A stretch of 64,000 nucleotides of DNA, taken from assembly GCA_004194705.1 (NCBI GenBank), contig SADC01001373.1, positions 106,011 through 170,010 on the forward strand, in the 5' to 3' direction. The notes beneath the pieces are model-generated. The model saw only the letters and a list, made by a program, of their open reading frames with translations, made no database searches and was not told the origin of the DNA. This document shows positions 1 to 64,000 of this stretch, piece by piece. The stretch is from Ditylenchus dipsaci (taxonomy: Eukaryota; Nematoda; Chromadorea; Rhabditida; Anguinidae). Each line of letters begins with the position of its first letter. Positions within the stretch are counted from its first letter, which is position 1. The translations under genes and the position numbers were made by a program.

Positions 1-863
1 TAGTTTGGGCTCTGATCTGTAGATGGCCTCTGGATAGGTGAGACCTAAACCACAGGGGGACCAAGCAAAAATCGTGTTTTTGACATTATATACCAAAAAA
101 ATTGTCATCAAAAACTGAGACGATCTGCGTTTACAGAATTTCCAATTCCCGTCAGAACAAAAAATTATGGCAGTTTAAAAGTGTGCGAATTTCTTGAAAC
201 ACCCTGTATTTACAATCCAAGTGTGTATTGAATTGGGACCAAGAAGCGTTTAATGTATACAGTCAATCCTTGATATACCGACAAAATGATAAATCGATAC
301 CCTCGATAGACAGGCACTCTAAAAAAGATTGATGTGGCAGGCCAGTGAAAAATTAGAACAAGATAATCTCTGGTAAACCCCCAAGGCTGGTTACCAGAGG
401 TGTTACCTTTTCAAAAACGTTGTAACTACACTTTGAAACAACAAGTCAAGGCTTAACCCTAAGGCTCGGGTGTAGGCCAGCGTACGAAGTTCTGACTAAT
501 AAATGTATTACGTACTTCTTCTGGGGTCTGGGACATATTTTGGTACTCTTTACTAAAGTTTTAAAAGGAAAAATTTATGGGGGGTATTCGCGACTCGAAT
601 TGTCAATTGCACAACCCTAGGTTTGACCGTGTGTGGTTAAGGGGTTGAATTACAAAGTGGAAATCGAAATCATTCCAGTGATGTACAAAATACCCATTAT
701 CTACAAATGTATGTAATTGCACAAAAGTTGGAGGCTGGTCAAAGTCCAGGTCGAGGTACCTTGATCAGGACCTCGACCACCCCACATTGCACATTTACTT
801 TTGTCACGATAATGAAATAATTTTGTAGCAGAAGATAGCTTGGAATCTAAGCTTTCGTTTGTA
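1..863. other. Repeat fragments, no gene seen
   Basis: No coding exon is visible. Bases ~57-215 resemble ~25290-25420 (reverse) and ~38290-38405, a repeat with a GGACCAAGCAAAAATCGTG end. Bases ~360-600 are a decayed copy of the MITE seen at 22734-22975 and 35365-35625 (shared TATTCGCGAC / TAGGCCAGCGTACG blocks). The stretch lies downstream of the last visible exon of the minus-strand convertase gene, so it is probably the next intron. Confidence 0.5.
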
Positions 864-1665
864 CAGTCGAGTCTCGATTTAACGATCACCCTCGATTTAA
901 CGATCGCCTGGATCGGTCCCAGGTGATCGTTAAATCGAGAGTGATCGTTAAATCGAGAGTGATCGTTAAATCGAGAGTGATCGTTAAATCGAGAGTGATC
1001 GAATCGAGAGTGATCGTAAATCGAGAGTGATCGTTAAATCGAGAGTGATCGTAATCGAGAGTGATCGTTAAATCGAGAGTGATCGTTAAATCGAGAGTGA
1101 TCGTTAAATCGAGAGTGATCGTTAAATCGAGAGTGATCGTTAAATCGAGAGTGATCGTTAAATCGAGAGATCGTTAAATCGAGAGTGATCGTTAAATCGA
1201 GAGTGATCGTTAAATCGAGAGTGATCGTTAAATCGAGAGTGATCGTTAAATCGAGAGTGATCGTTAATCGAGAGTGATCGTTAAATCGAGAGTGATCGTT
1301 AAATCGAGAGTGATCGTTAAATCGAGAGTGATCGTTAAATCGAGAGTGATCGTTAAATCGAGAGTGATCGTTAAATCGAGAGTGATCGTTAAATCGAGAG
1401 TGATCGTTAAATCGAGAGTGATCGTTAAATCGAGAGTGATCGTTAAATCGAGAGTGATCGTTAAATCGAGAGTGATCGTTAAATCGAGAGTGATCGTTAA
1501 ATCGAGAGTGATCGTTAAATCGAGAGTGATCGTTAAATCGAGAGTGATCGTTAAATCGAGAGTGATCGTTAAATCGAGAGTGATCGTTAAATCGAGAGTG
1601 AGTCGATCGTTAAATCGAGAGTGATCGTTAAATCGAGAGTGATCGTTAAATCGAGACTCGAACTG
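864..1665. repeat. MITE expanded into an 18-bp tandem array
   Basis: About 40 copies of the 18-bp unit GATCGTTAAATCGAGAGT run from ~930 to ~1655. Early copies carry 1-3 base deletions, while copies from ~1270 to ~1600 are almost identical. The array is bounded on the left by CAGTCGAGTCTCGATTTAAC (864) and on the right by the near-complement TCGTTAAATCGAGACTCGAA (ends ~1665). The array unit is part of that terminal repeat, so this looks like a CAGTCGA-type MITE whose subterminal repeat expanded. The 6-codon open frames across it are a by-product of the 18-bp period. Confidence 0.9.
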
Positions 1666-1899
1666 AGATATAAAGAATGACAAAAAATATAGAAAAATTC
1701 TCTATGATCACCGAAAAGGTTAAGAAAACACGAGCTTGACCTCGACTCGCCTGTGTGAGCACCGGGTCAGAAACACTGAACGATCTGAATTAAGGCAAAT
1801 TAGGTTTTCCGTTCGAGAAACATTGTCGCATAACTTTGGTTCCACTGCTGTATATACAGCAATACATGTATTGTGCGAGCTTTTTATTTACACTCTCAC

Positions 1900-2112
1900 C
1901 AGGGTTCGACAAATGTGCCCTAAAGGGCACATTTCAGGGCACATCGTATTTTTGAAAAATCATGTGCCCAAAGGGAACAATGTGCCCTTTGCAGGGCACA
2001 TTTTTTTCGCGCCATATTTATGTGCCCTTTTTAGGGCACATTGTGCCCTTTGTAGGGCACATATTTTTTCAACTGTGAAAATTAAAAAAAAAGGCACATT
2101 TGTCGAACCCTG
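1900..2112. mobile_element. hAT-like MITE with 20-bp terminal inverted repeats
   Basis: CAGGGTTCGACAAATGTGCC starts at 1900 and its exact complement ends at 2112. The interior is built from GTGCCCTNNAGGGCACAT palindromes in both orientations. CAGGG/CCCTG ends are typical of hAT elements. No convincing 8-bp target duplication flanks it, so the class is an inference. Confidence 0.75.
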
Positions 2113-2277
2113 TGGGGTGTACGTTATATCGGATGTACGTTACATCGCAGTTTGACTGCAGTATACTTGCTGCTGTGACTAATAGAAAAAAACAAGGCAC
2201 TTTTCAGCCAAAAACAAGGCACTTTTCATCCAAAACAAGGCAGATATAAGATCTATCCTTATTTATGTGAGACTTAC

Positions 2278-2418
2278 GTAATTAGGACTAATATCAGGAT
2301 GCGTGCGTTCTAATCCATCATCAAGTATTGTAAGCACGATACCTCTACCCGTGTAACCGAGATTCCATGCCTCCTTGACGTTGTGGTCCATTTCTCCGTC
2401 AATGTCGTTGCTTCTATG
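2278..2418 (-). CDS. Convertase exon 4 (catalytic Asp region)
   Basis: 141 nt, phase 0 at both ends, acceptor TTATAG and donor TAC|GTAAGT. Contains NVKEAWNLGYTGRGIVLTIL and then DDGLERTHPDI. The Asp of TILDDG is the first member of the S8 catalytic triad. Confidence 0.92.
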
Positions 2419-5400
2419 CTATAAAAATTGTAATTAGATGAATGGTTTTTGAAGGGGACCTACACGTACCAAATACCACATCTCTTCCACATTGGATCGT
2501 TTGGTGCTCCATATCGCCGCCTATGCCCTTCCCTATTAGCTAGTAAGCTGTTGAAATCAAGTCTATTTTCTGCATTACTATAGTAATCATAGTCTCCAGG
2601 AGCGGCTGCAGGACCACTGCCAAAGTTAGGTCCAACCCTGCTCTGTTGGTGTTGGCGGTGGAACACTTTATTGCGTATACTCTCGGCATACAACTGCTGT
2701 TGCAGACGATCATTGTCCTCTGCTATACTGTTGTGAGTGGGTGGCTGCCGACTGCTTACGCGAATGTTGCTGGCTGGACTTCTTTTTTTGATTTTAATGG
2801 GCAGAAAGTCACGTTTGACCCGCTTTTTGGCCACTTGCTGTTCCAGCCAGAGTACCTAGGACAAAATATAAGTTTTATTGAGGTATGTTGTGCTTCTTAT
2901 AATTACATTTTCTTCACGAGAGATGTATGCAGGCTGTAAACTGCGATGCCGCCTTGTAGACTTCTTTTGGATTTAGCACTTTCAAACAGGTAGAACTCGC
3001 CTCCTTCGAAGACTGGTCCCAGGTTATTGAAGCCATACTTTTGTGCAAGGATATCAGCATCTTCTTTTTCACCACCCTCTATCCTTAGTGCCCATCTGTT
3101 GGTGAAGAATTTGGTTTTTTTGGGACCAGAGGCTATAAAATGTGTTTCATCCTCTTCCGTGAATAAATCATCTAAAATTATTACATTTAGCCATTGTTTA
3201 TTTCATATAACGAAAAGCACAATTTCAGTTTAAGATTTGAAAATAAAATTATTTTTCGATTATACAGTCGAACCTGGGGGCCCGTTTATCCAAGTTTCAC
3301 TCTTTTATAGAAAAAGGTTTTTGGATTCTGAAAAACGATCAGTAAAATCGAAACTCTTGCGATACTTGGGACCGGACTGTCAAAACAGAATTTAAAAAAA
3401 GCTATGAAAATCGAGCTAAAAAAGTGTCCGACCCAGCGGGGGAACGAACTTCTGGGATGCCCGTTTACCCAGGTTCGACTGTTGCTGAAAACACTTATTG
3501 AAATAATGGCTGTAAGTACTTCCCCCGTCAAATTATTCATTTACCCCGTCAAATTAATTTTTTGCCCCGTCAAATTTGAATTTTGAGCAAAATATTAATA
3601 TATCCCGTCTAATTTGAATTTGGCTCAAATTGTTTTACCCCGCCACATTACTTATTTACCCCTCCAAATTACTGATTTATCCCACCGAATCGTAAAAACG
3701 AGTAATTGTCGGTGTTTTTCCAATTGTAAAATTTTTATTTTTATATTAGCATGTAGCCCGGAATCTCTGGTTTCTAATGAGCTATCGACTGACTCGTTGT
3801 TGTGGAGAAAAAGTAAGAGATAGCCGTTTTATGAAACAGGAGTTGTTTCATAAAAACTAATTTTTCTTACATCTTTCTCAACAACATCGAGTCAGTTGAT
3901 AGCTACTTAGAAACTAGAGATTCCGGGCTACATGCTAATAAAAAAATAAAAATTTTACAATTGGAAAAACACCGAGAATTACTCGTTTTTACAATTTGGT
4001 GGGGTAAATCAATAATTTGGAGGGGGAAATTAGTTACAGCCATTTGAATTTTTAGTGAAATACCGCAGTAAATTTTGCGGGAATCTGAATTTTATAGTCA
4101 AAAAATGACTTGGGTCGCTCAGAATTCCACCGCGGAGCGGCCAGAAGCCCCTGAAAGTTGGTTTTTTGAGGGTTGACTGAAGGGGGGGGTCAACTTTTCG
4201 CGGAAATTAGATTGTGCGGATGAGAATTACAGTTCGATAGGCTTAATCGCTCAGAATCTCACCCTAGACCACTCAAAACAACCATAACCCTAAAATTGAC
4301 CCTCCCGGGGTGTCATTTTAAGGACCCTATCGCGGGAATTTTTGTGGAGCACGTGAGACTTCCTGGTCAAAATGACCGCCAGAATCGAGCAAACATTTTG
4401 GTAGTGAAACTTTTTTAAGTTCATATAACAAAAATTCAGAAATAAGCAAATCAGGCCGAGTAACAGGTAAAATATCAACTCGTAATAGTATCAACTCGTG
4501 ATAGTTCTGCTATCAACTCATGTTTTAAATTCTAGTAGTTTAGAAGATTATGGGTATTTTGGGAACATTTAACCCACGGAATAGGCCTAAGTTTTTGCAG
4601 TAACGCTATAAATAGGGTTGGGTGATTTCGGTTTCACCTTTGAGTTCGCCGAGATTCTCTGTAGATTCACCAAAATTGACCGATTATTTTTTTAACCTAA
4701 TTAATGTTCCGTGGTTTCGTGTAAAGAAATCCTATTTTTAATATGTTTCTCTATAGTTCTCTATAATCTAGCTTAAGTTCTAGTAAGTAATCCATGCACT
4801 AACTAAACCGGGTGGTCGTCCACTTGAATCGAATTTTTTTACGTTTTGGTTCCACGGCTTTTCAAAACGCCCGAAAGTGTGTCATTTAGCTTTTCAAGCG
4901 AATTTCGCGGGAAATTAAAAAACTCTTCAAATTTGACTAGAAAAACGTGTTTTAGACTTGAAATGCCTTCTAGTTTGCTGAATTCTGTATTTTGAAAATT
5001 TGATCTGTATTTTCTGAAAGGGGAGGTTCTCAGCTTTCTTTTGGTGTATAACTCACCCTCTGAAATACAAACCTCGCAAACCTCATACAAAAAGAAGTTC
5101 CGTTTCAATTTTTGCCTTGTATTTGACGTGAATTCTGGACTTCCATCGGGCCTGTACTCAAAATTTTATCGGAAAAGATGAAAATCTGATCTCTATGACC
5201 TATGTCTACTTTTCGATTTTAAGTCGAGTGGGTGAATAAAAAATAACAAATTTTTTTTGTGAAAAATCGGATGTACCCAAGGGTGGGATCGAACTCGTGA
5301 CCCCGAGGAAAATAGCCTATTTTGCTATGTAAATGGTGTGACGAAGAGCTTTACCCACTGCGCCATGCAGACACGCCTAAAAAGCTAAATGACACACTTT

Positions 5401-8400
5401 CGGGCGTTTTGAAAAGCCGTGGGTTCCAAAACGTGTTTTCTGCACTGATTCGAGCACTCTTAGTAGGATTGTCGAAAACTCGATATTTTCGAGGCCCTTG
5501 ACTCGAAGACTCGAATGGACTCGAAAATTTTCGAGTTTTTGAGTCCAAAACTCGAAATCGAGGCCTCAAAACGAAACTTGTTTACTTGGGGGGGGGGGAT
5601 CCTTTTTGGTCAACTATGAATAGTGTTTAGACGTCTTCTAAGTAACTTTTATATGCTAAAACGATAAAAAAGTAGTTTCCAAACAATTTCCACACTTAAA
5701 AATAGGTTTTTTTTTTAAATTTTGGTTACCATAAGTTGACCGATTGCCTTGGTCCCCAAGCTGAATACACCAAAAATACACATCTCTAACCAACTAAGCC
5801 CCATGCGCCCCCTTCGGGGGCGCAGGAGGCTTGGTTGTTTGGGGTTGAGATGCGCACACCCAATCTATTACTCTGAATCAGGGCTAAGTTACTCTGGATC
5901 AGGGCTGCGTCGGAACCGGACAAAAATCGGAACGGAATTCGGAATCGGAACTCCAGAATTTTCGGAATCGGAATTCGGATTTCGGAACTTGACCTATTTT
6001 TTCGGAATTCGGAACTCAAAAGTATCGGATTTCGGAATTCGGAAAATTTTCGAGCTCCAAAAATAAGAATCAAAATTTCAAGATTTTTTCGAATTCACTT
6101 TTTCATAACACACAGAACAGTGCCTTATATTACAATGCGAGGATGGGGGTTTTGCCTTGGTCCCCCTGTAGTTATTTCTTTGTGGGTTTTTAGGCTCAAG
6201 CTTAGGCAAGGGCAGGGTAGCGTATGCTGGGATGGACTTGAACATGAGTCCAAGACATGTTTGAGTCCGTCCTAAGATACGCTGACCTACCCTTGGCTAA
6301 GCCAAAGGCCTGAAAATTAACAAAAAAACAGCAGGGGGACCAAAGAAACCTCCAATATATGGCCCAAAACAGTTCAATCCGCATTAATATTCTAAGTTGT
6401 AAGCGGTCAAGCCAAAACAACCAGGATACACCCGAACCACCAGGATGGAGCCCGAACCACTGAACACATACAAACCACAGGAATGGGGCCCGAACCAAAT
6501 ACTTGTCGGCGCCAGCAAAGGTGGCAGATGTATGACGGGAACATAGAAAACATAGAAGAAAACTTGAATTCGGGTTAACAGATACCGAGGAAAAGCTAAA
6601 TTTGATTTCATTGCAAGACATTTTTCGGTTGTCGGAATTCGGAACTTGACATTTCTTTCGGAATTCGGAACTCAAAAAGTATCGGATTTCGGAATTCGGA
6701 TTTCGGAATTTCGACGCACCTCTGCTCTGGATGCATAAAAACAATATGCATACCAGAGTTTCTTTATGCGGTAGGCCCCAGCTAACAAAACTATGTTCGA
6801 ATCCCAACTTTTCGGTATTTTTAGGGATATCCAGATACTCTTTTTCGTGTATTTAGCTTGGGGGACCAAGGCAATTGGTCGACTTATGGTAACCAAAATT
6901 TTCTCGAAATCCTAACTTTTTAGTACGGAAAATGTTGGGAAGCAACTTTTCTATCGTTTTTAGCGTATAAAAATTACTCAGAAGACGTCTAAACACTATT
7001 CATAGTTGACCAAAAAAGGGGCCCCCCAAGTAAACAAGTGCCCTCAAAACCAGTGACGTCAGTGTCAGTTTGAATGTCAGTGTCATTTTAAATGTCAGTG
7101 TCAGTGGGCGGCGGTAAATTCGACCCCGGTAAATTCGTCCCCAAAACCGCCAGTTCAAAAATTTCGAGCAGGTTCGAATCCTGGTAATAGCAAATATTTT
7201 TCTAACTTAGAAATGTGTGGGAAATCGGGTTTGTTAGGACCAAAATTACGACTTTACCCACCCTAACCCCAATACCTAAGTAGGTGCCTCATGGTCAGGT
7301 GAACAGACAAATTATATTTTAATTTTTTTACTTTTTCGGGCTTTAAAACCTTGTTTATGGACTAATTCGGACATGCTGAAGATGGTTTGGTAGTGCTAAA
7401 ATGCCGTTTTGTAGGGTATTTCTTGAGCTTTGATAAAAACCAGTTTTGGTGAAATCAATTATTGTCCAATACTCAAAAAATACTCGACGAAACGGCATTT
7501 CAACACTATCAAATCATCTTCAGCATGCCTGAATTAGCCCAGAAAATATGTTTTGGAAGATGGAAAACGTGGAAAAATTTTTGCTCCAAGTGAACGACTA
7601 CTTGGTATTGTTGGTGCATGGATTATTCATCAGAACTGACGTTGGATCGTAGGAATCGTAGAAATCATATAGAAATCATAGCTTGTATCACAGACCAAAA
7701 TGTTACTACCCGTGTACCACTACACTAACTAAGTTCCCCGACCTGTGTACGACTACCTGGGTACAACAAAACCAAGTGGTTGTCCACTTGGAGCAAAAAA
7801 CATTTTACGTTTTTCATGTTCCAAAACCTGTTTTTTGGACTAACTCGGGCATGCTGAAGATGGTTTGATAATAGTAAAATAAGGTTTTGTATGGTATTTC
7901 TTGAGTATTGGGCAATAATTGATTTTACCAAAACTCAAAAAATACTCGAGAAAACGGTGTTTTACTACTGTCAAACCCTCTTCAGCATGTCTGAATTAGT
8001 CCACAAAATACGTTTTGAAACGTGAAAAACGTAAAAAAAAATTTTGCTCCAAGTGGACGACCACTTGGTTTGGTTGGTTTAGACGGAAAAATTTAAATTC
8101 CTGCGAAATTTGTAAAGGTTCAATTTACCGCCGCCCGTACCTACCTGATGCTCTTCCTACCCACATTCGGATTCACTAAGACTATATGGCTCTTTAACAA
8201 GAAACAAGACTGTTCGAAAATTTCGAATTGGCGGTTTTGGGGACGAATTTACCTGGGGACGAATTTACCGGGGACCAATTTAACGGGGACGAATTTACCT
8301 AGAGCCGTGTCAGTTTAGATGTCAGTTTGGACTGTTTTCAAAACCTATAACTGACAGTCATTTTTAAAATTCTGCTCAAGACAATAAATATTCAAATTGA

Positions 8401-9324
8401 AAAATATTGAATTGTTTTAACTTTTATTGTCTTGAACAGAACTTAAAAATGACTGTCAGTTATGTGTTCTGAAGCTAGTTTTATAAGTAAATCGACCACA
8501 TGAAGATATCAGAATTATAGGTTTGCCTTATGAAAAGCAACAATTATGCGCACCTCCCACGAATATTGACAAATTTTCACTTTTTGTACTACTTGTAAGG
8601 TTGTGCCACTTTCTTAACTCTACTCTACCGAATTCTTTTTTTCTTTTTTTCTTTCTTTCTTTTTGGTTGGGCAAGGAAAAATCTTGAGATCGACCTGAAA
8701 ATATTCGGATTTTCAAAATTTCAAAATAGGGAGGCAGAACTGCTTTTTACAGGAAATACGGTCTTCCAAATTGTGGGCGTTGTCGATTGCTTATATTAAA
8801 AAAATAGTTTTTTATTCGAAAAGAGAAGGTTATAATATTTTTTAGTACAGTTGACACTTTTTAGGCTTAGGAAAGGGTTGGCCAGCGTATGTTAGGACGG
8901 ACTCAAAAGTGAGTAGAAGATATGTTCGAGTCCGTCCTAACAAACGATGGCCAACTTTTGCTTACGCCTAAACAATCACAAAAAGTCAACAGGAGGACCC
9001 AGGTAAAAAAGTGTCCCATTGTTGTATGGAGCCAAATCTGTATGTTTTTTAGAATGAAATTTTTTTTGCAATTTAGCCTATAAAAAATTATGGGGCTTCA
9101 AAGTAGCACTGTAGAATTCAGCTCGCTTCACTTCCATTTGAAAGAAAATGCTGACCATTATCTGTTTCTCTACTCCTAGTGGTCTGAGCCAAAGAGGAAG
9201 AAGCATCGGTGACCAGAGCACTTGTTGGATCAACAAATAGTAGTAGACACACAAAAATATACCCGCACAGCAATAATAGAAGTCTTAGAAATGTGATATG
9301 GCCGAACCGTCGGCCAGCCAACAA
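2278..9324 (-). CDS. Furin/kexin-like proprotein convertase, 5' half (4 exons)
   Basis: Calcium-dependent subtilisin-family endoprotease of the secretory pathway that cleaves precursors after paired basic residues. Visible exons: 9132-9324 (signal peptide), 2942-3171 and 2470-2855 (propeptide with cleavage site KKRVKRDF, then NDPMWK at the start of the mature enzyme), and 2278-2418 (LGYTGRG, TILDDG with the catalytic Asp, HPDISPNY). The phases fit: exon 1 ends in phase 1, exon 2 opens with two bases, and the exon 2/3 and 3/4 joins are phase 0. Exon 3 is 386 nt, one base short of frame; MWK and MWYL are therefore in different frames, through a mutation or a sequencing error. Remaining catalytic exons (His, Ser, P domain) lie beyond base 1. 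Intron 1 is ~6 kb of nested repeats. The family call is firm; the paralogue (furin, kpc-1/bli-4 type or PC1/3 type) is not resolved. Confidence 0.88.
2470..2855 (-). CDS. Convertase exon 3 (primary cleavage site)
   Basis: Starts VLWLEQQVAKKRVKRDF: the WxEQQ motif followed by the R-X-K-R activation site. It then runs through a low-complexity linker to NDPMWK...MWYL. The length is 386 nt instead of a multiple of three. The frame break lies between AAG and ATGTGG near 2482-2487. Confidence 0.85.
2942..3171 (-). CDS. Convertase exon 2 (propeptide core)
   Basis: Acceptor TTTTAG and donor GCA|GTTTAC give a 230-nt exon. The translation contains FFTNRWALRI, then GFNNLGPVFEGGEFY and KSKRSLQGG, which match the propeptide layout of furin-type convertases (FTNxWAV, GFxNLGxIF, KRSL). 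Confidence 0.88.
3265..3481. mobile_element. CAGTCGA-type MITE in convertase intron 1
   Basis: CAGTCGAACCTGGGGGCCCG opens the element after TATA. CCCAGGTTCGACTG closes it at 3481. It belongs to the same CAGTCGA-ended group as 864-1665, and is noncoding. Confidence 0.75.
3640..4010. mobile_element. Foldback (palindromic) element
   Basis: An imperfect hairpin with ~150-bp arms and a centre near 3845. The arms contain CATGTAGCCCGGAATCTC and its complement. The same arm theme (TAGCC..GAATCTCAG) recurs in the foldbacks at 24051-24592 and ~53505-53700. Short CCCCGTCAAATTA units precede the left arm. Confidence 0.75.
4807..5440. mobile_element. Inverted-repeat element carrying a tRNA-derived core
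   Basis: The left arm contains GGCTTTTCAAAACGCCCGAA and a segment ending GTGTCATTTAGC. The right arm is the complement (5385-5440). The same AAAACGNNNGAAAAG-type end appears at ~43505 and ~52820. A tRNA-like segment fills the right part of the loop. Confidence 0.7.
5276..5371 (-). repeat. tRNA-derived SINE-like segment
   Basis: Read on the minus strand it contains CATGGCGCAGTGGGTAAAGC (A-box-like) and, ~70 nt on, CACGAGTTCGATCCCACC (B-box). The spacing is longer than in a real tRNA and the arms do not fold cleanly, so it is called SINE-like and not a tRNA gene. Confidence 0.6.
5447..5575. repeat. TCGA-rich palindromic repeat
   Basis: Dense ACTCGAAA / TTTCGAGT motifs in both orientations around CTCGAAAATTTTCGAG, including CGAGGCCC/GAGGCCTC at the edges. 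Probably a small MITE; noncoding. Confidence 0.55.
5577..7045. mobile_element. FB-1 foldback element, first copy
   Basis: The left arm (5577-5760) and right arm (6855-7045) are complements over ~180 bp: AATAGTGTTTAGACGTCTTC pairs with the GAAGACGTCTAAACACTATT block. The arms end in TTGCCTTGGTCCCC / GGGGACCAAGGCAA. The loop contains the R1 module in two parts (~5770-5880 and ~6720-6845). Within it, a second inverted pair of CGGAATTCGGA arrays (5905-6060, 6625-6715) surrounds a palindromic MITE at ~6140-6345. The same arms occur at 44165-48545. Confidence 0.75.
6140..6345. mobile_element. Palindromic MITE (TAGGCTCAGGC family)
   Basis: The arms contain AGGCTCAAGCTTAGGCAAGG and ATGTTTGAGTCCGTCCTAAG, paired across a short centre, with GGTCCCCCTG at the left edge and CAGGGGGACC at the right. 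Sister copies lie at 8862-9005 and 29720-29940. Confidence 0.75.
7105..8310. mobile_element. Nested inverted-repeat element, GGTAAATTCGTCCCC ends
   Basis: GGTAAATTCGTCCCCAAAACC on the left is answered by GGTTTTGGGGACGAATTTACC on the right (~8235-8262), with further short copies of the end sequence outside. Inside are two copies of one foldback (7320-7620 and 7760-8090), both with GCATGCTGAAGATGGTTTG arms and CCAAGTGGACGACCACTTGG-like flanks. Noncoding. Confidence 0.7.
8336..8480. mobile_element. Palindromic MITE
   Basis: The arms AACTGACAGTCATTTTTAA and TTAAAAATGACTGTCAGTT enclose an AT-rich centre with ATTGTCTTGAACAG and its near-complement. Short GTCAGTGTCAGTTT repeats near 7060-7100 and 8310 share the GTCAGT theme. 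Confidence 0.7.
8862..9005. mobile_element. Palindromic MITE (TAGGCTCAGGC family)
   Basis: GTATGTTAGGACGGACTCAA and its near-complement TTCGAGTCCGTCCTAACAAA form the arms. The edges are GTTGACACTTTTTAGGCTTA and TTGTGATT...AAAAAGTCAAC. It sits just downstream of convertase exon 1, inside intron 1. Confidence 0.7.
9132..9324 (-). CDS. Convertase exon 1 (signal peptide)
   Basis: ATG at 9324-9322 opens MLAGRRFGHITFLRLLLLLC, followed by a long Leu/Ile/Val-rich segment and a probable signal-peptidase region near TSA, then a Ser/Thr-rich stretch. The donor GGAA|GTGAAG gives phase 1, which matches exon 2 exactly (A + AT = Asn). Membership in the convertase is inferred from strand, phase and the missing signal peptide in the downstream exons. 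Confidence 0.65.
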
Positions 9325-10060
9325 TAGTCTTGGCCGTGGATTAGCACCAGCAGAGCATCTGGGAAGTAAGGAGGGGGCAGTAGCTACACAAGACTTGGTT
9401 GGTGGTGAATGACCCGTAATAGTGAAATCGGCACAGAGGACGTTGACGGCAACTGGTCAAGTCCCCGACTGATTGCTTGCCGCCTACCCACAACTATTCT
9501 AGTGCAGTATTGTGGTTTCTAGCAGAATACAGATTCGGCCAGCCACTAATCAGCTTGGGCTCCTAAACTTTTAATTTTAAATTCATAGAAAAAAGTTTAA
9601 TTTACAGTTAACAAGTATTGATGAAAAAATGTGTCAATCAAGCAAATCTGATGAGATGGAAAGCATGGAGTTTTTGTTGTATAATCTATTTATATGTCCG
9701 ATGACCGCCGGAAAATAGTCAAAATGACTACAGAAAGAAAATGTTTGAATACAGAATTTTTTCGCGACACCAGAAAATTTGTCAGAGACACTTTACTGGA
9801 TTGGAAACGGATGCGCATCTTGCATTTTTGTAAATGATGTGAAAAGGGCTGGAATTCACTATTACGCACTGGTCATAAATGTCCCTAAACCATGTTTTTT
9901 TAACTTTTCAGTACCTAAAAAGTGTACAAACATGTTTTTAGGCCATATTTGAATAAAAATTTGACCGATATTTTTGACTTTTTGCCTTGAGGGACCAAAA
10001 GAAACCATCTGGAGAAAGTACCAAGATACCCTATTATCTATTTTTACCATGTTTTTCAAC
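9325..10060. other. 5' flank of the convertase gene
   Basis: No exon is recognised. Bases 9330-9540 are of mixed composition and look single-copy, so they may hold the minus-strand promoter and 5' UTR. A copy of a GGGACCAAAAGAAACC-containing repeat lies at ~9870-10060, leading into the R1 module. No TATA box was assigned. Confidence 0.35.
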
Positions 10061-10131
10061 ATGGGACTTGGCAAAAAGAGTTTCTAAATTCATTTTATGA
10101 TCAAGAGTACTTCTCGGAATCATGTCTAAGG

Positions 10132-10385
10132 TACCGTATTTCCTGTAATAAGGCGGCATGCCGCCTTATTTTTCAAACCCCTCAAAATCCGAAAAATTCG
10201 AATTCAATCTCGAGATTTTTGGGTGCTCAATCAAAATCTAAAAATTAGAATTGGTAGAGCTCGTGGGAGTTAAGAAAACGCATCAAACAGGTAACCAAAA
10301 TATTTACTCTGCTTCGAGATATAGACCCTCGAAGTTGGGGTGCCGCCTTATTAGAGGGTGCCGCCTTATTACAGGAAATACGGTA
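10132..10385. mobile_element. pogo-type MITE inserted in an R1 repeat
   Basis: TACCGTATTTCCTGTAATAA at the left is matched by TTATTACAGGAAATACGGTA at the right, with GGCGGCATGCCGCC next to the left end. Removing it rejoins the R1 sequence TGTCTAAGG-TA-AATGAGTGCG, so the TA is the target duplication. The ends match those of the pogo-like element at 44378-46421. Confidence 0.88.
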
Positions 10386-10756
10386 AATGAGTGCGCTCAT
10401 CTCTAACTCTCAAGCCTACTGCGGGCTTTGTATCTAATTAGGTTGGGAGGGCCATTAATTTTTTTTATTTCTATATTTTTTCTTTTTTGTTTATTTTTTA
10501 AATAAAAATAAAACAATCTAATTAATTAAAAAAATCATATCCAATTAAAATAACCTCCAGGTGGTGAGCTTATTAGAGGGGAGTAGCGGATTCAAGACTT
10601 CCATAACACTTCAACTTATTGATATAAATTCAGATTTGCCTTGAACATTTCATAAATTTTTAAATTTCAAATGCAAATAAAAAACAATTTAAAAAACATT
10701 TCAAATATTTTCAAAATTAGTTTGAAGTGTCTCCCACAAGTTCAAACAGTTAAAAT

Positions 10757-11220
10757 CAGTGTTTGGACTTTCAGAAAAGGGTCGTACTCGTACTTCGTAC
10801 TGCTAAATTTAGACTGTCGTACTTCGTACTCGTACCTCGTACAGCGAAAATTTTAAGCTCGTACATCGTACTCGTACCACGTACCTCTAAAATTTCTTCT
10901 CGTACTTCGTACTCGTACCTCGTACCACAAAATTTCAAGCTCGTACATCGTACTCGTACTTCGTACCTCTTAAATTTCTTCTCGTACTTCGTACTCGTAC
11001 CTCGTACCACAAAATTTCAAGCTCGTACATCGTACTCGTACTTCGTACCTCTTAAATTTCTTCTCGTACTTCGTACTCGTACCTCGTACCACAAAATTTC
11101 AAGCTCGTACATCGTACTCGTACTTCGTACCTCTTAAATTTCTTCTCGTACTTCGTACTCGTACTCGTAGTACGAGTACGAAGTACGAGTACGAAGTACG
11201 AGTACGAGGTCCAAACACTG
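10757..11220. mobile_element. hAT MITE with 8-bp target duplication
   Basis: CAGTGTTTGGAC / GTCCAAACACTG ends are flanked by identical GTTAAAAT (10749-10756 and 11221-11228). The interior is CGTACTCGTACTTCGTACC-type repeats, including three ~81-bp tandem units (10895-11145). An inverted CGTACTCGTAC block closes the right end. No transposase. Confidence 0.93.
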
Positions 11221-11459
11221 GTTAAAATTCTCATGACCAGTGTTGGGAATTTTCTGAAATTCTCGTACTCGTACTCGTACTTCGTACAAGTATTTTTTTG
11301 ACCTCGTACTCCGTACTCGTACCGCACTACAAAATCTCGTCGTACTCGTACTAGTAGTACGAGCTGAAAAAGGCTCTTACTCGTACTCGTACTTTACTCG
11401 TACCTGAGGAAAAGCTCATGCTGTACTCGTACTTGAATAAAAAATCCGTACTCTTTAAA

Positions 11460-14400
11460 TCCTATATACTAAAAGAGAGTTTGTGTCCGTCCGTCCGATT
11501 TTGTCTCAAAAATGTCTCAAAATTGTCGTTTAAAAGTTGGTCTCGAGAGGATTTCATTACAGCGAGAGTTTGTCGCTTGCTCATTATTATTTCTTGCGCA
11601 TGTTGAGCAGTTGGCTCTCTGAGATAATTTCGTGCTCGAGTCTCATCTTTCTCATGGTTGTTTTGTAAATCATCCAGATACTTGGATAAAATTTTTATTT
11701 TCTGAAGAAATTTTTGTGCTCGAGCCTTTTAAATTCTTTTGAGAATTTCTTGATTCAAATATGATTCATACTACAGTCCAGGTGCTCAATAATGGTAAAT
11801 ACTTGAAGTGCTTGGACTGTACTGTGGTTCATGGTTGTATCTCAAACTGAAGAATGAATAAGTCAAGATATTTAAGGGTAAGACTGTGGTTCATGATGCG
11901 ATCTCATTGTTGTTTTAATTTTTTCCTAATTTTTACTCAAGCATGTTTTGTTTTTGTGAATTGTATTCGACCTTGACTCAAGTATGAATCACGTTATATT
12001 CCAGCTGCCACAATAATGGTAAATATTGAAGTGGTTGGGCTGTGCGGTGATTTATGGTTGATTCTCAAAGTAAATGCAACAAAGTAGAGGTACTTGAGAA
12101 AAAGCGTGACTTCAAGCATGCTATCGTGGATCATAATTAAACCTTCATGATTACCTCTTCTCATGTTACATGGTCATGTTTCACGTGTCATGGTTATGTC
12201 TTTGTCTCATAGTTATGTTTAACAACATCTCTCACAGTCCTGTTTCATGTGACTTTGTCATGGCTCATTTCTCATGTTAAATGTCCCTATGATGATGTGT
12301 CACGTGTCATTCTTTTGTTGATTCGACTTACTGCTTAAAATAAGTTGTGGTCATTATTTATTCGTATAATTTTCAGGTGCTCATGTCAGGAGTCGTCTAT
12401 TCTCACTATTCAAGCGTTCGAACCGACGGCTGTCTTTTGGTGTCTGGTTGTAGCAAGCTTTCCTGCCTCAAGAATGAAGTTCACTAAATCACAGTGATAT
12501 CATTGTCTGTATTTGTTTGTCAATAAACTTTGTGGGGTTTAGCAATGTCTGGTTCCTGTATGGTCTTTCATGTGCGGTATTGCAATATAGATGCGTCGTG
12601 TCCATGCATTATTAATTGCTTTATCTGTAAAACTAAAGGGAGTTGGTTGACTTCGAGATGTGAATTCCCTGAGTCGTTTCGTGTTTCATTTGTGCATTGT
12701 TAGCATCATAAGTATTCACCTTGCTAACATGGTTAAATCACGTTTTCTCTACCTCTACTAGAGAAGTATTTGTATGCTTGTCCGCGCGCTTTTTAAAAGT
12801 GACTCAGAATTTTCGGTCTCGAGAGTAGTCTTTTGACACAAAACGAAAGCTTTTGTGAATTCTGCGAAAGGAAAAACACGCTTTGTCAGCTGTGTGAAAA
12901 GTGGTTATTAATCAATTTATTTTTAAAAGTAAAAATTCTCGAAGACGCTGTGAGCAAGCACGAATAGATAAACCACTGTCTAAATGTTTTTCTGTTTTTT
13001 TATCAAGGAAATATGAGCAGTTGACTCTTTCAAAAAATATTCATGATTGAATTCATGTATTACTTCTGACTTTGTAAATCATCCAAGAATCCGAATGAAA
13101 CTCCGAATCAATAATATCAGTAAGACTATCATTTTTTTCGACTTATTGTGAATCATCTAAGTACTTAGATTGATTTCAATTTCGGATTGAATCTTTTGGA
13201 CTTGAGTCTTTGGATTTTTTTGGAAGATTTCTTAACTCAAGTATGGATCATAGTTCAGTCCAAGTGCTTCAATAATGGTAAATACTCAAAGTGCTTGGAC
13301 TATACTGTGATTCATGGATGTGTCTCAAATATGCAAAAAGAACGTCTCAAATATACGTCTGTATTGTCTGTGTGTCCTGTGCACCTGCGTAATGTGGAGC
13401 GTATAATGTGAGATGTCACACGTTTCCTATGTCGCGTCGTACATGTTTTTCTATATGTCTCATGTTCAATGTCTTATGTGTCATGTTCATGTAGCATGTT
13501 TAAACTGAGTACTAAATGGCTTCTGTATACTAAATCCTACCCGATAATCATTTAAGAATCATTATTTTTTTCTTTGTAATCTTATATGCGAAAAAAGAGT
13601 TGTCTGTATGTCAGTCATCGCGAAATTTTGAATGCCACAAAATGTTTTGTCTCGAGATAAGAATAAAAAGTAATTTTTTTCTCGAGTCTTTGTAGCGAGA
13701 GTCGTTATTAGTACTTTTTAAGTGTGACGAGAAGTCGGCTCTCTCGAATTAAGTTTGTGGTCGAGACTCAGTGAGACGGAGATGCTTTTTTCTCGAATTT
13801 TCGTGAATCATCCAAGTACTTGGATTGAGTTTCAATATTTGATTGAATATTTTGAACTCGAGTCTTTTAATTTTTTTGAAATTTTCTTAACTTAAGTATG
13901 AACCATAGTTTCTGTGTCGTGTGTAGTATGTGCATATCTTACGTTATATTTGCTCATGTTTGGATCAAAGGAAATTTATTAATTATGTTTGAGAATATGT
14001 TTGAAATTGAATCGTGAGTCTTCTTCATGGAGAATTTTCGTGGTATTCTCATTATCGCTTCTTGAGTATCTGGAGCAGTTCAGAAGACGCTGTTACAAGT
14101 TTCGCCACAGAAAAAAAACTAACGCATTTTTAAATCATGCACAACATAAATATACCTTTATCAATCCCCACACACGTCTTGAAAAGTTAGCAAATGGAGT
14201 AATTCTGTGAGTCTCGGAAAGGACCTCATAGCTCACGGATCATGTTTCGGTTATGTGTGTTTATGAATCCCGTAACACAAAAAGACGCTTTTATGAATGT
14301 CACCAGAGAGTACAAAGCGAGCGCTTTTAGAATCTCGCGCCAGAAATAGATGCTTTGTCAGCTGTGTGAAGAGTAGATAAGTAATTGAGAGTGACGGTAT

Positions 14401-16224
14401 ATGATTATAGTTATCTCAGATTTGATTTCATAGATCTTAAGATCTTAAAATTTTTTTGAAGGTGAAATAGTCGAAAAGTGAATTAAAAATTCTACAGAAA
14501 TATTAGCAGGAAATAAATCGAAAAATGCTACAGAAATATCAGCGAAACATATATCGAAAAATGCTGCGAAATTATTAACGGAAAATAAATCGAAAAATGA
14601 TTCGGGAGAGTCGGCTGAAAATAAAACCCGCCCGTAGGGCGGGCAAGCTTTAGACTCTGACTAGCATTATTCTCATCATTTGCAGGTTGTTTCGTCCATC
14701 TTTATTATTCGGGTGTTGGAACTGATGTCTGCTTATACGTCATTGGTGGTGTCAAGCTTTTCTCTGAATGCTCAAGAATTAAGTCCCAAAATGTCTCAGT
14801 ATTAATTTCATGTATGTGTGTCTTCGTCAATAAAATTAATTTTCTTATGTACCTATTGTCCTCTGTGCCTTTTTAGCCTCTGTGTCATGTGTAGTCTCAT
14901 GTGTCATCTGTCTGAGTGGCTTGCTCTAAGTTCAAAATCACAGGAGATTAGTTGACTTTTATTTTGAGATGAGAACTCTTTGACTCTTTTCATCGAGACT
15001 GTCGTATTTTTGCTCTTAGGAACGCGGAGCGATCGGCTCGCTTTCGTCGTTGACTTTCATGTATTTCTTCTGGCTGTTCGTGAACCACCACCACAAGAAG
15101 CACAACGAAATAAGTAAAACTTGCTGCAAAATTCCAGCATCAAACAGAGCGAATGCTTCTATAAATCGTCCATAGAAAAAAAACGCTTTGATATATTCCT
15201 ATGCGAAAAATGGTTTTGTTCATTATCGCTTCTTGGTCTGTTCAAAATACGATTTTACAAGCCTGACCACAGGAAAAAAATAGAAATGCTTTTGTAAATC
15301 ATGCAGAGCAAGAATATGCTTTTATAAATCTCTGCACCCACATCTAAAAGGATTAGCAAATATAGTAAACTGAAACGAGTCAATAGCTCAAGGCTCATGT
15401 TTCGGTCGCACGGCTCATTCTTCAATTTGTCGCTTTAATTTCAATTGCCTGTATTGTTTGTCAATAGAAATTTATGTTTTTTGGTTGTCTGTGTTCTGTG
15501 TCGTGTGTAGTATGTGCATATCTTAGTTCATATTTGCTCATTTTTGGATCAAAGGAAATGGATTTATTATGTCTCGAGAACATGTTTAAATTAAATATTT
15601 TCTCGAGTCTTCTTCAAGGAGAATTTTGTGGTGTTCTCATTATCGCTTCTTGAGCATCTGGAGCAGTTTAAAAGACGCTTTCACGAGTCTCGCCACAGGA
15701 AAGAAGACAAACGCTTCTGCATAAATATGCATTTATCAAATAGCAACACACACACACGTCTTAAAAAGTTAGCAAATAGAGTAGTAGAGTAGTTCTGTGA
15801 GTCTCGGAAAGGACCTCATAGCTCACGGCTCATGTTTCGGTTATGTGTGTTTATAAATCCCGCAACATGAAAAAGTGCCTTTATGAATCTCACCAGAGAG
15901 CATAAAGCGAACGCTTTTGTAAATCTCGCGAGTCGCGACAGAAATAAACGCTTTGTCGGCTGTGTAAAGAGTGGATAAGTCATTAAGAGTGATGGTATAT
16001 GACTGTAGTTTTCTCAGATTTTATAGATTTTTAAAATTCCTTTGAAAGTGAAATAAAACCATTCTACGGAAATATCAGCAGGAAATAAATCGAAAAACGC
16101 AACAGAAATATGAGCGGAAAATATATCGAGAAATGCTGCGTAAATATCAGCGAAACAAATTCGAAAAGTGCTACGAAAAAATCAGCGGAAAATAAGACCC
16201 GCCCGTAGGGCGGGCAAGCGCTAG
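11460..16224 (+). mobile_element. Helitron-like element, family A (non-autonomous)
   Basis: The 5' end is TCCTATATACTAAAAGAGAG after an A. The 3' end is a GC-rich hairpin (CCCGCCCGTAGGGCGGGC) followed by AAGCGCTAG and a host T. TC...hairpin-CTRR with insertion between A and T is the Helitron signature. No Rep/helicase coding is seen. A second copy of the hairpin (~14628-14645, followed by AAGCTTTAG) ends an internal duplicate. The interior shows many decayed similar blocks (CTCGAGTCTT, TTCGGTTATGTGTG), as if assembled from several related copies. Confidence 0.82.
13880..16224 (+). repeat. Internal ~750-bp duplication in the Helitron
   Basis: The segment ~13900-14655 is repeated at ~15490-16224. 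Shared landmarks in order are GTCTTCTTCA.GGAGAATTT, CTCATTATCGCTTCTTGAG, GTCTCGGAAAGGACCTCATA, GCTTTGTCNGCTGTGTGAAG and the GCGGGC hairpin. A tandem array of 3' halves fits repeated rolling-circle end slippage or insertion of one copy beside another. Confidence 0.75.
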
Positions 16225-16924
16225 TATTTTCACAAATTTTTATTTAATTTAAGTAACATTTTTATATAATTTTGTCGAATGAGGAATCGACTACCATAAG
16301 GGACTATTTTTCTAAATTTACCTGGTACCAGCTTTTAAAGCCTTGAGCAACGCTGAAGCCTTGAGCAACGCTGAAGCCTTGAGCAACGCTTCGCATTGCG
16401 ATTTTTAAAGGAGTAGATATTTCACACACCATAAAATGAATAACACACCATGACCAAAATCTAGCTGCTTCGCATCCCTTGGAATAAGGCATATTATGAC
16501 TGAACCATGAAAAGGCATAGATTTAAAACGGCCGTTTCGCGTGCCTTAAAATAAGGAATACCATGACCATACCATAAAGAGACGTCAATTCAGAAGATCA
16601 ATCAGAGCATTTAAAGAGAAAATAGGAAATTTATGCTTTCAAAATGCCTTTCTCATTTAAAAACTCATGCTTTTATAAGAAATTCTGCTCAAAATAGCCA
16701 GAAAAAAACACTCGTACTTAAAGTTCTCTTCGTACTCGTACTTGTTCTTCGTCCTCGTACTCGTACACGTACCTCATTATTTTTTCTGTTCGTACTAGTA
16801 CTAGTACTCGTACCTCTGTTTTTCAGTTGCTCGTACTTCGTACTCGTACTCGTAGTACGAGTACGAGTTCCCAACACTGCTCATGACCGTAGACGTATGT
16901 ATGCTACCGTTTTATTATTCCAAC

Positions 16925-17055
16925 AAAACATTTTATGTTATGGACGGCGGACGGCCGGCTACTTCGTACGAAATTTCGGACGGCCGGCAGGACGGGCGGG
17001 GAAATTGAAAAAAATGGGACGGCCGGGCGGACGGCCGGCGTAAATCTCAAAAGAC
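16925..17055. repeat. GC-rich GGACGGCCGG repeat
   Basis: A sudden block of GGACGGCCGGC variants in otherwise AT-rich DNA, continuing as GACGGAGACGGGAAATT. Noncoding; possibly a MITE terminus or satellite seed. Confidence 0.6.
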
Positions 17056-17667
17056 GGAGACGGGAAATTTTTTATCATACCGGCAGGGGTCATTTGAAAC
17101 CAAATTAAATTTTATATTTTTTGTCGCAAATCCACTAAAAAGGTGACAGCAAACTGAGAAATAATGGTTTTAAAATGTCATTTCTCAAGAAAAATAGACT
17201 ACCAAAACAACCCACATATGACCAGTACTACTACACCAACCACTACCACCACCACAATCAAATTGGTTGTTTAAACTGTAAAGCAAGAAAAAAGCAAAAA
17301 AGATAAGTAGAAAACATGAGAACAAGCGAGGAGGGGCTGATTACCAATTCATGTAAAACACAACATCTAACTTACACCATCAAACTCTGGCAAAAATAGG
17401 AGTCCCTTGCCGACTGCGGACAAGCTTATCAAAATGGCCAGACATTCCATTGTTTGTCCAATGACCAGTAGCACCCTGGCTTGTGGTTGTTGGTTGCATT
17501 GAGAAATGGGAGAAAATGGGCCCCTCGCAGCAGTAGGATCATATCCAAGCAGCAGGCTTGTCTCACAGTTAACTAGATTTTTCAAAACTTATGACCTTAT
17601 TACTTGTTTTTATGCGAATTTTTTTCCAAAATTTCAGCGGGCTCAGCACGTTGGCTAAGCACCGGTA
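17056..17667. other. Noncoding, single-copy-looking
   Basis: Mixed composition with a run of ACCACTACCACC near 17230. I see no exon with a recognisable product and no repeat shared with the rest of the window. Confidence 0.4.
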
Positions 17668-17900
17668 TTAGGTCGTCCCAAAAGTTCGCAGAACTTCGCC
17701 TTGGTCCCCAAAATTGTGTTTTGTTTGTTGTTGACCTATTTTCGACTTTTTTGTGTTTTGCAAACAAAATATTTCCTTAGCGAAAAATTCAGCCAGTTTG
17801 GAAGCAAAAAAGCTGAAACAAAGTCAACAACAAATTAAAAAAGCGACAAAACGCAAAATGGGGACCAAGGCAAATTGCGCGAACTTTTAGGACAACCTAA
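17668..17900. mobile_element. mariner-like MITE with TA target duplication
   Basis: TTAGGTCGTCCCAAAAGTTC opens it and GAACTTTTAGGACAACCTAA closes it, flanked by TA. Inside each end is CCTTGGTCCCC or its complement. The TTAGGTTGNCCNAAAAGT theme is that of mariner ends. No coding capacity. Confidence 0.85.
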
Positions 17901-19254
17901 TAAGAGGTTGTCCTAATATGTTCGAATGAAAACACTCGAACATATTCTAAATGATTCGAAACTGTTTTCCTTAAAATAGATACATTTTTGTTAACTAAAC
18001 CAAGAAATTTTCATAACATTGCGTAGCCAGCATCTTAATCTCTCTATCGTATGGCAACATGCTCAAAATTTTGAAAAAGAATCACATAAAAACAAGAAAT
18101 AAGGTCAAAATTTTAAAAATCTAGTTAACTGGGTAACAATCCTACCAAGAAGTGACGCCAAAACAACAAGTGATATAGGGAGAATAACCCAAGGTCTTTT
18201 TGTGTATGTGGTTGTCTTTTTTCTCTTCCAAACACAAAAAAAAATTTAATTGTGGCGCCGAGTTAGTTTTTGAGGCATTTGAGAGGGAGGAGGAATAAAC
18301 AAAATGAATTTTTAATTGCTTTTGCATCAGGCATGAGTAATTGATTGGACTTTTGAATCAATTATCAAGTCTTCGAAATATATTGTAATCGATTTAAGCA
18401 TAGTTTGGCGCACGAAAATGAAACTATTAAGTAATTGCCTACCCTGTGCCTAAGTGCTGAGCCTAAACTTGTTGTTACAAGGGTAGTTACAGCGATTTTG
18501 GGAAGGACAGATTCTTGGGTGGGAGTATTCTATACCAGCGCTAAAAATCAAAAAAAGGTCCTAATATGTCATGAGTGAATATTCCTCCATCAATTGAGTG
18601 GGACTATTAAAAAGAAGTAGCCAGTCAATCCACTAAATGCACACCCTTCCCCCAAAAACAACAAGACGGAAAAACAACAACAAACAAGGCTGCCTTGCCC
18701 CAGCTGGGGGAAGGGGGGGGGCAAATGGACCATTCACCACTATATTTGCTCACGTTTCCTTGTCCCCACACAATTGGCCTAGGAAAGAGAACAAAAAATG
18801 AGTAAATAATTGGACGCACGGCTAAAGCAATTGGTGCTGCCTCCCTAGCATGGCATTGTGGCTGTTGGGGATTGAGTGAGTGAGTGGTGGGCAGACAACA
18901 AGAGGGGGGGGGTGCCTTAGTGTGTCAGCCCCCTTATTAGGGTGTGTGTCTGCTGCTGCACAGGGCACTAAGTGAGGGGGGGGGCGAACCAAGTCTCTAT
19001 CCTACCTTGAGGAATCCTTTTCCTATAAAGGGTCATCATCTTGGTTGGAGGGAAGGAAGCTGTGAAGTGGGACAGCAGCAGCAAAAAGGTCATCAAGAGA
19101 GAAGGGATGTTTTTTGTGGATGGATTAGTGAGGATGTTACAGGTGACTTCTGTAATTTCTGGTTAGTTAGTGAGAAGAAAAAGGATCGGTTGATAGCCCG
19201 AATATGTGGTGTAAGGCAGCCTCCCAGTTATAGTATGAAAAGCATGGCAGATCA
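17901..19254. other. Noncoding, with one decayed MITE
   Basis: Bases ~18430-18560 match the MITE at 22734-22975 (TAAGTGCTGAGCCTAAACTTGT, GGGTAGTTACAGCGATTTTG). The rest is simple-sequence-rich and holds G-runs near 18705, 18903 and 18976. An open frame at 18944-19258 is Gly/Gln/Lys-rich and not convincing. Confidence 0.45.
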
Positions 19255-19257
19255 GTA

Positions 19258-19333
19258 ATGGAGTCGGTAGCGCAGGGGAGAACGGTGGAGGTAAATGAAA
19301 ATCGGCAGCGAATTCGATTCCCACTCGAGGCAT
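19258..19333 (+). repeat. tRNA-like segment
   Basis: GGTAGCGCAGGGGAGAAC (A-box-like) is followed ~50 nt later by GCGAATTCGATTCCCACTC (B-box-like). The extra-long middle and imperfect stem argue for a tRNA-derived repeat, although a degenerate tRNA gene is possible. Confidence 0.5.
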
Positions 19334-19834
19334 GTGACTTTTTTCATTATTCCTCGACTTCTACTTTAGTCACTGCATGAATACGGTGTAAAGAGCACAG
19401 CAACTAAGGTGGTAAGCACAGTTGAATCACAAATATGCACATAGGACTTGAGTTAGGTGCCCAACCGTGGAATAATTTTCCCTGGATTACCTAGTGTTTC
19501 GCAAATACGAGCCCTAAATTTTTGACTTAACCGCAATGATGATCAGGTGAAAAATTGGTCAACTGTCGACTAAACCAACTACCAACCCTGTTTAACTTAT
19601 GCTGGCATATCCTGCGCATAAAACACAAGCCAAAGCAGGTGATTGGGGCCGGTAATGGTTTATTCGGCAGTTATCCTTTGACGCAGACAATCTGTTAGAG
19701 ACCTCAGGCTTAAAATGTATGGGATGCATTTTTAGTTATGCTGTCTTATTCGGCCGAGCCTTAAAGACTGGAAAATTCAATCCAAGTAAATCCAAACAGA
19801 ATTAAATAACTATAGTTGAGTGTTAAAAGGTACA

Positions 19835-21080
19835 GTTAAACCTCCGTATAGTGATTCTCGGACTAAAGTATAGTATAGCAAGGCATTAGGTGAATTCATC
19901 TACATCGAATTCATCTACATTTTGGCATACTGTTTGTAACGTTTCGGAAGAAATCTTAAACCAAGTTTTCAACTTTCACATTTAATGGAAGGACTGAAGG
20001 GTTATAATTTTTCAGGGGGATCCTTAAGAGATTTGCTGAGCGAAGTGGTATCTCAGGTTTGGAAGAGTTGAACTGGTCGGGTCTTTGCATGAGAGTGAAT
20101 TTTCAAAGCTTGCTTTTTAATTTAATGAAACCAAATTTAAGAAGCTTCCTCGACAACAGAACAGCGATGACTGCGTTGTTTTCACATGTGTGTTGCCGAA
20201 CGAGCATCTCGCGAGAGTTTGATGGATTTTGAGGCTGAAGAAGTGGACGCTTTCCGCAAAAGAATGGCTAAAGAAATATTAGCAGGAAAATGTCATCTGC
20301 GTAACATTCTCTTTGCTAAATTTACGTTACTCATTTTTTTAAATTGTTATTGTCAGTACAGAGGCGCCATCTATGATTAAGAATTTGGAAATTTCGCGAT
20401 GTAAAATTTATAGTACGTGCGTAGAGCATAAGTGAACCTCCTCATAAGTTAAATATTAAGGTAGGCTCATAGTGTACAGTGGCGCCACCTTAAAAACAAA
20501 ATCAAGGCTCGACCTTGGTCCTTCGGGGTTGCTCTGAATTATGGGTGCCTTCACGTGGCGTAGTGTTATTATACTTTAATCGGAGGTGGAAACTAAAGCC
20601 AGTAGGAATTGTTCCGCGTTTTTGTTTAAGAGTTTATGCTGTAATCACCAATAATTTTTCTCGCAAATTTCAACTTTTAATTTCTAACTTTACGCTCTTT
20701 CTTAATCCCAAGGTAGTGCTGTGCTTTCACTTTTACCGGTGTATCGATGACATATAACAAGTCCTACAGTACCCCCTCACTACTTTTTGCTTTCTATCGA
20801 TAACGCAATAAAGTGTTTGGCAGAGCGACCCTTAATTAAGCGACATTCATTTACATTGAGTTGCGTTGAGCATGGTCAAAAAAAAAACGGAAAGCAGTTA
20901 AATGTGGTCCCGATAATGGAAAAACCCAATAAATCAATCCAATTCCAAAATGGCTAATAAAACAATTAGATAAAAGTGGTAGTTTGAAAAAAAATTAATT
21001 TGTAGTGTCACAAACAGAATGCCAAAATGTAGATGAATTAGGTGTAGATGAATTCACCGTCGCCCGTATAGCAACTCTTC
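19835..21080. mobile_element. Inverted-repeat element with weak coding remnants
   Basis: Left end CAGTTAAACCTCCGTATAG; the arm GTGAATTCATCTACATCGAA (19890-19920) is answered by TAGATGAATTCACCGTCGCC (~21040). The loop includes a short frame at 20186-20380 with an acidic MDFEAEEVDAFRKRMAKEIL segment and another at 20515-20757. Neither is recognised. CAGTTNAACC ends suggest a pogo/Tc1-type element. The boundaries are approximate. Confidence 0.45.
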
Positions 21081-21224
21081 ACACAAAGTGGTTTAACTAC
21101 TTTTTTGTGTGTTTTCGGACCTGAAACGTGTAGAAAACATGTTTTTAGGTGAGGGGTGGCACTTTTTGACAATTGTTTTTTATGACTAAATTTTGACTTT
21201 TCACCTTGGGAGCCGAGGTAATTA

Positions 21225-21645
21225 ACCTAAAAGATTTCAATCTCGAGATTTTTGGGTGCTCAACCAAGTCTGGAACCTGCGATCGGTAGAGCTCGTGAGA
21301 GTTAAGAAAATGCAAAAAACAGCTTTGCAAAACATTCACTGTGGCGCTGAGATACCGTATATTCTCTATTAGAAGGCCCGGGCCTTTTATTTTTCAACCC
21401 TAAAAAAGTCGGAAAAATTTGGGTCGATTTTGAGATTTTGCGTGCTCAACCAAAATTTTAAAAGTGGAATCAGGTGAGCTCGTGCTACTAAGAAAACGCG
21501 AAAAACAGATTTGCGAATTTCTTTTCTAGGCTGATATATAGGTCCTCAAGGGGGGCCTTCTATTAGAGAAGGGGCCTTCTAATCGAGAATATACGGTATA
21601 GGTCCTCAAAGTTGAGGAGGCTGCCTTATTCCAGGAAATACGGTA
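21225..21645. mobile_element. pogo-type MITE containing a second MITE of its own family
   Basis: Bases 21225-21350 and 21601-21645 together match the interior and right half of the MITE at 10132-10385 (TCTCGAGATTTTTGGGTGCT, then GCCTTATTCCAGGAAATACG). Between them sits a complete diverged relative (21353-21598) with TACCGTATATTCTCTATTAG / CTAATCGAGAATATACGGTA ends, inserted at TA. Confidence 0.8.
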
Positions 21646-22733
21646 AAACTTTTTTTGCGAGGAGTTGCTATACTTTACTCCGGCTAATTCTCGTCCCAAA
21701 AATAGCAACGATTAAGACTTTGTCAGTTATGAAAAACTGAAGGTAATAAGGACATCCTAGTACTGATGAAATATCTTTTTTCAAAAAGTCGTAATATCGA
21801 ACCTTGTACGTATTTATTGGCGAAAATGTGAAAATTTTCAAAAAACGACCGGAAAAATTTGGGAATTCATGATTTTTGGGACTAGACTGATTATAGACAA
21901 GATAAACATAAAATCCTCGAAAAGTTTTAGGTGAAAAGTGTGGCATCCAGCAAAGGATCCGAGTTTTTCGGGTGTCGTTATATCGAGACTCTAGCATCAT
22001 GGTTTAACTGTATTGTCCACACACCCATAATTGACTGTATTGGTTAAGAGGTGGATTTGAGAAGTAGAAGGAGAACTGGTTTGGGGCAGTGGTCGAGGGC
22101 TATAGTGGTGGGTCTTGCCCTTCCGTTGGCTGGATGAATCAGTTCTCTTTTTTGCGATTGATGCAGCAAACTTTGGCGAAAACAAAGAAAAAGAAGGAAA
22201 TGTTTTGTTGTGCTTTTGTGGGATTGTCAGTAATGGTGGAATAAGGGAGGGGGGTTGATTGCCATTGCTTGTTCTACTGGATGCACACCACAAAACTAAA
22301 GGAATTTGTATCATTTTGTCTGAGAAAAATAGATTTTTTAAAACAAAGTCGTGAACTGAAGATCGGCCACTTTCTGACTTTTACAGTTTCTTTGAGAGTC
22401 TGGTTTTTTCAATATTGACGTAAAGGTTTTGTAGACTCGTGATTCTGACACCGGACTGTGTTTAGCGTGGTTGGCATGATTTGCTTATAAAGGTTGTTTT
22501 AAATTTTTGAAATTCCATGTCAAATTTCAAATTCCCCTGAGATAAAAAACTTTTGAACTTTAAAAAAATATAATGAAAATATAATTGAATGTTTGTTGTC
22601 TCAAAGAGAACTCGAAATTAGACAGCGATTTTAAAAAAAATCAAAAAGTAGTTTTGTAAGCAAATCTACCATGACAAACACGAATCCGGTGTCAGAAATT
22701 TGAGTTCACAAAACTCTTGTGTTAAAACTTTTG
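21646..22733. other. Noncoding
   Basis: Contains a decayed fragment ending GGTTTAACTGTATTGTCCAC near 22000. No recognisable exon. The minus-strand open frame over 21997-22314 is a low-complexity Ser/Pro/Gln run and is not supported. Confidence 0.4.
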
Positions 22734-22975
22734 ACCCTAGTAGCGAATACCCCCCCCCCGCTCAACGATTTTCACCTTTTTTACTTAAGTAAAAAGTACC
22801 CAAATTTATGTGCCAGTCCCCGGAAAATATGGGTAAACTCTTTATTAGTCACAACTTCCGTGCGCTGGCCTACCCCCAAGCCTAAGGGCTAAGCCTAAAC
22901 TTGTTGTTTGCAAGGGTAGTTACAGCAATTTTAAAAGGTCGGATTCTTGGGGGGGGGTATTCGCTACTAATGCCA
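22734..22975. mobile_element. MITE, TAGTAGCGAATACCCCCC family
   Basis: CTAGTAGCGAATACCCCCCC at the left and GGGGGTATTCGCTACTAATG at the right are complements. Characteristic interior: AGTAAAAAGTACCCAAAT, GCGCTGGCCTACCCCCAAGC and GGGTAGTTACAGCAATTTT. A near-identical copy is at 35365-35625; decayed copies are at ~360-600 and ~18430-18560. Confidence 0.85.
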
Positions 22976-24050
22976 ATCTTTTTAAGCTCGTCTGTTAATT
23001 ACTTCTAATATTTTTATATCGAATCCCATCAAGCCCTTTCAAACTTTTTTATAAAAATTTGGGCATCACATTCCACGTCGAAAGCAGAAATTACTACTCG
23101 CGACAAGATAAATAGGATATTACTTGGTTTATTTGTTTTATAAATACCGGCCGGTGCTTCGTCCCGATAGAGTTTCAGGTTAGGGACACCGGTTCGGCGA
23201 CAACTTTATCTCTTTTAACCCAAAACCCTCTTGGTTAAATATCTTGGTTACAAAGACGGGTGACTGAGGCATTGCGAGGCAAAAGTGTGATCAATCAGTG
23301 ATGAATGGTTAGCCATTAAGCAGGGCACACACCGATAGGAACACATGCATGCACCCAGTCAGACACCGAGGACAAAGCAAATAAGTTAGTGAAGAACAAA
23401 GATGGGGGATCTGAAAAGAGAGCATGACTCCCCAAAGAGACCAGATTTGCATAATTCTAGTCATCCATCTCGTCCCCACCACTCAAGTGCCTACAATTCA
23501 ACCCACACTAATCACCCCAACAAACAAATGACACAAATATTTTCGGGGGTGAAAATGGCGGAAATTTCAAAACATTTAATTGATTCAATACTTTACCATG
23601 GCAAAACATTCATGTGACATAACCCTGTTGATTCGCTTCCTCTAAAGTGACAAAATGAAATGCAAAATATAACTTTTGTTGTGAGAGAAATCGAAAATAG
23701 AAGCTAAAAGCACATTTAGGTCTTGAGTATAAAATATATCCACGCAGAGTGGCCAGGTGCTAGAAATCTTCTCATACTTGTGATTTCGAGCATGATGTCA
23801 AAAGAAACATGCGCGTTTTTTAAATTCTGAACAAAATTAATTAAAAAAAAACGTGAGGAGGTATCATGATATTCAGAAAAAAACATTACTTTTTCGGCGC
23901 GAATTCAAAATTTTTAAGGGACCATGTTCTTTAGGAAGGGGGCGGCAAATTGACTGTTCTGTTTTTTTGCTATTTTTTCATATTTTTTCGTTTCGTTTTT
24001 ATTTTATACTTTTATTTACTTTTGAAAATTTACTAATGTTTTAAGACCTT
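22976..24050. other. Noncoding
   Basis: Holds a GGCCGGTGCTTCGTCCCGAT segment near 23150 and T-rich tracts near 23960-24020. No exon or shared repeat is recognised. Confidence 0.4.
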
Positions 24051-24592
24051 TCTATATCAATCTAGACATTCCTGGTTTGTATTATCAGAAAATTTTAAGT
24101 AAAGAGAGGATGAAACTGAAGTGCAATACCAAAAGTATAAATTTCATAAGAACATTTTATATTACGGTTTTTATTTAGACTTTTGAATTATTTTGCACCA
24201 GCTTGTAGCCCTGAATCTCAGCTTTTTAACGAGCCATCAAACTCTGCTAAGCCATTCCCGAAATGTGAAAACCCATGCGTCTGAAAAAATAGAAGATTTA
24301 GGGGTTTTAAAGCAATTTAATTGTAATTTTTTCCAGCTCATTATTTTCCACTTTCCAGAAATGACTCAGCCAAGTTTGATAGCTTGTTAGAAAGCTGAGA
24401 CTTATGGCTACAAGCTGGTCCAAACAATTAAACAAATTACAATAAAAGTCGAAAATTGCAATATAAAATTTTCTGATGAAATTTAGACTTTTGCAAAAAT
24501 CTAAAAGCTTGGTATCGCACCTAAGTTTCATCCTTTCTTTACTTTTAAATTATCTGAAAATGTAAACCAAGAATGTCTAGACTGACATATAA
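24051..24592. mobile_element. Foldback element
   Basis: A near-continuous ~540-bp hairpin. CAATCTAGACATTCCTGGTT (24058) pairs with ACCAAGAATGTCTAGACTGA (24567), and CTTGTAGCCCTGAATCTCAG pairs with GCTGAGACTTATGGCTACAA. The arms are ~75-85% complementary, so it is an old insertion. Confidence 0.8.
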
Positions 24593-25508
24593 ATGTCCCA
24601 GGTATTTTTTAAAAAGTTCATAAAATTATAAATGAATAACGAAAAAGCATAAAAAATAGAAAAAGGAGCAACATGGTCAATTTGCTAAAAGAAATTTTAG
24701 CCCATTCTGTAGCTTTTGTGAGAGAAAATAAATCGATGATCTACAGTATCTCAGAGCTAACTGACCCAGATGAGCACAATACAAAAATAAAGCAATAAAC
24801 TTCCAAAATTCAGATGACAATGGCCAGTCACAAATAAACAATCAAAACATCCACTTTTTGTGCTTGCCTGCTCCTGAGCATGACTAATGCCCCTGGCTCT
24901 AGACAAAACAAATAAAATGGAGTATTGAAACTAGAATAAGTAGTAGTAGTGCTACTACTACTCAAACAACAACATTATTGATCCAGCAGTGGCCCCTAAT
25001 TTATTATTGTTCTGTTTGGTTGGTGCTGCCCCCTTAGTCTCAGTCTAAAAGTTAGCTGTTGCTCCAGTCTGCTTGTTCTTTTTTTCTTCCTCCTCTTCCA
25101 AAAAAACGGCACTCTTATTTCACACTCAAGTGAACTAGTGGAAATGTGATGCTATAAACAAAATCAGCAACACTAATACTTGGAAGTGTCCGACATTTTC
25201 ACTTCTGGCACTGGGTGGCTACTCAGATTCACAATTGGAAAAATTAATGAATGATATTTTTTCTGGTCATACAGCGTGTTTTAAGAAATTCGCTCCTTTT
25301 TAAAATGGCCAAGACTATTTTTCTAGATCGTTTTTCGAAATTCTGTCTTTACAGATCGATTTTTCTCACCGACAATATTTTTTAAAACACGATTTTTGCT
25401 TGGTCCCCTCTGTGGCTTGGCCCTTGCCCATCCAGCTACAGATTTGAAATCCCGCGGAATGTGTGGTAATAAAAAGTACTGTGATTATCTTCAAATATAT
25501 TGTGGCCA
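24593..25508. other. Noncoding, ends in a repeat fragment
   Basis: A GTAGTAGTAGTGCTACTACTAC palindromic triplet run lies near 24940. Bases ~25270-25420 match the repeat at 57-215 in reverse orientation. No exon is recognised. Confidence 0.45.
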
Positions 25509-27304
25509 GGACCCGTAGCAAATATCGATTATTATAATGTTTAAATATTTAGTCACTAAATAAAAGTGGCAAATCGGTAGCAAATATAGAAATCTAAACT
25601 CTGAATATTTAGACGCTACTTTCTCGGTAGCAAATAAAGAAGTAGAATTTAGCTGGCCAAACTCTAAATATTTACTCGGAGCAAATATCGAATTAGACTT
25701 TAGCCTTCAGCAAGTGGGATGCTAAACTCTAAATATTTAGTCGTAGCAAATATCGCGATCTAATGTTTGTTCCTCTTTGTTATTTTAAATCACCAATCAA
25801 CAAGTTCATGTTCACCAAAAACATCTCTTCTATAAATATCTAGTCTAAACGTCGAAAGAATTCCTGCCTTTCAATCACCATTCCACTCTTCCTCTGGCCT
25901 CGTTTTATTCAATCTAACTACATCAAAAATATTCACGCACAATTCGATTTCTCTCTTGAACCCCAGTAATTTGACGTCCTTGGTAGAGTTCCGGATCCGG
26001 CTGCTCATCTTCGTATTCCTCCTCCTCTTCAGGCTCAGGCATACGCAGCTCCACGGCCAGGTTGTGCAACACGCATGTTGAGAGGACCACATCAGCCAAG
26101 TGCTCTAGACTGAGACGAACTTCACTGTGAAGAATCGCGAAACGACGCTTCCACTGCCCAATCTTCTGCGCCACACAGACCCTAGTTCTCTTGTGCGCCT
26201 TGTTATATCTGAAAGATGATCATTAACGTAACGAATTTGTAAACATTTAATATTATCGACCTCATCTCACTTGCAGTTGACGGTCTGAGGAATGGAGTCA
26301 TGAGCCATTTCTTACACGGGTAGTTTGAATCACCCAAGAGCGAACCACCGATTTCATTATTCTGGGAAGCATCCCACAGAAGGCTCGAGCGAAGAATATG
26401 AGAATCATGTGCGCAACCAGGATGCTTCGCGACCGCGTTTGTGAACTGTCCCTCTGAGTTGACGACCACCTAAAAGGGACCAGGAGTATGGGTTGAAGGT
26501 CAAAGAATAAATCGAAAAGCACCTGAACATTGATTGAATGCCTGTTCTTTCTGTTAACGTAGTCCCTCTTAACCTCCTGATTCGGTGCTTGAATATGGAT
26601 GTGCGTTCCATCGATAAGCCCCACCACGTACGGAAATCCAGCAATTCCGTAGAACATCCGCTGCTCCTTGGCAATCTCCTGTAAAATAAAGTTAACAATG
26701 CCAAAAGAGTAGGAGAAAAGAACAAACCGCTTGAGTTGCGGGCATTTAGATGTATTAGTTTGCCTTCAAAGCCAGAGTCGCACAAAAACGCTTCACACAG
26801 TTGGAAATTGATCGCTGGCTCATAAATGGTTATTTTTATAAATCGTTTTTTCGTCGAAAAATACGCGAGCAACGGGAAAACAAATATGACAGGAAGAAAG
26901 AGCGATGAAAGTTGGTATAGGAACATAAATATCAAAAAGTAGGTCAACAAGGTAAAAAATAGACCGAAAACAGCCAAAAAGTTGTGTCTAAATAAATTTA
27001 GACAGCCCCCTACCGCCCCACTTTTTTACTGTAAAAATTTAGAGTTTAGTGCGTATATTTGCTACCAAAAGTGGAATTTAGACTCGATATTTGCTGCGAA
27101 AAGTAGAGGTCTAAAAAAAGTAGAGTCTACTTTTTAGAGTCTAATTATATTTGCTACCAAAAACCTAAATATTTAGACACTACTTTTAAAGTGGAATTTA
27201 GACAGCGATATTTGCTACCACTAATTTTCCGCCAATTTAGAGTTTAGACTTTAGCATGCTAAACTCTAAATTCTAATTGCTAAATCGATATTTGCTTCGG
27301 GTCC
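25509..27304 (-). mobile_element. PIF/Harbinger transposon
   Basis: Terminal repeats GGACCCGTAGCAAATATCGAT and ATCGATATTTGCTTCGGGTC(C) bound a 1.8-kb element. The subterminal zones on both sides are arrays of TAAATATTTAG and GTAGCAAATAT motifs. It encodes a HARBI1-type transposase on the minus strand. A 3-bp target duplication is not obvious. Confidence 0.85.
25923..26678 (-). pseudogene. Harbinger transposase (DDE_Tnp_4), catalytic Glu lost
   Basis: Cut-and-paste transposase. Exons: 26524-26678 (FPYVVGLIDGTHIHIQAPNQ, then YVNRKNRHSINVQ), 26261-26469 (VVVNSEGQFT, PGCAHDSHIL, LLGDSNYPCKKWLMTP) and 25923-26208 (YNKAHKRTRVCVAQKIGQWK, LHNLAVE, acidic tail, REYF stop). The splice phases join cleanly. 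The DDE residues are expected in IDGTH, GDSxYP and VExxFGxxK. The first two are present, but the third motif reads VAQKIGQWK, so the acidic residue is Ala. N-terminal exons upstream of 26678 were not recognised; the DNA there is frame-broken. Probably inactive. The separate DNA-binding partner gene typical of this superfamily was not found. Confidence 0.88.
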
Positions 27305-27365
27305 AGATTCGGGATCAGCGACCCAAATTACCTCTAAACTGGCCAAACAAGCCAAAAAAAATAGT

Positions 27366-27456
27366 GTGCCCTACGTGGGTTTGAACCTGCAACACCAAAA
27401 AACACCATTTTGGGCCAAAAACGCGAGCACTTACGCACTGCGCCATGGAAGCCACT
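27366..27456 (-). repeat. tRNA-derived SINE-like segment
   Basis: On the minus strand, CATGGCGCAGTGCGTAAGTG (A-box) is followed after ~45 nt by GCAGGTTCAAACCCACG (B-box). It has the same ATGGCGCAGTG opening as the copies at 5276-5371 and 43553-43640, so it is one family. Confidence 0.65.
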
Positions 27457-29580
27457 TTTTCAAACCTAAATGGCTTTCCCCCCCCTTTAACGGGATCCCG
27501 TTTTTCAGGATTTCGGGATTCATGGACGCAGGTCCGAAATTTTTAAGCTAAATTCAAAAAGTAAAAAGGCCAATAGATAAAGGAATGAAATAGGTTGTAA
27601 AATTTTCAACTATCAATTTTCGCTAAAAGTGGGTCAAAAGTTCGTTAAAAAAAAATTCCGAAATCCCGGATGCCAGCTCTACTAAAAAAACATCAAAAAT
27701 TTCGAAAAAAATCTTGTCTAAACCGGCCAATTCCATCATAAAAAAATAATATTTTTCTGGCCACAGATATTTAAAAATAGCCACAGAATATACTTTTCTG
27801 GCTGCAGAATATTATTACGCGACCACAAGAAAAAAATTCTGTCGGATTTCAAGTCTATGTCTAGGAAAAATACCATTCCCCAAAAATCTCAGCTAAAAAC
27901 TGTAGAAGACAGTAAATTTTCACACTTAACTTGGGCAATTACTAAAAAAATAATTCTGCCACAACTATCAGCTCTTAATTAGCCAAATTAAGGGTAAGAG
28001 ACAAAAGGCTGGTAAATGCATTTGGAGGATGAGCCTCCAGGCCGAACAAAACTCTCCGGAGACCAATAAAACTATTTATTGTTGGCGGTGAAAGGGTGTT
28101 GGTGCTCGTGGGTTGTAATCCATCCACACCCTCCAACCACTCAAAAACAGTTGTCATTTGCATAGGGGTTAAATTAATTAATCATTCACCTGTCCTCACC
28201 CCCACCCCTCCTGGCCAATACCGATCAATCCATCAAGGCCAGAGGTGTGTAGACTAACCCCTAGCCCAAATTAGCATTGGAGGCTAGCAACCACAAAAAG
28301 GGAAGAAGTAAAAAATAATTCTCTGTGGGAGACAACCCAAAAGAGGCTTATATTGGTGGTGGTTGGGCAGGGGGGATAAATAATTGAAGAGTGTGCCCAT
28401 CTGTTAACTATATACACACACAGCATGTGCTTGCCCATCTTTGTGGGCTTTCTTACAAATTATGTCTTTTGCGGTAGTAATGCAATCTAACCCAGCTGTA
28501 GAAGAACACATCTTGGTGCCGATAGACGTGTTTGGCTAATTTCAGTTTTGTTTTAGGTGGAATAGTTGACTCAGCATAATTTTCGTATTCCGAACCCTCC
28601 CAAAATGTCTTTAAAGGAACATACTTGTTGATGCAAATGAGAATTTGGCAAATTCAAATGCGCGCGGGACACTTCTCTTTCGTATCTCACTCTACTCTTT
28701 TGAGTCGTTTCGAGCGACTCCAGATTTAACCCATTTTAGGCGGAATTTTCGCCTTTTTTTTTGAATTTTTCATCGCATTATTTTGATAGCTTTTATGTAA
28801 GAACATTTTTGCACAAAAAAAAGTTCGTGGATGTTTGGGAGCTTAGACCTAAAAAAATTGATTTAAAAGGACAGGATGAGCATTAAAAACTGGTCTACGA
28901 TAAGCAATTACCGCAGTCGACCTCCGAAGTATTAAAATAAAAGGGTACAAGAGTACTCTCAGTAAACCGAGAAAGGTTAAATTACCCTTGTCCACCAAAG
29001 AAGTCAGATTTTGGTCAAATATTTTTTTTAGTTCCACCAAATCCCCCCCCCTCCCTCCCCAACAAAAATTAGTTTGTGTTACTAAAATTGCTTGGGATAC
29101 TAACCTGACGGTTGAGGTACCCTGTACGGGTTTAGGATACCAACTAGGTGCTTGCGGCACCATCCAAGAGGTCAGGGTTCCCTTCCAGTTATGGTTACGA
29201 TTCTAAATTCTCCTAGAGACATTCTGGCGCCCTAATTACGCATAACCTACCACATTGATATCACAACACCAAATAGCGCACCAATAATGGATTAAACGGA
29301 TTAAATAAAGTCGAAAGTGGGTATAACGACAAGCTAAAAAATGTTTCAGTCTAAGGCCGGAAATTTTTTTTGCCTCGATTTTTGAAAATTTTGAGCTCTG
29401 TTCTGATCAGAGTTAGGTGATGGTAATTAGCAGGCTTTTTATTGCCACATTTTTGGTAATTACCATGGCTCTACCATGGCTCTAGTAACTCTAGTTTTGA
29501 CAGTTTGGCTCCAAATAATGACGCCCCTTGTTTAAAATAGGGAGCGCGCTACATTGAGGCTTTGTTTAGAATTAGTTTAA
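27457..29580. other. Noncoding, with a fragment of the 35022 MITE
   Basis: Bases ~28610-28735 match one arm of the MITE at 35022-35225 and also 36975-37115 (GACACTTCTCTTTCGT, TACTCTTTTGAGTCG). A CAGTCGACCTCCGAAGTATT end lies near 28915. The remaining ~1.8 kb shows no exon or shared repeat. Confidence 0.45.
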
Positions 29581-30385
29581 CACTGGAAAGGCCGTCCGTG
29601 ACTTTTGTTTATTCTAGCACAGTTTTCATGCTGATTCTTTTGTTGCCGGTCGTTTTCTTATGAAGGATGGAAAAAATAGAGCAAAAAGCAGTTTAAACAA
29701 TTTGGTCCCATTAAACAATCGGGCCCATTTTTCGCCTTGGTCCCTTCCTGTTGAATTTTTGTGGTTTTTTTAGGCTCAGGCAAGGGTAGGCCAGCATGTG
29801 TTAGAAAAGACAAAAACATGCTTTCTCGATGTTAAAAAAAGTAAGAAAAACATGTTTGAGTCCGTCCTAACATACGCTGCCCTACCTTTGCCTAAGCCCT
29901 GAGCCTAAAAGTTAACAAGGGGACCAAGGCAAAAAATGGGCCCAAAAATTTCTAAACGACGTGATCTCAGGACATGTAGTTCGAAAGCACAATAAATTTC
30001 TTGGGAGACACATTTATGACTGTAATATGTCAAAATGACCGCAAGGATCTGATGTGCTCTTGGGTGGCTCTGAGTGGAAAATTTGGCAGGTCAGAAAATG
30101 GTGGTTTTGCGAGTTGGACGCTGGCTGTCTAAGCTTTCGCATACAGATTACAGCTCACATTGTTTGAAAGAGGAGATCCCTGCGGTAATTTGACATATCA
30201 CAGTCATGAATGTGTCTCTCAAGAAATTGATTGTGCCTTCGAACCACATGTCTTGAGATCACGTCGTTTAGAAATCGCTCGACTTTTTCCATCGTTCAAA
30301 AGAAAACGACGGGCAACAAAAGAATCAGCATGAAAAAATGAGCTAGAATAAACAAAAGTCACGGACGGCTTTCCCAGTGTTAGTA
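29581..30385. mobile_element. Nested foldback, AACACTGGAAAGGCCGTCCG ends
   Basis: AACACTGGAAAGGCCGTCCG (29580) and CGGACGGCTTTCCCAGTGTT (~30362-30381) are the ends. Inside are a TAGGCTCAGGC-family palindromic MITE (29720-29940) and a separate hairpin (29957-30272) with GACGTGATCTCAGGACATGT / ACATGTCTTGAGATCACGTC arms. Noncoding. Confidence 0.75.
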
Positions 30386-31097
30386 ATTTAGTTCGCTAAA
30401 TTATCTAGTTTTTATAAAGCGATAGGCAAAATTGGAGGTCTTGCGATTTTTGGGGCTAGAGTGTTATATCAGGACTAGCAAAAGCTTTCGAAAATGGAGT
30501 TAAAAACCTAAACCCTAGATAGAAACGAACGAGGAAGTGATGGTTTCTCGAGAGTCAACAGTATTGCAGATAAAATAAAGAGCCAAAGCTTGCATTGTGT
30601 TGCAGGCTTGAATTCACTAGCACAGCCAAATAATACCCCTCTGACACCTCACTACAACAATGAACAGACAAACTGTTGGAGCATCTCAAAAAGGATTTAA
30701 AGAAAATATATGTGTTATGTTTGAACACACTCTTTTGTTGGTTCGAGATTATTTAAAAAAAAGAAGAAGTCCATGGAAAAATAAACAAAGTAGCCAGCAT
30801 TTATTTATCCAAATTATAAAAAAACAAAACGAGGTAAGTAAAAACACACATACTTTCGCATATCCTCAAATTTATGCAGTTGGAGTGGATAAAGGTGGTG
30901 AGAAAGGGATTGAAGAATACTTTGAAGAGTAACAGCACTAGAGTGTCTTAGAAGAGTTACACGGATTTGTTAGTCACAGATGAGAATGATGAGAACGCAG
31001 AACAATAAGGTAGGAAAAATATTAGAGACAAGTTTGTGCAATTAAAGGATTAGAAGGAGGGATAATGCTAACCAACTACAAGGATGTTTGGCTTTTG
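30386..31097. other. Noncoding; one weak open frame
   Basis: A plus-strand frame from ATG 30660 to 30932 (90 codons, basic, KKRRSPWKN, acidic end) has no recognised motif and no supporting neighbour. It could be an exon, but I do not call it a gene. Confidence 0.35.
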
Positions 31098-31730
31098 AAT
31101 ATACAGGGCAACCCAACTTTTATTATTCATGACTCTTTCAGGAACTTGGGTTTGCAATAAGGGTGTTCGCGGGTGTATGGCTAGTTCGTACCAATTTTTC
31201 GTACAAAATTGTTGATATTTTTTAAAATTAAAGCACCTATTTCTGGATCCCTCAAGGAAGGCTATAATAGGGCTGTTATCTTAAAATGTTGAAATAAAGT
31301 AAATTTTGCCAAAAAATACAACTGATCATTTTTCATCAAAAAGTGACAATTCATCTAGTGTTTATTGAGATTTAAGCAACAAAAATGGCAGGAGTACACT
31401 ATTTGGCAAGAGCCGAAGCTTTTTTCAAGGCTAAGCACTTTTTAGGCCCTGAAAACAATAGAAAATGCGAAAAAGTGTGGGAAGGACATCTTTCGAACAA
31501 ACAATTTCGTTTGCCTTGCCTCCCTGTGGTTTTCGGTCATTTTTGGTGTTTTATCCTTTGGTCTTGGTCACTGGACATGCGCAAAAAGAGACTCTATATG
31601 CATTTTGATCAAGAGTCTTGCCCGGAATCATGTCTAAGGTAAGGAAGTACGAAGGGAGCTTGGTTGCTTGGGGTTGAGATGCACACACCCACATACCTCA
31701 CACACAAATCTCTCAAAGGTGACTCTGGAT

Positions 31731-32670
31731 TAGAGATAGAAATTTGCCTTTTTGCAATGTTGCGATGCGATGTTTTTTTAAAAAAAAAATTGCGATGCGA
31801 TGTGCGATATTTCGAAAAAATGAGGTGCGATACATTGCAGCGATGTGCGATGTTTTTCCCACCAGGACTCAAATCACCTTTATTATAACAACAACCAAAC
31901 AGATGAACATTTTAATACTCAAAATTCAACAGTGTAAGTTTCTTGTTCATAAATATTGATTGCTCTGCTTTCTCAAAACTCAGGTTGGATCTTCTTCAAA
32001 TCCATGACGCCACATTCGAGTTGATCAAGATCTTGTGGTTTGCCCTTCTTTCCTAGCAGCGCGGGTCTAGAAACATCCTAGAAAGTCCAAACTCGTTCCT
32101 CACATTTGCTCCAGCGCCGGCTCCTCAGGTCCTCAATATGGTTGTGCAGCCCTCTCTGAATTGGAAGTTGGACGGAAATCGGTTCATCTGCTCGACACAT
32201 TTTCCTTGAGGAAGCTTCCAACTGCTCCGGCACCTTTATCGACTTGTTCAACAGTGAGATGTCCCTTCAGATTTGCTGGCCCACGGTTCGGCATCGCAAT
32301 TGCTTTGTTGAAAGCATGACACTTTGCTTCTGTCGCTGACGTCTTTGTGAAGAGGAATTTGCTAGCTTCTTCTTCTTTCAGCTTGATTTTCCAGATGAGG
32401 ATCATTCTAGAGAAAAAAACATGAGGTACAGAAATATTACCAACAAAAAAGCAGAAAAAGCAATGAAACAAGGAAAAATGACGGAGAAAACAATGTTGAG
32501 AAATAAAACATTTTTTTGAAAAACAAAGTGCGATATTTTCAAAATTTGCGATGCGATGTGCGATATTTTTGAAAATTTGCATGCGATGTTGCGATGCGAT
32601 GTTTTTTGCCAAACTCGGTTGTGTGCGATGCGATGTTGCGATGCGATACATCGCATCGCCTCTATTTCTA
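31731..32670 (-). mobile_element. hAT transposon remnant with 8-bp target duplication
   Basis: TAGAGATAGAAAT and TCTATTTCTA ends are flanked by CTCTGGAT on both sides (31723-31730, 32671-32678). Removing the element restores the R1 sequence GTGACTCTGGATGCATAAA. Both subterminal regions are GCGATGCGATGTTGCGAT arrays. TAGAGNNNG-type ends plus a BED-finger fragment fit the hAT superfamily. Confidence 0.9.
32184..32405 (-). pseudogene. BED zinc-finger fragment of a hAT transposase
   Basis: About 73 codons read WKIKLKEEEASKFLF...EAKCHAFNKAIAMPNRGPAN and then LKGHL. The order aromatic, C, basic, NLKGHL is the BED-finger layout, but the second Cys of the CxxC pair reads Phe (CHAF) and only the first half of the domain pattern is kept. 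The DDE and C-terminal dimerisation parts are absent. Confidence 0.6.
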
Positions 32671-33284
32671 CTCTGGATGCATAAAATATGTATATATTAG
32701 AATTTCTTTATGCAGTAGGTCTCAGTTAACAAAAATACGTTCAAATTCTATCTTTTTAGGTTCAACAGAGGTGATTAAGTCAAAAAATGACTCAAAATTA
32801 CAGGAAGGATAAGACAAAACTAAAAATTTTTCGAAAAATGTCATTCCCACCCTTTTTTCGCATTTTCTATTGTTTCCAGCCCTTAAAAATGCAGTTTTGG
32901 CTCTGGCCAAATAGGGTACTTCAGCCCAAAAAATAAAGATTTTGTCGTCAAATCTCAAAAATTTAAAAGATTTGGAGTTCCAAATAAAGTACAAAGCAAA
33001 GTTTTGAAAAAATTTTAAAAATTAGGTTTGAAGAGCGTTTTAAATAAGTGGAAGTAAAAAAAATTGGATGACCCTGTATATGGATGTTTTTGGCTAATTG
33101 CGAGAAATATGGAGTGGAACAAGTAATTTAGTCAGCTAATAGCAAAATATGCTCTGAAACTAATCCACTAAACTAACAAGAGTTTCCGTGTTGTGCATGT
33201 AATGGAGAAATTTTTAATTAGCACATGTGTTTTTCGGAAGTAGACACTGGCTGAATGTGCGTGACATTGCCACCACTGATTTTT

Positions 33285-33770
33285 TTCCAGTTAAAGGAGG
33301 GTGAAAGCTGTTAAGAAGATAGTCTCGACACGAAAGGATTTATCCAAGTTTTGTATTATTTTTAAATGTGGTATTTTGAGCCATATTTTGTCGACAACTC
33401 AGTGTTGCAATGTCAAGCAAACTTGTGCATAACTAAAAGTTGGATCAGTATCATCAATATCCTAATTTCTGAATTCCTTCAAAAAATGTGCTAAAAATTG
33501 AAATATAATCGAAAGCTAATCAAACTTTGTTCAGTGGTTTTTCTTCCTCTTTCATCTTAATTTTTGGGGCATTTTTTGAAAAGATTCAGAAATTCTGATA
33601 TTGATGATGCTAGTCCAACTTTCAATTCTATACAAGTTTGTCCGACATCGCAACAGCGAGTTTTCGAAAAAATTTGGCTCTAAAATCACATTTAAAAGAC
33701 ACAAAAGTTAGATCCATTTTTTCGTGTCGAGACTATCTCCTTAACAGCTTTCACCCTCCTTTAAGATGTA
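33285..33770. mobile_element. Foldback element
   Basis: TTAAAGGAGGGTGAAAGCTG (33292) and CAGCTTTCACCCTCCTTTAA (33743-33762) end a ~480-bp hairpin. GATAGTCTCGACACGAAA pairs with TTTCGTGTCGAGACTATC just inside. AT-rich, noncoding. Confidence 0.85.
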
Positions 33771-34727
33771 AAACATGCTGGCATTAGCGTTTAGAAGGCT
33801 TTTGCAGCATGTAACGGCATTTTTTGTAAACAGAAACAGTTTTGCCACAAAAGAGCCGCAATTTTTGATAAAGCGCGATTTCTTTTGAAAATAGGGCGGA
33901 TGTATTTATGTCAAAAGTGTTGCAATTTACAAAAATAATCGATAAAATTGGAATAACTGCGGTTTTTGGACTTAACTGACGAAAAAACCAAAATGATGGT
34001 TAAAAATTGTTGGACTAGAAAAGATTAGAGGATACTATTATTACTGAGAATAAAACTAATTTAAGAGAACTTAAAAGAGAACTAGAACTTATTTTTTTGC
34101 TTTCCTAATGCTTATTATTTTGCTTTTTTTAGCGAAAATGCATAGTAGGCCCAATAATTATGAAAAATCGACGAAATAAGTATCTGTGATTACCAATTTG
34201 TGTTTTTTGACGCAAAATTGGCCTTAACTAAGCAAGAAAAGGAATTAGTTGCTGCATTTAGATCTGATACAAATTCAAAAACTTTGGCCCCACTGATAAA
34301 ATAAATTCAAATGCTTTTTGAACGATTTTTGAGACTAGACCAGTTTTTAAGAACCTAATTGATAATTTTTGAGTTAGCAATTTTTTCAATCGGCAAAAAT
34401 GCGACAAGTGAATGTTGTGTCTTTAGAGAAAATTCAAAATTATTACCATAAAGAAGAGTGTGGAAAAAATTCTTAGTCCTTGACCAGAACTAAGTTTCGT
34501 ATTTTGAGGGACGGTGTTATGTAGAGTTATGAGAAATCATAAGATGTAGTTTAAATCGGATTGCTTGTTTTTTATTAAAATCATCTGACTAAAAACACGC
34601 CAAAACTTCTTATTTATTGCAAATTTTAATTATAAAACATAGCGGAAGCTGGTTGGAAAACAAAAACATGTCTGTAATAAATTAAAGAAAACAAAATAGT
34701 CTGCAGTAATTACCATGTTCTGCGTGT
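33771..34727. other. Noncoding AT-rich stretch
   Basis: No exon or shared repeat seen in ~950 bases. Confidence 0.4.
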
Positions 34728-34806
34728 GTCCATAGTAAAGTGGATAAGTGACTGGTTCGAGGTCTGGATAAGTCCCATCAAGGTTAGGGGTTCGGATCCG
34801 CCTCGC
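34728..34806 (+). repeat. tRNA-like segment
   Basis: ATAGTAAAGTGGATAAGTGA resembles an A box. AGGGGTTCGGATCCGCCTCG resembles a B box with partial stem ends. Spacing and stem are imperfect, so this is a tRNA-derived repeat or decayed tRNA. Confidence 0.5.
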
Positions 34807-35021
34807 GGCAATGATGTATAATAAAATGCTGTTATAATGAGACTGAAAAATGTTCTGATGTTTCTATGTTTATTCTGAGCCAATTTTTTAGTAGATTGTA
34901 TTTTGTACAGATGTTTTCAGTTCATTTAGAACAATTTCTGGACTAGCGGTAGGTATGTCTCCGGTATAATTATATTTACTTTTAAGACGACTGTAACACA
35001 TGGTTTTAAATGAAGGACATT

Positions 35022-35225
35022 TGGCTTAAAGGACCATGGTTTTTGCGCGCAGTGGCATGACGAAAATTTGAGTTGGCGGGGGACACTTCTCTTTCGTCTC
35101 AAACTGTACTCTTTGGAGTAATGTCGAACGACTCCAAAGAGTACAGTGAGAGACGTAAGAGAAGTGTCCCCGCCAATTCAAATTTTCGTCATGCCACTGC
35201 GCGCAAAAACCATAGTCCTTTAAAA
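35022..35225. mobile_element. Near-perfect palindromic MITE
   Basis: TTAAAGGACCATGGTTTTTG and CAAAAACCATAGTCCTTTAA close a ~200-bp hairpin. The arms differ at only a few positions, including GACTCCAAAGAGTACAGTGA in the centre. Partial relatives are at ~28610-28735 and 36975-37115. High arm identity suggests a recent insertion. Confidence 0.9.
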
Positions 35226-35364
35226 AGCATATTTTTCCATTTTTTTTTAATTTTCGAGCATCCAAATATTCTATCGAAAAGCTGATTTCGCAAACAAAAT
35301 ATACGTTGGATAAAAGAACTTTATTTTTAAATTTAATCAAACAGGACAATCAAGAATAGGTTTT

Positions 35365-35625
35365 TTGACCCTAGTAGCAAATACCACTCCCCCCCCCCCC
35401 CCCCCAACGATTTTCACTTTTTCAACTTAAGTAAAAAGTACTTGAATATATGTCCCAGACCCCGGGAAAAAGTGTGTAACACAGGTATTAGTCACCACTT
35501 CCGTACGCTGGCCTACCCCCAAGCCTAAGGGCTAAGACTTAACTTGTTGTTTCAAAGTGTACTTACATCGATTTTGAAAAAGTCAGATTTATGGGGGGGG
35601 AGGGTATATTCGCTACTAGCGCCTT
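35365..35625. mobile_element. MITE, TAGTAGCGAATACCCCCC family
   Basis: ACCCTAGTAGCAAATACCAC at the left and GTATATTCGCTACTAGCGCC at the right. The interior matches 22734-22975 nearly throughout, including CGTACGCTGGCCTACCCCCA. Confidence 0.85.
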
Positions 35626-36004
35626 TTTTTTTCATCATCGTTAAACAGTCGAGCCTTTAATTTGGATGCTTTTTTTCTGTTTCATCTCATTCATCTGGGT
35701 GGTGAGCAGATCAGAATGTGTTTTAGACCTTCCATCTACAAATAACACGAAAACCATCGGTTGTAATTTGTGTTGCTTCTGGCGCAGAATTTCATGCTGA
35801 ACACAATGGTAAAAGTCCCTTTCGCTCCAATCAGTAACGAAGTAGGTGAAAAAGGGTCCGGGATGTAACATATTATACATGGTCAAAATCCTGCTGTGTA
35901 CCTACAGTTTTTGAAGTGGTGCTCTATCATTGTCACAGTAGACCTAAGCTCATAATATGCTAAAATGAGCGCCAGGAGTTCAGCTTTCTTTTAAAACTAA
36001 AGGG

Positions 36005-36148
36005 GCAAGAGCAGCTTGTGCCAATTCAAATTGTGCCACCGCAAATTGTGCCAAAATCAGGAGCAATATTCGGCAAATATTTACCGAATATTGCTCTTGA
36101 TTTGGCACGATTTGCGGTGGCACAATTTGAATTGGCACAGGCTGCTCC
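36005..36148. mobile_element. Palindromic MITE
   Basis: GGCAAGAGCAGCTTGTGCCA and TGGCACAGGCTGCTCCTGCC close a ~140-bp hairpin. Inner arms are TTGTGCCACCGCAAATTGTG and its complement, and the centre is ATATTCGGCAAATATTTACCG. Confidence 0.88.
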
Positions 36149-36509
36149 TGCCCAACTAGGCACAGTCTATTTTTTTATTTAAAAAGTCAAAATAAATCAC
36201 CACTTAATTGTTATGGTAGAGATTTTCATAATGTCCTACTCTAACTTTCTACAAGCTATAACTTTGTGTTGAGATCATATCAAGCTGAAACATTTACTTA
36301 AAACGAATAAGCAAAATCTCACATTTTGTTATTACTAAATATAGCAAAATTTCACACCTACTTCCTCCCCTTTCTCCCTCATAAATGATTTGGTTTTTCG
36401 GTGACTGATGGGTAACGTGACCTCGTATTAGCAGTAAATCACCGCGGGCCGACTGGTAGTTCTGTACACAATTCCGAAGCTCTTTTTTATTGCCCAGGAG
36501 GGTCTGAAC

Positions 36510-36779
36510 CAGTGTTCTCAATAGTCAGAGGCAGAATGGAAAGTCAGAATGAAATTCAAAAATTCTGACAGTCAGAAAGCGCGGGAAATTTTTCTGACTG
36601 TCAGAAATGAGAGTCAGAAAAAAAATCGATCAGATCACGCTGTTTTTCCCTGTCTGATCGTCATTTCTGAGAGTCAGAAAGAGTCTGACAGTCAGAATAA
36701 TTTCCCGCGCTTTCTGACTGTCAGAATTTTTGAATTTCATTCTGACTTTCCATTCTGCCTCTGACTATTGAGAACACTG
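36510..36779. mobile_element. hAT MITE with 8-bp target duplication
   Basis: CAGTGTTCTCAATAGTCAGA and its complement TCTGACTATTGAGAACACTG are flanked by GTCTGAAC (36502-36509 and 36780-36787). The arms are ~110 bp of CTGACTGTCAGAAA motifs, and the centre is a GATCAGAT / ATCTGATC-type core. It lies just beside a tRNA-like segment. Confidence 0.93.
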
Positions 36780-36867
36780 GTCTGAACACATGGCTCTGAG
36801 GCTCAGCGGTATTTCTTCGAAATGTAATGGGAGGATTTTTTTTTGAAATATTAAACGTCCGGGACCC

Positions 36868-36946
36868 TTGCGGGATCGAACTTTCGACTGCGCCAATTGT
36901 TGTAACGTAAAAAGTGGGAAACTAACCCACTGCGCTACACGTGTAG
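36868..36946 (-). repeat. tRNA-derived SINE-like segment
   Basis: On the minus strand, TGTAGCGCAGTGGGTTAGTT (A-box) and AAAGTTCGATCCCGCAAGG (B-box). The middle is longer than in a tRNA. Confidence 0.6.
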
Positions 36947-36974
36947 ATCTTGTAAAAATAGTCGTAATTTGACC

Positions 36975-37115
36975 TATATTTAACAACTGTACTCTTGTGA
37001 GTCGCTCGGAATAACTCCAAAGAGTAGAGGGCGAGACGAAAGAGAAGTGTCCCGCGCGCATTTGAATTTGTCAAATTCTCATTTGCATCAACAAGTATGG
37101 TCTTTTAATGGCTCG
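36975..37115. mobile_element. Half copy of the 35022 MITE family
   Basis: ACTCCAAAGAGTAGAGGGCG, then AGAGAAGTGTCCCGCGCGCA and TTTGCATCAACAAGTATGGT. The order matches 28610-28735 in reverse. Confidence 0.65.
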
Positions 37116-37124
37116 TTATCGGAC

Positions 37125-37405
37125 TGCGACTTAGACTGAGACTAAGACTGAGTCTTAGACTGAAATTAAACTGTGTCGATAGAGTTCTTTTAAAATTTAA
37201 GAAATATACACAGAAAACGTTAGATGAATATGAGGGATGGTCGGTGGAGAGAAATAACATGTAAAGGAACGCTTTAAAGCTGTTTTCAGTCGTTAAAGAT
37301 ATAAATACTCAAGAATAATTGTCTAAGTCTCAGTCCATGAACACCTTAGACAGAGACTAAAAGGTGTTCATGAAGCCAAAAAAGTCTTAGTCGCAGTCCG
37401 TGAAC
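37125..37405. mobile_element. MITE with GGACTGCGACTTAGAC ends
   Basis: GGACTGCGACTTAGACTGAG at the left and GTCTTAGTCGCAGTCCG at the right. Internal TAAGACTGAGTCTTAGACTG repeats. Noncoding. Confidence 0.65.
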
Positions 37406-37880
37406 AAGCTATAAAAAATCGTGGCAGAATATGCAAAAATAATGTATAACTTGGAGCACAAAAATCCTATAACTTTTTCAGACTACAAAATCTTTAATTT
37501 TCACACTATATTCGTGTTCAGTGGCGTAGATTTGCATAAATAAACAGCTTTTGTATTTTCAAAAACACCCTCAGATTTTATGCTCCGCTCAAGGCAACAA
37601 ACCTTTGAATGGCAAAAATTAACATTTGAATAGCTCTTGTCTTAAGCGGATATTACTTTAGCATATTATGAGCTTAGGTCCACTGTGACAATGATAGAGC
37701 ACCACTTCAAAGACTGTAGGTACACAGCAGGATTTTGACCATGTATAATATGTTACATCCCGGACCCTTTTTCACCTACTTCGTTACTGATTGGAGCGAA
37801 AGGGACTTTTACCATTGTGTTCAGCATGAAATTCTGCGCCAGAAGCAACACAAATTACAACAGACGGTTTTCGTGTTAAA

Positions 37881-38494
37881 AAAATAAAAACCATTGTGCA
37901 CAGCGTGTAACAACTATTTTGAAATTTTCGTAAATTTATAAATTTTTAATTTTTTTGTAGGTCGTATCCCGAATTTTTTTTAATGCCAATCGATTTAAAA
38001 TTGAAAACCAAAATTTTTGGTACTAATTTGGTTTAGCCCCCCACCCCCATTTTTTGCTTTCGTGCCTCAAATTTTGGCGAAAATTTGTTTAAAACAACGT
38101 ATTTTTTTTCGCATTCGACATTTTGGTCGTGTTCTTGCTTATTGTGTGCTCCGAAATTTGAGGCACGAAAGCGAAAAATGGGAGTTAAGCCGAATTAGTA
38201 CTAATTTTTAAATATATAATTTGATAAGCTCACTTTTTAATCGGTCCCTCCTGTTCTTTGGGCCATCTCCAAATTAGGATCCAAATCACAGTGGGACCAT
38301 TCAAAAATCCTGTTTTTCAAATTATATACCACAAAGTTTTTGTGAAGAACTGAGTCGAACTGTGTTTACAGAATTCCAAAAAGTATGGCTACAACAAAAG
38401 TTTCCAAATTCGGGTATGAGTAAAATGTGCCATTTTACATTGTGCCAAAATTGACTGATGATTGGACTGAATTATTCAGTTAATTTAGGCACAA
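37881..38494. other. Noncoding with repeat fragments
   Basis: An inverted pair around 38030-38190 contains CCCCCATTTTTTGCTTTCGT and GCGAAAAATGGGAGT. Bases ~38290-38405 match the repeat at 57-215. No exon seen. Confidence 0.45.
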
Positions 38495-39435
38495 TCTCTA
38501 TATAGTATTTGGGACGGGGTGTGTGTCACACTTTTTACTTCAGAGGCAATATGAGTCGTAGAGGGAGAAATCATTTTTGTCGCCAACACCACCGTGTTCG
38601 GTGCAGGATCAAAATACCCAAAGACAAAATACCCAATTACAAAATACCCAAGGACAAAATACCAAAGACAAAATACCCAAATGCCCAAAATACAAGAGTG
38701 GTCTTTCTGTGGACTTTTGACGTCCTATTAATATTATAATGGCATTTGGTGCATATTATATGTTGTGTATATTATGATAATAGCATATAGTGCACATTAT
38801 CTACACAATATCCATATTGGGTATTTTGTCTTTGGGTATTTTGATTCTGCACCCCGTGCTTTCATTTAAAAAAAGATCGTCTGAAAAACGCGTTTTAAGA
38901 GGAACATATGCATACTTTTCTGAGCTACGTGAATGCCTCCTAACTACTAGGATGGGGCTCAAACCACGTGTAAATATCTTACAACCACCAGGATGGGGCC
39001 CAAACTACGTAGTTACGCCCAAACAGCCAGGACCACCAGTTAAGTGGTAAGGTAGAGTAGGTAGGTGGTCAGGTGGGGAGATTGGTGGTCAGCTAGGGTA
39101 GGTAAATGGCCAGTTAGGGTAGGTAGGTAGCCAGAGAGAAAAGTTAAGTGTCCAGGTAGAATCGACAGTCAAATTTCGATATAACATACACCCTGGGGAC
39201 CAGGTCGAAATAGGCGAGAGTAGGCTAGGGTAGGCGAGGAAAGGCGAGGAAAGGCGAGGATAGGCGAGGAAAGGCGAGGATAGGCAAGGTAGAGTGGATG
39301 GCTTAACAGCTAGGGTGGGTGATCTACCCTAACCATTAATGCACTCGAACGATTAATCTACACGAACTACTAATGTACATGAACCACTAATGTTCCCGAA
39401 CGGCATAGGCGCCGATAGGCGCCTGTAGACCCTAG
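38495..39435 (+). mobile_element. Helitron-like element, family B
   Basis: TCTCTATATAGTATTTGGGA after an A; the 3' end is GGCGCCGATAGGCGCC (hairpin) followed by TGTAGACCCTAG and a T. It carries a GATAGGCGAGGA minisatellite (~39195-39295) shortly before the 3' end. The left part holds GGTATTTTGTCTTTGG palindromic blocks and CAAAATACCCAAAGACA repeats. Non-autonomous. Confidence 0.8.
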
Positions 39436-39767
39436 TCTGGATTAATCTGGACAATCTAGACAAAACGACTTTTTTTGTTTTTTATAAACGCTCTTTTCTC
39501 TTTGCGTTACTTTATATTGGTCTAGAATTGCATCTGTCAGAGGTGGTTAACCAATCCAAGGCCGAAGAAACAAATTTGGGATGTGTTTTCGGGTCATTTA
39601 TAAATATTGTTATAGGCATAAAAATATAGTTTGGAAAAAGTCGTTTTTGTCGCACGAAAAATATTTTTAAAATCCGGTTTTGTCTTATTGCTGAAATGGC
39701 ATATCCTACTCTTGCCCCCAAACTGTTGTTATAAGTAGGTATTAGTGGGTAAACCCAAGAAACTAAC

Positions 39768-39914
39768 CTCAATACTTATCTGTGTTTTTTCTATCTTTAA
39801 AACATCGTTTTCTCGTTTGAATTCGTTCAACTCGCGGCTCTGAGTATGTAGCGATTCCAGGCTTCTCTGAAATTCTTCCTCCAATAACTGACAGCGATTC
39901 TCACTGGTAGCCAG
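39768..39914 (-). CDS. sas-6: sas-6 coiled-coil exon 6
   Basis: 49 codons, [20 protein letters not shown], then [20 protein letters not shown] and IEKTQISIE. Donor GAG|GTTAGT; the next exon is not found before the Helitron at 39435. Confidence 0.75.
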
Positions 39915-42900
39915 CTAAACAAAGAATATTTTGATGCTTAGAAAGCCAAAAAAACTTGTATACCCTCTTTTTGTAATGTTCAGAACTCGCCTTGCAAGAC
40001 CTAAGTTGAGCATCAACAGACTTGTACAGCCTGTGCAGTTTCTTTTTCTGTTGTAGACTTTTTTTCAACTGCTCTTGCAATTCTTCACATTCGCTATCAC
40101 ACTGATCTAGCTGAAAATAGTGGTCAATCTCCTATATAGTATTAGAGATTTTCTGTCTGTTTACTTTCGACGGCTTTGATTTTTTTTATGGTACTAGCCT
40201 TGTTCAGAAGTTAGCATTGGTAGTCTTGTTCAAGTACAAAAATGTTTTTACTTGTGTTTCGGCTAATTTTTCTAAATTTAAGCTGGCAACAAGAGAAGTG
40301 GAATAATGTTTGGGTTTTATTTTAAAAAGCTTATTTTTAAGGGGAGAATTTCAGAAAGGACTTTTTGCGCCGTCATTTATTGCTGTCATTTATTTAAGAT
40401 GGCGGTGTGTGCTCTTTGAAAAAATATCAGCAAAAAACCGAGCTAAGTTTATCGCCATTGAAATTTAAATTGGCGCGAAAATCAAAATTTTAATTTTTGA
40501 AGGAAACAGTTGGTATATACAGGGTTTCTCAAAAGTATTGGTTATTTTTCAAATTTTCTTGTGTAAGTAGCGCCTTGCCTGGCCGGTTAAAATGACAGTT
40601 TGCTATGGTTTTTTTTTCAAAAAATTTCATTCCTTTTTGAATAAACGTTCTTATTTCAGTTAAAAGTTTTTCTGACGTCCCCGAGCAACTAAAATTTTCT
40701 CAGGAATCCAAATAAAAAACCGAAATTTCAAAAAAAATGCTTGTGTGCTGAGATATGACCCAAAGTTAAAAGGTAGCATATCAGAACTCCAGCTTCAGGT
40801 CATATCTCAGCACAAAAGCATTTTTTGGATTTCTGCTTTTTTATTTGGATTTCTGAGAAAATTTTAGATAGTAGTAAACGCCAGAAAAACTTTTTTGTTA
40901 AAATTAGAACAAAATAAGAATATAAAAAAATTTGAAAAAAAAACCATAGCGAAGTGTCCTAGCCTCGCCGGGCCGATTTCCGATTGTTTTTGAAAACCTC
41001 TACAGAAGAAAGAGCTTAGAGAGTTTACACTCTTTACTGTAATGAATTCATATTGGGCACCAAAAAGACTATTTTCTATAAAACACATGGCCGAGGAGTG
41101 AATATAATCGATTAATAAAATTTAAGAAATTTCTCCAACTTTCTTTGAGTTTCTCCAAAATCTTAACTTTGAAATGTTTGTGATTGAGCTTGGTTGTGTA
41201 CGTAAATTTCAGAGGTCGGCAGCAAAGGGACTGCACTACATTGGGAACTTAGTTTATAAGCCGTCAAAAACGAGTCCCTAGTGGATGCTATGAACGAACT
41301 TTAAAAATAAGTTCCGAAAGTTTAGCGAAAAGATTGAATATCTTGCTTGTCAAATAGGTGTTGTGATAAATAAGTGTAAAATAATGTTTTTACACTGTTT
41401 AACACTCCGCCTCCCATGCGTAGTAATTGCCCGAATCGACTCAGAATTTCTCGCTGAACACGATAGTGCAAAAAATTTTGAAAAAAAAAATTGGTATGAG
41501 ATGGTGAAAATTCCTCCTGAAAGTAGGCTGTTTTTGGTCACCCTCAACCACCTAAAATTTTGACAAATTTAGATGCTAGTCACCAAAATTTCTATTTCAC
41601 CTAGGCGCAAAACCACCCAAAATTTCAACCTGGATCAGAGCTATCTATTGAGCCCAAACTTGCCTCAGAGTGATCATTTATTCACAGAAAATTTACGATT
41701 TTCCCTCAAAGATCCAGTTTCTGGATATCTTTTTTTGCGACATTATAAAAGCCAAAACTCTATTTGCGCATAATATTCGCATACTATCATATACTATCCG
41801 CGTATACGCATACATATCGTACGAAAAACTTGAAATTTCAAATTTTTTGAAGATTTTCTAAAATTTTTTACTTTTTTGATCCCTTTCAAAAAAAACAATT
41901 TTAACCAATATTAAAATACCGACTTTCCACATCCGGTCTTTTATTAATAAAATACCGGTATTAATGGTGGTATTAATACCATTGGCCAACCCTAGAATGT
42001 ACCCTTGAGCTGAGAATGTTGGCAACAAAATGGTATAAAAATTTCTTGGTTTAGTTCACAAAAACTTACATAGTTTGTTAGAAATGCGTCGCAGTTTTTT
42101 TAAGTTAAAAACTAGAAAAAAATCGAACGTGTTTCCAATAAAATATATAAGTTTTTGTGAACTAAACCATAAAGTTGGCCCTATCTTTTCTTTACTTTTG
42201 CATCATTCAATCGTGGGGTAACATGCTCAAAATTTTGGGGAAAAATAGCACACAATTTTTTTACAACCTGAGCTAACTATATAAAAACCCTAATCCTGAA
42301 TGTGAGATTTGAAAAACCAAAATTGCACTAAGATCGAAGCAAGGGAGGTCCGCCAGCAGTCGAGACTCCGAGCCAGTAAATGATACTTTGCATAAAACAA
42401 CAAACATCTTGCGCAAATTTCTCGTTGTCTTCAGTGAGTTTCTCCAGTTCCACTAGCTGGGTTTTGTAGTAAGCCCTCAATGACTAAATATTTTTTATGA
42501 AAATGGCAACTGGAGAAAGGAAATAGCACTAGTTCCAATTTAATACATACCCTTAAATTAGCCTCTTGGGTTTCCGCTTGTTCATAAGCGTGTTTGGCTT
42601 CAGCTGCCTTTTTCCTCACTTCACCCATCAACTAAACTAGGATCAGCTAACTAATCATACCAAACAAAAATGTAACCTCATCGTTTTCTTCGTGTAATTC
42701 CTCCATCATAGCAGCCGACCCTTTTTTGTGGAGTCTCTGTTCTTCGCACATTCTCTTGTGTTCCTAAAATATGATGATAGGATTAATTTTATTAGAAAGC
42801 ACTATAACTGGTGATGATCACTTAGGTCCAACTAGACCATTTAAATCTAAAAAGTGCACATATTAAATTAATCCAGCCAATTTTTTAAATGATTTTGTTT

Positions 42901-45900
42901 GAGAGTATAGAATCAAAATGTGTTACTTGTTCGGCTGACATCACACCTTGAATTTTTTCATTTTGCTGAATTTTTTGCCCAGTTAAATACATATTTTATT
43001 CACAAGCATACAACACAGCAATTTGTGACCACAAATAAAACATAATATCATATCCCAGATCATTCTCCAGACAAAATCGGAAACATAGCTTTGGAGCGGA
43101 GCGGTGTGTGCTACATTCTTTCTTGTGCCTTCTTTTGAACTTCTGATCGCAACAAATCGCTTAATAAATGTGCAAAAACAAAAAAAGGTGACGAGAAAGC
43201 AAGAGAGAGAAAAAAATGACAGCTCGAAAGCAGGAATAATTTAAAAATTTGAATTGAAAACACAAAAAATCAACAAAATGCAAAAATTGAAGGTGTGATG
43301 TCAGCCGAAGAAGTACTCAAAATGTACCTTGACTGGATTACTTTAATTAATGCATTTTTCATAGACCTATTTAGACGAAAATGCTCATCCTTGACTGTGA
43401 CTATTACTTACGATTTGAATATTTTCAAATTGCTTTTTAAGCACAGGGATTTCTTCGCATTGTTGCTGCAATACTCATAGGTTAGATTTGTTTGCACAAA
43501 ACACGGCTTTTCAAAACGTGAAAAAGGTGCATTTTAGATTTTTCGACGTGTTTGCATGGCGCAGTGGTTAAGTTTTCCGTCAAAAAATTTTACAGGGTAA
43601 CCTAAATTGGTCTCTGGTTTCGTTTTCGCCATGAGTTCTTATTTTGGTCATTCGTCGAGATTTTTTTATTATTTGATAGAAGAGAATCTAAAAATTTATC
43701 TCACACCTTATTTGTCACTTTCGGACCGAAACATCATTTTCTGATGACATTTTCAATTTAGACATGTGTGAACAAAAAATAAAACTTTCCGAACAAGATA
43801 ACTGACCAAAATTTTTGTTCAGTTGATTATTCAATTGCTATAAAAAGTTAAAGCTGAAACTGTAGTTAAAAATGATTTTTCGATTCAAAAGCGACCATTA
43901 GGGTGTCAAAAAAATTCTTATATTCTTCTCTACCGAGTAATCAGAAAAAATTTACAAATTACCAATAAATAAAAAGGTATGACCAAAACAAAACCAGAGA
44001 TGAATTTCGGCAACTTTGTGCATAGCAAAAAAGGTTATTTTTCTAAAAGTCAACACTTCAACCCCACCTCTGAACACTTTTGCTTTTTTAATTTTTGCAA
44101 ACTTTTTATTATTATCACGTTTGAAATAAAAAAGACTAGATACAAATAATAAATATCAGATTCTGTACTTTTCCTTGAAAATTTTGGAACTTATTGGGTT
44201 GGGGGAGGCGGGTTTTTCACTTATTTAAAAATAGTGTTTAAACGACTCCTAAGTAATTTTATATGCTTAAAACGATAAAAAAAGTTATTTTCTAACATTT
44301 TTCCACACAAAAAATGGTATTTTTGAAAAAAAAAATGTTTGACTTTTTGCCTTGGGGGACCAAGGCAAATCTTTATATACCGTATTTCCTCTAATAGGAG
44401 CACCCTCTCTAATAAGCGCACCCCCTAGCAGCAGATTGAAAAATAAGCGCACCCACTCTAATAAGCGCACCCCCTAATTTTTCGAAAATGGTGAAAACTG
44501 CAATTTAAAGAAAAAATTACAAACAAAAAAGCATAATTTGTATTCAAAATTATCTCAAAAAAAATTCTGTGTTGTTCACAAGCTTCGTCTGAGAAACAGT
44601 TACGTTTTTTGGAACGGTCCCAATGCTCCCTTGTACTCTTTCTTCTATTGTAATATTCAAATTACAGCATCAAATAGATCTCATCGCTAACTACGAGAGC
44701 GGATCTGAAGACGAGAATGAACAAGTCAAACGCCGAAAAAACTAAAGTCTTATACTGCCGAACTCAAGCTGAAGGTGGTCAAGCATGCGCAAGACTTCTC
44801 GAACCATATGGCGAGCGAAAAATTCGGAGTGGATTGCAAAAAAGGTGATAGAGTGGGTAATACAAGAATCAAAGCTCCATCGAATAAAGTAAATTTTTTT
44901 CACATTTTTATTTTTCTTTACCACCCTTATACCGGTATTTGATCCTGTCAGGAATCAGTCGCGAGCCGGGAAGCTGAAGAAGAGACTACAAGGAGGAGGC
45001 CGGCCGCTGATATTTGAAGATCTCGATATTCAGCTTACAGCTTGGTTCAGAGAGCGCCGATCAAAAAAGCTTTGCCTTTCGCATACAATCTTGCAGGATG
45101 AGGCAGTTCAAATGTTTAATGCAGAGGAGGACAGAGAGCTATTCAAGGTTTGGATTTTTTAAGATTTGGATTTTATAAAGTTTGGAGTTCAGGGAAGCAG
45201 AAGATGGCTCATGAAATTTTTGCAGCGTCACAACTTTCGACTACGTGTTCCAACGACTGTGTGTCAGAAGGCGCCGTCTGATTATGTCCAGAAGATTGTC
45301 GACTTTGATGTTTGATTGTTTGAGCTTTTATGGGTAACACTATAGAATCCCCCCCTCCCAGCTAGCGAAAAATTTACTTTTCCTGAAGGGGAAAGGACCC
45401 GTCCCATTTTGATTCTCGTGCTCTGAATAGGCACGAAAACACTTTGGTTTCTGAAAAATCGAAAAAAAAATTTTTCGATTTGCCTTGGTCCCCCAAGGTG
45501 AAAAATTTAAGAAAATTCAAAAAAAAAATTTTTTGAATTCCCGCCAAAACATTTTTAAAGGGAATTAGGGCTGTATTGGGAGGGGAAGGGAATTAAAGAG
45601 GCCACTTTCATGTCAAAATTATAAAAAAGTGAATTCTGGACTATTTCGGATGTCCTGCCATGTTTTCAACTGGGCCGTTGCAAAAAGAGACTCTATATGC
45701 ATTTTATGGTCAAGAGTACTTCTCGGAATCATGTCTAAGGTAAGTGAGTGCGCGCATCTCTAACTCTCAAGCCCCCTGCGCCCCCTTCGGGGGTGCAGGG
45801 GCTTGGAGTTGAGATGCACACACCCACATACTTTAGACACAAATCACTCGAAAGTGACTCTGGATGCATGAAAAAGCATGCATACCAGAGTTTATTTATG

Positions 45901-48900
45901 CGGTAGGCCCCAGTATTCAAAACTATGTTCAACATCTTCTTGTTAGTGGCCCCTGTGTGATTAGTGGCCCCCTTTAATTCCCTTCCCCTCCCTATACAGC
46001 CCTAATTCCCTTTAAAAATGTTTTGGCGGGAATTCAAAAAAATATTTTTTTTGAATTTTCCTAAATTTTTCACCTTGGGGGACCAAGGCAAATCGAAAAA
46101 AAAAAATTTTCGATTTTTCGGAAACCAAAGTGTTTCCGTGCCTATTCAGAGCACGAGAATCAAAATGGGACGGGCCCTTTCCCCTTCAGGAAAAGTAAAT
46201 TTTTCGCTAGCTGGGGGGGGGGGATTCTATAGTATAGCCGTTTTATGCTGTTATAGAGTTGCAATAAAATTTGTTAGCTTCACTGGTGTTTACTAAAATT
46301 TTCGCTGTGTTGAAAGACAAGCGCACCCGCTCCAATAAGCGCACCTGCTCTAATAAGCGCACCCCCTAGCGGTAGATCGAAAAATAAGCGCACCGGTGCT
46401 CCTATTAGAGGAAATACGGTAGTATTTGGCATGTGTCTGTCCGTCCGTCGCCACTTTTCTTTTTAAGACCAATTTTGGGCCAGTTTTTGTGAACTCATGC
46501 GAAATATCTTTTCGGAACCCTCAAATTCAACATCTTAGCTCTCTTCTGAGCACAAAATTGTGAAATCGAAGTGGGTTCAAAAAAAAATTTCCAAGTCCCT
46601 TTAAATTGGAGATGGTGGATTTCAGCCTCGATTTTCGGTGGATGTTAGTGTTCAAGCCCAATTTTCGGACATTTTTTTGCAAATTTTTGTCAGATATCTT
46701 TTCGAACCCCTAAAGTTAAACTTCTAAGCTTTTTATTAAGCACAAACACGTAAATTTAAGTTGCTAATAATTTTTTTTTGTTGCAAGCCAAATTGCGAGT
46801 GAATGTGTTTGTAAAATTATCAGGTGCACTGTGTCTCAAAAATTCCAGCTATTTTTCGAAATTCACACAAATATTCTGTAAATCAATTTTTTATTACTTT
46901 TTTTACTTTTCTGAAATGTTTTTCACAATAAAATCTCTATATAGTATTTAGACTGTGTCTGTGGGTAACGCATTTGTGTTCAAGTCCAATTTTCGTTACG
47001 GACCATCCCCCACCCCTCGTCCCAAATGCTATGTAGAGATGGTTTTCTGAGTTTTACGAAAAATACTACAAAGAACCCCAAAACGCCATTCTGTTCTTGG
47101 GTTTCACAAACAACAAAATGCAAACGCATTTGTGTTCAAGTCCAATTTTCTGCTAATTTTTGAGGACCCATCTTATATGGTATTTGGGATGGGTGGGTGG
47201 TTAACGCATAAGAGTACATGTTTGGTCACAAACAAAAACTTTTTTTAGAGTGATATTTTTATTTGCATGTTTATACTCATTTGAAAGCTCTTTCAATGGC
47301 GGAGAACCTTCAGTGATCAGATTTGAGAATTAATGTGAAAAAATTGAGATTTTGCCGCTTGAAAGTGAAAAGTGGTGGTTTTCAGGGTTAATCTTACGAG
47401 CGCCCATTTGGTCACAAAGAAAAACTTCTTTTTAACTTTTTATAGTTTGGGCAGATCATCCGAGGATGAAATCCACCACCTCAAAACTACTTTTATTTGC
47501 ATGTTTATACTTATTTGAAAGCTCCTTCAATGGCGGAAAACATTTCGCAATTAGATCAGAAAGTTAATGTAATAAAAATTTGAGATTTTGCCCTTTGAAA
47601 GTGAAAAGTGGATTTATATATTTTTTTCAAATGCAATCGCATTTTTTTTAATTCGCGCATTTTTGAAATCTCAGAGTTTTCAAAAACTTTGTTCTTAAAT
47701 TCAAATTTTGAATGAGTTCGAAACTACATTTGTAGGTGAGGATAGGCGAGGATAGGCTAGGGTAGGCGCGGATAGGCGAGGATATGCGAGGATAGGCGAG
47801 GATAGGCGAGGATAGGCGAGGGTAGGCGAGGATAGGCGAGGGTAGGCGAGGTAAAGTATGGGGGTTAACAAGTAGAGTGGATGATCTGCCCTAACTATTA
47901 ACGCACTCGAAAGATTAATCTTTCTGAACTACTAATGTAAATGAGCCACTTCCCGAACCACAAGAATAGTGCCCGAACCACCAATGTTCCCGCACGGCAT
48001 AGGCGCCGATAGGCGCCTGCAGACCCTAGTTAGCTTGTATTGAGGTATTCTACCCCGTTTTGGTCACTGGAGCTGGGCAAAAAGAGTCTCTAAATGCATT
48101 TTTCTTCAAGAGTCTTGCTCAGAATCATGTCTAAGGTAAGTGAGTGCGCGCATCTCTAACCAACAGCTTGGAGTTGAGATGCGCACACCAACATACCTTA
48201 GACACAAATCCCTCGAAAGGGATTCTGGATGCAAAAAAATGTATGCATACCAGTGTTACTTTATGCGGTAGGCCCCAATCAACAAAACTATGTTCAAATT
48301 CCATCTTTTTGTGGTATCCAGGTACCCTTTCAGGTTGGATTGCCTTGGGGGACCAAGGCAAAAAGTCGAATTTTAGTCAAAAAATTTTTTTTCTAAAAAT
48401 CCATTTTTGTGTGGAAAAATGTCAGAAAATAACTTTTTTTATCGTTTTAAGCATATAAAAATTACTTAGGAGTCATTTAAACACTATTTGTTAAATAAGT
48501 GAAAAAAAAACCCTCACCCCCCCCCCCCCGAACCCAATAAGTGCCAAAATTTTTATTACAGATCCGACAATACACGGCCCCTCAAAAACTGCATTCTAGT
48601 GCATTTAAAAATAAACAAAACGCCAAGAATTTCAAAAAAACTTTTTCTGCGCTTTCTAAACAATTTTTAGCTTTCAGATACTTTGCTTGAATTTAGACAA
48701 TTTTATTGCAAACCTGGACAATTACAACTCAAAAACTTTCACATCAAACAAAATGTTTCTCACAAAAGAGTCTTTCAATATTTTCTTAAGTGTATTCATT
48801 CTTTCACGCATGCAGGAAAGCCTCCTTTCATCACCATTAACTTTGCAGTGCAAGGCTTCTATTGGCTGCTCAGACAGAAGACCCCAGAAACGATGCTTAT

Positions 48901-51900
48901 CCATGAGATGAAGAGACGGGGGAATGCAGTTAGAAAGTTCAATTGGCAACAGCCATCTCTAGTTAAGAACGTAATCAGCTTCATTTAAAACTTCAACACC
49001 TCAAACATCACAAATCAAATATTTTTTCCCTTTCACAATTTGTTTAAAAATTGCTAAAACACTGAAAATATAGAGTTTTTAACCGAAAAAAGAGAAGAGA
49101 TCTAAATCTCCTTCACTATGACATAATCCTGACACTCCACTTGACTACCTCACCTGATAACACAGAGAAAGTAAGAAAACGAATACAAAAACTACATAAT
49201 AGTTGAGTTTATTCAGAACAACTTATGAGAAAGACAAAAACAAAGTGGTTCTTAGAGGAACCTTTGGAGTAGTAGTAACGAGTATGACTGTGTAACGATT
49301 GTGTTGCAATTCCTTCCAAAGCCTCAGCATGAAGTTGACCACGAAGACGACGAGCCAGCTGAAGATCCTTGCACATGACGGTGACCCGCTTGGCATGGAT
49401 GGCACACAAATTTCTGTCTTCGAAGAGGCATGTCAAATACATTTCCGGGGTTTCCAGAAGAGAAAGATCGGCAGACGTCCTAAATACAAATAGATTTTAA
49501 AGGACATATACGGAGTCTAAAGAAGAACGTACTTATATCGAAGAACCGTCTTGAACTCTTGCGCAATTTCACGGACAAGGCGCTGGAACGGAAGCTTACG
49601 GAGCACCAAATCAGTCGACTTCTGACAGTGACGGATCTCACGAAGAGGCAACAGTGCCAGGATGATAGCGACGCGCCTTCTTGATTTTACCATCAACTCC
49701 GGTACGAGCACCTGTCTTGACACCTACAGGCTTTTTAAGAGCTTTTCCCGCCACAGTCTCATGCGCAGTTTGCTAAAGTAAAAAATAAGTGTGATCACTG
49801 AAGAGGTACCAAACGCTAACCTGTTACACCTGCTGAAACCTGCTGCTTTAGGACCGGTTGACTCATTCATTCTTGATTTCTGTCCTGCCCTCTGCTTCTT
49901 CGATAGCTTGAATTGCGAGTCCTCATCATACCTGAAAATTATACCAAATTTAATTCCGTCAAAAAATCTAAAAAAGTCGTCGTTTTCAGGACGTTTCATG
50001 CACCAAAAGAAAGCCTAGACATTCAGCTACAAGAATAATTGAGCCAATTTTCGTAAAGATGTTATTTTAGAAACTAGAGACCACTTGGAGCAAACAACTG
50101 GCATTTTTCCGAGTAAAAATAGGGGTTTTTGCGTTTCCCATCTAACTTTTGTATAAGACACCCGAAATTTGTATTTTTTGTATATGTCCTTGGTACCAAA
50201 ATGTAGCAAATTCACTCATCTATCACGTCTAGTCTTGCTTCAGCAATTTATTGTCAAAAAAATCGGCGTTGATATCAATCAAGTCAAATAAATCGAATAA
50301 AATTTTCAGAAATATTCACGAAAAGCTCTTCTAGTTTTGAAATTCGTTAAGTTTTTCGGGCACGTGATAGCTTGTTCGAAAGCGCTGAATGTGGTGAGTT
50401 TTTTGACAATAAACTTACATGAGGTACAGCGAAAAAAGTAAAAGAAGAAGAGCTGGATAAAATAGATTAAAAAACAGCGGTTTTTCAAAATTTTTGATTT
50501 GGCGCCAAATTTCGCTAATGCACTAGAATACAGTTTTTGAGGGGCCCACGGCCCCTCAAAAACTGCATTCTAGTGCATTTAAAAATAAACAAAACGCCAA
50601 GATTTTTGAAAGACATTTTCCCATATTTTCTATAATTTTCAGTGTTTATTGACTACGATATGCAAATTTTGACGAAAAATTCTAAAACTTGTTTTCTGGA
50701 CTAATTCAAGCATTCTGATGATTGTTTGACAGTACTGAAATTATGTTTTGCTAGATTTACGAAAACTATGAAAATACCAGAAAAACGAATGGTCAACAAA
50801 AATTAGATCAAAAACACAGCACAACTATGCCCTTGCAACTATCCTAAAACACCAGATTCATGCAATGGTACCAAAATAACATTTATTTTGCGGAAACTCA
50901 AAAGTAAATGTACGATATAACGCAACATCAGATTCATTTACAACATTTTCCTGGAATATTATCCTTCTTCAACGACGCTTCTTTGCATCCTTACTATTGA
51001 AGATATCCAAATAGTCATTATCGGCGATGTTGAGCCTAAATAAGATTGGTACACAACAAAAAATGGTAATCCACAGAAACAAAACTTACATCAGGACATC
51101 CGACGGAAGGGAAACTAGATTAGAAGAGGCGGATGACACAGTCTTGGCTATCTTCTGCACTGATCTTGCGCAGCTTCAGAAAACCAGGATCACTCTTCAT
51201 GGATTCACCCAGCTGAAAAAGCTAGTTCGGAAGCCATTTGAATTAATGAGTCTCTAAATTAACATCCCCCAAGGACGATCCCTCGGGTTGCAGTTAATCT
51301 AAGCGTCGACTACCGTATTTCCTGTATTAAACGCCCCGGGGCGTTTATTTTTAAATCGACTTCTAGGAGGGGGGGGGCGTTAATTAGAGGAGGGCGTTAA
51401 TTACAGGAAATACGGTATACTATAAAGAGCTTATGACTTACCATATGAGCAGCTTCAGCCTTCCCTTCAGCGTCATTCCTTTACGATGGCGCGAAGCACG
51501 ACCCACCAAAAAAGCAGAAAGACGACCGACTGAGCGATTGGCGAGACGTTGATCAGATTGGAGCAGTTGAGCGCACTAATTTTCAACGGAAGATTGGCAT
51601 CTCTGCGATTCAACTGAAGGTGCTCAATCAAACGAAACAGTATTCAGTAGAAAAATTACTTACACATTCTTTGTTCAACTCAGTTACGGTTAATTCTTCA
51701 CCAAGGACCCGATCCACTCTCTCAGCTGTACGCATCAGGAGAACCACGAATTTCCTCTCATTCCGCCTCTTGATTCGCTTGTTCCTTATTCTTCCATCTT
51801 TTCTAGATTCCGGCATCCTTAGCGTGCTCACTTGCCTTCTTCTTGGCTTCTCTCTGCTGTTCTACTTGCTGACTACGCGCTTTCCTTGTTTGAACTTGCT

Positions 51901-53256
51901 ACTTTTCAACCAATCGACATGGCATTGCCGGTTCCAGAACTTTTTGCCACTGCTCGTGATTTGAACTGCGAGTCTTCATCAGATCTGAAAATTATACTAA
52001 ATTTGATCCCGTCAAAAAATCTAAAAAAGGCGTGCCAGAGTGTGTGCCAGAGCTTGAAATTTTCCGAATATCGGCTGCTCCTCAGCATCTTTTTGCATTT
52101 TTCGTGTGCTGACCATTGTTAGACCTAAAAACAGAAAGCTTTGTCTCGCATAAAAAACTCACAAACTCGCATTTTTTCCAACAATTTATGTACTAAAAGA
52201 TAGCGCGACCATCAAAGTCTTACTACAAACTATAAAAAGTTCTTAAAAGTCATTTTTTAGAAATCTTGGACCATATTAGTGAACCAACTGGCATTTTTCC
52301 GAGTAAAAATAGGGGTTTTCGCGTTTTCCATTTAACTTTTGCATAAAACACCTAAAATTTGCATTTTTTGTATACGTCTTTGGTACCAAAATGCAGCAAA
52401 TTTACTCCTCTATCGAGCCTCCAGTTGCGTTTCAGGAAAACTCGACATAAAATAGTGCTAGAATCTCAATCGAGTCAACTAGATGAAAAAATTTCTTTGA
52501 AATTTTCACAGAAATCAATTATAGCTTCGAAATTTTGCATGTTTTATGGGCAAGTGATGGCTTGTTCGAAAGCGCTGAATGTGGTGAGTTTTTTGACAAT
52601 AAACTTACATGAGGTACAGCGAAAAAAGTAAAACCAGAAGTGCTGGATAAAATAAACTAAAAAACAGCGGTTTTTCAAAATTTTTGATTTGGCGCCAAAT
52701 TTCGCTAATGCACTAGAATGCAGTTTTTGAGGGGCCGTGGGCCGTGAATAGTCTCGCATTTACATCAAACAAATTTCGAGAGTTTTTCAATTTCCGCAAA
52801 AAATTTCAAAAAGCCATTTTTCACGTTTTGAAAAGCCGTGTAAAAAGATCCAACCTTGTATTTCTGGATGAACTGGATCAAATGAGCGTTGAGTTGGTCT
52901 CCATGAAGCTTGTTCAGTTCTAGAGACATCATGCACATATCCTTGAAATCACTTCGAGTAACCAATTCTAACCTTAGAATAAGCACGTATACCCAACGAA
53001 AAAGAGTCTTGACCAAAATTATGAACATACTTGCAGAATCTTTGGTTTTTGTCAGTGTTTCCTAAGAGGGTACACTTTATATACTTCATATTATTCTGGC
53101 GCGAATCTCGGACAAATGAGATTATTTTCTGTGGCGCTTGGTCAATGCTGAATGTGAAGTGCTGTCTCTGCCTCAGATCCTTGAATCTGGAATGAGAGAA
53201 GGCGCCACTGTACAGGAAGTCGACGTTTTGTTCGTCATAAATCTCCACTTCAAACC
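39768..53256 (-). CDS. sas-6: SAS-6-like centriole assembly protein (8 exons seen)
   Basis: SAS-6 builds the centriolar cartwheel: globular heads oligomerise into a ninefold hub and coiled coils form the spokes. Head exons 53031-53256 and 52855-52972 read [35 protein letters not shown], then [10 protein letters not shown] and [18 protein letters not shown]. This follows the SAS-6 head order, and the HGDxLxxHL end is close to nematode SAS-6 as I recall it. After a 9.4-kb intron come six exons (43412-43465, 42677-42763, 42551-42631, 42406-42483, 39964-40110, 39768-39914), all phase 0 at both ends and all heptad-rich. No frameshift in any of the eight. The 5' exon(s) above 53256 and the 3' exons below 39768 are not assigned. 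That the coiled-coil exons belong to the same gene is inferred from strand, phase and domain order. Confidence 0.8.
39964..40110 (-). CDS. sas-6: sas-6 coiled-coil exon 5
   Basis: 49 codons, [20 protein letters not shown], then [20 protein letters not shown] and ASSEHYKKR. It follows a 2.3-kb intron. Confidence 0.75.
40111..42405. other. sas-6 intron with two foldbacks
   Basis: A foldback at ~40572-40982 has GCCGGTTAAAATGAC...CTATGGTTTT arms and TGAGATATGACC at its centre. A smaller one at ~42010-42185 has CTTGGTTTAGTTCACAAAAA arms. A TATACAGGGTTTCTCAAAAG end at ~40515 recalls the TACAGGGT-ended elements. No exon seen. Confidence 0.55.
42406..42483 (-). CDS. sas-6: sas-6 coiled-coil exon 4
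   Basis: 26 codons, [20 protein letters not shown] then EKFAQD. Clear heptads ([11 protein letters not shown]). Confidence 0.75.
42551..42631 (-). CDS. sas-6: sas-6 coiled-coil exon 3
   Basis: 27 codons, [20 protein letters not shown] then TQEANLR. Acceptor TTTAG, donor AGG|GTATGT. Confidence 0.75.
42677..42763 (-). CDS. sas-6: sas-6 coiled-coil exon 2
   Basis: 29 codons, [20 protein letters not shown] then EELHEENDE, charged and Leu-spaced. Confidence 0.72.
43412..43465 (-). CDS. sas-6: sas-6 coiled-coil exon 1
   Basis: 18 codons [18 protein letters not shown] between TTGCAG and GTAAGT. First exon after the long intron. Confidence 0.6.
43553..43640 (+). repeat. tRNA-derived SINE-like segment, partial
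   Basis: GCATGGCGCAGTGGTTAAGT (A-box) is clear, but the B-box side (GGTCTCTGGTTTCGTTTTCG) is degenerate. It is preceded by GGCTTTTCAAAACGTG, the same arm end as the element at 4807-5440. Confidence 0.5.
44740..45315 (+). pseudogene. pogo/Tigger-like transposase, DNA-binding half
   Basis: N-terminal helix-turn-helix: [20 protein letters not shown] then [12 protein letters not shown], with a one-base shift before [16 protein letters not shown]-type second domain: [36 protein letters not shown], and after a small intron [36 protein letters not shown]. This order is the standard N-terminal half of Tigger/pogo transposases. The DDE catalytic domain is gone: the frame ends at ~45315 and the foldback begins at ~45345, with under 100 bases of leftover element on the far side. 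Not functional as a transposase; it could still bind the element ends if expressed. Confidence 0.85.
45345..46245. mobile_element. Foldback with an R1 loop inside the pogo element
   Basis: The ~265-bp arms (45345-45612, 45965-46240) contain TTCCTGAAGGGGAAAGGACC / GGGCCCTTTCCCCTTCAGGA, GCCTTGGTCCCCCAAGGTGA and ATTCTATAGT-type ends. The loop is an R1 module (45670-45935). The arms are ~90% complementary. Confidence 0.8.
47735..47865 (+). repeat. GATAGGCGAG minisatellite in the Helitron
   Basis: About twelve copies of a 10-11-bp unit GATAGGCGAG with GGTAGGCGAG and GATATGCGAG variants. The homologous array in the other family-B copy is at 39195-39295. Confidence 0.85.
48722..48949 (-). CDS. Transposon-encoded protein, C-terminal fragment
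   Basis: Frame of 75 codons: [20 protein letters not shown] then [20 protein letters not shown]. The pattern WGLxSEQxIExxHxxxN followed by a basic helix is one I recall from a repetitive transposon-related protein family in Caenorhabditis; I cannot name it securely. It stops 20 bases before an AATAAA-like signal near the element end, so it may be the terminal exon of the element's own gene. The matching N-terminal part is missing or replaced by the H3 cargo. Confidence 0.5.
   Translation of the reverse strand: MPIELSNCIPPSLHLMDKHRFWGLLSEQPIEALHCKVNGDERRLSCMRERMNTLKKILKDSFVRNILFDVKVFEL
49209..49772 (-). pseudogene. Divergent histone H3 copy inside element 1
   Basis: Exon 49533-49772 reads [29 protein letters not shown], then (shifted) [37 protein letters not shown]. 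Exon 49209-49479 continues [49 protein letters not shown]. The AA|G splice restores Lys. The histone fold is well kept, but exon one is 240 nt where 239 are needed: one extra C at ~49645 between TVA and LREI breaks the frame. The tail is diverged: Glu where Lys9 should be, and no Lys at the Lys27 position. The usual stop after RGERA is lost and the frame runs on 35 codons. Cargo of the element; role unknown. Confidence 0.87.
49870..49999 (-). CDS. Element 1 leader frame
   Basis: ATG at 49999 opens [20 protein letters not shown], then [20 protein letters not shown]. Bases 49909-49977 match element 2 (51961-52029) almost base for base, including a TTTTCAG site and the DEDSQFK codons, so this part is element-derived rather than H3-derived. 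Whether the first half is exon or intron is unclear. The function is not recognised. Confidence 0.5.
50091..50206 (-). promoter_or_regulatory. Shared promoter-like block, element 1
   Basis: A ~115-bp sequence running (minus strand) from CTACATTTTGGTACCAAGGA through CCCCTATTTTTACTCGG to AATGCCAGTTGTTTG. Near-identical blocks lie at 52282-52396 and 57826-57943, each ~90-170 bp upstream of a start codon. Position and conservation suggest a promoter/5' UTR; no experiment supports it here. Confidence 0.6.
50969..51850 (-). pseudogene. phb-2: Prohibitin-2 C-terminal copy inside element 2
   Basis: Prohibitin-2 forms the ring-shaped inner-membrane scaffold of mitochondria. Recognised parts, minus strand: a weak [13 protein letters not shown]...LTVTEL block (~51850-51664), SDQRLANRS...[14 protein letters not shown] then [11 protein letters not shown] (to 51442), exon 51090-51212 ([17 protein letters not shown], then shifted [20 protein letters not shown]), and exon 50969-51035 ([14 protein letters not shown]...DAKKRR stop). 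Both C-terminal introns rejoin codons properly (M|L and L-M-L). There are frame breaks before DAEGK and after LRKI; the 123-nt exon should be 3n+2. The N-terminal transmembrane part is absent and replaced by the element leader, so the copy is 5'-truncated and chimeric. Confidence 0.87.
51311..51417. mobile_element. pogo-type MITE in the prohibitin-2 intron
   Basis: TACCGTATTTCCTGTATTAA / TTAATTACAGGAAATACGGTA ends at TA; 107 bp with an ACGCCCCGGGGCGTT hairpin. It is the shortest member of the family and shows that element 2 has itself served as a target. Confidence 0.9.
51940..52116 (-). CDS. Element 2 leader
   Basis: ATG at 52116 opens [20 protein letters not shown], then [11 protein letters not shown] and a stop. 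After a TTTTCAG site comes [20 protein letters not shown], homologous to the element 1 leader ([12 protein letters not shown]). The MVSTRK start resembles MVSTRR at 58105. Basic, low-complexity, no recognised domain. Confidence 0.5.
52282..52396 (-). promoter_or_regulatory. Shared promoter-like block, element 2
   Basis: Matches 50091-50206 at roughly nine of ten positions (TTTGGTACCAAAGACGTATA, CGAAAACCCCTATTTTTACT, AATGCCAGTTGGTTC). It lies ~165 bp upstream of the ATG at 52116. Confidence 0.6.
52855..52972 (-). CDS. sas-6: sas-6 head exon (end of head domain)
   Basis: 118 nt, acceptor CTAAG, donor AAG|GTTGGA. It completes the split Lys codon and reads [20 protein letters not shown], then [19 protein letters not shown]. 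The split-codon match supports the model. The following 9.4-kb intron starts in an AAAACGTGAAAAATGG repeat end. Confidence 0.87.
53031..53256 (-). CDS. sas-6: sas-6 head exon (first recognised)
   Basis: Acceptor TTTCAG, donor GCAA|GTATGT. 226 nt opening with two bases of a split codon and ending in phase 2. The central block [19 protein letters not shown] and [20 protein letters not shown] correspond to the beta-rich SAS-6 N-terminal domain. Confidence 0.85.
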
Positions 53257-54210
53257 CTGAAAATGATAACATATTTCCTCTAATTTTAGACCAGCCCCAT
53301 GCTTTGTATCTTATTCAATGCACATAAAAAAATCTAAGATTGAGTTATTTAGGTATAAAATACTCGTTTTTATTTTAGAAAAATTATTGGATATAAAAAA
53401 TTGATGAAGAAATTAACCAAACTTTAACGAGTGGTATTTCTTTCTAGCGCTAAGATTAAATTTGCACAGTAAAAACTATTTTGAGTTCATTTTTTTTCGT
53501 TGACACATTAACGTGTAGCTCTGAATCCTAGATATTTAACAAGGCCTGAAATTCCTGTAAAATATTTCAAAGATATAATAATTCTACTGTTTTTTTATCA
53601 AGTTCTTCTATTCAAACCGCTAAACCTCTAACTTTTTAAAATATTTTAGTGAGTAAGATATTTTGTTGAACAGATGAGATTCAGGTCTACACGCTAGTTA
53701 ACAATTAAAAAAACTGTCTAGACAAATTAGAGGGAAAAGGTAGAAAATTAAAAAATGAAAATTTTGGTAGTTGAAACGATTAATACCCAATTTTAACATC
53801 CCAAATTCTGATTCTGATACGGCTTAATGAAGGGTAACTTGCCTGAGAGAATTACTCAAAAAGTGGGTCAAAAACATAATGCCACAAACACGTTTTTTGA
53901 ATTTAGGGGGTCTATAATTATAGAAAATACGGTAGCTCGAGGAAATGTGGTAAAAGAAATTAGTAGTTCCAAGGATGGTATTACAGTCGACGCTCGATAT
54001 AACGTCCCTCAAGGGACCGGGCAAAATGGGACGTTATAACGAGCGGACGTTATATCGAGCGTCCACTATAGTTGATATTAAATGGCCGAAAATTTGCCTT
54101 TTGAATGTCACCTGAATTGGTGGTTATTCTCAACATAATTTTTCTAGAGATGGTTGTAGCACTAAAAATCGATAATTAATCCTATAAATTCTGAATGCGC
54201 TATACGATCA
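53257..54210. other. sas-6 upstream intron/flank with small repeats
   Basis: A weak foldback lies at ~53505-53700 (GTGTAGCTCTGAATCCTAG versus TGAGATTCAGGTCTACACGC). A ~75-bp palindrome at 53985-54062 (GACGCTCGATATAACGTCCC / GGACGTTATATCGAGCGTCC) is a CAGTCGA-group MITE. AGAAAATACGGTA at 53925 is a pogo-type end without partner. The exon between the SAS-6 N-terminus and FEVEI was not found. Confidence 0.5.
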
Positions 54211-55007
54211 GTGCTGTAAATCGCGACATCGACTAAACTTCAGGCACCTGTTTCTAGCAGTTATTAATATTAGACAGCCCGGTGCCGCCGATCATTAAGT
54301 AGCTCAGACATTGGCACTGGGCTGAGATAAAAAAAATTAATCATGTAAGCCTGTCTAAATAGCGGCACCGGCCTAGTGCCGTGTTGATTTACAAGGGATT
54401 TTTACGTCACAATTTCTTCGGCACCAGGCCGTTGCCGCTTGACCAGGCCGGTGCCGCTACGTCGAAAAGTTTAAATGAATAATTTTTTCTATTCCTAGCC
54501 CGATGACGACGTCTAAGCCACGTAATAATCCGCGGCATCGGTCTGGGTATCATTAATAACTGCTAGAAACAGCCCCCGTAGTAATAATCGAAATATCCGC
54601 GAATATATCCGTATCCGTGGATCAAATCCGTATTTGCGGATGTTATCCTTAGCCTGGTCGGGGCAGGACAAGTCCGAGGATAATTTTTTCTCTTATATTT
54701 TATAAGATCGATTACTGCCCAAAAATGCGTGAATACATCTCAAAAACCGTAATATGTTTTGTTCTGTTAGAAATATTTTTAGTCCTGTTTTTGCTGCATT
54801 AGATGTTTTATATTAAAAGTGCTCAAAATTATTTTATATTGTCAGAAACAAAATTTGCGAAAAAGAAAATATTGTTCAATTAATTGATACAATTCACGTA
54901 ATTTAATATCAACCCGATTTTACGTCATCTTCTGCTAAATGTCACCGGAAGACTAGACGATTTGGTTGCTTTTAGATCAAATTTAGGCTATTAAACCCGG
55001 CTATAAC

Positions 55008-56826
55008 TGATTTGGTTTGCTAAAAACCTGAAATATGCCACGAAAAACATTATTTCTGCTACGAAAAACGCGATGCCACTAAAAACCTGAAAAATGCCAC
55101 GAAAAACCTGAAATGTGCCACGAAAAGTATTATTCATGCCACGAAAAATGGGTGGCTGGTTTCTCAGATCCAAACAAGCAATTCTTTCTAACAGCTATTG
55201 ATCTGTGTACTTCCGAGAGCAAATTTGCTTACCAAGGTCTGTTTCAATCGATCAAGAATGTTGACATTTTGCACTTCTATTCTCCAAAGATGATCGTTCA
55301 TGATGCAGACTCTAAAATTACTGCCGGTATGTCTAGCCAACTTGGTTTATCGACACGACTCATTTTCAGCTGCTCGTGAAATCTTCTCTAATGCAGAGAG
55401 TGGGTTTTGCTTTTTCCATGTAATGCAAAAGCTCATGAAGGCACTACCAAAGAGCAATATCTATAAGAACACTCTGAGGGAGATCCAAGAGGACGTCCGG
55501 CTGCAGGCACATGCTCGTTCTGGGGTCGAATTTGCAATTGGGATGCGTTGTATGTTAGTCACTATGGGTAAAGATGTATTTAGGATTTGACACAATGATC
55601 AAGCATTGGAAGAAAGAGCACATGCACCATGAAATTCTTTTGCAAAAGCTGGCTAACTTTATTAGCTCTTGTCACACTCGTGGCGATGTCTATCACCAGT
55701 GGTAAAAAAATATTATTTGCTTATTTTACAAAATGTCCTTGCAAATTTTGATACAAGACTTTAATGTTTTCTGAAACGGACCTGAAAGCGGAACAATGAG
55801 CTGGGTAACAAACTGTGGACTGGAGAGTATGAACTCTGTGCTGAAGGCAGTCTACACACAGCGTGCGCTTTAGGGATTCTCAAGACATCTTCTACAGCTC
55901 CAGCAGATTGCCGGCGAATGGAGTGGGGATCCGGAAAAACAGGTGGGAACCTCTATTCTGATTGATTACGTAATTTGTTTAGACACCAGCTCTGTTGCCG
56001 AAAATCGATCAGAGTCCGCAGAGGAAACTGAGAAAAGGAATGCTTGAAATACGAAAAGAGAAGCGTTCCTTCATCCACATTCGAGAAGGCAACAATAATA
56101 TCTGACTCGTTCCATCTAACACCGATTTGGCGGACATATGAGAACAGGAGCCCGGCATTGAGGAAATATGGCGTGAACTGAATGAAAGAACTACAGTGAG
56201 TAATGCGGCAAAGAATGATTTCGTGTACGAAAGTTGGCAGTGCTACAAGTAGTACCGAAAGAGATGTCATGTGTATGAAGGCTTTCTCTCTTGCACTTGC
56301 CCAATTGAATCACAGATGTTCCTTCCAAGCATTCCGTGGTCAAGATGGAAGATCTTAATTTGATCCAGCCAAAGTCGTCTCCATTCAAATTCCAACAAAG
56401 AGAGCCCGCCCAGGGCAAGTAGGACATGTGCTTGCACCATTTAATTTTGTTGTTTTGTTGTTAGGATTGCAATGTTAGTTATATGAATAAAACCAATAAA
56501 GTAGTTGTCATGGTTGTTACCCATTGCATACTACAGTCAAGTATCGATAATCCTGAATTTTTTCTTGATAAAGGGGTGTGAGCTTATCAAGACTTGACTG
56601 TAGTTGCCAGTTTTGAGAGTACAATTGCTTTTTTATTTTGATCATTCTTTTGTGGATAATTGTAGTATTTGTGGCACGAATAATATTTTTCGTGGTATGA
56701 ATAATATTTTTCGTGGCACATTTCAGGTTTTTAGTGGCATTTTTCAGATTTTTCGTGGCATCCCGTTTTTCGTGGCAGAAATAATGTTTTTCGTGGCATA
56801 TATCAGGTTTTTAGCAAACCAAATCA
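55008..56826 (+). mobile_element. Mutator-like transposon (MULE) 1
   Basis: GATTTGGTTTGCTAAAAACC on the left and GGTTTTTAGCAAACCAAATC on the right. The ~135-bp terminal repeats are made of ATGCCACGAAAAACCTGAAA units (left) and the complementary TTTTTCGTGGCA units (right). It encodes a decayed MULE transposase. No 8-9-bp target duplication is obvious. Confidence 0.85.
55113..56400 (+). pseudogene. MULE transposase remnant
   Basis: Readable pieces in order: FFLTAIDLCTSESKFAYQGL, PKMIVHDADSKITA (to 55326), then after a 43-bp intron AAREIFSNAESGFCFFHVMQ and KLMKAL; HWKKEHMHHEILLQ...CHTRGDVYHQW (55600-55702); WVTNCGLESMNSVLKAVYTQ (55800-55865); a basic segment to ~56100; and a SWIM-like LSCTCPIES (~56290). 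The second catalytic Asp (VHDADSK), the CxxH motif (CFFH) and the NxGxExxNxxLK motif are the family markers. The N-terminal part with the first Asp is missing, and frames are broken near 55570, 55870 and 56100. Inactive. Confidence 0.82.
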
Positions 56827-57198
56827 ATTTATGCCATAAAACCCAAGGTTTAACATCAACTCAGTCTCGGTCCTTAGAAATAAATTATAGCTCACTCTTT
56901 GTAAAGTAATAGATTATATTTTTGACTGAAGTGAAAACGACCATACACAAAATTATCCACAGATTTTGTCCGCGGATAAATCCGTCAATTTATCCATAGT
57001 TGGAGATAAATCGGCGGAATTTATCCGTATCCGCGGATATCTCTATCCGTGATTATTACTACGATAAAGATCCGCGGATATTTCTATCCGCGGATTTTAT
57101 CGCTATTCGTTGATTTCATCCATTGATTGTTGCTACGGGGACAGGTGCCTGAAGCTTAGCCGGTGCCGAGATTTACAGCACTGTATACAATTACCCAC

Positions 57199-57272
57199 CT
57201 ACACAAAGAATCACTGGACGAAGTGTTGATACAAGCCCTGATTTCTTCATCAAATAATTTTTCTTTTGACAT
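57199..57272 (-). CDS. sas-6: Candidate first exon of sas-6
   Basis: ATG at 57272 reads MSKEKLFDEEIRACINTSSS, DSLC, then AG|GTGGGT (phase 2). The opening is reminiscent of the start of nematode SAS-6 (MxSKxxLFD). At least one exon between this and 53256 would still be missing, so this is tentative. Confidence 0.3.
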
Positions 57273-57825
57273 CAGCTAGGATGGATAGATAATTTGTAGA
57301 TAGAGGGATTACTAAAAAAACTATAGTCGATTCTCGATATAGTCAAAACACGATAATAAAAATCCACTGGAATCCCACCTTATTGCCACTGGTTTACCAC
57401 TAAGTTACCAGTAGTAATTCCATCGGATGCGTGTGGGAATTTTGTGTTGTACCAGTTGCAATTAGGTAGGAATCCAGCAAGAATTAGGTGGTATTCCACT
57501 GGAATTTAGGTGGAATTCTACTGGAAATCAAGTGGTGTGCCAGTGGGAAAAAGTGCCGCCCGGTTGGAAATGGAACTTGTGACCTGCGAGGTCGATTTTT
57601 GAGCCACTATCCACTCGACCAGGGCAGGGGCAGGCTTATATGAACGGAAATATGTTATTGGTATCAGCCCAGGGCTACACTAAATGAGCATTTAATGAGC
57701 ATTCAAAATTAAATTTGATTTTAAGAAATGAGCATTCGAGTGTCGTTCTAAAAAAGCTTGAATGCTCTTTAAATTGATTCTTCTCTGAGAAAAGCAATCT
57801 AAGGATTGAGAGAGGAGTAATTTCA
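57273..57825. other. Repeat fragments and tRNA-like segment
   Basis: Variants of AGGTGGAATTCCACTGGAAT occupy ~57370-57560. A tRNA-like segment (minus strand; GGTCGAGTGGATAGTGGCTC and CAGGTCACAAGTTCCATT) is at 57568-57620. An AATGAGCATTTAATGAGCATTC repeat starts at ~57680. Confidence 0.45.
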
Positions 57826-57943
57826 CTGCATTTTGGTACCAAGGACGTATGCGAAAAATGCAAATTTAGGGTGTCTTATGCAAAAATTAGATGGAAAACG
57901 CAAAAATCCCTATTTTCACTCGAGAAAATGCCAGTTGTTTGCT
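57826..57943 (+). promoter_or_regulatory. Shared promoter-like block, third copy
   Basis: The same block as in elements 1 and 2, opposite strand: CTGCATTTTGGTACCAAGGA, GGGTGTCTTATGCAAAAATT, AATCCCTATTTTCACTCGAG and AATGCCAGTTGTTTGCT. It stands ~160 bp upstream of the ATG at 58105. GAGGAGTAA before it is also shared with element 2. Confidence 0.62.
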
Positions 57944-58104
57944 GTTGATGGTCTTTCGCTTGTAAAACTCTTGGTTTTTAAAATTCTATTTTGGCAAAAA
58001 GATAGAAGATAATGTTAGCTTTTTTTGGTATAAAAAAATGCTCAAAAATGCAAAATTTGAGGTTTTCAATGCAAATGAATTTTGCTATAATTTTATAGCT
58101 GAAG

Positions 58105-59469
58105 ATGGTTTCCACCAGAAGAATGTGCGCTAAGCCAAATGGACTGTCTCTAGCCGAAATTCGTGCAGCCGCAGCCAAGAAAAGGTGGGAAAAGGAAAGG
58201 CTGAAGAAGCATAAACTAGATGAAGCCGAAATTCAAGATGCCGAACAATCAAACATGATGCGTAGAGCTCGCCTATCTAAGTAAATTTTTTGGTGGTTGT
58301 ATTTTCCAATGTTTGCGGAATTTCGGAATATTAAGATTCTTGTAGCAAAATTTGCCGAAGAAAAGGAAGAGCAGTCAACAAAAGCTCAAGATGATGCCGA
58401 AGCCAAAGCGATCCTCTCAAAAGCTATTCTCTCATTCTCGTTTACTTCAACATAAATTTCTCATGTTTTCAGAAAGCCCTATGGTGCGAACAAGACGTAC
58501 TGCTGTAATGGATAGTGAAGAAACAACAAAGCGATCCGGCAGTCTGAGGACTTCGAAATCAACAGCAGCAGCAATGGAAGCTAGAATTGCAAATAAAATT
58601 GCAAAGGAAAAGGCTTGCGCAAGAGCAAAGGCAGCGAAGATCATAACATATGAACAGGTTCGAACTTCTCTGTGATTCTATAATGTCTTCATGTTATGTC
58701 TTTAGTTTGGCAGCGATGAAGCTTTCTCCTTATTGTAAACAGTTGAAGAAGATGCATCGGCTTAAGAGGGGAAACTCAATAAAGTCAATTCTCTGTTTGG
58801 TAAGTTCGCATCACACTCTCTGTTATATCCGTACATTCTGCCTTCTAGATGTCTGGATTGACACATGTGCCCTTGCTGCTCACAAATTGCTTGAAGAAGT
58901 ATGATTACCTTTACTATCTTTTAACTTGACGACCAATCAATTTTCGGCCATCTCAGTGATTCGGATATGTTCATTGTCGAAAATGCTCTATGCGTAATAA
59001 GAAACATAAGCTTTGCTGATATGTGTCGTGATCTTACATCTGAAGTTGTCAAACTCGCCAACAGAGCGAAAAGCAGCTGAGCATGGCATTTTTGGTCCAT
59101 ACCTTCAGGTTTGTAGCAAAATAAATGCGCCTCTACACAAATTAAATAGAAATTTAGATCAATATTTTCGAGCTTTGGGCTGTAATTATCCGTGATGAAA
59201 CTTCTCCCAGTGAAAAGATGAGCGATGTTCTATCCCGGATGACAATTTGCTGTGGTGGCTCGAATGTCAGTTTCGCTATTCTCTTCGAGACCGTCCTTAC
59301 CATAAAGATGAAAAGTAGTGTTCAGCTCAAAGCTTTGGCAGTGGATATTGTCGATCGAGTTTTCATGGACCGTGACGGAAGCATTCAGAGTTCTTCTCTG
59401 AGCCTGCGGGCGAGATCGGATGGCTACGTGGACTGCAGAGTAATCAGGCATATCAAGTCAGAGAAATAG
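58105..59469 (+). CDS. Multi-exon gene behind the shared promoter block
   Basis: Exon 1 from ATG 58105: MVSTRRMCAKPNGLSLAEIR, AAAAKKRWEKERLKKHKLDE, ending near 58280. The next exon reads KFAEEKEEQSTKAQDDAEAK. Exon 58473-58657: MVRTRRTAVMDSEETTKRSG, ...MEARIANKIAKEKACARAKA. Then short exons with SGLTHVPLLLTNCLKK and (from ~58957) NDSDMFIVENALCVIRNISF, ADMCRDLTSEVVKLANRA. A last frame, 59218-59469, has FAILFETVLTIKMKSSVQLK, ALAVDIVDRVFMDRDG. The middle resembles an armadillo-type helix pair (ENALCVIRNISF), but I cannot name a family. Phases conflict at ~58700 and ~59080, so the copy may be broken. By analogy with elements 1 and 2 this is probably another leader-plus-cargo chimera. TIR ends were not found. 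Confidence 0.5.
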
Positions 59470-60383
59470 AAGCGAAATTCTTTACGAAATTCTCTAATAT
59501 TCCTTTATGTGCAATGCTTTTTGTTCTGTATAGAGACTGTTTGTAATATAGAGATTGTTTGCAATTTACCTAGAGCCTAAAATAATAATTATGTAGACCT
59601 GAAAAATCCTGGTCAAATATTTCGTATAATCAATGAAAAAACCGCAGGAGAGAAATACTCAATCCCAAAACAAAGTAGACAGCACTACCAGTGCCCATAC
59701 GATGCAGGCAACCTAAAAAGGACGAACACGAGAAAAGCAACGGACGGGTACACTGGAATAGCTTTTTTTTTTGGGGGGGGGGGGGTGTACAATGGAATAG
59801 TACCGAAATATCCCTAACAGGCATGATGTACAAGAGAAAAGAAATATACGGCGAATGGGCTAGAACAACTTATCTAATAAGAAGTCAGAGCTCTTGAAGC
59901 GAAACAATGAGATCGCATTCCCTACGAATATCCACAATGCAATCGATTAATCTGAAACTAATGCATGAAACCGGCTCAGGTGGTAAAGTTTGAATCGAAA
60001 ACAGGTGAATTGTAGTGTTGTGCGTTTGGCTCGTTTGCGAGCCATTGGCTCGCGTCCCTTTGAGAGGACGCGAGCTGCTCGCTCGCCAAATAGCTATGTC
60101 CGCGAGCAATATGGCTCGCCAAGTTAAAGAAGTTAAATTACCAAGTTAAATTACTTCGTCAACTTCAAGTGTTAATTGCCGTCCCCGTGGAGTGAGTCAT
60201 AAAAGATGATTGCGCCCTATTCAACATTGATAACTTAAAACAAAAACGGTACAAGTCAAAAATTAAAGTCATAAATTCACTAAACCATACCACCAGTGAC
60301 CAATGACCAGGCGAATGGACGAAAAGAAGCAAAAGATCGAAGTGATCAACATTATTTTTCCAGTGAAGTACTTTCTTTGGCCC
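59470..60383. other. Noncoding; hAT-like end near 60012
   Basis: Around 60012-60115, TGTAGTGTTGTGCGTTTGGC is followed by GCTCGCGAGCC-type palindromic repeats, as in hAT ends, but no matching right end was located. A G-run lies at 59773-59785. No exon recognised. Confidence 0.4.
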
Positions 60384-61170
60384 TTACTGTTCCAGTTGCG
60401 AGTAGAAAAGCGTATCGAAGGCATATACCTGAAAGTATAAATCCCTCTTTCTCATACAATTAGGAACTTGATACGTTGGCAAGCTTTTGTTCTGATCACT
60501 TCCGTTGACAATAAGCTGAAGGTAAGTGTAAATCACATCATCATTCAGCAGTCCTCTCGGTCTCAGACATTCAATGTCAAGCTCTGTGTGGTTATCTTCT
60601 AAAAATTTCACTGTTCTTAAACATTAGATAGTTAAGGAATACGGCTCATGTTTTCCAATGTGACCACTTCGATTGCTTGTTTCGTTTTTGATCTTCGTCC
60701 AGCTTTTCTTCATTTTTATAATCTTCTGCACTGTTTTCTTCAGTTTTTCGAACGAATGAAAACTTCGCCGGGTGCCGCTGAACATTGTTCAAGAACTGAA
60801 GACGATCTTCCCTCGCTGGTTTCTCCATATCATTAAAATCCTTGGTTAGCACTTTAAGGTTTCTTTCACGTTTGATCACATTTGTTCGACGAGGCTGTCG
60901 AATATTTTCAGCCGGATTGGCTTTAGCCCTTAAAAAGTTTGTATTAATGATGAAATGCAAATACGATACAAACCTGACATATAACTGCCGCGTTCGTTCC
61001 TCTTCATCAATCAAGCGGATCAAAAATTGACTTAAGCACGTTTTTGCTTTTGGAAATCTGGCGTTGAAGGCTTGATGCCAACCCTCCATATGATTGTTTG
61101 TGCGCGGCAAACCAGAGGTAGCTGCTTTATTTTGATTCCAGTCGGCGATAGGGAAAAGCGGATCATTGCC
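60384..61170 (-). pseudogene. MULE 2 transposase C-terminus plus Ulp1-type protease fragment
   Basis: Exons from ~61170 to 60974 and 60646-60928: FPIADWNQNKAATSGLPRTN, NHMEGWHQAFNARFPKAKTC, LSQFLIRLIDEEERTRQ, then a basic tail. GLPRTNNxxEGWHxxF is the C-terminal signature of invertebrate MULE transposases. The AG|G intron between the exons is in frame. Further along, 60384-60611 gives LRPRGLLNDDVIYTYLQLIV and YFQVYAFDTLFYSQL, the start of a C48 (Ulp1/SENP) cysteine protease (LNDxxIxxYL, FxTxFYxxL). Its catalytic His-Asp-Cys part is absent. MULEs with Ulp1 domains are known; whether the two parts were one gene here is inferred. Confidence 0.78.
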
Positions 61171-61319
61171 TGACTTTTAAAAATAAAAAATCCAATCAAT
61201 ATCGTGATTGTCAACAAACTATCAGCCATGGAAAAAACAACAACATGAAGAGGGGAATACACAGAAAAAAGAAAAGTAAAATAGTATAGACCAAATGCTG
61301 GCTAAAACCCTTATTTAAA

Positions 61320-61415
61320 AAAAGTTGGCGGAAATCAGCTTTGCGGAAATTAGTTTGGCGGAAAGCAGTTGGCGGAAAGCAGTTTGGCGGAAAGCAGTTT
61401 GGCGGAAATAAGTGT
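61320..61415. repeat. GGCGGAAAGCAGTTT tandem repeat
   Basis: Five to six copies of a ~15-bp TTTGGCGGAAAGCAG unit with AAATCAGC and AAATTAG variants, between the MULE 2 fragment and the palindrome at 61466. Possibly a MULE terminal repeat array. Confidence 0.65.
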
Positions 61416-61465
61416 GAACCCAAATATGATCGGTTATATGACCGGATATCTTCCGACCGGTAAAA

Positions 61466-62274
61466 CAGCGATTGGGTACACATTGTGGTTGGGTACAGCG
61501 GTTGGGTACAATTGCGGTTGGGTACAGCGATTGGGTACAGTTTAAAAATTAGTTTTCAATTTATTTAGTCCCACCGCATGTTTTTTGAAATTTTTTTCAC
61601 TTAGGCTTAGCCTTAGGTGCAAGGTAGACCAGTGCTCGATAGGACCGTTACCACGCATTTGGGCACACCGCATTTGGGCACCCGCATTTGGGCCCCGATT
61701 TAAAATTCTATATTTTTAAATTATAAATTGAAATTTGTCAATTTTTCGGGCCACGGACGTTTGACCTTAAGCCGCTTCGTTGACACGCATTTGGGCCGCA
61801 TCCCATACCATGTACCCCCAAAGGGTCAGCCCTTATCCCGTACCATGTACCCCCAAAGGGGCTTCCTATTGAATTAGGTTGCCTGCCGAAGGCAGGCAGG
61901 TAAAAAATCTAGAAAAGTCAAAATTTTCGATGGAAAGTATTCGGACCTGAAATGAATACAAATTTATTATAAAACAGTAACATATTGATACATTTCAAAA
62001 ATTGATACATTTTTTACATTCCAAATGCGGTGTGCCAAAATGCGGGTGCCCAAATGCGGGTGCCCAAATGCGATGTGCCCAAATGCGTGGTAACGGTCCT
62101 ATCGAGCACTGGTCTACCTTGCACCTAAGGCTAAGCCTAAGTGAAAAAATTTCAAAAAACATGTGGTGGGACTAAATAAATTGAAAACTAATTTTTAAAC
62201 TGTACCCAATCGCTGTACCCAACCGCAATTGTACCCAACCGCTGTACCCAATCACAATGTGTACCCAATCGCTG
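61466..62274. mobile_element. Large palindromic element (nested hairpins)
   Basis: ~260-bp arms almost perfectly complementary: CAGCGATTGGGTACACATTG ... AATCGCTG ends with GGTTGGGTACAGCG repeats, then CACTTAGGCTTAGCCTTAGG, then CGCATTTGGGCACCC repeats. The loop (~61735-62005) includes a duplicated CCATGTACCCCCAAAGGGG. No coding capacity, no clear target duplication. Confidence 0.85.
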
Positions 62275-62439
62275 GGCAGTCCTTCCGACCCTAAAAACCG
62301 TTTTTCGTAAAGTTTACTAATCGGCGAGATATATTCGAATTAGCATCAGTCTCATTTTTTTTTCGTTTTTACTACGGGTCCAGGCCGGAAACTATCGGCG
62401 CTGGGAGCTATTGTTTATATCCGCTTGTATTTGGTGGGT

Positions 62440-62690
62440 ATAAGTTGTGATGGCGCAGTTGGGGGCCGCCAGTTGGGAGGGCCGCCAGTTGGGATGGCCG
62501 CCAGTTGGGATTTCACCCTTTTCAGCAGTCAGGACAACAAGTTGGGTCGTTATAGAGAGAGTCGTTATAAAGAAAGTGATTTTAGTCAGATTTCTTTGTG
62601 ACCAACCAAATTTTTTTTTCGGGTCGTTTTAGAGAGTGAGTCCTTATAAAGAGAGTGTATAGAGAGAGTCGACTGTATATCAGGTTTCGA
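62440..62690. mobile_element. MITE fragments upstream of ncbp-1
   Basis: Repeats of GGGCCGCCAGTTGGGA (62460-62512) are followed by CGTTATAGAGAGAGTCGTTA (~62550) and GTATAGAGAGAGTCGACTGTA (~62655-62678), a CAGTCGA-group end. These lie within 300 bp of the ncbp-1 start. Confidence 0.55.
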
Positions 62691-62967
62691 CAATATTGAC
62701 AAAATGTTTCTTCTAATTCAAAATCTAAGTCTAAAATTTTTGGCATTCGCGAATTTAAACCGAAGACTGAAAAAAGAACAAATGAGAGAAGACACCTGAG
62801 GCCGGAGTGAGGGATGACAATCGAAGGTTGAATAGAAGGCAATCGCAAATTTTTTAAACACTCATAGCCACAAATTAGAATTTCTGTTGTGTGTGTATGC
62901 CTGATTTGGGGAATTCTTTGACCAATTATTCTTTTACAGATTTATTGCTAAGAAACCTGCCAAAATC

Positions 62968-63475
62968 ATGGAGGACTTTACTCGCCGCAGACGCATTCAA
63001 ACAAGTGATGGTCGGTTTTAACACCTCTATGCCTAAAAAATATGGCTCAGTAGCTTTTTTAGGTGAGGAAGAAACCGGCTCAAAGCGCATTCGTGGACCC
63101 GAGGGAGCTGATATTGGCGGAAAGCTGATTAATATGATCTCTCGCGTAGATGAAAACCTGAAAGGCACGCTGGAAAACACGTTGGAGCAGCTGAGCGTAA
63201 CCCTTGATCAGAATCTGGATCCTTATGAGGGCAAATTATAATTCTGTCCGAGTGGTAAACTTGAAATCTACATTTTTCGCGTATCTTTTACTCTTTTTAG
63301 CGCGATGTATTGCCTGAGAAGCTGACGATGTTCACCACATTGATCGGAGTGCTTAACTCTAAAAATTCTGAATTCGGGAGCAAATGTATTTTTTTGTGTG
63401 GTGGTCCTTTTACGCTGAAAATTATTGTTTTAGATGGTTGCTAAGCTAGTTTCGGAGCTGAATGACGCCTTTGCA
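62968..63475 (+). CDS. ncbp-1: Nuclear cap-binding protein subunit 1 (CBP80) 5' exons
   Basis: Large subunit of the nuclear cap-binding complex, which acts with CBP20 on capped RNA. Exon 62968-63010 MEDFTRRRRIQTSDG; exon 63063-63254 EEETGSKRIRG, KLINMISRVDENLKGTLENT, LEQLSVTLDQNLDPYEGK; exon 63301-63385 RDVLPEKLTMFTTLIGVLNS, KNSEFGSK; exon from 63434 MVAKLVSELNDAFAK, then ENYDIALRL to a GT at ~63508. The order RRR, S/T-rich link, LPEKLTxxTTLxGLLNxKNxxFG is CBP80's N-terminal MIF4G-type domain. Exon 2 has 192 nt where 191 fit (one extra base near 63238 creates a TAA). Exons 3/4 and the AAAGAGAAT site show further one-base shifts. Either a pseudogene or residual sequence error; later exons lie outside. 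Confidence 0.82.
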
Positions 63476-63509
63476 AAGAGAATTATGACATTGCTTTAAG
63501 ATTGGTAGT

Positions 63510-64000
63510 TTTTTCATCCATTGTCCTTAAGTCTTAAAAAAACCTCGGCTAAAAGTAGACTATACCCCGTCGCTCAAAAAATGATCAAAACCCAAACTTT
63601 TTCGACGTTTCAGCTGCCAAACATTCTTAAAACTTGTTTTTAGGTGGCGGTCGACAGTTTCACGAAAAAAAATTCGACCAAAATTTGACTTTAAAAAATG
63701 TTGACATCAAAATTTGACTTCAACTTATAACAAAACTTGGATACCTTAAAAAGATGGAATTTGAACATAGATTTGCTAACTCGGGCCTACCGCATATAAA
63801 CTCTGGTATGCATACATTTCTTATGCATCCAAAGTCATTTTCGAGTGATTTGTGTCTAAGGCATGTGGGTGTGCGCGTCTCAACCCCAAGCAACCAAGCC
63901 CTCTGCGCCAAAATGGCGAAAGGGCGTGGTTTGTCAAAGATGCGCGCACAGACTTACTTCCGATACGAATCCGAGAAGGACTCTTGATCATTAAAATGCA
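63510..64000. mobile_element. R1 module in reverse orientation, window edge
   Basis: From ~63740 to the end: GATGGAATTTGAACATAG, GCCTACCGCATATAAACTCT, GATTTGTGTCTAAGGCATGT and GACTCTTGATCATTAAAATG are the complement of the R1 modules at 45670-45935 and 48065-48330. It probably lies in the next ncbp-1 intron. Bases 63510-63740 show nothing recognised. Confidence 0.65.

Follow-up and report, generated by a model that had tools for sequence, protein, structure and literature searches.

The two elements at 48569–52750 of the window—the whole 64,000-nucleotide stretch of Ditylenchus dipsaci DNA that was analysed—are very probably non-autonomous, host-gene-capturing (Pack-type) derivatives of a Chapaev (CMC) DNA transposon. 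Their anatomy is well supported: the cargo elements retain the transposon ends together with its promoter block and a leader, to which the H3 elements add a C-terminal transposase piece, and the middle consists of pieces of host genes.

A nested pair and a third element in the window

Two units in the window agree in their ends and have blocks in common. Direct repeats of 259, 175, 86, and 73 nt (82–89% identity) connect them, and their inverted ends of 30–33 nt are 97–100% identical. This repeat comparison bears out the first-pass annotation in that both elements have these ends, the subterminal DNA, the promoter block, and the leader segment. The same annotation described the two as abutting; the sequence instead resolves them as nested, with GGCC and AATA duplications accounting for both. 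Each element shows Chapaev-type ends, that is, CAC...GTG termini of 33 bp flanked by 4-bp target site duplications (TSDs):

48569–48572, no strand: AATA, left TSD copy of the H3 element, matching 52747–52750
48573–50546, minus strand: H3 Chapaev element (element 1) without its last 3 bases, gene orientation minus
50543–50546, no strand: GGCC, left TSD copy of element 2, its bases coming from the right end of element 1
50547–52739, minus strand: prohibitin-2 Chapaev element (element 2), within element 1
52740–52743, no strand: GGCC, right TSD copy of element 2
52744–52746, minus strand: GTG, the final 3 bases of element 1, past the nested element
52747–52750, no strand: AATA, right TSD copy of element 1

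The full span of the H3 element, nested prohibitin element included, is 48573–52746, and the start of element 2 moves from 50548, as given before, to 50547. Since GGCC surrounds element 2 and GTG and AATA follow beyond it, the terminal repeat of element 1 was the insertion site of element 2. Contig C1259 bears this nested arrangement too, with matching fetched flanks (L001 versus L002: 0 substitutions and 16 gap events in 4974 aligned columns). Most likely, this reflects a second allele or a contig present in duplicate; the C1259 pair was hence left out as an independent copy.

The H3 element has five near-full-length matches in the genome, counting itself and the allelic C1259 copy. Its parts were assigned by comparison with C836, one of two 3.2-kb transposase-bearing relatives:

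48573–48906, minus strand: transposon 3′ end with C-terminal transposase piece, 97.3% identical over 334 bp to the C836 3′ end
48903–48953, minus strand: further transposase piece, overlapping the 3′ end by 4 bp, 98% over 51 bp to inner C836 sequence
48954–49830, minus strand: captured DNA of 877 bp with a histone H3 copy
49480–49532, minus strand: H3 intron of 53 nt, GT..AG, with a break at the same residues in the H3-like locus C284
49533–49772, minus strand: H3 exon (QTAHET..LRY), from the alignment of copies
49831–50546, minus strand: transposon 5′ end, promoter block, and leader, 92.6% over 716 bp to C836

Apart from a few edge bases, the captured 877 bp match neither of both transposon copies. 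Because the promoter block and the supposedly constant leader match the C836 5′ end, they represent the transposase promoter and its first coding exon. The leader had been described as a segment with a splice site and DEDSQFK codons: the segment stands, and the DEDSQFK frame does not, as it differs from the frame common with the transposase, which reads M(M)RTRNSS.. after a TTTTCAG acceptor. In the H3 element, the leader ATG lies at 49929 and opens 20 residues before a stop.

The prohibitin element has 15 full-length genome matches, itself counted:

50547–50642, minus strand: transposon 3′ end, 84.7% to C836
50969–51035, minus strand: last prohibitin-2 exon, ending with a stop, from the copy comparison (ends approximate)
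51090–51213, minus strand: prohibitin-2 exon with PHB2 PDB match (ends approximate)
51442–51560, minus strand: upstream prohibitin-2 exon, from the copy comparison and PHB2 alignment (start approximate)
51961–52116, minus strand: two leader starts, ATG 51979 and ATG 52116 (contig positions 157989 and 158126)
52282–52739, minus strand: transposon 5′ end and promoter block, 85.4% to C836

PDB searches with joined queries confirm the identity of both cargos proposed in the first-pass annotation, histone H3 (1.6e-41, query joined from the frames of the C335 copy) and prohibitin-2 (3.4e-15). Histone H2A was considered as a part of the prohibitin cargo and rejected, as a Pfam scan of the piece was empty and the prohibitin alignment spans the stretch. 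The frames of the window copies are broken: the H3 copy carries the leader change from TCA to TGA and a 1-nt insertion in H3 exon 49533–49772, both common to C335, and the prohibitin copy a 5-bp deletion in exon 51090–51213. The upstream prohibitin-2 exon probably contains a one-base frame break ahead of NDAEG in the copies shown.

A third, older related element lies elsewhere in the window:

57789–59466, plus strand: related element with promoter block, leaders, and cargo fragment
57789–57971, plus strand: its promoter block
58105 and 58481, plus strand: its leaders, MVSTRRM and MVRTRRTA, respectively
59158–59466, plus strand: fragment of AP-1 gamma adaptin (4.4e-7)

No clean ends were found for this element at 57789–59466. 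When 40 candidate places were scored against its 5′ part, 37 matched in addition to the element itself and the C1259 allele.

Dispersal, target duplications, and the Chapaev transposase

Searching the 227-Mb genome with the 33-bp element end at up to 3 mismatches yields 89 forward and 86 reverse matches, 175 in total, compared with 0 for a reversed-pattern control. The count is far above chance, and the dispersed matches enclose multiple cargo types. Among stretches fetched with both ends, a perfect 4-bp TSD is present in 29 of 32 A-type and 4 of 6 B-type rows and absent from the remaining 3 and 2, respectively; a 5-bp duplication is seen in none of the 32 A-type rows. Pairing left and right flanks from different elements gives a 4-bp agreement in 14 of 1406 pairings. 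When pairs with shared flanks (C65/C1026, C1181/C1314, and C1338/C1259) are collapsed, 26 of 29 A-type sites bear a TSD.

These data also bear on whether a local tandem duplication of one segment, instead of transposition, produced the window pair. The side-by-side position and the shared flanking blocks would agree with such an origin, which is nevertheless next to impossible: the nested TSDs resolve both elements, and the shared segments recur at many dispersed sites with their own, different TSDs, which refutes it.

Two other end families starting with CAC hold prohibitin or H3 cargo. The second end family, CACAGGGGCTTAAAATTC.., has 38+49 matches at up to 3 mismatches (control 0) and a 4-bp TSD in 4 of 6 rows; the end family CACACCCTTTCAAAATTTGAAT has 109+104 matches at up to 2 mismatches (control 0). 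A further end type was seen at C473 and C1256.

C942 (3199 bp) and C836 (3228 bp), the transposase-bearing relatives, share the 33-bp ends of the window elements and likewise show 4-bp TSDs; both contain a row of exon-like frames, read as stop-bounded exons only. One C836 exon matches DUF1280 (PF06918; 5.6e-22), and a search with this family finds 96 matches in the genome, C942 and C836 among them; some (C911, C171, C1309, and C1101) lie between the ends of the second family. DUF1280 proteins have been described as putative Chapaev transposases forming one clade with RAG1 (PMC3985635). CAC..GTG ends and a 3–4 bp TSD are given as hallmarks of Chapaev (PMC4079192), and its transposase motif as DDE residues with C(2)C and H(3-4)H between the second D and E (PMC12730594). 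By eye, the exons of L071 show, in order, LGDKGG, TGDLKF, CPIC, HILRQH, and SEQSIEALH, which fits this motif of putative catalytic residues. Ends, TSD length, and a related transposase inside the same ends hence place the family in Chapaev (CMC)—and not with the Mutator-type Pack-MULEs, with which the elements had been compared. Likewise, the shared block is not the promoter of an unrelated host gene, as it is the 5′ end of the DUF1280 transposon.

The DUF1280 exon differs between two copies by 5 synonymous and 2 nonsynonymous changes (p 0.013), a hint of constraint; no coding constraint is found for the C-terminal transposase exon (3:12 in six copies). As the ends are shared, the DUF1280 transposase of the relatives is predicted to mobilise the cargo elements in trans.

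Cargo capture and exchange of modules

A total of 75 stretches was classified. The sample is non-random (H3 and prohibitin queries, the first 30 end matches listed, five longer fetches, and 18 chosen mid-pieces) and includes three allelic pairs; three stretches count in two classes. It comprises prohibitin (30 stretches, 2 of them the nested pair and its allele), RPB1+H2B (12), H3 (8), PSMB (6), ANP32 (6), U2 (4), MSP (2), RPB6 (1), U3 (1), a pogo/CENP-B-like piece (1), transposase (5), and none of these (2). Matches support ANP32A (1.1e-27), H2B (2e-18, single-domain chain), RPB1 (5.1e-13), RPB6 (2.7e-9), MSP (1.3e-8), and PSMB (2.9e-5), and the pogo-like piece matches CENP-B_N. Nine host genes are thereby identified as cargo: H3, PHB2, ANP32, H2B, RPB1, MSP, RPB6, PSMB, and AP-1 gamma. 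Within this non-random sample, seven of the nine are present in more than one copy.

For cargo U2 (C98, C116, C146, and C465) and U3 (C206), domain and homology searches gave no credible match; an NTF2-like domain in U3 (0.44) was not believed. A homology search with leader plus U2 cargo returned no matches. With leader plus H3 cargo as query, the best 120 matches listed are H3-type proteins of other organisms, and no leader–H3 protein is among them.

In each of the eight two-ended elements compared, both ends match a transposon copy, the 5′ one at 80 to 98%; in the two fetches with one open end (ANP32 of C75 and RPB1-H2B of C131), little beyond the 3′ end is in view. Host gene fragments thus lie between transposon ends, the transposase gene is missing or truncated, and the elements have spread in multiple copies with distinct TSDs, as in Pack-TIR/Pack-TYPE elements.

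The first-pass annotation proposed a TIR family with a common 5′ module, a constant leader, and interchangeable host genes. The common module and the interchangeable genes hold; the leader is not constant, since at least six types were seen. The leader search demanded M-x(1-2)-T-R behind a TTTCAG-like acceptor and hence cannot show that every leader starts so. Stretches that contain transposase sequence showed leader types 2, 3, 4, and 5, and among those examined neither type 1 nor type 6 turned up. In C53, the PSMB cargo is attached to C836-lineage sequence at 1149, in C161 to C942-lineage sequence at 880, and prohibitin cargo is found with leaders 1+2, 2, 3, 4, 5, and 6 and at least two end families. 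Hence, modules have been exchanged between elements, possibly by template switching between related ones.

How the cargo entered is indicated by its introns. The H3 and prohibitin cargos keep GT..AG introns, which supports the earlier view that they were captured as DNA. Retrocopies of host mRNAs put into the transposon would likewise place host coding sequence at dispersed sites. This origin is very improbable, as the introns of these two cargos, the ones examined closely, contradict it and neither is the intronless copy expected of a retrogene. For both, candidate parental loci are present elsewhere in the genome, with H3 loci up to 96% identical to canonical H3 and the prohibitin-like loci C551 and C851. 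At the H3-like locus C284, the match falls into two blocks separated by a 29-nt gap, just as in cargo copy C76; at the prohibitin-like locus C851, it breaks at query residues 30/31, where the cargo also splices—an agreement that rests on match coordinates and makes C284 and C851 candidate parents.

We infer that a break or gap inside an element, arising after excision or from fork stalling, would be filled by copying from a host gene, as was proposed for other Pack-TIRs (PMC8277862). The replacement of the interior with both ends kept, the intron-bearing cargo, and the microhomology-like overlap are in line with a change of template during gap repair or fork switching.

Some of the spread is recent. 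Nine of ten RPB1-H2B mid-pieces from other contigs differ from that of C131 by 0–6 substitutions over ∼700 bp and one by 13; L020 of C70 differs from C131 by 1 substitution in 980. These low counts imply that this class spread recently. Short gaps beside the same base are frequent between copies and make up much of the remaining difference; they look like assembly errors, and frameshifts in single copies were therefore not used as evidence of decay.

It is possible, albeit on balance unlikely, that captures were few and old and that the variety stems mainly from recombination among elements and not from frequent new capture. The same cargo does occur with different ends and leaders—as in PSMB on its two lineages and in the mosaic prohibitin elements C41, C268, and C1314:218650-220671. 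Nine identified host genes and further cargo pieces, however, argue against few captures, as do the near-identical young copies of RPB1-H2B and others, although the youth of a copy does not date its capture.

Coding state and relation to known systems

In a Pack-type element of this kind, transcription would begin in the transposase promoter and run into the cargo. This raises the possibility that the captured genes serve the transposon as functional components, being expressed as fusions with the transposase leader and retained by selection, e.g., as decoys in host chromatin or transcription. We consider this improbable. Before the exon counts, 13 allelic or overlapping loci were dropped, with some overlap left in the PSMB, MSP, U2, and leader rows. 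Among the cargos, only PHB2 hints at coding constraint: one prohibitin exon shows 11 synonymous to 9 nonsynonymous changes plus 1 stop in 27 copies (expected synonymous fraction 0.28, p 0.011), the last exon 4:4 (p 0.08), and both exons 15:13 in 17 copies (p 0.0003, without transition weighting)—counts that treat variants as independent and that conversion by the host gene could mimic. Prohibitin cargo also retains its stop and 3′ end. The H3 exons, however, show no constraint in seven copies (9:16 plus 1 stop and 4:15 plus 2 stops; pairwise ratios 0.55–1.92 for pairs with both rates above 0.02), and the window H3 copy has its leader stop and frameshift in common with C335. The other cargo exons have too few changes, 0 to 8 each (0:2, 0:2, 0:0, 0:0, 3:5, 1:2, 0:0, and 0:0), and the leaders show 4:9 and 0:3.

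Predicted splicing gives a similar picture. Under a strict model, a leader-to-cargo path exists in 2 of 13 located cases, both prohibitin, and the prohibitin copies C473 and C1272 reach the right frame at strict scores, which speaks for fusions. Under a looser model with prohibitin left out, the right frame is reached in 6 of 13 cases, compared with 5 and 4 of 13 for the wrong frames; of the 8 cases for which some path exists, 2 have their best score in the right frame, and H3 is pathless in 3 of 3. For prohibitin, only 5 of 28 leader starts have a path, 2 of them at strict scores, and the wrong frames are blocked by stops and thus offer no control.

A still bolder reading goes beyond the Pack-type derivation favored here: the Chapaev family might be a modular, recently active exon-shuffling system that recombines ends, transposase N-termini, and host genes rich in chromatin and transcription functions (H3, H2B, ANP32, RPB1, and RPB6), with some chimeras translated as fusions that help the element, e.g., as silencing or transcription decoys. 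We regard this as quite a long shot.

Pack-type capture is already known; the present case is a Chapaev family of a worm. Animal Pack-TIRs were surveyed by Tan et al. (2021, PMC8277862), who report 370 in 100 reference genomes, of which 4 are multicopy, and describe a further multicopy family from fly populations; 87% belong to hAT or Tc/mariner, and gap filling or template switching was proposed. They likewise bear host DNA between transposon ends, with distinct TSDs when multicopy. By contrast, one Chapaev group carries nine identified host genes behind transposase 5′ sequence here; "Chapaev" and "CMC" do not appear in the text of that study. Plant Pack-CACTA, Pack-MULE, and Pack-TYPE elements (PMC13317346, PMC8903248) are similar in being non-autonomous TIR elements that pick up coding DNA from many genes and shuffle it, and CACTA belongs to the CMC group, as Chapaev does. 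The present family differs from them in its worm host, its Chapaev transposase, and in that ends and leaders vary besides the cargo. Turmoil-1 of Caenorhabditis elegans (Sela et al. 2008, PMC2572040) is likewise a DNA transposon of a nematode that has captured exons of its host along with an intron; it belongs to the Harbinger superfamily, bears two captured fragments inside its inverted repeats, and has one complete copy. Chapaev transposons themselves (PMC4079192) share the CAC..GTG ends, the 3–4 bp TSD, and a DDE transposase, and the strings "captur" and "nematode" are absent from the text of that source. Within the open-licence literature searched, no description of a Chapaev family capturing host genes was found.

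Gene capture by TIR elements is common in plants and thinly documented in animals, where the examples cited here amount mostly to fragments present once (PMC8277862) or to a pair of fragments in a single element (PMC2572040). With nine captured genes, near-identical young copies, and transposase-bearing relatives, the worm family would allow the capture mechanism to be studied in an animal: junctions are comparable with the parent genes, and sister species could date the captures. Also, transposon cargo may swell gene counts and the apparent size of histone or MSP families in such genomes.

Leaders and an older related element

Five leaders lie in the window, and a third element of the family accompanies the histone H3 and prohibitin-2 elements:

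49929, 51979, 52116, 58105 and 58481, leaders
57789-59466, older related element that has the promoter block of the other two, leaders of two types and a fragment of AP-1 gamma adaptin

The adaptin fragment holds an open frame of 103 aa, and a search for clean ends on this third element found none. All leader types found begin with M..TR, a start that is built in, as the search itself required it. Leader type 6, MVRTRRTAVV, resembles the histone H3 tail, MARTKQTARK.

Other repeats in the window

923-1656, tandem repeat of an 18-bp unit, 41 copies
10782-11169, tandem repeat of an 82-bp unit, 4.7 copies
26298-26765, minus-strand frame, predicted Harbinger-like remnant
48128-48204, hairpin to the left of the H3 element, 29-nt arms (86%)

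The 18-bp repeat translates without a stop as repeated DHSRFN. The remnant is tentatively predicted from a weak DDE_Tnp_4 match (2.8e-05; 24.2 bits, below the cut-off of 24.8).

Family copies across the genome

The assembly contains duplicate, allelic contigs as well as numerous short gaps adjoining the same base, so copy counts and frameshifts call for caution.

C70:529841-534108 (stretches L020/L021), RPB1-H2B element apparently within a PSMB-type element, judged by eye
C9:69783-72815 (L010), family element enclosing a pogo/CENP-B-like transposase piece
C867:52330-57900 (L070), copy of 4.8 kb that has a type 3 leader as well as remnants of transposase and further repeats

The RPB1-H2B element of contig C70 appears to have inserted into the PSMB-type element—a further nested pair besides that of the window. 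The pogo/CENP-B-like piece may be either captured cargo or a later insertion.

A small element in the prohibitin cargo

51311-51417, inverted repeat within the prohibitin intron of the prohibitin-2 element, 26-nt arms (92%), beginning TACCGTATTTCCTGTA

This repeat likewise occurs in seven other prohibitin copies, those compared side by side, and is a small element already present in the prohibitin cargo before the copies spread.
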